The notes below the pieces were generated by a model that did no database searches, was not told the origin of the DNA, and worked only from the letters and a program-made list of their open reading frames with translations. This document shows, one piece after another, positions 1-30,946 of a DNA stretch of 30,946 nt. Numbering within the stretch: the stretch's first letter is position 1; each line of letters begins with the position of its first letter. The position numbers and the translations under genes are program-made. The DNA comes from a virus: positions 1-30,946 of IMG/VR virus record IMGVR_UViG_3300010389_000080; one strand, 5' to 3'.

Positions 1-2190
1 TTGCTGGGCAATGATTAGAGCGGAACGCTGAGCTTCCAGCGCACGGATGTGATCTCGGGTAAGAACTTTTTGTGCGGCGGCCAGATTGACAACCGCCTCA
101 AGTTCTTTGTATTTAACTTCCGCCAAACTCATGGCGATACGCTGACGCTGTACTTCCGCGGCAATTTGAGAGCGTGTCGTTTGAAGGGTAATTGCAGCAT
201 TGGCAATTTCAAGCTGCCTAATTTCACTCTTGATTGCGGCGCGTTTTTGCTCTGTATCTGCCTGCCTTAGCGCATTTTCTAGGTTTTGAATTTGAGCATT
301 GTTTATAGTCTTTTGCGCTTCTGCGGCTGCGCTTGAAAGTTTTACTTGATTATCAAGAGCGTTTGTTGTTTGTTCTGCGATTTGAGCGGCTGCTTGGCTT
401 ATGTCGGCCGCTTCTTTAGCAAATGCAGCAACGATCCCTTCGCTTTGTGCTTGCTTCGCTACTGCGTCGGCTCGTTCTCGCGCTGCTGCTGCGCCTTGCC
501 TGGTGTTTTCAGCAACTGCATATGCAATACCGATGCCTCGTTCTGCAATATCGGCGCCTTTGATAATTGTTTCTAGTTCTAGCTTTTTGGTGTTGTAGTT
601 TTCGGTATTAACGTCAAGTGCTTTTAAGTCAGCCGCTGCAGCGTCCGCTTTTAGCTTTGCTTCTTCCGCTGCAATGTAGGCGTTGTCAATATTGCGTTGA
701 GCTTGAATATTTGCGCTTTCCTCGTCAAGGCGGTTGCTTTCTTTTTTGGCTTTTGTTATTTGATTGATGACTGCCACTTCCTCTTGGAAGGACAAAGCAT
801 ATTTAAGCTGCGTACCGTATCTTTCTTTTTCGATATCGTTTAATCCCTTAAGCAAATTGCGCTGCGAATCAATAAGTTGATTATTTTGCTCATTGATCTG
901 CTTTTGCTGAGCAAGTACACCAAGCTGGGCATTCAGTTCGGCCTTTACAGCAGCTTGCTTAGCCTTCAAGTCAACCGCTTGCGGTGGCAGCTTACTAAAT
1001 TCATTTGCGTTTTTAGCCGCCGCTTCCGCTGCTCCCTGTTGTTCTTTTTTATATTCAGCAACATGGTTGGTAGTAAGACCAAGCGAGTTAAGCAGCCTGC
1101 CGACTTGCTCTGCAATAAATTTGAATACTGGATTATTGGATAACTCTTTGAATTTTGTAATAACAAAGCCAAGAACTTTGGATAAATTGCCGACCACGGC
1201 AACCACGATGTTAAAGCCTATGATCAAAACATTTTGTATCACTGTGCTGATTACACTAAAATCAAAGCCCTCTATTGCATTTGCAATTGCCGCCCTTAAC
1301 GGTTCGATTGCTTGCACTACTTGCGGGAACAAAACATTGGCTACATAATTCCAGCGATCAGCGACTTGCTGCCCAGCTTGCGCCAATAATTCAGCACCTT
1401 TGATTACAACAGGGCCAAGTGCTTGACCAAGCGTATTAAATAATTGATCCGCTACTTGAGACAACCGAGCAAAAGCTTGTTGCTGATTATTCAGATTGCT
1501 CCCCAATGCACCGGCAGAGCTAGACGCACCTTCAAGTGCCTTGTAAATAACTTCGCCAGTAATTTTGCCTTCCGAACCAAGTTGCTTGATTGCACCAGCA
1601 CTAACGCCCATTTCCTTGGCAAGCAATGCGCCAAGCTGAGGCATTCTCTCCAAAATAATCGCCAGCTCATCTCCATTAAGAACGCCTTTACCCATTGCCT
1701 GCGATAACTGCAGGAACGAACCCGCGGCATCGTCCGATGAAATACCAGCTTGTTTAGCAACTACATTAAAACCCGAATAAATATCATTTACTTCTTTAAG
1801 CCCGTATCCAAGCCCGTTCAACCTACTATATGCGTCAGCAAACGCTTCTGTTGCTTGGGTTTGTGTCAGCCCGAATTTGTTAGCAGCATTAGCAGCAAGA
1901 GCCGTAGCCGTTTCAAATTCTTTTGTTGATCCGGTTAGATTTTTTAGTCGTTGCTCTGCGGCACCGCGTGCAAAAGCAGTTTCAAGACTTTTTCTTACGG
2001 CTTCGGCTGCTGTCGTAAAAGCAATCAATGGACCAAGTGAAGCCTGAATAGCGGCTCCAAGGCCCTTGGCGCCTAAGGCTGCAGTTGCGAATCCCTTTTG
2101 CGTGCCCTTAGCTGCTGCGTCAACGCGGTTGAGTTGCTGGATCGCATTGGCTGCATCAACATTGATGGCAACGTTAGCGACGACGGACAC
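1..2190 (-). CDS. tape measure protein (3' end cut by window edge)
   Basis: This is a 730-codon open frame that reads to the first base of the window, so the C-terminus is missing. The protein would set tail length and fill the tail tube lumen. It is rich in Ala, Gln and Lys, with long heptad-like helical stretches over roughly residues 350-730 (repeated AEEAKLKADAAAAD-like segments) and a hydrophobic central part near residues 300-330. The N-terminal half carries the tape-measure-type domain with the motif GVLNGDELAIILERMPQLGA at about residues 170-190. An in-frame TAG lies at 2221-2223, and the first good start codon after it is GTG at 2190 (MSVVANVAINVDAANAI), with no strong Shine-Dalgarno sequence. 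It lies directly downstream of the tail chaperone pair and its terminator, the normal siphophage order. The role is well supported; the exact start is less sure. Confidence 0.9.
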   Translation of the reverse strand, partial: MSVVANVAINVDAANAIQQLNRVDAAAKGTQKGFATAALGAKGLGAAIQASLGPLIAFTTAAEAVRKSLETAFARGAAEQRLKNLTGSTKEFETATALAANAANKFGLTQTQATEAFADAYSRLNGLGYGLKEVNDIYSGFNVVAKQAGISSDDAAGSFLQLSQAMGKGVLNGDELAIILERMPQLGALLAKEMGVSAGAIKQLGSEGKITGEVIYKALEGASSSAGALGSNLNNQQQAFARLSQVADQLFNTLGQALGPVVIKGAELLAQAGQQVADRWNYVANVLFPQVVQAIEPLRAAIANAIEGFDFSVISTVIQNVLIIGFNIVVAVVGNLSKVLGFVITKFKELSNNPVFKFIAEQVGRLLNSLGLTTNHVAEYKKEQQGAAEAAAKNANEFSKLPPQAVDLKAKQAAVKAELNAQLGVLAQQKQINEQNNQLIDSQRNLLKGLNDIEKERYGTQLKYALSFQEEVAVINQITKAKKESNRLDEESANIQAQRNIDNAYIAAEEAKLKADAAAADLKALDVNTENYNTKKLELETIIKGADIAERGIGIAYAVAENTRQGAAAARERADAVAKQAQSEGIVAAFAKEAADISQAAAQIAEQTTNALDNQVKLSSAAAEAQKTINNAQIQNLENALRQADTEQKRAAIKSEIRQLEIANAAITLQTTRSQIAAEVQRQRIAMSLAEVKYKELEAVVNLAAAQKVLTRDHIRALEAQRSALIIAQQ

Positions 2191-2224
2191 GGCAGCTATC
2201 CCAGGCTGAATAAAGTCTACCTAC

Positions 2225-2249
2225 AAAAAAGCCGCCAGTTATCGGCGGC
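2225..2249 (-). terminator. rho-independent terminator after tail chaperone extension
   Basis: On the minus strand a 6-bp perfect stem GCCGCC/GGCGGC with a 7-base loop is followed by six T residues. The TAA stop of the chaperone extension frame sits in the loop. It would attenuate transcription between the chaperone genes and the tape measure gene. Confidence 0.8.
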
Positions 2250-2430
2250 GCTTTGCTTTTTCGTAAGCGGCTTGTTCCTCGTCCGCTTGAATCTTGAAGT
2301 AGACGTACCAGCCCATCAGCTCGGTGTCCGTCATCTTCTGGCGCAGCTCGGACAGCGTGTAACCAAGTTTCTCGGCGACAAAAAACTGAATCCGAACGTA
2401 ACCGTCTTTTTTAAGTTGATCCTCAAGCGC
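2239..2430 (-). CDS. tail assembly chaperone, frameshift extension (gpT-like part)
   Basis: This 63-codon frame has no start codon of its own. A TAG in the same frame at 2440-2442 closes it upstream. It is read most simply by a +1 (or -2) shift near the end of the preceding chaperone gene, at the run of four A's at 2431-2434. The sequence ends with the typical C-terminal pattern of phage tail chaperone extensions (TDTELMGWYVYFKIQADEEQ, then a basic tail KAKRRR). A +1 slip after the AAA codon would give a protein of about 177 residues. In lambda-like siphophages the short and long forms (gpG and gpGT) coat the tape measure protein and recruit tube subunits. The coding character and position are clear; the shift mechanism is inferred. 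Confidence 0.8.
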   Translation of the reverse strand, partial: ALEDQLKKDGYVRIQFFVAEKLGYTLSELRQKMTDTELMGWYVYFKIQADEEQAAYEKAKRRR

Positions 2431-2773
2431 TTTTGGTGTCTAGCGCCTCCGAATCGTCAGTCAAGATCGCCAGCATCAGCGTTTGAAGATCCTTGTCTTT
2501 CACGTCGTTTTTCAATTCATCAATTTGACCAGGCTTGAACAGCTTGGCGCCAGTCTCATCACAAGCCTTGTTAATAAGCAGCTGCAAGGCAAAAGCGGTG
2601 GCATCGTCAGACTTGGCCTGTTTTTGAGCCCGCTCACGCTCGGCCATGGTCAAAGGGGCAACCCACATCTCGAAAATATCGCCGTTGCTAAGCTCAACCT
2701 CTTTTTTGACAGGCTCTAGATTGGCGGCCTTACGAAGGCGATCCAAGGCAGACAAAGGGGCCGAAGCAGGCAT
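2423..2773 (-). CDS. tail assembly chaperone (gpG-like)
   Basis: This is a 116-residue protein, counted from the ATG at 2773 (MPASAPLSALDRLRKAA). An open frame extends further upstream to 2923 but crosses the terminator and the tail tube gene, so the internal ATG is preferred. The sequence has the layout of phage tail assembly chaperones: a short N-terminal beta region (VELSNGDIFEMWVAPLTMAE) followed by a helical domain with conserved Asp and Lys (AFALQLLINKACDETG). It lies between the tail tube and tape measure genes, exactly where gpG-like genes occur. The last codons (GAC ACC AAA AGC GCT TGA) overlap a second frame carrying the long-form extension. The start lacks a clear Shine-Dalgarno sequence and is preceded by a T-rich stretch. 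Confidence 0.85.
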   Translation of the reverse strand: MPASAPLSALDRLRKAANLEPVKKEVELSNGDIFEMWVAPLTMAERERAQKQAKSDDATAFALQLLINKACDETGAKLFKPGQIDELKNDVKDKDLQTLMLAILTDDSEALDTKSA

Positions 2774-2806
2774 AAAAAAATGGGTGGTTGTAATTACTTT
2801 AGGCAC

Positions 2807-2834
2807 AAAAAAGCCCCCAGCGCAACCTAGGGGC
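2807..2834 (-). terminator. rho-independent terminator after tail tube gene
   Basis: On the minus strand GCCCC and GGGGC form a 5-bp GC stem followed by six T's. It lies just downstream of the tail tube stop codon (2853) and upstream of the chaperone start (2773). It probably lowers chaperone expression relative to the abundant tube protein. Confidence 0.7.
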
Positions 2835-2852
2835 CAGTATTTGACTGTTAGA

Positions 2853-3620
2853 TCAAGACTTCGAGAGATCGAAGGTAGGAGCAGCGCTAGGACGGAACGC
2901 AATTTCCACGCTTTGACCGTCATCGGGGTTCACGGTGAGGCTGGCCGAAGTCAGAATCACGGGAACGCTAATCGAACGGCTGGTGGTGTCATCCACAGAG
3001 CCGCCACTAACCACGCGGTCAATGTACAGCTTCATGGTCGCGCCAGCCTGGGAGCGCTGGATCACGTCTTCGATCATCCGGTTGGACAAAGTGGTGTCGT
3101 CGTCGGTGGTGTACACCGTGGCGGAACCAGAGCCGTCAGCAAAGCCGGTGATGTAGCTGCGGAACGGAGCGTACTGACCGATGGCTTGGCCAATGGTCGT
3201 AACGTCGATTTCCGCGCGGGTGATCTCAAAGCTCCACTCGCGGACGGAACCCACAACAGCAGGAGCGGCGTAAGCCACTTGGAAAGCGTTGGGAGCAACG
3301 GCAGTGCCATCATCCGTGATGGTGATGGTGGAGCCGCCCGCAGTGGCGGACACTTGCAGTACACCAGTGCTGGCGGTGTAGGCAATCACGTAGTAAGTGG
3401 TGGCGGCAGTGATACCGGCGGGCAGGGTGCCAGTGCCGGTAGCGCCGGTTTCGGTGTTGACGACGCTGAACTTCACGGGGTCGCCTACCTTGAAGTTCAG
3501 GTAGGAGGCGACGGTGATTTCGTCGTCGGTGGTGTCAACGGCGGATTCGCCGAAGGTGGCGGTGGTGCCAGCAGGTGTGTAGTAAAGGGCGCCGGACGTA
3601 CCGGACAGAACAGTAGCCAT
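2853..3620 (-). CDS. major tail tube protein
   Basis: This 255-residue protein is rich in beta-strand, Thr, Ser and Val. It starts MATVLSGTSGALYYTPAGTT and has the C-terminal feature SLTVNPDDGQSVEIAFRPS, common in tail tube proteins. It would polymerise into the tail tube around the tape measure protein. The tube-like parts lie at residues 1-35 and 120-255. Residues about 36-115 look like an inserted small beta domain (LPAGITAATTYYVIAYTAST, then LQVSATAGGS), of a kind found in many phage structural proteins. It lies between the tail terminator and chaperone genes, and a terminator follows it. No sheath gene is adjacent, supporting a non-contractile tail. The GC content is high and long opposite-strand frames appear here, but those are shadows. 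Confidence 0.88.
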   Translation of the reverse strand: MATVLSGTSGALYYTPAGTTATFGESAVDTTDDEITVASYLNFKVGDPVKFSVVNTETGATGTGTLPAGITAATTYYVIAYTASTGVLQVSATAGGSTITITDDGTAVAPNAFQVAYAAPAVVGSVREWSFEITRAEIDVTTIGQAIGQYAPFRSYITGFADGSGSATVYTTDDDTTLSNRMIEDVIQRSQAGATMKLYIDRVVSGGSVDDTTSRSISVPVILTSASLTVNPDDGQSVEIAFRPSAAPTFDLSKS

Positions 3621-3650
3621 TGTTGTGAACGGTAAGTGGCTGATCAGATT

Positions 3651-4082
3651 CTAGCTTTGCTCATAAGCCTCAAAAGTGATTGTCACCTGTGTCTGGTAAA
3701 ACCCTTCTGGGGCAGGCGGTTCAATGGATCGCGGACCATTTGCGGGGTCGAATTTTATATTTTGCAGTTGCAAACGTGAAAACAGATCAATGCAGCGTTG
3801 AGCAATGGTCAAGGCAGCGCCGGGGCCTTCGCCGCGTGGACTGTAAATATTGAATACCAGCGTTCCATTTCGCCGATTAAATCCATCACCAGTGCCACGG
3901 GTTGCAGTGGTAAGAATCGTCAAATACGCGGAATCACCCCAAAGAATGCTGGCTTGGATCCAGCTTGCATTATTGGGCGGCGTGAACGGAACGTTCTGAT
4001 ACGAAACTTGGATTGCGGGGGCCGCCGCAAATTCGGTTGCAATCCGGCTTTCAATCGCAGCGCGAAGCGTGTTTAAGCTCAT
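3651..4082 (-). CDS. tail terminator / tail completion protein (DUF4128-like)
   Basis: This is a 143-residue protein. An N-terminal helix (MSLNTLRAAIESRIATEFAA) is followed by the pattern YQNVPFTPP and by beta-strands (GTLVFNIYSPRGEG), ending with strand VTITFEAYEQS. This layout, a short helix followed by a minimal beta-sandwich, is that of tail terminator proteins that cap the tube and join it to the head. Its start overlaps the stop of the upstream gp10-like gene by 4 bases (ATGA), implying translational coupling. It lies directly before the tail tube gene. The family assignment is by pattern only. Confidence 0.75.
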   Translation of the reverse strand: MSLNTLRAAIESRIATEFAAAPAIQVSYQNVPFTPPNNASWIQASILWGDSAYLTILTTATRGTGDGFNRRNGTLVFNIYSPRGEGPGAALTIAQRCIDLFSRLQLQNIKFDPANGPRSIEPPAPEGFYQTQVTITFEAYEQS

Positions 4083-4393
4083 GCTCGGTTACCAAGGCGA
4101 TTGGCTTCAGAATCAACATAAGTCTGAACATCCTTGGCTACACCATCAACCCATCCCGCAGGCGCTTGCTTTGACCAACCGTTAGCCAGTCGTTCGGCGT
4201 ACGGCAAATTATTACTGACTGAACCGCTGTAATCTTGGATTTCCGTTTGCCAATTTGACCGGAAACGACCCGTGTCTACTGGGCTGCCAAGCTTTAAGCG
4301 ACGATCAGCTTCAAGCGTTGCAGCACGAACCAATAACTTTAATTTTTCGGCTACATACTCATCAATCTGATCAACCCTAATTTCGCGTGCCAT
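4079..4393 (-). CDS. neck / tail completion protein (HK97 gp10-like)
   Basis: This 104-residue protein has a helical N-terminus and the characteristic motif GSPVDTGRFRSNWQ at about residues 36-49, followed by NNLPYAERLANGWS. This is the hallmark of the HK97 gp10-like family of tail completion proteins that act at the head-tail interface. The ATG lies one base from the stop of the upstream closure gene and its stop overlaps the next start, so it belongs to one tightly coupled connector operon. Confidence 0.85.
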   Translation of the reverse strand: MAREIRVDQIDEYVAEKLKLLVRAATLEADRRLKLGSPVDTGRFRSNWQTEIQDYSGSVSNNLPYAERLANGWSKQAPAGWVDGVAKDVQTYVDSEANRLGNRA

Positions 4394-4394
4394 A

Positions 4395-4751
4395 TCATTC
4401 CCTCAAAAAGATCTCAAATACAATCGCCGTATTATCTTGTTCAATCTTGTTGACTTGTACCGTTTGCATCACACGACTTGATACCGTTACTTGATCGGAC
4501 ACTGCGGGTTCAAAAGCAAGGTCGGCCGCGGCAATCGTTAGCTTTTTGTCTGAACCTTTAATTAAATCGTTTACCTCCCGCTCGGTTACATCTTCAAGAA
4601 CGCCACGCACAACAGTTTCAGATGCACTGGGCGTTGCCGTGCCCGTGGTTGGGTTGTAGGCGCCCGTCGTAATTCGCCGAATGGTGACTTGACCGCCAAA
4701 CTTGGCCATCAACTTGCTGGCCGTTTTTCGTAGTGCAGGTGCAAGTGCCAT
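4395..4751 (-). CDS. head closure / head-tail joining protein
   Basis: This is a 118-residue protein with a short helical start (LRKTASKLMAKFGG) and then a beta-rich body (VTIRRITTGAYNPTTGTATP, AVSDQVTVSSRVMQTVQVNK). The order helix, then strands with an 'R-x-T-x-G-x-Y-N/D-x-x-T-G' type stretch, resembles head-closure or stopper proteins of siphophages. Position supports this: it lies between the adaptor-like gene group and the gp10-like gene. Its start overlaps the stop of the preceding small gene by one base. The fold is inferred. Confidence 0.72.
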   Translation of the reverse strand: MALAPALRKTASKLMAKFGGQVTIRRITTGAYNPTTGTATPSASETVVRGVLEDVTEREVNDLIKGSDKKLTIAAADLAFEPAVSDQVTVSSRVMQTVQVNKIEQDNTAIVFEIFLRE

Positions 4752-5005
4752 CAGATCTTGTATGCAATACAGGCGCCGTTTTGCAGCTGAATGCTGGTGA
4801 AATAACCGGTTAGGTGGGCACCTTGATCAACTGAAGCACCGATGAAACTGTTGTCCACAACGTTTGTTGAGACGATTGCAGTGATGGTACTGCTTTCGTA
4901 AAAGTCAATGTGAGAGAAATGACCAGTATGCGCCGCCGTGTCATTGATCACTTCAGCGCCTGTGCTGTAGATGACCGCGCTTTCAGAGCCGTGTGATTTA
5001 GCCAT
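4751..5005 (-). CDS. small structural protein, paralogue of the preceding gene
   Basis: I count 84 residues from the ATG at 5005; a TTG six bases earlier (5011) is possible but less likely. The protein is unrecognised as a named family. It is clearly related to the neighbouring gene product (5008-5262). Both share TG..I... spacing, a central N.(F/L)(I/V)G.S block, a G.FT.. strand and the same C-terminal end AYKI. The stop of the upstream copy at 5008-5010 lies two bases before this start. Small beta-rich proteins of this kind occur among phage connector genes and may decorate the head or neck; that role is inferred. Confidence 0.72.
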   Translation of the reverse strand: MAKSHGSESAVIYSTGAEVINDTAAHTGHFSHIDFYESSTITAIVSTNVVDNSFIGASVDQGAHLTGYFTSIQLQNGACIAYKI

Positions 5006-5007
5006 GA

Positions 5008-5262
5008 TCAAATTTTGTAAGCGACGACAGCACCGCTGCTGTTCAATGTAAAGGCGGTAAACACTCCGATCAGCTCAAAGCCGGCTGGCAAGCTTTCTCC
5101 CACCAAGGAATTGCCTGTGTAATTTTCAGCCGTGATAGCGGCAAAGCTGCTGTTGTTCTTCAGAATCGTGATCCGATTCCAGCGACCCGTTTGCGCGTCA
5201 GTCGAATTGACGAAATCGGCGCCGATGCTATAGGCCGGATCTAGCGCGTCATCACCTCGCAT
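5008..5262 (-). CDS. small structural protein, tandem paralogue
   Basis: This 84-residue protein begins MRGDDALDPAYSIGADFVNS and ends SSGAVVAYKI. It is the upstream member of a tandem pair with the product of 4751-5005, with which it aligns from the I/STGA start to the AYKI end without large gaps. It is beta-rich, with no transmembrane segment or cysteine motif. It lies within the head-tail connector operon, so a virion structural role is likely but unproven. Confidence 0.7.
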   Translation of the reverse strand: MRGDDALDPAYSIGADFVNSTDAQTGRWNRITILKNNSSFAAITAENYTGNSLVGESLPAGFELIGVFTAFTLNSSGAVVAYKI

Positions 5263-5314
5263 GGCTGTTTAGCAAAAGTGCCTGTTGCGTTGATTCTAAA
5301 CGGGCTTAAAATTT

Positions 5315-5530
5315 CTACAAGAGCAGCAAGCCGCCATTTTCTTGCAGGAGCTTGCCCCCGCCCTCTGTAAGCAGGGCGTTCGTGATAACAGGCTCAATGG
5401 CAGAGCCGTAGCTTTGCTCAAAATTGATTTGCCCGTCTTGCGTGATTACCAAGGCGCCAACATGGTTAATGGCACGCAAAATTGGTTGAACGCTGAGCTG
5501 CCCAGTAAGCAGATCAAAGCTTGCAGTCAT
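5315..5530 (-). CDS. small virion-operon protein, unknown function
   Basis: This 71-residue protein ends in a leucine-rich tail with two similar short units (LLTEGGGKLLQENGGLLLL). Such tails recur at the ends of small proteins in aquatic phage connector operons, though I cannot assign a function. Its ATG overlaps the stop of the upstream gene by one base at 5530, so it is coupled to it. A short gap of about 50 bases follows before the next gene. Confidence 0.65.
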   Translation of the reverse strand: MTASFDLLTGQLSVQPILRAINHVGALVITQDGQINFEQSYGSAIEPVITNALLTEGGGKLLQENGGLLLL

Positions 5531-5742
5531 TACAACGCACAGCTCACTGTTAATAGGTTATTGCTGCCGTCATAGGTCAATGTCAATGTGGCTACTACTT
5601 TCCCAGAGGCGCCACCACGCTTGTATTCAACCTGCGTCAAGTTGTTGCTGCCGTCGTAGGTATTGCTGATGTAATCATGCGTAGGGATCTCAAAACCGCT
5701 ACGCAGAACGGAATCACCACCGCCAAACGAGAACATGCCCAT
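5530..5742 (-). CDS. small virion-operon protein with two TYDGSNNL units
   Basis: This 70-residue protein carries the short motif TYDGSNNLTQVEYKRGG and a second copy TYDGSNNLLTV near its C-terminus, predicted to form paired beta-hairpins. The function is unknown. It sits two bases downstream of the adaptor gene and overlaps the next start by one base, so it is part of the connector operon. The repeat suggests internal duplication of a beta-hairpin. Confidence 0.68.
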   Translation of the reverse strand: MGMFSFGGGDSVLRSGFEIPTHDYISNTYDGSNNLTQVEYKRGGASGKVVATLTLTYDGSNNLLTVSCAL

Positions 5743-5744
5743 GA

Positions 5745-6308
5745 CTAGGAGCGCCGGATGGCAATGTTACCGGGGCCGCTGATCCTCAGGCCAGTTAGGT
5801 AACGCTCCATGATCGGCGGGATATTGTCAGCGCCAGCCTGTTGGTTGTTGTTGTTCAACGAAATGCTGATGGGGCCAACGGTAACGCTGTTGTAATCCTC
5901 AAGCCCCGTCAAACCCATTCCGTCTTTGTTGTTGTTCAGATAAACCGCCAGAACAACTTGAGCTTTTTTAATTTGATCAGGGATTTCTGTATCAGTGAAA
6001 TAATCCGTGGTGATACGGAACGGGAAGCCTACGGCGTAAGTATTGATGTAAGTATCAGGCTTACGCACGCCAGTACGCGGCCACTGCAAAGCTTGGGTAT
6101 CAGTTGCGCGAGCACCAAGGAAACGTTCACGATCAAGGCGCTGCGTTGCGGTATACAGCGCCCGATTTTTTTGATCGGTTGTCGCCGACGCCCATGCAGT
6201 CACATCGGCATCCTCAACAAAACCATCAATGATCGCTTGTGCTGCCTCCAGTGTCAGGTAGCTGTTGGCGTTTGCGCCGCCCACCGTTGCGTCGATTGTT
6301 ATTGCCAT
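5745..6308 (-). CDS. head-tail adaptor protein (DnaT-like domain family)
   Basis: This is a 187-residue protein. The N-terminus MAITIDATVGGANANSYLTL, the helical stretch with ALYTATQRLDRERFLGAR and the motif LQWPRTGV match the phage family often named 'putative DnaT-like' or head completion adaptor. It would bind beneath the portal ring and connect it to the closure protein. The helical core covers about residues 20-135 and a flexible Asn-rich loop (SLNNNNQQAG) precedes the C-terminus. The start ATG at 6308 lies inside the upstream small gene, an 83-base overlap. The start is supported by the conserved N-terminal pattern. Confidence 0.82.
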   Translation of the reverse strand: MAITIDATVGGANANSYLTLEAAQAIIDGFVEDADVTAWASATTDQKNRALYTATQRLDRERFLGARATDTQALQWPRTGVRKPDTYINTYAVGFPFRITTDYFTDTEIPDQIKKAQVVLAVYLNNNKDGMGLTGLEDYNSVTVGPISISLNNNNQQAGADNIPPIMERYLTGLRISGPGNIAIRRS

Positions 6309-6432
6309 CGGTAGACAGCGGCTGATCGTCTGTTAGTTCAAGTTTAGGGCTGGGCTCTGCATTAGAAAAAGAGGCCCCAGCATTCGCCAGAGCCTCCCGT
6401 TCACGCAGTCGCCGGAAGGCGAACATGCTCAT
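6226..6432 (-). CDS. small basic protein between decoration and adaptor genes
   Basis: This is a 68-residue frame starting MSMFAFRRLREREALANAGA. The first half looks coding and resembles short FRRLRE-type proteins found after capsid genes in other phages. The second half overlaps the adaptor gene by 83 bases and is low complexity (NNNRRNGGRRKRQQ), probably shaped by the overlap. The start overlaps the stop of the decoration protein gene (ATGA at 6432). The function is unknown. Confidence 0.55.
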   Translation of the reverse strand: MSMFAFRRLREREALANAGASFSNAEPSPKLELTDDQPLSTDGNNNRRNGGRRKRQQLPDTGGSTSDH

Positions 6433-6812
6433 CAGGCGCGATACAGCACAACAGTGGTGCTGCTGGCAACCCGACCGATAAAACGACCGGAGGTTGCGGC
6501 CGAAACAGCGGCAGCGCCGGTCACGGTAACGCCAGTGCCACCAGCAACGGTGACGGCGTGGGTAGCGCCTGCGAGGTTCACCACCACCAGTTCAAAGGTT
6601 TGACCAACCTTATTGTTAGTGCCCAGCTCAGCAAGGATCAGGGCGGCGGTAGCAGTGGTGTAAGTCCGTGCGGCCGTGGGGGTCACGGTCACGATGGACT
6701 CAATACACTCGGCAGCGGTCAGAGTGGTCGCTTCATCAGCGCCAGCCTTAACAGTCCGTTCCTTGGTCAAACGACCAAAATTCGGATCTTCAAGCTCAAA
6801 AATGGAAGCCAT
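6432..6812 (-). CDS. putative capsid decoration protein
   Basis: This 126-residue, Ala/Thr/Val-rich, beta-strand protein lies directly downstream of the major capsid gene (15-base gap). The N-terminus (MASIFELEDPNFGRLTKERT) is followed by a small beta-barrel-like region with TYTTATAALILAELG and GATHAVTVAGGTGVTVTG, ending VASSTTVVLYRA. Its size, composition and position fit a head decoration or cement protein. No specific family is proven. Confidence 0.62.
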   Translation of the reverse strand: MASIFELEDPNFGRLTKERTVKAGADEATTLTAAECIESIVTVTPTAARTYTTATAALILAELGTNNKVGQTFELVVVNLAGATHAVTVAGGTGVTVTGAAAVSAATSGRFIGRVASSTTVVLYRA

Positions 6813-6827
6813 TGTTAGTTCCTCCTA

Positions 6828-7844
6828 TCAGTCGTAATTGGAGCTAACAGAAGCGCGCACGATGCCAATGTTTTTGGTTTCGTACACCTTCGACCAGTTG
6901 CCAACAGTGGCGAGCTGGGCACGGGTGGGGTTGGTGGTGGTCACGCCCCACTTAGCACCTACCGGGTGGTAGATGTAGTGCATGTCAATGGACATTGCAT
7001 CCGACTTGGCGAGGATGTCGCGGTCGGTTTCCGTACGCATTGCAGCTTGCTCACCAGTGGCGATAGCACCGTTGGTGAAGAAGTAAGCAGCGTAAACACC
7101 TGCCGAATTAGTGATGTCGTCACTAACAATTACTCGAAGCCCCATATACGTTGGGACTCGGTAATCAGCGGTGTAAGCAGAAGCGATAGAACCGCCGAAT
7201 GCGTCAGGCATGGAGGTGTCGGGGCTGATGCCCAGATCCGAAGCCAGAACGTAATCAATGGCCTTGCGCTCAACCAAGTCGTAGTAGCAGGCGCTGTGCA
7301 TAGCAACGGCGCTGAGCTTTTCGCCTTGATCACCCAGCAGTGCGCGAGCCTTTGCAACGTGGCGGGGGCTCAGAGCAGTTTGGCTGCTGGTGTCGAAACG
7401 CAGTGCATCAAAAGCGGGGGAGTCGCCGCCGGTCAGGGCACCGAACACACCTTCAAGGCACTTGTAAAGGTCAGCCTGCTGCTGGTTAGCAACGTACTCA
7501 CCAACTTTCGCGCCAATGGCAGCCATGGGGTCGGAACCTGCGGCCAGAGCAGCAAGGTCACGGGCCTCAAAAGCGCGGCCACGGTGCAGGATCACGCCAA
7601 CTTGCTTGTCAGCAGTGATTTTGCCGGGAGTCAGGCTGGTGGAATCAGAAAGAACTTCCAGATCGCCGGTCAGGTTGGCTTTCCAGAAAGGAACATTCAC
7701 GAAATCGCCGCCCTCGGTGGCATTGAGTTCAGCCATGGGCTGAGCAACACCGCTAGCCAGAAACTGGTTTTTCTGGGTGCTTTGCTCAATGACGTAGGGC
7801 GTAAAAATTTCGGGAATGATCACATCGGAGCGAAGAGTCGCCAC
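6828..7844 (-). CDS. major capsid protein
   Basis: This is a 338-residue protein from a GTG start at 7844 with a good Shine-Dalgarno sequence (GGAG 9 bases upstream). The N-terminus (DVIIPEIFTPYVIEQSTQKN), the segment GRAFEARDLAALAAGSDPM and the central LGDQGEKLSAVAMHSACYYD are typical of an HK97-fold coat protein family. It builds the icosahedral head. A separate scaffold gene lies just upstream and no protease gene is seen, so assembly probably uses a removable scaffold. The strong ribosome site compared with neighbours fits high expression. Confidence 0.9.
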   Translation of the reverse strand: MATLRSDVIIPEIFTPYVIEQSTQKNQFLASGVAQPMAELNATEGGDFVNVPFWKANLTGDLEVLSDSTSLTPGKITADKQVGVILHRGRAFEARDLAALAAGSDPMAAIGAKVGEYVANQQQADLYKCLEGVFGALTGGDSPAFDALRFDTSSQTALSPRHVAKARALLGDQGEKLSAVAMHSACYYDLVERKAIDYVLASDLGISPDTSMPDAFGGSIASAYTADYRVPTYMGLRVIVSDDITNSAGVYAAYFFTNGAIATGEQAAMRTETDRDILAKSDAMSIDMHYIYHPVGAKWGVTTTNPTRAQLATVGNWSKVYETKNIGIVRASVSSNYD

Positions 7845-7927
7845 GGTGAAATCTCCAAAATTGTTTTACGGTGCGGGCGTAACCCAATGCGCTTCCGGCG
7901 TAACCTTCACGCGCTAACGGTTACATA

Positions 7928-8623
7928 TTAAGCATTGTTAGCCGCTGCTTTCAAGCGTTCGTACATATCCCGGTCAGTGCGATACAGACGGGACTGCTCG
8001 GTGAGGTTGAAATGCTCACGGCTGAATGGGTTTTTCACGCCAACGGGCGTATCGCCTGAAATCGGCTTGGCACCAATCGGCGCACCACTGCCGCGAGCCT
8101 GCTGCATTTTGAAGAGGTAGGAACGCTCTTGCTTGAGCTTTTCGACCCATTCACTGATTGGGATTTCGTTGTAACCATCAATGCCCACAGGTACGCCGTC
8201 ATCGTTCAGTTTCAGTTGATCGCGCACAAGGCGCAGTGCATCAGACGGATTGTGAGCGCCCTGTTCTGCAAGGATGCCAATAACGCGGTTATCAAGCTGA
8301 TTGACGACAACTTGCGCTTCAAGCTCGGCAATGCGTCGCTTGTAACCATCCTCGCGTTCTTGGAATTGTTGAGCGTATTGCTTTAGGGCTTCATCGTATT
8401 TGCCCTTGGATTCAAGCTCTTCCTGTTCCTTACGGCGTTTGTACTGAATCAGCTCTTCAATATCAACGCCATCTGGTACGGCGGGGGCTTTCTCCTTCGC
8501 AGCTTTGAGTTTGCCGATCAGTTCGTGATTTTTGCGTTCTAAAGCTTCAACGCTGCGCTTTAGTGCCTCAGCGTCGGTATTGTCTGCAATCGGCGTAGCG
8601 TCCTGCAGTTGTTCTTCAGACAT
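7928..8623 (-). CDS. scaffolding protein
   Basis: This 231-residue protein is highly charged and mostly helical. Residues 20-110 form a likely coiled coil (SVEALERKNHELIGKLKAAK; RRKEQEELESKGKYDEALKQ). A central segment follows (LVRDQLKLNDDGVPVGIDGY), then a C-terminal part with FNLTEQSRLYRTDRDMYERL. This is the usual architecture of phage scaffold proteins, whose C-terminus contacts coat subunits. It lies immediately upstream of the major capsid gene on the same strand. The assignment rests on composition and position. Confidence 0.82.
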   Translation of the reverse strand: MSEEQLQDATPIADNTDAEALKRSVEALERKNHELIGKLKAAKEKAPAVPDGVDIEELIQYKRRKEQEELESKGKYDEALKQYAQQFQEREDGYKRRIAELEAQVVVNQLDNRVIGILAEQGAHNPSDALRLVRDQLKLNDDGVPVGIDGYNEIPISEWVEKLKQERSYLFKMQQARGSGAPIGAKPISGDTPVGVKNPFSREHFNLTEQSRLYRTDRDMYERLKAAANNA

Positions 8624-8680
8624 TGTGACCCGTAGGGTTTACCGCCAAAGTGTATAAGTAAACGATGCATTTTGCACGTC

Positions 8681-8875
8681 ATGTCCCGTCGTGAATGGGA
8701 TACACCAGTGCGTGAACCGTGGAATCCTGTTATCCACCAACTGCTGCGTGCGATTGACCTGCATACGCGGGAATACCTAAAGACCCATGACCGCTGGCAC
8801 GCAGACAATGCCAACGCCTTGCGTAAATATGTTGCTGAGCTAAAGGATCGGATACACCAAAGCGAACGGCGTTAA
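8681..8875 (+). CDS. small protein encoded opposite to the head operon
   Basis: This is a 64-residue frame from ATG at 8681 (MSRREWDTPVREPWNPVIHQ). The sequence looks coding, with amphipathic helices (YLKTHDRWHADNANALRKYV) and an ordered amino-acid mix. Its strand is opposite to all neighbours. It lies between the scaffold gene and the small genes behind the MuF-like gene, and its stop overlaps the end of the convergent gene 8872-9066 by 4 bases. The function is unknown. The minus-strand frame across the same bases is rich in Arg, Cys and Ser and looks like a shadow. Confidence 0.6.
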   Translation: MSRREWDTPVREPWNPVIHQLLRAIDLHTREYLKTHDRWHADNANALRKYVAELKDRIHQSERR

Positions 8876-9066
8876 TCATCTTCGCCGTCTTCGTCTTCAT
8901 CGTCACCTTCCGTGCAAGTGATCACTTCAACGCCTTCCGCCAACCTGCCCATCAATGCGCCAAGACCCTCGGGGCTATTTGGCACGGGGAATAAAAACCG
9001 ACCCTCAATCAAGCCATCGGCACATTTGAGGTAGGTGCAGCTTCCTTCCCAGATTCGGCCTTTCAT
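8872..9066 (-). CDS. small protein with acidic C-terminal tail
   Basis: This 64-residue protein (MKGRIWEGSCTYLKCADGLI) ends in an acidic run, EGDDEDEDGEDD. The function is unknown. It starts in an ATGA overlap with the TUDOR-like gene upstream. The tail may mimic nucleic acid or bind a basic partner, such as the neighbouring lysine-rich protein, but this is speculation. Confidence 0.6.
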   Translation of the reverse strand: MKGRIWEGSCTYLKCADGLIEGRFLFPVPNSPEGLGALMGRLAEGVEVITCTEGDDEDEDGEDD

Positions 9067-9293
9067 TTGCGTTTAGGCGCCTCTTTTAATTCTGATCGCT
9101 TTTTCAGAACTGGGTTGCCCGTTGATTCCGATTCAATTCGCAAGACAGGATCAGCATCAGTTCCGACACGGGCTACTTTGCCGCCGGTTGGACCTTTGAT
9201 GGTGGCGCGATTGCCAGCCTTGCCGGTAACAGTGCCATAAGTGCGCGTGCCTTGATAAACCCAGCTAACGCGGGAACCGATGCCGATTGCCAT
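9063..9293 (-). CDS. DUF2945 / HVA1-type small TUDOR-like protein
   Basis: This 76-residue protein carries the pattern GSRVSWVYQGTRTYGTVTGK, then IESESTGNPVLKKRSEL. It matches the small domain known as DUF2945 or 'hypervirulence associated TUDOR' (a beta-barrel of about 60-70 residues with a GxxVxW start and a K-S-x-L end). The biochemical role in phages is unknown. It starts one base before the end of the DUF6496-like gene and overlaps the next start, in a run of coupled small genes. Confidence 0.75.
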   Translation of the reverse strand: MAIGIGSRVSWVYQGTRTYGTVTGKAGNRATIKGPTGGKVARVGTDADPVLRIESESTGNPVLKKRSELKEAPKRK

Positions 9294-9478
9294 TACTTTT
9301 TCTTGCGGGTTTTGCGTGCCTTGCCAGCTTCGCTCAATGCAATGGCAATTGCCTGCTTACGGCTTTTTACGGTTGGACCTTTGCCGGGGCCGGCTTTGCC
9401 GCTTTTCAGCTTGCCTTCCTTGTACTCCCCCATCACTTTGGCAATCTTCTTCTGTGCCTTGGTTGGCTTTTTGGCCAT
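9293..9478 (-). CDS. small lysine-rich protein (DUF6496-like)
   Basis: This is a 61-residue protein from ATG at 9478 (MAKKPTKAQKKIAKVMGEYK). It is very basic, with a core KVMGEYKEGKLKSGKAGPGK and a final KARKTRKKK. The pattern 'V-M-x-E-(F/Y)-K-x-G-x-L-x-S-G' is typical of small proteins often labelled DUF6496. It could bind DNA. The 5' third overlaps the preceding gene in another frame by 122 bases. Confidence 0.72.
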   Translation of the reverse strand: MAKKPTKAQKKIAKVMGEYKEGKLKSGKAGPGKGPTVKSRKQAIAIALSEAGKARKTRKKK

Positions 9479-9638
9479 CGCACCATTCCGTGACTGACTC
9501 CAATTTAACGGCCAGATCAGGCGTAAACCATCCATGGTTCGTGTAGATGGCATCAATCCATGTCTCGCCAACTACAGCTGACACCAAATCGCTGTAAACG
9601 TAACCTTCCCTGAAATGCCTAAGTGGGGGTGTTCCCAT
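9357..9638 (-). CDS. small protein of unknown function, long 3' overlap
   Basis: This 93-residue frame begins MGTPPLRHFREGYVYSDLVS. The first 55 residues (GETWIDAIYTNHGWFTPDLA) look like real protein. The last 38 residues are low complexity and lie wholly inside the lysine-rich gene in another frame. The start overlaps the end of the MuF-like gene by 20 bases. Either the gene truly has a long overlapping tail or a small indel removed an earlier stop. Confidence 0.55.
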   Translation of the reverse strand: MGTPPLRHFREGYVYSDLVSAVVGETWIDAIYTNHGWFTPDLAVKLESVTEWCDGQKANQGTEEDCQSDGGVQGRQAEKRQSRPRQRSNRKKP

Positions 9639-10926
9639 AACGATCCTGCAGCTCTTTCAGGCTAACTTCGCTGCCGTCTTCGCGCACCATCCGCGATAAA
9701 GCACCGCTAGCACCGTACTTTTTCAAAAGGCGTTGGTAATACGGTTGCTTGCTGCCAAATACTTCCCGTTGAACCTCGGGCTTGCTTTTAAGCCAATTCG
9801 CATAGTCAAGGTCGCCGGCAACTTGGCCATCCTTTGATGCACGTTTTGGTGCGCCAATGATCTGATCAGGTGGTGTCAAACCCATACCTTCCCAGTCGAT
9901 CACGGGAATTGTCGTAGACCTGCAGTTGTAATGCTGCGGCGGCAAAGGACCGTTGCCATATTCAAATTCCTTGCCGTCAAGCGTGCGGCAAATTGCACTG
10001 GTACGGCTATCAAGCGTGGCAACGTATTGATACTTTTGCGTGACCTTTGGGTTGGCTTTGTATACCTGCTGACTAGCTGTATTGGCCACATCATTGACGG
10101 ATGTACGCACCAAGGCCAAAACTTGATTGTCGGTAAGACTGGTCAGTTCACCGCCTTTAGCCGCAAGTTGTTTAATAGTGCTGCGTGTATCACCTTGCTG
10201 CAGGCTGCCAATTAAACGACGCGCAATCTGCGGCGTTGGCTCACCCGTCAACAAACCAGTGCGAATTGCTACGCCTAATTTTTGTTGGGAGTCTTCAGCG
10301 AGCTTGGTAAATGCCTTGCGCAATACCTGACCGTTTGGCAGCGTCATCACGGCGCCATCAGCAAGATTCAAAGTAAATGGACCCGTGCCAGGCAAAACTG
10401 CGGCAAAGTCTGAGGGGTCAAAACGTACAACTGCTTGCGCAAAATCAGGGGTTACAGCAACGGTATTGACAGAACGGCGTGCAATTTCGCTAGCCATCAC
10501 TTCGCGGCCACCTTCTGTTAAGCCACCTTCAATGGCAAGACGCAACTGTTGAGCAATAAATTCAGTTTCAAGCTCTGCCAAGCCCTGAAGCTGTGTACCA
10601 AGAAAGTTAATGCTGCGGCCCGTCCATGTATTCAGACTTTCCTTTGTTTGAGCAAGAATGATGCGCAGTCGCTGGGCTTGAACAGAATCTGGCGAAATGA
10701 TGCCACCACCCGCGGTTGCTTCACCAATATCAATGGAACGCAGATCATTTACTGCGCTAATAATGATGTCGTTGTAAGCAACGATGATGCGTCTAGCGAT
10801 TGCATTGCTAAAGCGGTTTAGATCAATGGCGTTACGGTAAATGTTGACAATGGGTTGATTGCGATCAATACGCCGCTTGTACTGCTCAATATCAAGCAGC
10901 CTTGGTGTAACGCCTGATTGCGTCAT
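9619..10926 (-). CDS. minor head / head morphogenesis protein (MuF, SPP1 gp7-like)
   Basis: This 435-residue protein has a long helical N-terminal part (residues 1-270) followed by the MuF domain near 280-345. The domain shows the conserved arrangement VRTSVNDVANTASQQVY, then YVATLDSRTSAICRTLDGKE and LPPQHYNCRSTTIPV with Cys and His residues. These proteins are carried in the procapsid with the portal and take part in head morphogenesis, sometimes being ejected with DNA. No toxin domain is seen after the MuF domain. The start overlaps the stop of the portal gene (ATGA at 10926). Confidence 0.9.
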   Translation of the reverse strand: MTQSGVTPRLLDIEQYKRRIDRNQPIVNIYRNAIDLNRFSNAIARRIIVAYNDIIISAVNDLRSIDIGEATAGGGIISPDSVQAQRLRIILAQTKESLNTWTGRSINFLGTQLQGLAELETEFIAQQLRLAIEGGLTEGGREVMASEIARRSVNTVAVTPDFAQAVVRFDPSDFAAVLPGTGPFTLNLADGAVMTLPNGQVLRKAFTKLAEDSQQKLGVAIRTGLLTGEPTPQIARRLIGSLQQGDTRSTIKQLAAKGGELTSLTDNQVLALVRTSVNDVANTASQQVYKANPKVTQKYQYVATLDSRTSAICRTLDGKEFEYGNGPLPPQHYNCRSTTIPVIDWEGMGLTPPDQIIGAPKRASKDGQVAGDLDYANWLKSKPEVQREVFGSKQPYYQRLLKKYGASGALSRMVREDGSEVSLKELQDRYGNTPT

Positions 10927-12413
10927 TATTCAAGCACCGGGGCCTCTTCAATCATCATTTCATCGCTTGGCATTTCTTCGCCAGCAACATCTTCTGCGCC
11001 AAGGTTTTCAGGGCCGCCCATTTCAATCAAGCCGCCAGCTTGTGTTGCTTCAAGCTCTTCCTCAACATCAAAATCGTCGCCAAGAATTTCACCAGATGCA
11101 AGCTGATCAAGCAGGGTTTTCTGTGTGATCGTACCAGCGGTGTAAAGCTGCAGCAGCGCCAATACTTCAGAGCTTTCAAGTCGTGCGCCGATGAAGTCTC
11201 GGTTCACATAACTTGCGCCAGCTTGAGGCAAGCCAAGGTAATCAGCGTGAAAGCGAAGGCAATTATCAATTGCATCTTGCACTTGCTGGGCAATCACCAT
11301 CATGGTTGAATCACCCTGACTGCGATCAATCGCCTTTGCTGCTGCAGTTTCGGCGCTTAACTTTTGACCAAGAACAGCGGCAAGGCCAAGTTCATTGATC
11401 TGCGCGGCAAGTTGCTCAAGGCGACGATATTGCGCATCAAAGCTATTGCCGGCAGGCTCGATGTATTCAGCACGGCCATCAGACGGGAAGGCGATAGCTT
11501 CACCGGGGCCAGCACTGACTTCTTCCGCACTGGTGGGGAATCCATAAAACGCCAGCATTGGAACGGCGCTGATGTGAAGCTGGTTATCAAGATCGCTTTG
11601 AATCTGATAAGTCTTTAGGTTTAGCTCTGCAATATCTTCCAGCGGTGGGCGGGATTCCAACATCCCAACACGGTTGGAATACGCCGTTGCAAACGGTATG
11701 TAATCAAGGCTGGTAGTGCCTTCTGCAATCAAGGCATAAGCGCCTTTGGTGTCATCTTGGCGGTAAAGCTGATAACTGCCCGGACGCAAGACACGGATCT
11801 GTTCAACGTATTTTTCGCCGTATTCGCCGTCTTCCACGCAAACGATTTCACGCAGACGCAATTGAGTTAGCTGCTGTGCGCCATTGCGAACTTCAGATCG
11901 CCAACCAAGAATGTCACGCGGCGTATAAGTTACCCAGTACGGGCGAAGCTGAGTGAAGTCAGTAATTTCTGCGTCACTATCACCACGGGGGAAATCCACA
12001 AGGATGCCAACGTGGCCATAACGAACCATTTTGCGGGCTAGTTCGTAGATAAAGATATTGAGATCGTTGCCTTGAAGATCTACATCAAACAGTTGTTCGC
12101 GTACCACGTCTGGTACGTCTTCAAGTCGTACAGGCTTTCTGGTCAACATGCCAGCCAGCATCCGTTCAAGGCGCTGATAAAAAGGCGGGCAAACGCTACG
12201 GGCCAAGCGGTTGTCATAGCTTTCGTCTTGCTCGCGTGGTTCTTGCGGGAGGTAACGGCGATGTTTACGGCGCATACCGTAAGTGCCTTCCATCAGATCT
12301 TCAATCAAGATCCAATGCGGCTCTTGTGCAGCCCATGAGCTATTGGGATCCTGCACCTGCGTTGCCTTGCGCGTCAGAAGCCGGTCGTAATGACGAAAGC
12401 CGGTGTAAGTCAT
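10926..12413 (-). CDS. portal protein (DUF4055-type)
   Basis: This is a 495-residue protein located between terminase and MuF genes. N-terminal signatures include YDNRLARSVCPPFYQRLERM and LARKMVRYGHVGILVDFPRG. The mid-part LRPYWVTYTPRDILGWRSEV and LNLKTYQIQSDLDNQLHISA match the DUF4055 family of phage portal proteins. It forms the dodecameric DNA channel at the head vertex. The C-terminal 60 residues are acidic and probably flexible (EEMPSDEMMIEEAPVLE). A 126-base leader with a possible folded RNA precedes the ATG. Confidence 0.88.
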   Translation of the reverse strand: MTYTGFRHYDRLLTRKATQVQDPNSSWAAQEPHWILIEDLMEGTYGMRRKHRRYLPQEPREQDESYDNRLARSVCPPFYQRLERMLAGMLTRKPVRLEDVPDVVREQLFDVDLQGNDLNIFIYELARKMVRYGHVGILVDFPRGDSDAEITDFTQLRPYWVTYTPRDILGWRSEVRNGAQQLTQLRLREIVCVEDGEYGEKYVEQIRVLRPGSYQLYRQDDTKGAYALIAEGTTSLDYIPFATAYSNRVGMLESRPPLEDIAELNLKTYQIQSDLDNQLHISAVPMLAFYGFPTSAEEVSAGPGEAIAFPSDGRAEYIEPAGNSFDAQYRRLEQLAAQINELGLAAVLGQKLSAETAAAKAIDRSQGDSTMMVIAQQVQDAIDNCLRFHADYLGLPQAGASYVNRDFIGARLESSEVLALLQLYTAGTITQKTLLDQLASGEILGDDFDVEEELEATQAGGLIEMGGPENLGAEDVAGEEMPSDEMMIEEAPVLE

Positions 12414-12469
12414 CTTCTGCGCCTAACCATGCACAAAGTCTATGGTTCTAGGTTAATCCCCAAATGATG

Positions 12470-12528
12470 GCTGGGCCTCCGATACCGCCACACACGGCGT
12501 TCAGCCTTACGGACAGAACCGACCCAGC
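12470..12528 (-). promoter_or_regulatory. possible structured leader upstream of portal gene
   Basis: Within the 126-base gap between the 62-residue gene and the portal gene, GCTGGG (12528-12523, minus strand) can pair with CCCAGC (12475-12470). Nested inside are TCCG/CGGA and CGCC/GGCG hairpins. The arrangement looks like a multi-stem RNA element. No T-run follows, so it is not a simple terminator. Its role is unknown. Confidence 0.35.
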
Positions 12529-12539
12529 AGGATCAAAGT

Positions 12540-12728
12540 TTATTCGGCTTGGTCAGCGCGATTGATTTCATCGTCAAGCGCATCGCCGGCGTCATCGAAG
12601 CCTTCGTCATATAGCCATTGTTGAATGGCGGTGAGCATGGCTGAAGCGGCTTCGTTGAAGTCGTAGGAGCCGTCGTCTTGAACGGAGTCAAAAGCGGCTT
12701 CAAGGTCGTGCCAGAGAGGTGCGGACAT
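12540..12728 (-). CDS. small acidic protein between terminase and portal genes
   Basis: This 62-residue acidic protein (MSAPLWHDLEAAFDSVQDDG) is predicted to be helical, with the core AASAMLTAIQQWLYDEGFDD. The function is unknown. A copy of the GGGGTATACTCC element lies about 40 bases upstream of the ATG on the same strand, suggesting its own control. The amino-acid pattern and the clean start and stop support it as a real gene. Confidence 0.65.
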   Translation of the reverse strand: MSAPLWHDLEAAFDSVQDDGSYDFNEAASAMLTAIQQWLYDEGFDDAGDALDDEINRADQAE

Positions 12729-12767
12729 TGTGATTATGCGGCGGGTTCAGGCTAGCGACAGATTACA

Positions 12768-12779
12768 GGAGTATACCCC
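12768..12779 (-). promoter_or_regulatory. copy of the repeated GGGGTATACTCC element (late strand)
   Basis: On the minus strand the bases read GGGGTATACTCC, identical to the element at 18158 and 19999 on the plus strand. The element is an imperfect palindrome around GTATAC and contains TATACT, a good -10 hexamer. Here I see no convincing -35 hexamer 17 bases upstream. It lies in the 58-base gap between terminase and the 62-residue gene. Confidence 0.5.
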
Positions 12780-12786
12780 ATGATCA

Positions 12787-14127
12787 TCAATACAGCCTGA
12801 TGCCCGTGCCGCGGCCAGCACCTTGATGCAACGGGTTGAACTCACGCCAGACCAGATACCCCAACGCGTCAACCATATGATCGTGGCCAGCTTCCTTGTC
12901 GGGGTCGCCCTTCTCTGTGTAGCTCTGCAGCTCTAGGCATTCAATCAGCCGCCGGCAGCAAGGCGCCACACTGAAACGCACTTCACCCTTGGCGTTTTCC
13001 AGCAGGCTTTGCACCGCAAGCACCCGATCACGAACAGGCGGATTGGCCTTGCCCGACTGATTACTGAACCCGTGGCTTTCAAGGATCTGAATATCCGTGC
13101 GACTGGCGTTGGTGCTGCGGTTGCCGCCTGAGGCGTCTGGGTACACATATATACGTCTGTCTGGGTAGCGACGTTTGATCTCGCTGGCCAAGGCGTCGGT
13201 GTCGTGCGCTCCGCTGATTTCGTCTATCACCAGCAGGCTGCTGCCAATCCGCACCCCAATCACAGCGGACATGTTGCCCACGTTGAAGTCAACGCCAACG
13301 CGCAGCGGCTCACGGCTTACGTCAGGCACGCTGGCCACCACATGCTTGGCACGGTCAAAGCGGTCGTACACCTGACCCGTGTTGAGGTTGACCCATTGCC
13401 CTTCCAAGTAGGACTTGATCAGCTGTGGCGGGTAGTTCGCCATCAAGCTGTCAATAAAGCCATCGGGCAGATACGGGTTATCCATGGTGCGAGCACGGAT
13501 CAGGGCCGTGTCTTCCCCAGCGTTGCGGTCAAACGTGTCAAATGCCCAGCCGTAACCTTCAGGCGTGGTGGCGGCATAGAACTGCTGCACATTGCCAGCA
13601 CGAAGACGGGCTAAGGCCATCCGCGTTGCCTGCTCAGCTACTCGTTTATTTGCGGTGTCAGCCTCGTCAAAGCCGATGGCGCAGAGGTTTTGGCCGCGGA
13701 TGCGGTTCCATGTTTCCATCGTGCGCAGCAGGATTGTGTGACTGCCTTCTGCAAAGTGCAGGGTGTATTCCGGCAACGGGCTGACACGGAAATCAAAAGG
13801 TATCTCCCACTGCTCAAGCAAGTCATCCATCGTGCGTTGCAAAATGTCGCGCAACATCGGTGCCACAGGTTCAAACAATGCACTGACGTGACCGATATTC
13901 AATGCAGCCATATGCACAGCTTTTGCCACTAGGCCGTGCGTCTTACCCGCCCCAAACCCACAGACAAGGGCAAGTTTGCGGTGCTGCGTGTCATCACAAA
14001 AGGCAAGTTGATGCGGCAGCAGCGTTTGCCGTATGCGTTCTAAAGCCTGATCAGTGGTTGGCCCAGTCTGTTGAGATGATGGCGGATCAAGCAGGAAGCC
14101 GCCGGGAGCATTGGCAAGCAGGCTCAA
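12787..14127 (-). CDS. terL: terminase large subunit
   Basis: This 446-residue packaging ATPase-nuclease has a Walker A-like motif GFGAGKTHG at about residues 57-65. Walker B (LCAIGFDEAD) lies near 149-158 and the coupling motif AATTPEG near 186-192. The C-terminal RNase H-like nuclease starts at VGVDFNVGNMSAVIG (about 278-292), with YPDASGG and HDHMVDALGYLVWREF holding further acidic residues. It cuts concatemeric DNA and pumps it into the head. It overlaps the small subunit stop by 4 bases. The sequence alone does not decide between headful and site-specific packaging. Confidence 0.93.
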   Translation of the reverse strand: MSLLANAPGGFLLDPPSSQQTGPTTDQALERIRQTLLPHQLAFCDDTQHRKLALVCGFGAGKTHGLVAKAVHMAALNIGHVSALFEPVAPMLRDILQRTMDDLLEQWEIPFDFRVSPLPEYTLHFAEGSHTILLRTMETWNRIRGQNLCAIGFDEADTANKRVAEQATRMALARLRAGNVQQFYAATTPEGYGWAFDTFDRNAGEDTALIRARTMDNPYLPDGFIDSLMANYPPQLIKSYLEGQWVNLNTGQVYDRFDRAKHVVASVPDVSREPLRVGVDFNVGNMSAVIGVRIGSSLLVIDEISGAHDTDALASEIKRRYPDRRIYVYPDASGGNRSTNASRTDIQILESHGFSNQSGKANPPVRDRVLAVQSLLENAKGEVRFSVAPCCRRLIECLELQSYTEKGDPDKEAGHDHMVDALGYLVWREFNPLHQGAGRGTGIRLY

Positions 14128-14459
14128 ATTTCAAGACCGATCAGTTTGGCTTGGAGTTGGATGGCGTTAAGGGCGACTTGAGTTTGCCCACGCTTGTAAG
14201 CGGACTGTTCGTAGGTACGGGCACGGCCTAGGGCTTCAGCGATCCATGAGGGTCGGGTCATGGCGGCGTCTTCTTCTAGGCGAATGCGAGCACGTTGGAT
14301 GTATTCATCTACTTGACGTGGAGTGATGTTCCATTGTTTCGATCCGAATTGAACAATCTGACCACGCGATTGTCCTTCGGTCAGAAGACCGTAAATAGTG
14401 TCAACACGGAAGTTGACTTCGGCAGCGGTTGATCGCGCCAACGTTGAAGAAAAAATCAA
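14124..14459 (-). CDS. terS: terminase small subunit
   Basis: This is a frame of up to 111 residues. The first available start is TTG at 14459; a second TTG at 14441 is possible and no ATG or GTG is near. The central part (RVDTIYGLLTEGQSRGQIVQ, NITPRQVDEYIQRARIRLEE) is a helix-turn-helix DNA-binding domain, followed by helices RTYEQSAYKRGQTQVALNAI typical of TerS oligomerisation. It recognises phage DNA for packaging. Its position as first late gene directly before terL, overlapping it by 4 bases, supports the call. Confidence 0.82.
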   Translation of the reverse strand: MIFSSTLARSTAAEVNFRVDTIYGLLTEGQSRGQIVQFGSKQWNITPRQVDEYIQRARIRLEEDAAMTRPSWIAEALGRARTYEQSAYKRGQTQVALNAIQLQAKLIGLEI

Positions 14460-14495
14460 TAAGAAAAGGATAAACCCAAAACGAGAGAATGGTGG

Positions 14496-14517
14496 CGGAT
14501 GAGACGCGGATGAGACG
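14496..14517. repeat. two perfect tandem copies of an 11-base unit in the divergent region
   Basis: CGGATGAGACG occurs twice head-to-tail without spacing. It lies in the 180-base region between the leftward terminase genes and the rightward block. Two copies could serve as an operator or as a terminase binding site; this is inference. The rest of this intergenic region holds only the putative rightward promoter. Confidence 0.6.
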
Positions 14518-14572
14518 GTTGAGGCTGTGGAAAACGCAAGTTAAAGACTTTTGGAAGTGTGCCGCAGGGCAC

Positions 14573-14600
14573 TTGCCAGCCTGAAAATCGTGGCTAGTCT
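14573..14600 (+). promoter_or_regulatory. putative rightward promoter
   Basis: TTGCCA (14573-14578) and TAGTCT (14595-14600) are separated by 16 bases, resembling a sigma-70 type -35/-10 pair. It would start transcription about 33 bases before the ATG at 14640. The -10 match is moderate (4 of 6), so this is tentative. Confidence 0.4.
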
Positions 14601-14639
14601 TTGCAAGCTTTCCTTGCACCAAGCAAAAATCAGCAAGCA

Positions 14640-15308
14640 ATGCCAAAGGCCGTTTTCCTGCGATTACCCGACGATTTGGTCGAAGATCTGGAGCGTTTTC
14701 GCCCGAGAACCCTGTCCCTGACTACCTTTTGCGCCTACCTGTTGGAGCTTGGGGTTGACAGGGACGCTAGATTACCCGCGTACTGTGTCGGTGCGGGGAC
14801 ACCACCTCTAGGTAACTCCCAACCGAAGCAAGTTCAAGAATCTACGCCTCAGCAACCTTCCGGCGAAGGGAAGGCTGTTTCGGCTGTTGGTTCAGATGGC
14901 TGTTTGGATTTGGTTTTCCAGCCCGAAGACTTGGACACAAAAAAAGAAATAGGCAAGAAAAAGGTTGCAAAATCGGCAAAGGTTGAGTATTCCGAAGGCT
15001 TCGCGCTCCTGTGGAAAACTTATCAGTCGGCACCTGATCGAGTCTCATGCCAGTCCAAGCCGAAGGCGTTTGAGGAATGGAAAAAGGTGGTGAAGGCTGA
15101 GGGCGAAGAACGACTGCTTGGTGCGGTCAACAATGCCATTACCGAGCAGAAGCGCAGGAAGACCGCCGGTGAGTTTGTGGGCAGCCTTCCCGATCTGTTC
15201 CGTTGGTTGCGTGACGGCAAGTACGAGGTGTATCTGGAAGAGCACAAGGCGCAGGTTTCAGGTCGGACGTGGAGCGCCGATATGGGCTGCTGGATCGAGA
15301 ACGACTGA
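14640..15308 (+). CDS. putative replication-associated DNA-binding protein
   Basis: This is a 222-residue protein from the ATG at 14640; an upstream TTG at 14601 is less likely. The N-terminus (MPKAVFLRLPDDLVEDLERF, residues 1-45) looks like a ribbon-helix-helix fold. A linker of about 65 residues rich in Pro, Gln, Ser and Lys follows. The C-terminal domain (about 113-205) has FALLWKTYQSAP, then KPKAFEEWKKVVKAEGEERL and LPDLFRWLRDGKYEVYLEE. That pattern recalls the C-terminal helical domain of phage replication initiator or DnaT-like proteins, which binds ssDNA or helicase. It is the first gene of the rightward block. The replication role is inferred; no helicase or polymerase is visible in the window. 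Confidence 0.6.
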   Translation: MPKAVFLRLPDDLVEDLERFRPRTLSLTTFCAYLLELGVDRDARLPAYCVGAGTPPLGNSQPKQVQESTPQQPSGEGKAVSAVGSDGCLDLVFQPEDLDTKKEIGKKKVAKSAKVEYSEGFALLWKTYQSAPDRVSCQSKPKAFEEWKKVVKAEGEERLLGAVNNAITEQKRRKTAGEFVGSLPDLFRWLRDGKYEVYLEEHKAQVSGRTWSADMGCWIEND

Positions 15309-15340
15309 TCCTGTCCCTTGTTAATCAACCGAGACTCACC

Positions 15341-15628
15341 ATGAAACTGTATTCACCGGATGCCAAGGGTAAATACGTCTGGCAGGTGGCGGACAGTAAA
15401 ACCCGCGCTGTGTCCTACACCGTCACCACCACGCGCACACCACCCTTGGACGCCTGCTACGGGCACCCGATGGGCAAATACGACGATCAGGGCCTGTACA
15501 TGACCTACTGCCCGAACGTGGGCGCTGATGACGCTAAGAGCCCTCTGGCAGCGCGGTATGTGGTGCATCCCATGGCCGCGTCAGAGCGTGACAAGGCAGA
15601 CACGCAGCGCCTATGGCGTGAGATCTAA
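15341..15628 (+). CDS. hypothetical protein
   Basis: This is a 95-residue protein from ATG at 15341 (MKLYSPDAKGKYVWQVADSK), with the sequence ACACTCACC before the start and no Shine-Dalgarno sequence. It is mostly beta-strand in character, with DACYGHPMGKYDDQGLYMTY in the middle and a helical C-terminus (SERDKADTQRLWREI). I do not recognise a family. It is followed after 22 bases by the DUF4326 fusion gene. Confidence 0.62.
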   Translation: MKLYSPDAKGKYVWQVADSKTRAVSYTVTTTRTPPLDACYGHPMGKYDDQGLYMTYCPNVGADDAKSPLAARYVVHPMAASERDKADTQRLWREI

Positions 15629-15650
15629 AGCGTGCTACCGTGGCACCGAA

Positions 15651-16448
15651 ATGCAATCGGACATGACGGCAACACTGACGACAGCCCCAGAAATGAACGA
15701 GCAGGAAGCTCGGCAGGCGGTCGATGACATTAAGCGCGGGATCAACACTGTCCGCGCTCGTATTTACGACTTGGATCAGCGCAAGGGCTGGAAGGCTTTG
15801 GGTTATCGCAGTTTCGCTGCATGTTGTATGGAGGAATTTCCCGAATTGCACGCTCGAACTATTGAGAAGCAGTTGGGCGCCGCTCGCGTAGAAGCCAAAT
15901 TGCAAGACATCCGCCCTAACGGGCGGAACTTTCGTATTGGCGATATGCCCGAGACCCACCTCCGCCCGCTGGTCTCTGTCAAGAACGATGACGAAGCTCT
16001 TGCGGCCGCTTTTAGCAAGGCCCAAGAAATAGCTAAACAAGAAAACAACGGCAAACTTACCGAAGCCATAGTTACTCGCGCTGTACAAGAAACACGACCC
16101 GAATACGAATGGTCAGAATCTGAACTTGACCGACGGGCGATCGTCGAAAAAGGTGGCACTGTTGTTGCCAATATGCACCAAGAAACGGATCGCGCCTTAA
16201 TTCATTGGGCAAAGACAACGGGACACTTTGCTCGCATTGATCGAAACAGTGATTGGGGCAACCCTTTTGAGATGCCTAACGATGGCGATAGGGACACGGT
16301 TTGCGATTCCTATGAAATATTCTTTCCACGCAAATTTAGCCTTCACAATCGGCTTGATGAGCTAAAGGGAAAAGTTCTTGGTTGCTGGTGTTACCCACAA
16401 CGTTGCCATGGCGATTATTTGACGAGCAAGATCAATGAAGAATTTTGA
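15651..16448 (+). CDS. DUF4326 fusion protein with ParB-like helical N-terminus
   Basis: This is a protein of about 265 residues from ATG at 15651; ATG at 15663 is also possible. Residues about 20-155 resemble helical DNA-binding proteins of phages and plasmids: GWKALGYRSFAACCMEEFPE, then EKQLGAARVEAKL, THLRPLVSVKNDDEALAAAF and IVTRAVQE. The C-terminal 70 residues are a DUF4326 domain, shown by NSDWGNPFEMP and KGKVLGCWCYPQRCHGDYLT. The conserved WGNPF and GCWC-x3-CHGD blocks suggest an active or metal site, but the biochemical function is not known to me. The 3' half is less GC-rich than the 5' half, suggesting domain acquisition. The stop overlaps the next gene by 14 bases. Confidence 0.78.
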   Translation: MQSDMTATLTTAPEMNEQEARQAVDDIKRGINTVRARIYDLDQRKGWKALGYRSFAACCMEEFPELHARTIEKQLGAARVEAKLQDIRPNGRNFRIGDMPETHLRPLVSVKNDDEALAAAFSKAQEIAKQENNGKLTEAIVTRAVQETRPEYEWSESELDRRAIVEKGGTVVANMHQETDRALIHWAKTTGHFARIDRNSDWGNPFEMPNDGDRDTVCDSYEIFFPRKFSLHNRLDELKGKVLGCWCYPQRCHGDYLTSKINEEF

Positions 16449-17142
16449 AAAGTGCATCTGTATTGCGCAAGCTCGTATTATTGAGGGCAAACGGAAAAAA
16501 GCTCACATCTGTACAATTGCCTTTCATCCACCTACTGATTCATTCATTCGCGTATGCTTGCCATTCCAGCCTGGCAAGGAAACAGGGGTAAGGCGATGGC
16601 ATCAGTTTTCGTTTGTTGGAACTAGATCATTAAATGACACGCGCTCTGAAAGCTTTGAGTTTGGCGAGTTAGTCAGTATTGACGGTCAACTAAAGCATCA
16701 AGAACGCATTGCCATTCACAGGAGAATTCTTTCCCTTTATCGCTACGAATCAGAGTTAAATGAACTCAAGCAGTCCATAGGATTGCTAATCCCAGAGCGC
16801 GGCTCTCTGCGGTTTAGACAGAAACCATTGACGGATCGAGAACAAGAATATAGGCAGATAATGCTTCGAAAGGGCCTGTTTTTTCCCGACTATAAAATTC
16901 ACGTGACAGGCAGGAGCGCACAATTCAAAAACAGATTTGACAAGCAATTAGTTCAGTGGGATCTGTTTGAGGCGATTAGAAAGGGCGTTGATCCTTTTGC
17001 CGCGATAAATAGTTTCAAGGATCCATATATTATTCTTGGCAATACGCCATGGCGGCGGGATTCTTTTATGGCTATTTCAATTCTTTCCGCGCCGACTGGC
17101 GCTAAAGCTCACGCCCATCATCAACAGCTTTCATTGGTCTGA
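16435..17142 (+). CDS. uncharacterised protein paired with DUF4326 gene
   Basis: This 235-residue protein was not recognised with confidence. The N-terminal 80 residues look beta-rich (KCICIAQARIIEGKRKKAHI, TDSFIRVCLPFQPGKETGVR) and could be OB-like. The middle is helical (RIAIHRRILSLYRYESELNE). The C-terminal part holds KDPYIILGNTPWRRDSFMAI, a strand-turn-strand with a conserved-looking WR. No signal peptide or membrane segment is seen. It starts inside the end of the DUF4326 fusion gene, so the two are translationally coupled. Sampled stretches are near 42% GC against about 52% in the gene before it, consistent with transfer as a unit. A role in DNA or nucleotide modification or in host defence is possible but unproven. 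Confidence 0.7.
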   Translation: MKNFEKCICIAQARIIEGKRKKAHICTIAFHPPTDSFIRVCLPFQPGKETGVRRWHQFSFVGTRSLNDTRSESFEFGELVSIDGQLKHQERIAIHRRILSLYRYESELNELKQSIGLLIPERGSLRFRQKPLTDREQEYRQIMLRKGLFFPDYKIHVTGRSAQFKNRFDKQLVQWDLFEAIRKGVDPFAAINSFKDPYIILGNTPWRRDSFMAISILSAPTGAKAHAHHQQLSLV

Positions 17143-17143
17143 C

Positions 17144-17293
17144 ATGCCCTCAAAGCTTCCTCGCCTTAACGTTGTTTTGCCGGCGCAAATGCGTGACTGG
17201 CTTGAAACGCAACGCCTTCCTTGTGAATCAACTGCGGCAGTTATTCGCCGCATTTTGCATGAATACATGAAAAAGCATGAAACCAGCATTTGA
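17144..17293 (+). CDS. small ribbon-helix-helix DNA-binding protein
   Basis: This is a 49-residue protein from ATG at 17144, one base after the preceding stop. An N-terminal strand (KLPRLNVVLPAQMRDWLETQ) and two helices (STAAVIRRILHEYMKK) match the Arc/MetJ-type ribbon-helix-helix fold. It is likely an autoregulator or local transcription regulator acting as a dimer on operator DNA. It overlaps the next gene by 17 bases. Confidence 0.72.
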   Translation: MPSKLPRLNVVLPAQMRDWLETQRLPCESTAAVIRRILHEYMKKHETSI

Positions 17294-17717
17294 CACCGCC
17301 GAGGTTTGCCGCCTGCTAAGGCGTGGCATTGAAGCCGGTCATTGGACAATGCAGGATCTAGACGTGCCTTCACGCGGCTGGGTCATCACAATGGAGGATG
17401 CCAAGCGCATCCCCGGCTTTACACCGCCTACTTACCGCAACCTTCTCAGAGATGAGCCCACGCCATCCGAACGCGTCCAAGTCACAGACCCCAGAGACTT
17501 CGCGCTGGCTCCAGCCCCTGCCGATCCTGTTCAACGAGGAAGCGCACCGCTACCAATGGCAACCCACGGGCCAGTGGCTGAATCATTCAGTGACGCAAGT
17601 GTGCAAGGGCACGAAGGATGCGTGGGCGATGAAGCGGATTATGGAAACCAAACACATTTGGGAGCCGCGTGGGAAAGCAGTGCATCTGGCGCTGGAGAAC
17701 TTCCTGACGACTGGTGA
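17277..17717 (+). CDS. hypothetical protein with long overlap into nuclease gene
   Basis: This 146-residue frame starts MKPAFDTAEVCRLLRRGIEA. The first 58 residues (SRGWVITMEDAKRIPGFTPP) look like a genuine small domain. From 17452 on, the frame lies within the nuclease gene in another frame and becomes Pro, Ser, Gly and Ala rich, as expected for a shadow. Probably only the N-terminal part is under selection, or a nearby stop was lost by an indel. The function is unknown. Confidence 0.5.
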   Translation: MKPAFDTAEVCRLLRRGIEAGHWTMQDLDVPSRGWVITMEDAKRIPGFTPPTYRNLLRDEPTPSERVQVTDPRDFALAPAPADPVQRGSAPLPMATHGPVAESFSDASVQGHEGCVGDEADYGNQTHLGAAWESSASGAGELPDDW

Positions 17718-18132
17718 CGCTGGTGAGTATCCAGAGGAATACAAGGAATGGGTTGAACCGCTGCTTGAACATTCCGTTTGGAATACCTACGAGGCTGTGG
17801 CCTGCGAGTATCGGCTGGCGGATGTAGAGCGCAACATTGCAGGCAGCTTTGATTGCTTGCTTCGCCGCAAGGATGATCATCAACAGCTTGTGTTGGTGGA
17901 TTTGAAGACGCAGGGCAAGGCCGATGCCAGTCCCTATGACGTAAGCCCCCAGTTGGGTGGATACCTTGGGATGCTCAGCCTGCACTGGCCCAAGCTGTAC
18001 ATACAAAAGGCTGGTGTGCTGTGGAGCCGTCCGGGCAGCACGACGCTGCAGAAGGTGGACGTGGATGAAGCAGTGATCGAGTGGCAGGGCGCCCGTGACG
18101 CGTTTTTGATGCTGAACCAACCGGAGTTTTGA
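17452..18132 (+). CDS. PD-(D/E)XK exonuclease (RecB/Cas4-like)
   Basis: This is a 226-residue protein from ATG at 17452; an earlier in-frame ATG at 17398 is possible. The fold is read from ILFNEEAHRYQWQPTGQWLN (N-terminal strands), GKAVHLALENFL, the metal-binding region VERNIAGSFDCLL and LVLVDLKTQGKA, and SPQLGGYLGML. The Asp of GSFD and the D-x-K of VDLKT form the PD-(D/E)XK core; Gln of SPQL fits the motif typical of RecB-family nucleases. In phages these enzymes resect DNA ends to give ssDNA for an annealing protein, here the Sak3-like product of 20063-20788. Confidence 0.85.
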   Translation: MSPRHPNASKSQTPETSRWLQPLPILFNEEAHRYQWQPTGQWLNHSVTQVCKGTKDAWAMKRIMETKHIWEPRGKAVHLALENFLTTGDAGEYPEEYKEWVEPLLEHSVWNTYEAVACEYRLADVERNIAGSFDCLLRRKDDHQQLVLVDLKTQGKADASPYDVSPQLGGYLGMLSLHWPKLYIQKAGVLWSRPGSTTLQKVDVDEAVIEWQGARDAFLMLNQPEF

Positions 18133-18138
18133 GGCGGG

Positions 18139-18169
18139 TTGCCATGCCCTCCATTTAGGGGTATACTCC
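18139..18169 (+). promoter_or_regulatory. promoter with GGGGTATACTCC element (copy 1)
   Basis: A -35 hexamer TTGCCA (18139-18144) lies exactly 17 bases before TATACT (18162-18167), giving a near-consensus sigma-70 promoter. The -10 is embedded in TTTAGGGGTATACTCC, an imperfect palindrome repeated upstream of other genes. The next ATG is at 18191, giving a leader of only about 17 bases. Confidence 0.72.
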
Positions 18170-18190
18170 TTTTGCAGAGATGCCCCACGC

Positions 18191-18499
18191 ATGACCAACC
18201 CCAGCACACTGCTCGGCGTCATCGCCAGCACCAAAAAGGAAATCGCACGTCACCAGGAAATCCTTGATCGCCTCATGGATGACCTTGCCCTGATGTACAC
18301 CGCAGGCGACCTAGACGACATCAAAGACGACGACGGCAACCTTGCTCTTCACGGCATCAAGGTATCCCGCTGCACCCGCACGAGTTGGCAGTACAGCAAT
18401 GCCGTCAAAGAACTGCAGCAGCTAGAGCAGTTTGAAGGCGTCGCCCAGAAGAAGGAAACAGAATACTGGAGAGTGACGCTGCCAAAGGCAGAGTTCTGA
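18191..18499 (+). CDS. hypothetical coiled-coil early protein
   Basis: This 102-residue protein has an N-terminal helix (LLGVIASTKKEIARHQEILD) likely to form a coiled coil. A conserved-looking C-terminal block follows (HGIKVSRCTRTSWQYSNAVK, TEYWRVTLPKAEF). Similar small proteins lie next to recombination genes in other phages, but I know no function. It has its own promoter element and is coupled to the next gene by a 1-base stop-start overlap. Confidence 0.68.
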   Translation: MTNPSTLLGVIASTKKEIARHQEILDRLMDDLALMYTAGDLDDIKDDDGNLALHGIKVSRCTRTSWQYSNAVKELQQLEQFEGVAQKKETEYWRVTLPKAEF

Positions 18500-18705
18500 T
18501 GGCCGGCTCTCCCGTAGACGATCGCATTGATGCCATCTTGGCGAAGTACGACCTATGGGATCCAGACCAATACACAGACGCCGTGGCGGAGCTAGTGCAG
18601 TACCTGTTGACCGTTGACCCTAAAGACGAACGCAAGAGCCTGTATTACCAGTCCATCCCACAGAAAAAACACCTTGAAAATTGTTTGATGCAATCGAATG
18701 ATTAG
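18499..18705 (+). CDS. hypothetical small early protein
   Basis: This 68-residue, acidic protein (MAGSPVDDRIDAILAKYDLW) is predicted to be helical. The start shares a base with the preceding stop (TGATG). The function is unknown. Its 3' end overlaps a 45-codon gene by 8 bases. Confidence 0.62.
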   Translation: MAGSPVDDRIDAILAKYDLWDPDQYTDAVAELVQYLLTVDPKDERKSLYYQSIPQKKHLENCLMQSND

Positions 18706-18835
18706 CAACCCTTACGGCTTGACCTGGCAGACACGCTTTCTTTTTTGGTTACTTTCTAAGCGCCCCGACGTGCAAGGCATCACACTGAGCACACCCGTTG
18801 AACACCTCAATCGTTGTTTGACGCATACGAAATGA
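18698..18835 (+). CDS. 45-residue hypothetical protein
   Basis: This short frame (MISNPYGLTWQTRFLFWLLS) bridges the gap between the preceding gene and rusA and overlaps both: 8 bases at the start and an ATGA junction at 18832-18835. The middle residues RFLFWLLSKRPD are hydrophobic and could contact a membrane. The gap-free fit between neighbours supports that it is translated, but it is too short for certainty. Confidence 0.5.
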   Translation: MISNPYGLTWQTRFLFWLLSKRPDVQGITLSTPVEHLNRCLTHTK

Positions 18836-19242
18836 AGTTTTCCGTGCAGGGCATTGAGCCAGCACCACAAGGCAGCAAGCGCCACGTTGGCAATGGCCGC
18901 ATGGTGGAAGCATCAAAGAAGGTCAAGCCGTGGCGTTTTGCCGTCAGTCAAGCAGCACTTGAAACCGGCGAACAGTTGATTGATGAACCCGTCAGCGTGC
19001 TGATTACTTTTCTGTTTAGTCGCCCTAAAGCGCATTACAACAGCAAGGGTGAAATCAAGCCGAAAGCGCCGTTTTACAAGTTCACCAAACCTGACCTTGA
19101 TAAGCTGTGCCGCTCAACCTTGGACGGTATTACAAACGTGTTGATCAAAGACGATTCGCAGGTTGTGACGTTGATAGCGACGAAACAGTATGCCAATGAA
19201 GGCGAATTACCCGGAGCCCTAATCACCATCAACAAACTGTGA
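18832..19242 (+). CDS. rusA: RusA-like Holliday junction resolvase
   Basis: This is a 136-residue protein from ATG at 18832 (MKFSVQGIEPAPQGSKRHVG). The RusA signature is present: FYKFTKPDLDKLCRSTLDGI followed by LIKDDSQVVTLIATKQYA. The conserved Asp residues of KPDLDK and of KDDSQ bind catalytic magnesium. The enzyme cuts Holliday junctions or branched replication intermediates, needed to give packaging-ready linear concatemers. Length matches the family (about 120-140 residues). It is coupled to both neighbours by 4-base overlaps. Confidence 0.9.
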   Translation: MKFSVQGIEPAPQGSKRHVGNGRMVEASKKVKPWRFAVSQAALETGEQLIDEPVSVLITFLFSRPKAHYNSKGEIKPKAPFYKFTKPDLDKLCRSTLDGITNVLIKDDSQVVTLIATKQYANEGELPGALITINKL

Positions 19243-19982
19243 GAGCAACAAGGTACATCCGCATTTGCAAAGTTTGCGGCGCTTCATTCGACATTAAGAT
19301 CTTGCGCAATGGCAGGCCATCAACGCGTAAGACCTGCAGCAAAAGCTGTGCCAACAAGCCCAGAACACGAGTCAGGTACTGGACGCAGGCAGAGACGGAA
19401 TGGCTGATTGATCACGTCAATACGATGCCGCTGTCACGCCTTGTGCGTTCATTTAATTTATGGGCACGCGTTACAGGATTGCCTGATCGCACCAAAAACG
19501 CGATTGACAAAAAGCTTAGAACGCTTGGCTATTCCAATCGGCCAACAGTTGAGTTTTATACGTTCATGAAGCTCAGCCAAATGCTTGGGCTATCCAGAGA
19601 CACGATTGCGGGTTGGAAGCGCCTTAAAGATTATCCGCTTGAGACTTACCGGCGTGATAACAAAAAGCAAACGTTTAATTATGTGACGACCAAGATGTTC
19701 AAGGATTTTGCGCGTCGGCATCCGGCGTGTCTTGGTGGCGCCAATGAAGTTGGCCTGCAAATGCTGCTGGAGGATTCGCGGTGGGCAAAGGAAATCCTGC
19801 GCGAGTACCCCAGACGGCCTGACCGGCAATGGAAGGAACGACGGGTGCGCTGCATCGAGACCGGCAAGATCTACCCGAGCATGGGCGCCGCTGGGCGTGA
19901 TGTGTTTGTTGTCAGACAGTGCATTGCACGGGCAATTGACAAAGGGCATCGAGCTGCTGGTTACAGGTTTGAGGAGATATAG
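19239..19982 (+). CDS. zinc-ribbon, HTH and NUMOD-like DNA-binding protein
   Basis: This is a 247-residue protein from a GTG start at 19239 overlapping the rusA stop (GTGA). A zinc ribbon lies at residues 8-40 (ICKVCG and CSKSCANK). A Myb- or HTH-like segment follows (WTQAETEWLIDHVNTMPLSR, about 48-70). A second HTH lies near FMKLSQMLGLSRDTIAGWKR. The C-terminal 45 residues (RCIETGKIYPSMGAAGRDVF, then RAAGYRFE) resemble NUMOD1/IENR1 DNA-binding repeats of homing endonucleases. No nuclease domain is visible, so it may be a domesticated DNA-binding relic or a regulator. Confidence 0.68.
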   Translation: MRATRYIRICKVCGASFDIKILRNGRPSTRKTCSKSCANKPRTRVRYWTQAETEWLIDHVNTMPLSRLVRSFNLWARVTGLPDRTKNAIDKKLRTLGYSNRPTVEFYTFMKLSQMLGLSRDTIAGWKRLKDYPLETYRRDNKKQTFNYVTTKMFKDFARRHPACLGGANEVGLQMLLEDSRWAKEILREYPRRPDRQWKERRVRCIETGKIYPSMGAAGRDVFVVRQCIARAIDKGHRAAGYRFEEI

Positions 19983-20010
19983 ACAGCACTTGTATTTAGG
20001 GGTATACTCC
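19980..20010 (+). promoter_or_regulatory. promoter with GGGGTATACTCC element (copy 2)
   Basis: TAGACA (19980-19985) and TATACT (20003-20008) are 17 bases apart. The element TATTTAGGGGTATACTCC shares TTTAGGGGTATACTCC with copy 1. Transcription would start near 20015, at the foot of a small hairpin. Confidence 0.72.
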
Positions 20011-20015
20011 ATGCA

Positions 20016-20029
20016 AGGGCCGGAGCCCT
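20016..20029 (+). promoter_or_regulatory. 5' leader hairpin before annealing protein gene
   Basis: AGGGC-CGGA-GCCCT forms a 5-bp stem with a 4-base loop right at the predicted 5' end of the mRNA. Such hairpins can protect transcripts from decay. The coding start follows 33 bases later. Confidence 0.45.
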
Positions 20030-20062
20030 GTCCTCACCGATCACCACACTCTCAAAACCTCT

Positions 20063-20788
20063 ATGACCGATTACCCCAATCTCGGGGGCATCATCACGCA
20101 GCAAGACGTATCAACCAAAGGAACCGGCTCTTACGCCGCTGATTACGTCAACTGGTGTCGTGTTGCCCACCTTCTTCATGATCATGCGCCGGGTTGGCAA
20201 TTTGCTCTCAAGGCTCACCCAGAAACCGGCCATGTCTGGAAATCTCCCGACGGAACCGCTTATGTGGTCGGGTGCTTTGAACACGTCAACGGATCCGATA
20301 CGCCGCCTTTCCCGCAGGCGATCATGGACAACCGTAATAACGCCATCGCGTTTGAAAAGGTCACTGCCCGTGATCTCACTGACGCTCATCGGCGTTGCCT
20401 CTGCACTGCTGCAGCCGCGCAATTCGGCCTCGCATGGCAGCTCTGGGCGCGGGAAGCCATAGAAAATCCGCACCGTGAAGAACTGGCCAAGCCGGCCTTG
20501 CAGCAGGACACGCCAAAGGAACCGTCCCAAGTGCGGGACACTCAGCCCAAGGCCAAGTCCAAAGCCGAAGCCAAGCCCGCCGCCAAAACCGAATCAAAGG
20601 TTGTTTTTCTGACCGATGACGAGGTTGAGGAAATTAAGGGTTGGGTCAAGGGTTACGACAAACGTGATGACCTAATCGCTGCCTTCAAAAAGCAGTTCAA
20701 GATCATGGCACCACGCATTGCCGACCGTATTCAATTCCCTGAACACAAGGAATTCATTGCCAAGTACATCGCTGACAATCCCGCATGA
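20063..20788 (+). CDS. ssDNA annealing protein (DUF1071 / Sak3-like)
   Basis: This 241-residue protein has its domain at residues 20-135. The core shows YAADYVNWCRVAHLLHDHAP, TAYVVGCFEH, MDNRNNAIAFEKVTARDLTD and HRRCLCTAAAAQFGLAWQLW. This follows the DUF1071 pattern of a strand pair, then a D-x-R-N-x-A-I turn, then a helix ending near FGLG. These proteins anneal complementary ssDNA in phage recombination. After a low-complexity Lys, Ala and Pro linker (KAKSKAEAKPAAKTESK), the C-terminus (DDEVEEIKGWVKGYDKRDDL) forms a separate small helical domain. Together with the nuclease and RusA it forms a recombination set. Confidence 0.8.
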   Translation: MTDYPNLGGIITQQDVSTKGTGSYAADYVNWCRVAHLLHDHAPGWQFALKAHPETGHVWKSPDGTAYVVGCFEHVNGSDTPPFPQAIMDNRNNAIAFEKVTARDLTDAHRRCLCTAAAAQFGLAWQLWAREAIENPHREELAKPALQQDTPKEPSQVRDTQPKAKSKAEAKPAAKTESKVVFLTDDEVEEIKGWVKGYDKRDDLIAAFKKQFKIMAPRIADRIQFPEHKEFIAKYIADNPA

Positions 20789-20967
20789 CAGGGCGACGGC
20801 CCAAAACACAAGAGGAGATCAATCGGAGGAAGAACCGCACAATTGTTGCGGCCAAGCTTCCGCCTGATACCTACCGGCAACTGAAGGTGTACTGCGCTAA
20901 ATCAGGGCAGAACATCAATCAAGCGCTGCGCCTCATCATTTCCACCTTCCTTTCAAACAATGCCTGA
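20785..20967 (+). CDS. small ribbon-helix-helix type protein
   Basis: This 60-residue basic protein has TIVAAKLPPDTYRQLKVYCA as strand and first helix and QNINQALRLIISTFL as second helix, typical of Arc/CopG-like DNA-binding proteins. The N-terminus is Arg/Lys rich. It overlaps the recombinase stop by 4 bases (ATGA) and the next start by 8 bases. A regulatory role is likely; its target is unknown. Confidence 0.7.
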   Translation: MTGRRPKTQEEINRRKNRTIVAAKLPPDTYRQLKVYCAKSGQNINQALRLIISTFLSNNA

Positions 20968-21256
20968 CATTGCCTTTACGGCGAAATTCCGCATTCAGGA
21001 AAATCGCAACCGTAAAAACGACAAAGCGCCTGAAGAGCAAATCGTTGTTGATTTCACCTCTGAGCAGGCAATGGCCGCGGCCAATTATCTAATGAGCATG
21101 GCTGAACAGGCGGAAGCCAAAGGCCAAAAGATCCGCATTTACACCGGCAAAGACGAATACACCGAGCAAACCGGTTTCTCTTTGTGGGGCGGTAAGTGGG
21201 GCAACAAAGGCTCCTTCAGCCCGCTCAAGCCCGAATCACCTGAAGCTTCTTTCTGA
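20960..21256 (+). CDS. hypothetical early protein
   Basis: This 98-residue protein has N-terminal strands (MPDIAFTAKFRIQENRNRKN), a helix (SEQAMAAANYLMSMAEQAEA) and a Gly/Trp-rich C-terminus (TGFSLWGGKWGNKGSFSPLK). It might be a ssDNA- or protein-binding accessory factor, given its place after the annealing protein, but I recognise no family. It is coupled to both neighbours by overlaps. Confidence 0.65.
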   Translation: MPDIAFTAKFRIQENRNRKNDKAPEEQIVVDFTSEQAMAAANYLMSMAEQAEAKGQKIRIYTGKDEYTEQTGFSLWGGKWGNKGSFSPLKPESPEASF

Positions 21257-21606
21257 TGGATCCCATGATTATCCTCACTGATTCCCAAGTCATTGAACTG
21301 AACAATCGCATTGGTCAAATCCAGCGGTTGCTTGAATCTGCGCAAGTCATCAAAGCTGGTGGCGCCGCACAGCCTAAAGCTGTTACCGAGCAAGCGCAGC
21401 CGCAAAGCGTGACCAGCAAGCGTCGCAAGGCCAAGCGCAAAACCCGTGGCGCCCTAGATGCTGCAAAGGTGGTTGAAATTAAGCGCCGCCTGGCGGCTGG
21501 TGGTGAATCGGCGCAGAAGATTGCCAACGATTACGGCGTGCATGTCACAACCGTGAATCTGATCAAATACGGCAAGACTTGGAAGAACGTTCAGGTGCCC
21601 GCTTGA
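21256..21606 (+). CDS. HTH protein with coiled N-terminus
   Basis: This is a 116-residue protein, starting at ATG 21256 (or ATG 21265). The N-terminal helix (LTDSQVIELNNRIGQIQRLL) is followed by a basic linker (KRRKAKRKTR). The C-terminal HTH is AAKVVEIKRRLAAGGESAQK, then IANDYGVHVTTVNLIKYGKT and W. This HTH ends in a 'GKTW' signature also present in the product of 22584-22916. It is a probable DNA-binding regulator. Confidence 0.7.
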   Translation: MDPMIILTDSQVIELNNRIGQIQRLLESAQVIKAGGAAQPKAVTEQAQPQSVTSKRRKAKRKTRGALDAAKVVEIKRRLAAGGESAQKIANDYGVHVTTVNLIKYGKTWKNVQVPA

Positions 21607-21818
21607 TCATCCGTCTTCATCAGTTGCAATTCAAGTGCTGCGATACGGTTGGTGGCTTGCTGTAGCAATGTTTGCTGCATAGACCAAGCCCTGTATAACT
21701 GAGCGGCGATAGGTCCGGCGTTTGGAGTCTTCTCTAGGCGTCGGGCCTCTTTTTCAACTTGAAAGGCGTTGGTGGGCTCTGGTTTAACCAGCATCCAATC
21801 CCATGCTTCGGTGTCCAT
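21591..21818 (-). CDS. small helical protein encoded against the early block
   Basis: This 75-residue protein begins MDTEAWDWMLVKPEPTNAFQ and continues with the helix EKEARRLEKTPN and the C-terminal helix LQQATNRIAALELQLM. The composition and helix pattern look coding. Similar short proteins with a 'P-x-P-x-N-A-F-x-x-E-x-E-x-R' start seem familiar from cyanobacteria and their phages, but this is recollection only. It converges on the preceding HTH gene with a 16-base overlap. Confidence 0.6.
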   Translation of the reverse strand: MDTEAWDWMLVKPEPTNAFQVEKEARRLEKTPNAGPIAAQLYRAWSMQQTLLQQATNRIAALELQLMKTDDQAGT

Positions 21819-21869
21819 TGGTGTGAAGCGGTATCACGTTCACGGTAGGCAAGGCGTCAAGATCACGAA

Positions 21870-21900
21870 TTACAACAACCCCTTTTTAGGGGTTTACTCC
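21870..21900 (+). promoter_or_regulatory. promoter-like element, variant GGGGTTTACTCC (copy 3)
   Basis: TTTAGGGGTTTACTCC at 21885-21900 differs from the other plus-strand copies at one base. The -10 would be TTTACT (21893-21898) with a weak -35 TTACAA (21870-21875) at 17-base spacing. CCCC upstream of the A/T run can also pair with GGGG, giving a small inverted repeat (AACCCC/GGGGTT). Confidence 0.55.
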
Positions 21901-21928
21901 GTCCAGATAGCCGCTACCATTCACCCAA

Positions 21929-21942
21929 CCGGAGCGATCCGG
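21929..21942 (+). promoter_or_regulatory. 5' leader hairpin (CCGGA-GCGA-TCCGG)
   Basis: A perfect 5-bp stem closed by a GCGA (GNRA-type) tetraloop lies between the third promoter-like element and the ATG at 21967. It resembles in size the leader hairpin at 20016-20029. The role is unknown. Confidence 0.42.
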
Positions 21943-21966
21943 CCAACCGACAACCCACACCACGCC

Positions 21967-22101
21967 ATGAAAAATCGCATCTGCGGGATCCTGCAATTCC
22001 TGATCCCTTCTCTGCTATTCGCCGCCATCATTCACGACGGCCTCACTCTTAAAACCGCTCATCACAGCGGCACACAAACTCAACACATCAGCCACAAATG
22101 A
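21967..22101 (+). CDS. 44-residue single-pass membrane protein
   Basis: This is a short frame from ATG 21967 (MKNRICGILQFLIPSLLFAA). Residues 7-23 form a plausible transmembrane helix, followed by a polar C-terminus ending HHSGTQTQHISHK. The frame is open much further upstream but that part crosses the promoter element. Its stop overlaps the next start by 4 bases. Small membrane proteins in early regions may act in superinfection exclusion; nothing here proves that. Confidence 0.55.
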   Translation: MKNRICGILQFLIPSLLFAAIIHDGLTLKTAHHSGTQTQHISHK

Positions 22102-22397
22102 GCCTCGTTGCATTAACTGCCCAATGCTCTGGCATGGTCGCGCCTGTCATCCCAACAGGCCAAAAGACCTACAAAATGTCGCCAAATTCTCGTGGCGTCA
22201 GGGCTGAACGTGATCTGTGGCGCTTCAACGTAGGAATGCCTTGTTACGTCCGTGGCTGGCCTCAACATGAAGCCACAATCACCGGCAAGGTAGAAGGCTG
22301 CTCTTGGCCTACCTACTTAGTCCAGAATTTCGCCACCGGTGCCACCTATCAGATTTCCCAGCTTTACTTGTCCAAACGTCCTATCGAATCACGATGA
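22098..22397 (+). CDS. hypothetical protein, SH3-like
   Basis: This is a 99-residue protein starting MSLVALTAQCSGMVAPVIPT; an internal ATG is also possible. The C-terminal half (GMPCYVRGWPQHEATITGKV, PTYLVQNFATGATYQISQLY) looks like a small SH3-type barrel. The function is unknown. It overlaps both neighbours by 4 bases. Confidence 0.6.
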   Translation: MSLVALTAQCSGMVAPVIPTGQKTYKMSPNSRGVRAERDLWRFNVGMPCYVRGWPQHEATITGKVEGCSWPTYLVQNFATGATYQISQLYLSKRPIESR

Positions 22398-22600
22398 CTG
22401 AATTGCAACCACAGCCGCGCCGTTTTTACTTCACCATTCCATCTATCAATGTTTACGACTGGGTAGTAGCTTGTGGCCTTACAGAAGCTAAACAGCTAGC
22501 GTTTGAAACATGGGGGCCGGTTTACAACGATCTTCGTTGGATCACCCCAGACAAACACAGCGAAGTAAAGCTCCCCAGCCTCAATGGCACGAGTAAATAA
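22394..22600 (+). CDS. hypothetical small protein
   Basis: This is a 68-residue protein from ATG at 22394 (MTELQPQPRRFYFTIPSINV). It contains YDWVVACGLTEAKQLAFETW and ends LPSLNGTSK. No family is recognised. It overlaps the upstream stop by 4 bases and the downstream start by 17 bases. Confidence 0.58.
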   Translation: MTELQPQPRRFYFTIPSINVYDWVVACGLTEAKQLAFETWGPVYNDLRWITPDKHSEVKLPSLNGTSK

Positions 22601-22916
22601 CACCAAGCTCACGCCTGCTGATGTGGTTTACATCCTTCAATCAACTGACAACAACAGCACCCTTGCTGCTCAGTTCAAGGTCACACGGCAGGCGATTTCT
22701 CTTATTCGCAATGGCAAAGCTTGGACTGAAGTTGCACCCGAAATCCCGCGCGTTCCAATACGCATCACTGACACCGTGCGCAAAGACTATTTGGCAAAAG
22801 CCAAGCACTGTTCAAGGTGTGCTGAATTTCAGCATGGTGAATGTTCTTACGGCTTCCCAGAGGCCATAGATGAACCCTCCTTCGCCGCCATCTGCGATCT
22901 CTACCGCGGAAATTGA
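22584..22916 (+). CDS. HTH plus cysteine-cluster protein
   Basis: This is a 110-residue protein. An N-terminal HTH (residues 8-48: LTPADVVYILQSTDNNSTLA, FKVTRQAISLIRNGKAW) resembles that of the 21256-21606 product. The C-terminal zinc-binding-like module is CSRC-x6-C-x5-PEA-x9-C-x-LY. The same module appears in the product of 23737-24123. It is likely a DNA-binding regulator. Confidence 0.68.
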   Translation: MARVNNTKLTPADVVYILQSTDNNSTLAAQFKVTRQAISLIRNGKAWTEVAPEIPRVPIRITDTVRKDYLAKAKHCSRCAEFQHGECSYGFPEAIDEPSFAAICDLYRGN

Positions 22917-23073
22917 ACGCATCCTTAAAGAATGCCTAGCGGAATACTGGGCGCCACGGTTCAACAATCACACGATTGACGACTGTGCCCGTATGTACGC
23001 TGCGCTTCAGCCTTTCATCCGCTATCAAACGGCAAATTGCCCGATAGCTAATGCCACCGATCAAAGCAACTAA
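22870..23073 (+). CDS. hypothetical small protein
   Basis: This 67-residue protein begins MNPPSPPSAISTAEIERILK and continues ECLAEYWAPRFNNHTIDDCA. It is mostly helical. It overlaps the end of the preceding gene by 47 bases, and the next gene starts within it. The function is unknown. Confidence 0.52.
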   Translation: MNPPSPPSAISTAEIERILKECLAEYWAPRFNNHTIDDCARMYAALQPFIRYQTANCPIANATDQSN

Positions 23074-23248
23074 ACCCTTCTACGACAGCCCAAAACATCA
23101 TTGTTACGGCGCTGACTGGGTTGGTTACGGTGTCATGTCTGCCTTTCAGCCTTGGTGCTGGGATGGCACCTCAGTTTGGTACGGGCCGCTTTGCGATACC
23201 CGTTCTGAAGCCCTTGCAATCGCTAAAAACTATGCTGACCGCCACTGA
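23051..23248 (+). CDS. hypothetical small protein rich in aromatic residues
   Basis: This 65-residue protein (MPPIKATKPFYDSPKHHCYG) has many Trp and Tyr residues (ADWVGYGVMSAFQPWCWDGT). It ends with a helix (TRSEALAIAKNYADRH) of a type often seen in small phage domains. It overlaps both neighbours. The function is unknown. Confidence 0.58.
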   Translation: MPPIKATKPFYDSPKHHCYGADWVGYGVMSAFQPWCWDGTSVWYGPLCDTRSEALAIAKNYADRH

Positions 23249-23498
23249 ACTGGATCAACGCCGCGCCGATTTCATGGACGTGGTTTACGAACGTGCAGGC
23301 CGCACTGACGGCACTTACACCGGCCTTTGGGATGAGTTTTCACACGAAGTCGCAAGCAACCTGCGTGACCTTGATTACAGCGTTCTGCGTTCTGATCTCA
23401 TCCGTGCTGTTGGTTGTACTGACAGCGAGCTGGGTTATAGGTACGCTGATGCTGCTATCACCCTTCTGATTGCACAACTGATGCCACCCAAGGATTGA
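23232..23498 (+). CDS. hypothetical helical protein
   Basis: This is an 88-residue protein from ATG 23232 (MLTATELDQRRADFMDVVYE). It is predicted mostly helical, with LWDEFSHEVASNLRDLDYSV and ADAAITLLIAQLM. No family is recognised. It overlaps the preceding gene by 17 bases. Confidence 0.6.
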   Translation: MLTATELDQRRADFMDVVYERAGRTDGTYTGLWDEFSHEVASNLRDLDYSVLRSDLIRAVGCTDSELGYRYADAAITLLIAQLMPPKD

Positions 23499-23501
23499 AC
23501 C

Positions 23502-23735
23502 ATGGCTATCAAAGTTCCTTTTTTGAACTGGTTTGAAAACTGGTGTTTTAGGGTCTTAGCCAAAAGTCCACGGGTGGGTACGCTTCAGGTGCGTTATCGC
23601 CATACACCAATCACCTACATCATCCGTGATCTAAACGACCCTTTCCGGGAAGGCCAAGCACCGGATGAAATGCCGCCAGATCATTTTGAACTAGAGCGCA
23701 TCTTCCACATGCCTTCCTTTGGCGAAGACGAATGA
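23502..23735 (+). CDS. hypothetical small protein
   Basis: This 77-residue protein (MAIKVPFLNWFENWCFRVLA) has an amphipathic aromatic N-terminus. The rest is polar (YIIRDLNDPFREGQAPDEMP). It starts three bases after the preceding stop and ends one base before the next ATG. The function is unknown. Confidence 0.58.
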   Translation: MAIKVPFLNWFENWCFRVLAKSPRVGTLQVRYRHTPITYIIRDLNDPFREGQAPDEMPPDHFELERIFHMPSFGEDE

Positions 23736-23736
23736 A

Positions 23737-24123
23737 ATGATCAATTTATTCAACGGCAGAGTTGTTTTAGAACGGCGAACGCTCGTTGAAAATTGGCGTG
23801 CCAAAGTCAAACTGCCCAAACAAGGCGGTGCCACGGTTGTTATTGATCTTCAAACGACACACCTTAAAACCGCCTTTGTTCGGGCTCACAATATCTACCA
23901 AAGCATTAAAAAAGGCCAAACTTATCAGGATCTTGACCCAGAGCCGCGCGGCCACTTGACGTGCTGGGATTGCAGGCACTGGAGTGTGTTACGCGTCAAC
24001 AACGGAGGTAACGGCTGCGAATTTGAGTTCCCCGAAGCCAAGCAAAGCGCCTACGGTAAGTTCGCAGATCAATGCCACCTGTATAACGATGGAACCGACC
24101 GTATTGAGCAAGACGGAATTTGA
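23737..24123 (+). CDS. cysteine-cluster protein, paralogous tail module
   Basis: This is a 128-residue protein from ATG 23737. The N-terminal region is beta-rich (VVLERRTLVENWRAKVKLPK) with a helix FVRAHNIYQSIKKG. The C-terminal module is CWDC-x13-C-x4-PEA-x13-C-x-LY. This is the same cysteine and PEA pattern as in the protein at 22584-22916 and probably binds zinc. The function is unknown. Confidence 0.65.
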   Translation: MINLFNGRVVLERRTLVENWRAKVKLPKQGGATVVIDLQTTHLKTAFVRAHNIYQSIKKGQTYQDLDPEPRGHLTCWDCRHWSVLRVNNGGNGCEFEFPEAKQSAYGKFADQCHLYNDGTDRIEQDGI

Positions 24124-24262
24124 AGGCGGAAGTTATATCGAAGTTTTAGAACCGGCGGGGGGCGGTGAAATGTATTACCGCACTTGTTACAAAGGAATGT
24201 GCCGCTACAGCTCGGATCTTTGGCAAGCTGAAATTTACCTTCACCAAATGACTGCAGGTTAA
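24089..24262 (+). CDS. hypothetical small protein
   Basis: This is a 57-residue protein from ATG 24089 (MEPTVLSKTEFEGGSYIEVL). It looks like a compact beta domain (GGEMYYRTCYKGMCRYSSDL). It is the last gene of the rightward block and converges on the HNH gene with a 4-base overlap. The function is unknown. Confidence 0.52.
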   Translation: MEPTVLSKTEFEGGSYIEVLEPAGGGEMYYRTCYKGMCRYSSDLWQAEIYLHQMTAG

Positions 24263-24570
24263 TCCTGACTGATCCAGTCCAAAATCCTTGCCTCTCCAAT
24301 CTCTGACCAAAAAGGCAAACTCCTGTACCAAACACGCCAATCCTTATGCCCCTTTGACATATTGCAGCCAAAACAACACGCCACAAGATTATTCATGTTG
24401 CTTGTGCCGCCTTTGATTTTTGGAATCACATGATCCAACGTTGGCGATCTACCCAACGGCTCAAAGCAATATGCGCAGTGATAATTAAAGTGCAAGAGTA
24501 TCTGATCCCTGAAACGCCGTTTGGCGTCGCGTTTTCTAACAAGCTCGGTGCCATCAATGTGATCAACCAC
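24259..24570 (-). CDS. HNH endonuclease
   Basis: This is a 103-residue protein from a GTG start at 24570. The HNH core is clear: CAYCFEPLG, then TLDHVIPKIKGGTSNMNNLV and ACCFGCNMSKGHKDW. CxxC pairs bind structural zinc, and the Asp-His of LDHV and the Asn of NMNN form the active site. It could be a homing endonuclease or, as in HK97-like phages, a packaging cofactor; here it is not next to terminase. No Shine-Dalgarno sequence is seen. Confidence 0.85.
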   Translation of the reverse strand: MVDHIDGTELVRKRDAKRRFRDQILLHFNYHCAYCFEPLGRSPTLDHVIPKIKGGTSNMNNLVACCFGCNMSKGHKDWRVWYRSLPFWSEIGEARILDWISQD

Positions 24571-24614
24571 AAGGCCGCCACTGACTTGCTTAAACGGTAG
24601 CGAAGACCACCAAC

Positions 24615-24785
24615 ATGAACTATTACATCAAACTGCCAGACAGAACACGCGTCGGACCATTCAAAACAATTGGCGCCGTTCAACTATGGGCACATCAACG
24701 CGGATACGACGAATTCTCTGTTCACTTCCTGCAAAACCCCGATTTGCCAAACGAAATGCGGCATGAGCAAGGCCCAGACCACTAA
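24615..24785 (+). CDS. 56-residue hypothetical protein
   Basis: The frame starts MNYYIKLPDRTRVGPFKTIG and ends HEQGPDH. The sequence (GAVQLWAHQRGYDEFSVHFL) looks coding and compact. It lies on the plus strand between two minus-strand genes. The function is unknown. Confidence 0.5.
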   Translation: MNYYIKLPDRTRVGPFKTIGAVQLWAHQRGYDEFSVHFLQNPDLPNEMRHEQGPDH

Positions 24786-24790
24786 ACAAT

Positions 24791-24822
24791 AAAAAACCGC
24801 CCAAGCTCACCAACTGGACGGT
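24791..24822 (-). terminator. rho-independent terminator after dCTP deaminase gene
   Basis: On the minus strand ACCGTCCAG pairs with CTTGGGCGGT (one G-T pair inside, one at the loop end) and is followed by a run of T's. It closes the leftward transcript from the late/lysis region after the dCTP deaminase gene. Confidence 0.75.
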
Positions 24823-24849
24823 CGGGATCCTTGTCTCTCCTGCCTGAGC

Positions 24850-25464
24850 TTAGCTAAGCGGCTTAGCCGGAATGTTAAAAGTTTCCCAAGATGGCATTAC
24901 GGTTTCATGTTTGTTGTAGTGACCAACCTCGGCATAAGACCGCTCAGGGTCATCACTCAAAGGCATGAAGACCATTTGGCCGATCAGCAGTCCGGGCCAG
25001 ATGCCAACTCGATGCTTCTGACGGACGTTTTTCAATTCAAGTGTCAGCCTGCTGCCATGCCATCCGGGATCACAAAATCCAGCAAGCATGTGCTGAATGC
25101 CGGAGCGTGCGCGGCTTGATTTGAGTACAAACTGAGATGCAATAGCCGGACTGTCAGGCAGGTTAAAGATTTCCTCAGTTTCGGCAAGGATAAATTCACC
25201 CGGCGCCAGCCAATAAGGATCTTCCTTGGTATGGGTCTTAATGCTGTGCCGAATTAGCTCAGGCGTTTCAGCAACTTCAATCATGATGTTGTCGCCTAGT
25301 GCCACGTCATAACTGGCAGGATTTAGGCGATCAGGATTAAAGGGATGAATCAGAGCGTGAGACTGGCACAAAGCACGGATCTCAGAATCAGGCAGCAGCA
25401 CGGGGTTGACGGTATTATTGGGGTGCTCCAGCGGGTTGCCGCCCCTAGAGCGTGACCAACTCAC
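24850..25464 (-). CDS. dcd: dCTP deaminase / dUTPase-fold enzyme
   Basis: This is a protein of up to 204 residues from a GTG at 25464. A second GTG at 25401 would start at LLPDSEIRAL, the usual family N-terminus, and give 183 residues. Conserved blocks are RLNPASYDVALGD, the active-site segment KSSRARSGIQ, AGFCDPGWHGSRLTLELKN with the catalytic Glu in LEL, and GLLIGQMVF. The enzyme deaminates dCTP to dUTP, feeding dTTP supply, on the trimeric dUTPase fold. In phage it supports nucleotide pools during replication. A terminator follows. Assignment to dCTP deaminase rather than dUTPase is favoured by the SSRARSG and LEL motifs. Confidence 0.85.
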   Translation of the reverse strand: MSWSRSRGGNPLEHPNNTVNPVLLPDSEIRALCQSHALIHPFNPDRLNPASYDVALGDNIMIEVAETPELIRHSIKTHTKEDPYWLAPGEFILAETEEIFNLPDSPAIASQFVLKSSRARSGIQHMLAGFCDPGWHGSRLTLELKNVRQKHRVGIWPGLLIGQMVFMPLSDDPERSYAEVGHYNKHETVMPSWETFNIPAKPLS

Positions 25465-25476
25465 CCAACTGAGCTG

Positions 25477-25887
25477 ATGGAAGGCATTGTAGAGCTTTGG
25501 AAGCCCGTTGTCGGCTACGAAGGCTTGTATGAAGTTTCAGATCAAGGTCGTGTAAGAAGCCTTCCCGGCGAAAGGTGGAATGGTCAAGCGATGCATAAAT
25601 TTAAGGGCAGAATCCTAAAGCTGCATACTGGCGCAAACATCTACTACCACGTTGTGCTTTCAAAAAATGGAAAAGTAAAAACTTGCAAAGTGCATCAGCT
25701 TGTCGCAGATGCTTTTCTCCCTTCTTGTCCGGGTATTCAAGGCAAAACTCGAGGTTTGTATCATATTGATCACATAAACAATAGTCCAATCGACAATCGT
25801 GCGGTCAATCTTCAATGGTTAACGGGCAGAGAGAATGTATACGTTAAACCTAATAGAAACAGGGATAAGTATGGGCGTTTTCAGTAA
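25477..25887 (+). CDS. NUMOD4-HNH homing endonuclease
   Basis: This is a 136-residue protein. The NUMOD4 DNA-binding motif is ELWKPVVGYEGLYEVSDQGR with VRSL at residues 6-29. The HNH nuclease follows, with KVHQLVADAFLP and HIDHINNSPIDNRAVNLQWL (about 75-120). It is a free-standing selfish gene of the type common in phages. It lies on the opposite strand between the endolysin and dcd genes and overlaps the end of the endolysin gene by 7 bases. Sampled stretches are AT-richer than neighbours, fitting recent insertion. Confidence 0.88.
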   Translation: MEGIVELWKPVVGYEGLYEVSDQGRVRSLPGERWNGQAMHKFKGRILKLHTGANIYYHVVLSKNGKVKTCKVHQLVADAFLPSCPGIQGKTRGLYHIDHINNSPIDNRAVNLQWLTGRENVYVKPNRNRDKYGRFQ

Positions 25888-26927
25888 ACCCACTGTATTT
25901 TCGGTCTGCCAGGTCTAATTCCGCAATGAACAAAACCTTTTGGTGCGCCCAAGCCCAAGCTGTAAGGCCAGTGGACTTTGCACCACTCCTGCAGATCGTA
26001 AATGTTGACACCTTCAAGGTAAAAATCAACGGCGCCGGTATCAGGTGCGTCGTAAAGATGCTCGCTGCGTGATGCACCACCAACAGCAGCATTTACTTTG
26101 GGTGGCCTATAGCCGCTGGTAATAATGATTGGCTTGCCACCAAACGCAGCACGCGCACGTTCAAGGAAATTGCAAAGCACAACTGCCGTATCGCACTGAT
26201 GCTGTTTATCAAACCTTCTGGCTTCCTGATTTAACGCAAGCTCGCCATATTTAATGTGTGGCGTAACGCGAAAATCAAACGGTTTATCGGGCGTCAGTTT
26301 TACGTCATTGGTGATTGGCTTAACGCCATGGCAAAACAACTCAACCTCAGCGCGACGACGACGCACTAAACCCTCGAGGATCTTGCCATCGCCTTTGTTC
26401 CACCTCGGCAGCTCTTCCATCGCCACCTTGACCGGATCTTCGCCATTATTTAGCCGCTTACGTAACGTGCTTTCCTGCAGCGCACCAATTCCAACATTGA
26501 ACGTAAAGCTGATCAACGCGCACCGCTGATTATTTGTTAGATCAACTTTGATCCACGTATCAACAGCACGGGCAAAACGCTCAATGTCAGACAGCAGCAA
26601 CGCTTCTGCATCTGCTTGCGTGATCTTCAATCCAGCTTTGACGTTCGGGCCGGTATGGCCATAGCCGATTGTCCACACACCAGCAGGACACAAATAAGCC
26701 TCAAGCCTCAGGCCTTCAAACTTTTTGATCAACTCAACAGCTGGTTGCAGATCATCTTCTTGTTTGCCCGATTGGCTCCACGTCTTAAACCAACCCTGAT
26801 TACGACCAAGGATGTGCGGATTCGCTTTGTTGATCGCAGCCTCAAGCTCAGATATCGCCGCCATCTGATGCGGTAATGCCTTGTAATACCGAAACAGGTC
26901 AATCAGACGGATCTTGTTTTGCGTCAT
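25881..26927 (-). CDS. bifunctional endolysin: GH24 lysozyme plus M15-type peptidase
   Basis: This 348-residue protein has three parts. Residues 1-60 (IRLIDLFRYYKALPHQMAAI, WFKTWSQSGK) form a helical region, possibly for targeting. Residues 61-200 are a GH24 lysozyme with the catalytic pattern E71-x8-C80-x5-T86 inside KFEGLRLEAYLCPAGVWTIG; this E-C-T form is known for some phage lysozymes. Residues 210-348 are a peptidase M15-like domain with TSGYRPPKVNAAVGGASRSE, H290, D301 and H334 (GFVHCG) as likely zinc ligands. It would cut both glycan and peptide bonds of peptidoglycan. No signal peptide is seen, so release depends on the holin genes upstream. Confidence 0.88.
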   Translation of the reverse strand: MTQNKIRLIDLFRYYKALPHQMAAISELEAAINKANPHILGRNQGWFKTWSQSGKQEDDLQPAVELIKKFEGLRLEAYLCPAGVWTIGYGHTGPNVKAGLKITQADAEALLLSDIERFARAVDTWIKVDLTNNQRCALISFTFNVGIGALQESTLRKRLNNGEDPVKVAMEELPRWNKGDGKILEGLVRRRRAEVELFCHGVKPITNDVKLTPDKPFDFRVTPHIKYGELALNQEARRFDKQHQCDTAVVLCNFLERARAAFGGKPIIITSGYRPPKVNAAVGGASRSEHLYDAPDTGAVDFYLEGVNIYDLQEWCKVHWPYSLGLGAPKGFVHCGIRPGRPKIQWVY

Positions 26928-27165
26928 CGCTCCAAGGTGCGTGAATACTCATGGCGCCACCAAGCAAGCGGCTATCACCAGTCTGCAGCGCAGAATCAAT
27001 ATCGTGATGCACAATGACTGGCGGCTCTGTTGTGGGCGGCTGTGTGGCGTGCCACTCCTTTTCGGCTTGGTCAAGCTTGGCCGGCAATGTCAGCTCAAAC
27101 CACCACTGTTTAATGGCCTGTTCTAGACGACGTTGCCAGCCAGCCTTGCCAAACGCAATCAGAGC
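26899..27165 (-). CDS. frameshift extension of the holin-like gene (lysis cassette)
   Basis: This is an 88-codon frame with no ATG or GTG in its upstream coding part; a TTG at 27087 is the first conventional start. The sequence looks coding right up to the slippery site (ALIAFGKAGWQRRLEQAIKQ, WWFELTLPAKLDQAEKEW). The preceding 46-codon gene ends in GGA AAA AAG CTC TGA, and a -1 shift on A AAA AAG would enter this frame exactly, giving a fused protein of about 133 residues. The end overlaps the endolysin start by 29 bases. It could act as a lysis regulator. A missing A in the sequence would look the same. Confidence 0.65.
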   Translation of the reverse strand, partial: ALIAFGKAGWQRRLEQAIKQWWFELTLPAKLDQAEKEWHATQPPTTEPPVIVHHDIDSALQTGDSRLLGGAMSIHAPWSDDAKQDPSD

Positions 27166-27299
27166 TTTTTTCCCTTAATAGCCTTCAAGGCATGAAACAC
27201 AAGCTGAATGATGCTGTTGTCCTTCAGGGGGGACAGAGCGATCAACTCAGAAGCTGCAGCAACAACAATCCAAAAAGCAGGATGCTGAATGAAGTCCAT
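27159..27299 (-). CDS. 46-residue holin-like membrane protein with slippery 3' end
   Basis: This short frame from ATG 27299 (MDFIQHPAFWIVVAAASELI) has one or two hydrophobic segments (residues 7-23 and 30-38) and a basic end (KAIKGKKL). Very similar small membrane proteins sit next to endolysins in other phages; the holin role is inferred. The final codons hold the heptamer A AAA AAG, see the extension frame. Confidence 0.62.
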   Translation of the reverse strand: MDFIQHPAFWIVVAAASELIALSPLKDNSIIQLVFHALKAIKGKKL

Positions 27300-27329
27300 G
27301 ATTGGTCAGCGGTTATTTGCAGTCTACGC

Positions 27330-27584
27330 TCATTGCTTGTAACGGCCAATGGTCATTTCCAAATTTCTAACCCGAGTTTCAATATCCGATAACCGTTCCT
27401 TGCTGTCGTTTTTAAGTTCTTGAATATCAGCCGCCACCGTATTGACCGACTGATCCAGCTTGGCGACCTGCATAAAAAGACCAGCTAAGCCGACCACCGC
27501 AGCGGTCAACAGAGCCGGAATCATTTGGTTGAACGGACTTTCAGGTGGCTTAGCTGTAATTAGCGCCTCTTCGTGGTGCTCCAT
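27330..27584 (-). CDS. membrane-anchored coiled-coil protein, holin/antiholin candidate
   Basis: This is an 84-residue protein from ATG 27584. The N-terminal segment is cytosolic, a transmembrane helix lies at residues 20-38 (QMIPALLTAAVVGLAGLFMQ) and a C-terminal coiled coil follows (DQSVNTVAADIQELKNDSKE, IETRVRNLEMTIGRYK). The pattern suits a holin partner or spanin-like inner component. It is adjacent to the 46-residue membrane gene and the endolysin. Confidence 0.65.
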   Translation of the reverse strand: MEHHEEALITAKPPESPFNQMIPALLTAAVVGLAGLFMQVAKLDQSVNTVAADIQELKNDSKERLSDIETRVRNLEMTIGRYKQ

Positions 27585-27615
27585 TGCGAGGCATACAGCC
27601 GACCTTTTCCTAATG

Positions 27616-27753
27616 TTATCGCCCTTGGCCAACGTAAGGTTTTTTACCTCGGCGGCGAGGGCGGCTGTGCTGCCCGTAACCCTGGCTAGTAGTTTTGGGG
27701 CGACCAGCTTGGTGTTCCAGTCGCCCGGTGCCGGTTTTAGCTTTTACAGCCAT
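27616..27753 (-). CDS. 45-residue highly basic protein
   Basis: The start ATG shares a base with the stop of the preceding gene (TGATG). The protein begins MAVKAKTGTGRLEHQAGRPK and ends GKKPYVGQGR, rich in Lys, Arg, Gly and Gln. Similar short basic proteins are familiar to me from aquatic phages near tail and lysis genes, but no function is known to me. Coupling and composition support it as real. Confidence 0.6.
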   Translation of the reverse strand: MAVKAKTGTGRLEHQAGRPKTTSQGYGQHSRPRRRGKKPYVGQGR

Positions 27754-28223
27754 CAGTTAGCGCCAGGCACAGGTGGCCATTCAACACTCCAAGGGAAGCC
27801 GGGTTGCTCGGGAACCATGCGCAGCGTTTCGCGGTAGAGCTGCCACGCCAGTTTCGCATCGGCATCTAGCGGGCTGTCTGCAAGTTGGGTCCAGTCGCAA
27901 TCAGCAAGCTTTTCGGTCCGCTGATTACGCACATCGTTTGCCTTTGCTGTAGTGCGTTCTGCAATCTGCTCTGGTGTGGCAGGTGTCTCAATCCACTGCT
28001 CAATCCATGTGCCGTTGACCTTGGATGCGGTGCGCTCCAAATTGACGGTGTGATCCTCGGCAGGCTGTTGAGTTGGTGTGACTCGATAAACGTTAAAGCT
28101 GGCGGCGACTTCATCGCTGATTACCTTCGGCCAACTGGTGCTTTTATTGGCACGCTTGAGATCGGTCAGCGTGTAAGGGTAGCGATCTAGGGAGCCGTCA
28201 GGCTTCAAGAGTGCGTAGAACAT
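27753..28223 (-). CDS. tail assembly-chaperone-like / tail fibre assembly-like protein
   Basis: This 156-residue protein has an N-terminal part (MFYALLKPDGSLDRYPYTLT) with a short beta domain and a helical middle (TPEQIAERTTAKANDVRNQR). The C-terminus, KLADCDWTQLADSPLD and then WQLYRETLRMVPEQPGFPWS, is the well known phage tail APC-like signature also seen in fibre-assembly proteins. It may assist folding of the fibre proteins encoded just upstream. Confidence 0.75.
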   Translation of the reverse strand: MFYALLKPDGSLDRYPYTLTDLKRANKSTSWPKVISDEVAASFNVYRVTPTQQPAEDHTVNLERTASKVNGTWIEQWIETPATPEQIAERTTAKANDVRNQRTEKLADCDWTQLADSPLDADAKLAWQLYRETLRMVPEQPGFPWSVEWPPVPGAN

Positions 28224-28474
28224 CAGGATGCCTCCAGTTCAGTAAGTTGGTCCGCGATGACATCACGGATAATAATCGCCTTCAGTTGCTCGGTTTTATG
28301 CTGTTCAAGCATTTCAGCTAGACGGTCGCGGAACTCAACCATGGCGCTGTTGTCAGCGTAGGCTGCGTTGATCTTGTCGATAGCGCGTGTGTAGTTATCG
28401 ATGTTGATCTGATAGCCGAGGATTTCATCCTCACGAGCGGTCAGAGCGGACTGGAGGGTTTCAAGTTTGGACAT
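28223..28474 (-). CDS. small coiled-coil protein
   Basis: This 83-residue helical protein (MSKLETLQSALTAREDEILG; MVEFRDRLAEMLEQHKTEQL) probably forms a coiled coil. It starts three bases after the propeller gene stop and shares a base with the next start. The function is unknown; the location suggests a tail-fibre accessory role. Confidence 0.65.
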   Translation of the reverse strand: MSKLETLQSALTAREDEILGYQINIDNYTRAIDKINAAYADNSAMVEFRDRLAEMLEQHKTEQLKAIIIRDVIADQLTELEAS

Positions 28475-28477
28475 GGG

Positions 28478-29500
28478 TTATGCGGGGGAGAAGGCAACGT
28501 CAAAGGAATCACTGGCAGGCAGCGTCGCAGGATCTGAATACTTAGTGCCGAAACCAGATGACCATGGATAGACACTGATATATGGGCTCGTGAAGTGAGT
28601 CACAGCTATGTCAGCACCATCAGGAGAGAAGGCAACGCTGAATGCAATGTCAGGAGGCAGCGTCGCAGGGTTTGAGTACTTCGTGCCAAAGCCTGATGAC
28701 CATGGATAAACGCTGATATATGGACTGGTGCTATGTGCAACAGCTATGTCAGCACCATTAGGCGAAAATTGAACGCCTCTACCAGTGCCAGTAGGTAACG
28801 TTGCAGGGTTTGAGTACTTCGTGCCAAAGCCTGATGACCATGGATACACACTGATATATGGACTGGTGCTATGTGCAACAGCTATGTCAGCACCATCAGG
28901 GGAAAATGCAACACCAGCGCCAAGCCCAGCAGGTAATGTCGCAGGATCTGAATACTTAGTACCGAAACCAGATGACCATGGATAGACATTGATATATGGG
29001 CTGCTGCCATATGCGACAGCTAGATCAGCACCATCAGGGGAAAATGCAACACCATTGCCAGTGCCAGTAGGTAATGTCGCAGGGTTTGAATACTTCGTAC
29101 CAAAACCTGACGACCATGGGTACGCATGAATATAAGGACTGATTGAACCAGCAGCAGCTATATCGGTACCATCAGGGGAGAAAGTAACGCTATAGAGTGA
29201 GGCAGAACCAGAGCCAGGCAAAGTAGATGGGTTTGAATACTTAGGACCAAAGCCTGAAGACCATGGATAGACGCTGATATATGGGCTGAGTTGGTGAGCG
29301 ACAGCTATGTCAGCACCATTAGGCGAAAATTGAACGCCTCTAGCAGTGCCAGTAGGTAACGTCGCAGGGTTTGAATACTTCGTACCAAAACCTGACGACC
29401 ATGGATAGACGCTGATATATGGACTGGTGCTATGAGCAACGGCCATATCCCCGCTATACGGCTCAACAGACTTACTACCAAGAAGCTTCTTGCCAAGCAT
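28478..29500 (-). CDS. seven-bladed beta-propeller protein (WD40-like repeats)
   Basis: This is a 340-residue protein from ATG 29500; an upstream frame to 29611 is likely a shadow. After about 15 residues it consists of seven repeats of 41-49 residues. Each repeat has the core GADIAVAHSTSPYISVYPWS, then SGFGTKYSNPATLP, a variable loop and ending (V/F)xFSP(D/N). The last repeat ends DVAFSPA, closing the ring. Most variation lies in the loop after PATLP. Such a protein likely binds a ligand on the cell surface or stabilises the fibre. It lies amid fibre genes. The near identity of blades implies recent duplication. Confidence 0.85.
   Translation of the reverse strand: MLGKKLLGSKSVEPYSGDMAVAHSTSPYISVYPWSSGFGTKYSNPATLPTGTARGVQFSPNGADIAVAHQLSPYISVYPWSSGFGPKYSNPSTLPGSGSASLYSVTFSPDGTDIAAAGSISPYIHAYPWSSGFGTKYSNPATLPTGTGNGVAFSPDGADLAVAYGSSPYINVYPWSSGFGTKYSDPATLPAGLGAGVAFSPDGADIAVAHSTSPYISVYPWSSGFGTKYSNPATLPTGTGRGVQFSPNGADIAVAHSTSPYISVYPWSSGFGTKYSNPATLPPDIAFSVAFSPDGADIAVTHFTSPYISVYPWSSGFGTKYSDPATLPASDSFDVAFSPA
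28483..29470 (-). repeat. seven tandem DNA repeats of about 123-147 bases encoding propeller blades
   Basis: Each unit codes for one blade and shares stretches such as GATGACCATGGATA and ACTGATATATGG with its neighbours on the plus strand. Such repeats can recombine and change copy number. Confidence 0.85.
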
Positions 29501-30060
29501 CACGCATCTCCCACGCGAGCGCCATACACTTGGCTGGCAACTTTCCAAAGCACGATGGCTGTGTAACCGCTGGTATTCAAGGTTGGAGCAGATCCGCCGT
29601 CTGTTTTCCACACCACACCAGAGCCGCCGAAGGTGGCGTCAGTCCAGGTCAATGTATATGCCGTGCCGTCATCCACCATTAGCGTGACGGCTTCGCCTGC
29701 TGCAAAATTGGTGGCTTTTGGTGTGCGACTGGCGCCAAGCGTGATCAACTGCACGCTGCCATTGCCAGGATCGATCTCAAAGGCGGCGCCATCACTGATG
29801 GTGTAAACATCCTCTTTGAGCGTGCCGATCAGTGCCGGATCGGTCAGCGTTTGAACCGCCGTAAAGGTCTGCGCAACATCAAGCTTTGCCGTGTCAGCAT
29901 CGTAGGCTTGCACACTACTGCCGATGTCAGCACTTTTTAGAGTAGTGGCGTCATACGCCTGCACCGTGCTGCCAATGTCACCACTGGCAAGCAGGTCATC
30001 CACCGTCACCGTTTGGGTGCTGGTGACAATGGAATCAACTTTTACGGATCCGTAAGCCAT
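29500..30060 (-). CDS. tail fibre-like protein
   Basis: This 186-residue protein begins [20 protein letters not shown]. Internal short repeats DIGSTVQAYDATTLKSA and DIGSSVQAYDADTAKLD form a likely trimeric stalk, followed by FTAVQTLTDPALIGTLKEDV and a beta-rich C-terminal domain (GSVQLITLGASRTPKATNFA). Such proteins sit at the tail tip or fibre. The ATG overlaps the stop of the longer fibre gene (TAATG), and its own stop touches the propeller start. Confidence 0.75.
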   Translation of the reverse strand: MAYGSVKVDSIVTSTQTVTVDDLLASGDIGSTVQAYDATTLKSADIGSSVQAYDADTAKLDVAQTFTAVQTLTDPALIGTLKEDVYTISDGAAFEIDPGNGSVQLITLGASRTPKATNFAAGEAVTLMVDDGTAYTLTWTDATFGGSGVVWKTDGGSAPTLNTSGYTAIVLWKVASQVYGARVGDA

Positions 30061-30946
30061 TAGACGATTGCCCAGGTGGCGCCGGCAGGTACAGTCACAG
30101 CGTAGGTGGCTGCCACTTCAACCGGGCCAGCAGATACACCATTGTAAGCGGCGGTCAAGGTGTAGTCTTCGCTGATGGTTTGCTGGCTTTCAAGGATCGG
30201 ACCACTGACTGATGGCGATACCCAGCCAAGCGTTCCAGATCCATCGGTTTTTAAGACCTGATCGGCACTGCCATCAGCATTTGGCAATGTCCATGTGACA
30301 TTGCTGGTGACAGTAGCGGGTGCCTGCAGTGCCACCCAGTTGCTGCTGTCACTATCAGCAAAGCGCAGATCAGACTGGCCGTTCAGTGTTACATCGCCCG
30401 TCAGGGTGCCGCCTGATTGCGGCAGTGCTGCATTGGCGAGATCGTAAGCCGACTTCACCGCGTTGGGTGTTGCCGCTGTTGTAGTGCTGGTGCTGCTGGT
30501 GGAATCCTCAAGCTGAACAGCACCCTTTTGCGCCGTCGTCGCGTCTTGGATGCTGATATCTGGCGTGGTGCCGCCACTGCTTGCAATCGGGCTGGTGCCT
30601 GTAACTGCGGCTACGGTGCCGCCGCTACCTGTGGCGCTGATGGTGATCACGCCATCGCCGTTTGTGATCGTGACGCCTGAACCTTGTGTAATCGTTGCCT
30701 TTGCAAGCGTGCCATCGGTTTTACCGATCAACAGCTCGCCATCGGTGTAGGTGGTTTGCCCAGTTCCGCCGTAGCCCGTAGCAACAGTCGTGCCATTCCA
30801 TACGCCAGCGTCAATGGTGCCGTTGACCGTGAAATCACCGGTTACAACAACATCATTGCCAAAAGTAATCGTGTCGGCGTTTAGTCGCGATCCAGCCTTA
30901 ACAAGATCGGAAGCAGAGATCTTTTTTGTCTGCTCTGCGGAAATGT
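30060..30946 (-). CDS. tail fibre protein (5' end cut by window edge)
   Basis: The frame is open from the right edge ([20 protein letters not shown]) to a TAA at 30060, so at least 294 residues; an internal TTG at 30731 is not the real start. It has the typical fibre block [20 protein letters not shown], then [21 protein letters not shown] later segment, [20 protein letters not shown], is a known fibre motif found in many phages. A central stretch is rich in Ser and Thr ([15 protein letters not shown]). It would bind host receptors or support fibre structure. Confidence 0.82.

Follow-up and report, generated by a model that had tools for sequence, protein, structure and literature searches.

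Probable programmed −1 frameshifting in a small membrane-protein gene of cyanophages

Programmed frameshifts in DNA phages are known mainly from tail genes. In lambda and its relatives, a short gene for the tape measure chaperone carries a −1 slip close to its end, which yields a C-terminally extended form, gpGT, beside the short form, gpG; the gene adjoins the tape-measure gene in an arrangement conserved across phages (PMC5009743). The gene described here, which lies on the minus strand of a 30,946-nucleotide viral DNA analysed at its full length (IMG/VR record IMGVR_UViG_3300010389_000080; hereafter the window), very probably uses programmed −1 frameshifting to make two products that are related in the same manner, and its layout is likewise conserved across phages, but it encodes a membrane protein and adjoins an endolysin gene. 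Its slippery heptamer, A AAA AAG, and the tandem-slip geometry are those of E. coli dnaX, where by contrast the shift leads to the shorter product and is accompanied by an upstream Shine-Dalgarno element and a stem-loop (PMC5009743); in the window the shift would lead to the longer one.

Among lysis genes, the dual-start holins of lambda (S) and SPP1 (24.1/24.1* and 26/26*) also derive two related membrane proteins from one gene, possibly a holin and an antiholin (PMC6316719). The forms of these pairs differ at the N terminus by choice of start, whereas the forms in the window would differ at the C terminus by reading frame. PBSX XhlA/XhlB and SPP1 gp24.1/gp26 resemble the window in placing a coiled-coil-type protein and a small membrane protein by the endolysin, with no frameshift reported (PMC6316719) and no significant sequence match to the window proteins. 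Expression of the MS2 lysis gene L was once linked to frameshifting, which works there by way of termination within the coat gene followed by re-initiation and gives no lysis-protein fusion, unlike the window (PMC10885494; PMC5009743). For Streptomyces cluster BI2 phages, PMC9671017 mentions gene-finder frameshifts predicted in genes near holins in one sentence, which gives no site, conservation or family analysis. Among open-licence papers searched by title and passage for holins and frameshifting, tail and capsid cases were found and no holin frameshift fusion; the word “holin” is absent from the PRFect survey (PMC10885494) and from the available portion of the frameshifting review (PMC5009743). 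The use of frameshifting in a lysis gene thus appears not to have been described previously, and its conservation there would extend frameshifting to the release step.

The gene, its slip site and the conservation of both frames

The zero-frame product is the 46-aa holin-like protein MDFIQHPAFWIVVAAASELIALSPLKDNSIIQLVFHALKAIKGKKL (N domain), encoded by an ATG-initiated ORF running from 27299 to 27159 on the minus strand. As the earlier note on this DNA had read it, the gene ends GGA AAA AAG CTC TGA: the heptamer A AAA AAG (27165 to 27171, minus strand) is in phase (NNX XXY YYZ), and the stop TGA (27159 to 27161, minus strand) follows one codon later. The six A's occupy 27171-27166 and 27165 is a G, one position away from the 27165-27170 that had been given. 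Past the slip, the −1 frame (C domain, 26899 to 27165, minus strand; 88 codons and a stop) reads KK-ALIAFGKAGWQRRLEQAIKQWWFELTLPAKLDQAEKEWHATQ... and stays open up to TGA 26901-26899, so a −1 slip gives a 133-residue fusion beside the endolysin gene, just as had been claimed. The ORF check also bears out that the earliest ATG, GTG or TTG of this frame is the TTG at 27087, about 26 codons beyond the slip site. From the N domain, the C domain is reachable only via a −1 shift.

The end of the C domain overlaps the start (26927) of the endolysin gene by 29 nt. The endolysin (25881 to 26927, minus strand) matches Phage_lysozyme (PF00959, E 1e-46) and Peptidase_M15_3 (PF08291, E 2e-19); downstream of it lies a dCTP-deaminase-like gene (24850-25464, minus strand; phrog_1663, E 7e-45). 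Upstream of the frameshift gene, an 84-aa protein is encoded at 27330 to 27584 (minus strand), from an ATG inside a listed TTG ORF (27330-27632). The position is not that of gpG/gpGT: the gene sits between a tail-fibre-assembly gene and the endolysin gene, and a long ORF resembling a tape measure is found far away at 1-2190.

Synechococcus phages S-CBS1 and S-CBS3 have homologues, as do many IMG/VR contigs. A first HMM survey found 111 loci that have both domains; 81 are distinct, and in all of these the C domain lies in the −1 frame relative to the N domain, with no case of a shared frame. The slip codons are AAA-AAG in 64, CCA-AAG in 11 and CCA-AAA in six, and the zero-frame stop follows the last heptamer after 0, 1 or 3 codons. 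That the stop stays beside the slip suggests that both products matter. A widened search brought 195 distinct sets, of which 181 have the C domain; seven were counted as carriers by eye against the automatic end-motif rule (L041, L057, L081, L082, L097, L189 and L272). An in-phase A AAA AAG, C CCA AAG/A or G GGA AAG lies near the stop in 179 of these 181, although many are close kin and the counts are therefore not independent trials; the two exceptions carry weaker sites (A AAA AAC in L234, G AAA AAG in L237). None of the ten distinct relatives without a C domain has a heptamer; two further sets with the C domain and two without it are truncated at contig ends. A homologue with both domains in one uninterrupted frame, which the earlier note had named as evidence against a shift, is not found among the 181. 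As a control, an efficient in-phase heptamer occurs within the last ~5 codons of just one of 1,665 other ORFs from the same loci. A scan of bacterial genomes confirmed no relatives.

The third heptamer type, G GGA AAG, is carried by S-EIVl and its relatives. All three types are those reported to work best for −1 shifting in E. coli when stimulators are present (PMC4066793). On a tree, they need five changes, about four of them forced by supported branches, in a short alignment analysed by a quick method. The A run, whose conservation the earlier note had proposed to examine, is thus either kept or swapped for another efficient slippery heptamer.

Purifying selection, measured as pN/pS, acts on both frames. 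The N domain in its own frame has values of 0.08-0.24. Past the slip, the −1 frame is the constrained one: 0.12 against 1.29 for the zero frame in clade A (13 sequences, first 25 codons) and 0.15 against 2.17 in clade B (16 sequences, first 16 codons), stretches that hold no start codon in most sequences (the exceptions being a TTG in L007 and in L094). The corresponding values are 0.35 against 0.91 in clade E (16 sequences), where most have a GTG inside the tested stretch, and 0.17 against 1.47 in clade F (12 sequences), where some have a TTG inside it. Four relatives (L008, L070, L077 and L090) have no ATG, GTG or TTG across the whole second frame. Read in the −1 frame, the N-terminal region gives 2.3-7.3. 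Start codons upstream of the site in the −1 frame, such as a clade B TTG 35 codons upstream (pN/pS there 7.3), were rejected because this region lacks −1-frame selection. The suggestion that the −1 frame looks coding straight from the site agrees with these values, which indirectly indicate that it is translated from the slip site onward.

The layout is found in seven cultured phages, S-CBS1, S-CBS3, KBS-S-2A, S-EIVl, S-B28, WH11-B and 7B11-B, all of which infect Synechococcus. Three of them (S-B28, WH11-B and 7B11-B) are T7-like. Their −1 tail is shorter and includes the sequence SISLTSPW or SISLTAPF; its homology to the longer tail is proposed from its position and this end motif, and their gene sits between the tail-fibre and small-terminase genes. 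In GenBank, the second half is given an internal start in S-CBS1 and S-CBS3 and is omitted in S-B28, and the fusion has thereby been invisible to annotation.

The membrane protein, its tail and a possible role in lysis

By hydropathy, the 46-aa protein has one hydrophobic stretch at about residues 8-25, probably followed by an amphipathic helix and then by a basic end (KAIKGKKL). It thus has the anatomy of a holin, being small, with a membrane helix and a charged C terminus, and in at least 129 of 170 distinct loci the gene that follows it can be recognised as an endolysin gene. In T7, the holin gene 17.5 occupies the place between tail-fibre and small-terminase genes that the gene has in the T7-like phages. 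The description “holin-like” in the earlier note holds as far as size, the single hydrophobic helix and position are concerned; the protein matches no characterised holin family convincingly and finds only PHROGs of unknown function (phrog_22542, E 6e-28) and nothing above cut-off in Pfam or NCBIfam. On this evidence, the 46-aa protein is rather likely to be a small holin.

Another reading, which we consider somewhat improbable, accepts the frameshift and gives the small protein an accessory role in the membrane, such as tethering or regulating the endolysin or acting together with another holin. The lack of a characterised holin match suits this reading, as does the second membrane protein upstream: the 84-aa protein has one hydrophobic helix, probably forms a coiled coil and is probably a member of the same cassette, with weak family hits only (e.g. 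a Rz-like spanin at E 0.011 and a hemolysin at E 0.8). So do two relatives. In S-CBS2 the N–C pair does not adjoin the lysozyme gene, and in L097 (2833-3942) the −1 frame runs without a stop from the C domain into the endolysin (SIRYSWTMNQKPIRLIDLF...), so that ribosomes slipping there would produce an endolysin anchored in the membrane; this layout is seen in one contig only and could be an indel. Size, hydrophobic helix, endolysin neighbour and the place like that of T7 17.5 nevertheless fit a holin, and no further candidate for a holin turned up in the cassette.

If the small protein crosses the membrane once with its positive end inside, the tail would lie in the cytoplasm. Speculatively, the tailed form would join the short form in the membrane and set the onset of lysis, or it would tie the membrane assembly to the endolysin. 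It is conceivable, though doubtful, that the tailed form becomes part of the holin assembly and adjusts when it opens, at a dose fixed by the efficiency of the slip. The ratio of short to tailed holin might even serve as the lysis clock of these cyanophages in place of dual starts or a separate antiholin, an idea that we advance tentatively; if true, it would cover a large group of cyanophages that includes siphoviruses as well as T7-like podoviruses. A role of the tail would also offer a handle on lysis timing in phages of picocyanobacteria.

An improbable alternative is that the frameshift is real and serves mainly to carry ribosomes to the endolysin start by translational coupling, the fusion itself mattering little. 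The overlap of the C domain with the endolysin start, which is the rule in relatives, would suit such a role, and for MS2 a need for coat-gene frameshifting in lysis-gene expression has been proposed (PMC10885494). Against this, the tail is kept as a protein (pN/pS 0.12-0.40), in S-CBS2 it has a gene of its own that does not adjoin the lysozyme gene, and it precedes the terminase genes in the T7-like phages.

The predicted model of the tail consists of one long helix and short strands, with a pLDDT of 78, a pTM of 0.38 and low global confidence. Its structural neighbours with a traceable source are cyanophage proteins of unknown function, and neither sequence nor fold points to a relative of solved structure. 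Proteins of unknown function from the cyanomyoviruses P-RSM1 (L281, 1267-1662), S-SSM7 (L282, 1267-1653) and DSL-LC03 (L296, 979-1371) resemble the C domain, chiefly at its end; the DSL-LC03 gene follows one annotated as a tail tip lysozyme. The P-RSM1 protein belongs to phrog_6464. A direct profile link between the C domain and this family was not significant (probability 1.3%), and an intermediate link through S-CBS2 gp048 reached 63%, which makes a relationship with the cyanomyovirus proteins suggestive only.

Routes to the second domain

Some relatives reach the second domain without a slip site. In S-CBS2, gp049 is the N-domain relative, and the gene after it, gp048, starts at a GTG that overlaps the stop. 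The IMG/VR loci L289 and L290 have the same type of overlapping GTG; the S-CRES1-3 phages start the second gene at a separate ATG some 28-30 nt downstream. All of these lack the heptamer. Profile comparison of the S-CBS2/S-CRES two-gene lineage gives homology probabilities of 96% for the C domain and 97% for the N domain, so the same two domains stand in the same order as in the window, but as two genes with ordinary starts in place of one gene with a slippery site. The adjacent pairs suggest that the N and C domains are partners. An ordinary start for the second frame, which the earlier note had said would count against a shift, is therefore real in S-CBS2, S-CRES1-3 and L289/L290 and does not extend to the other relatives. 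Since the heptamer is missing exactly where separate starts exist, these cases support the role of the slip site elsewhere, and heptamer and separate start would be alternative routes to the same second domain. P60, S-CBP1 and S-SRP01 have the N domain alone; the tail that continues it in frame is a different one, and the heptamer is absent. The slip-site, two-gene and N-only families thus form natural controls in which the role of the tail is directly testable.

A further group (L117, L156, L163, L165, L166, L168, L172, L181, L190 and L192) is related to the uncultured podovirus S37-C6 (Oinezvirus); its N domain ends KPKKQA/T, and heptamer and C domain are both absent.

That the second domain is in general a separate protein made from an internal or near-cognate start, with the heptamer incidental, is very unlikely. 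The deposited annotation does give internal starts (TTG for S-CBS1 gp23, ATG for S-CBS3 gp22), a sister lineage, comprising S-CBS2 and S-CRES, truly uses separate starts, and some GTG, TTG or ATG lies within the C domain in many relatives. However, no start codon position in the C domain is conserved, four relatives have none in frame, −1-frame selection acts on codons upstream of the annotated internal starts, and heptamers present by accident would be neither retained nor exchanged for one another.

The frameshift itself would proceed as follows. Ribosomes staying in frame would terminate one codon past A AAA AAG, which yields the 46-aa membrane protein. In other ribosomes, the P- and A-site tRNAs would re-pair one base back, and the resulting 133-aa protein would carry the same membrane segment followed by a soluble, mainly helical tail of 88 aa. 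At the level of comparative sequence evidence, the site and its phase are established, as are a translated second frame and selection that keeps both products; we infer tandem tRNA slippage as the mechanism. No downstream hairpin common to all clades was found: the helices are clade-specific, and some of them lie too far away. Nor is an upstream Shine-Dalgarno element general, a weak signal being found only before C CCA sites. As no stimulator common to all clades was found, the efficiency of frameshifting could be low.

An explanation by errors in sequencing or assembly, by a pseudogene or by slippage during transcription of the A run is scarcely credible: although the site is a homopolymer of six A's, the identical layout recurs across 181 distinct sequences and seven cultured isolates, selection acts on both frames, and transcriptional slippage is disfavoured because C CCA AAG and G GGA AAG sites lack a long enough homopolymer, known bacterial cases having about nine A or T (PMC5009743) against the six in the window.

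Two observations concern the tail genes of the window. At 2230-2923 on the minus strand, upstream of the long tape-measure-like ORF, an ORF ending at 2423 is followed by an overlapping frame, TPKALEDQLKKDGYVRIQFF..., which is entered by a +1 or −2 shift and not by −1; the two look like a tail assembly chaperone pair with a frameshift of its own. In the tail-fibre region, a 377-aa ORF (28478-29611, minus strand) contains near-identical repeats (VAFSPDGADIAVAHSTSPYISVYPWSSGFGTKYSNPATLPTGTG) that resemble β-propeller blades.
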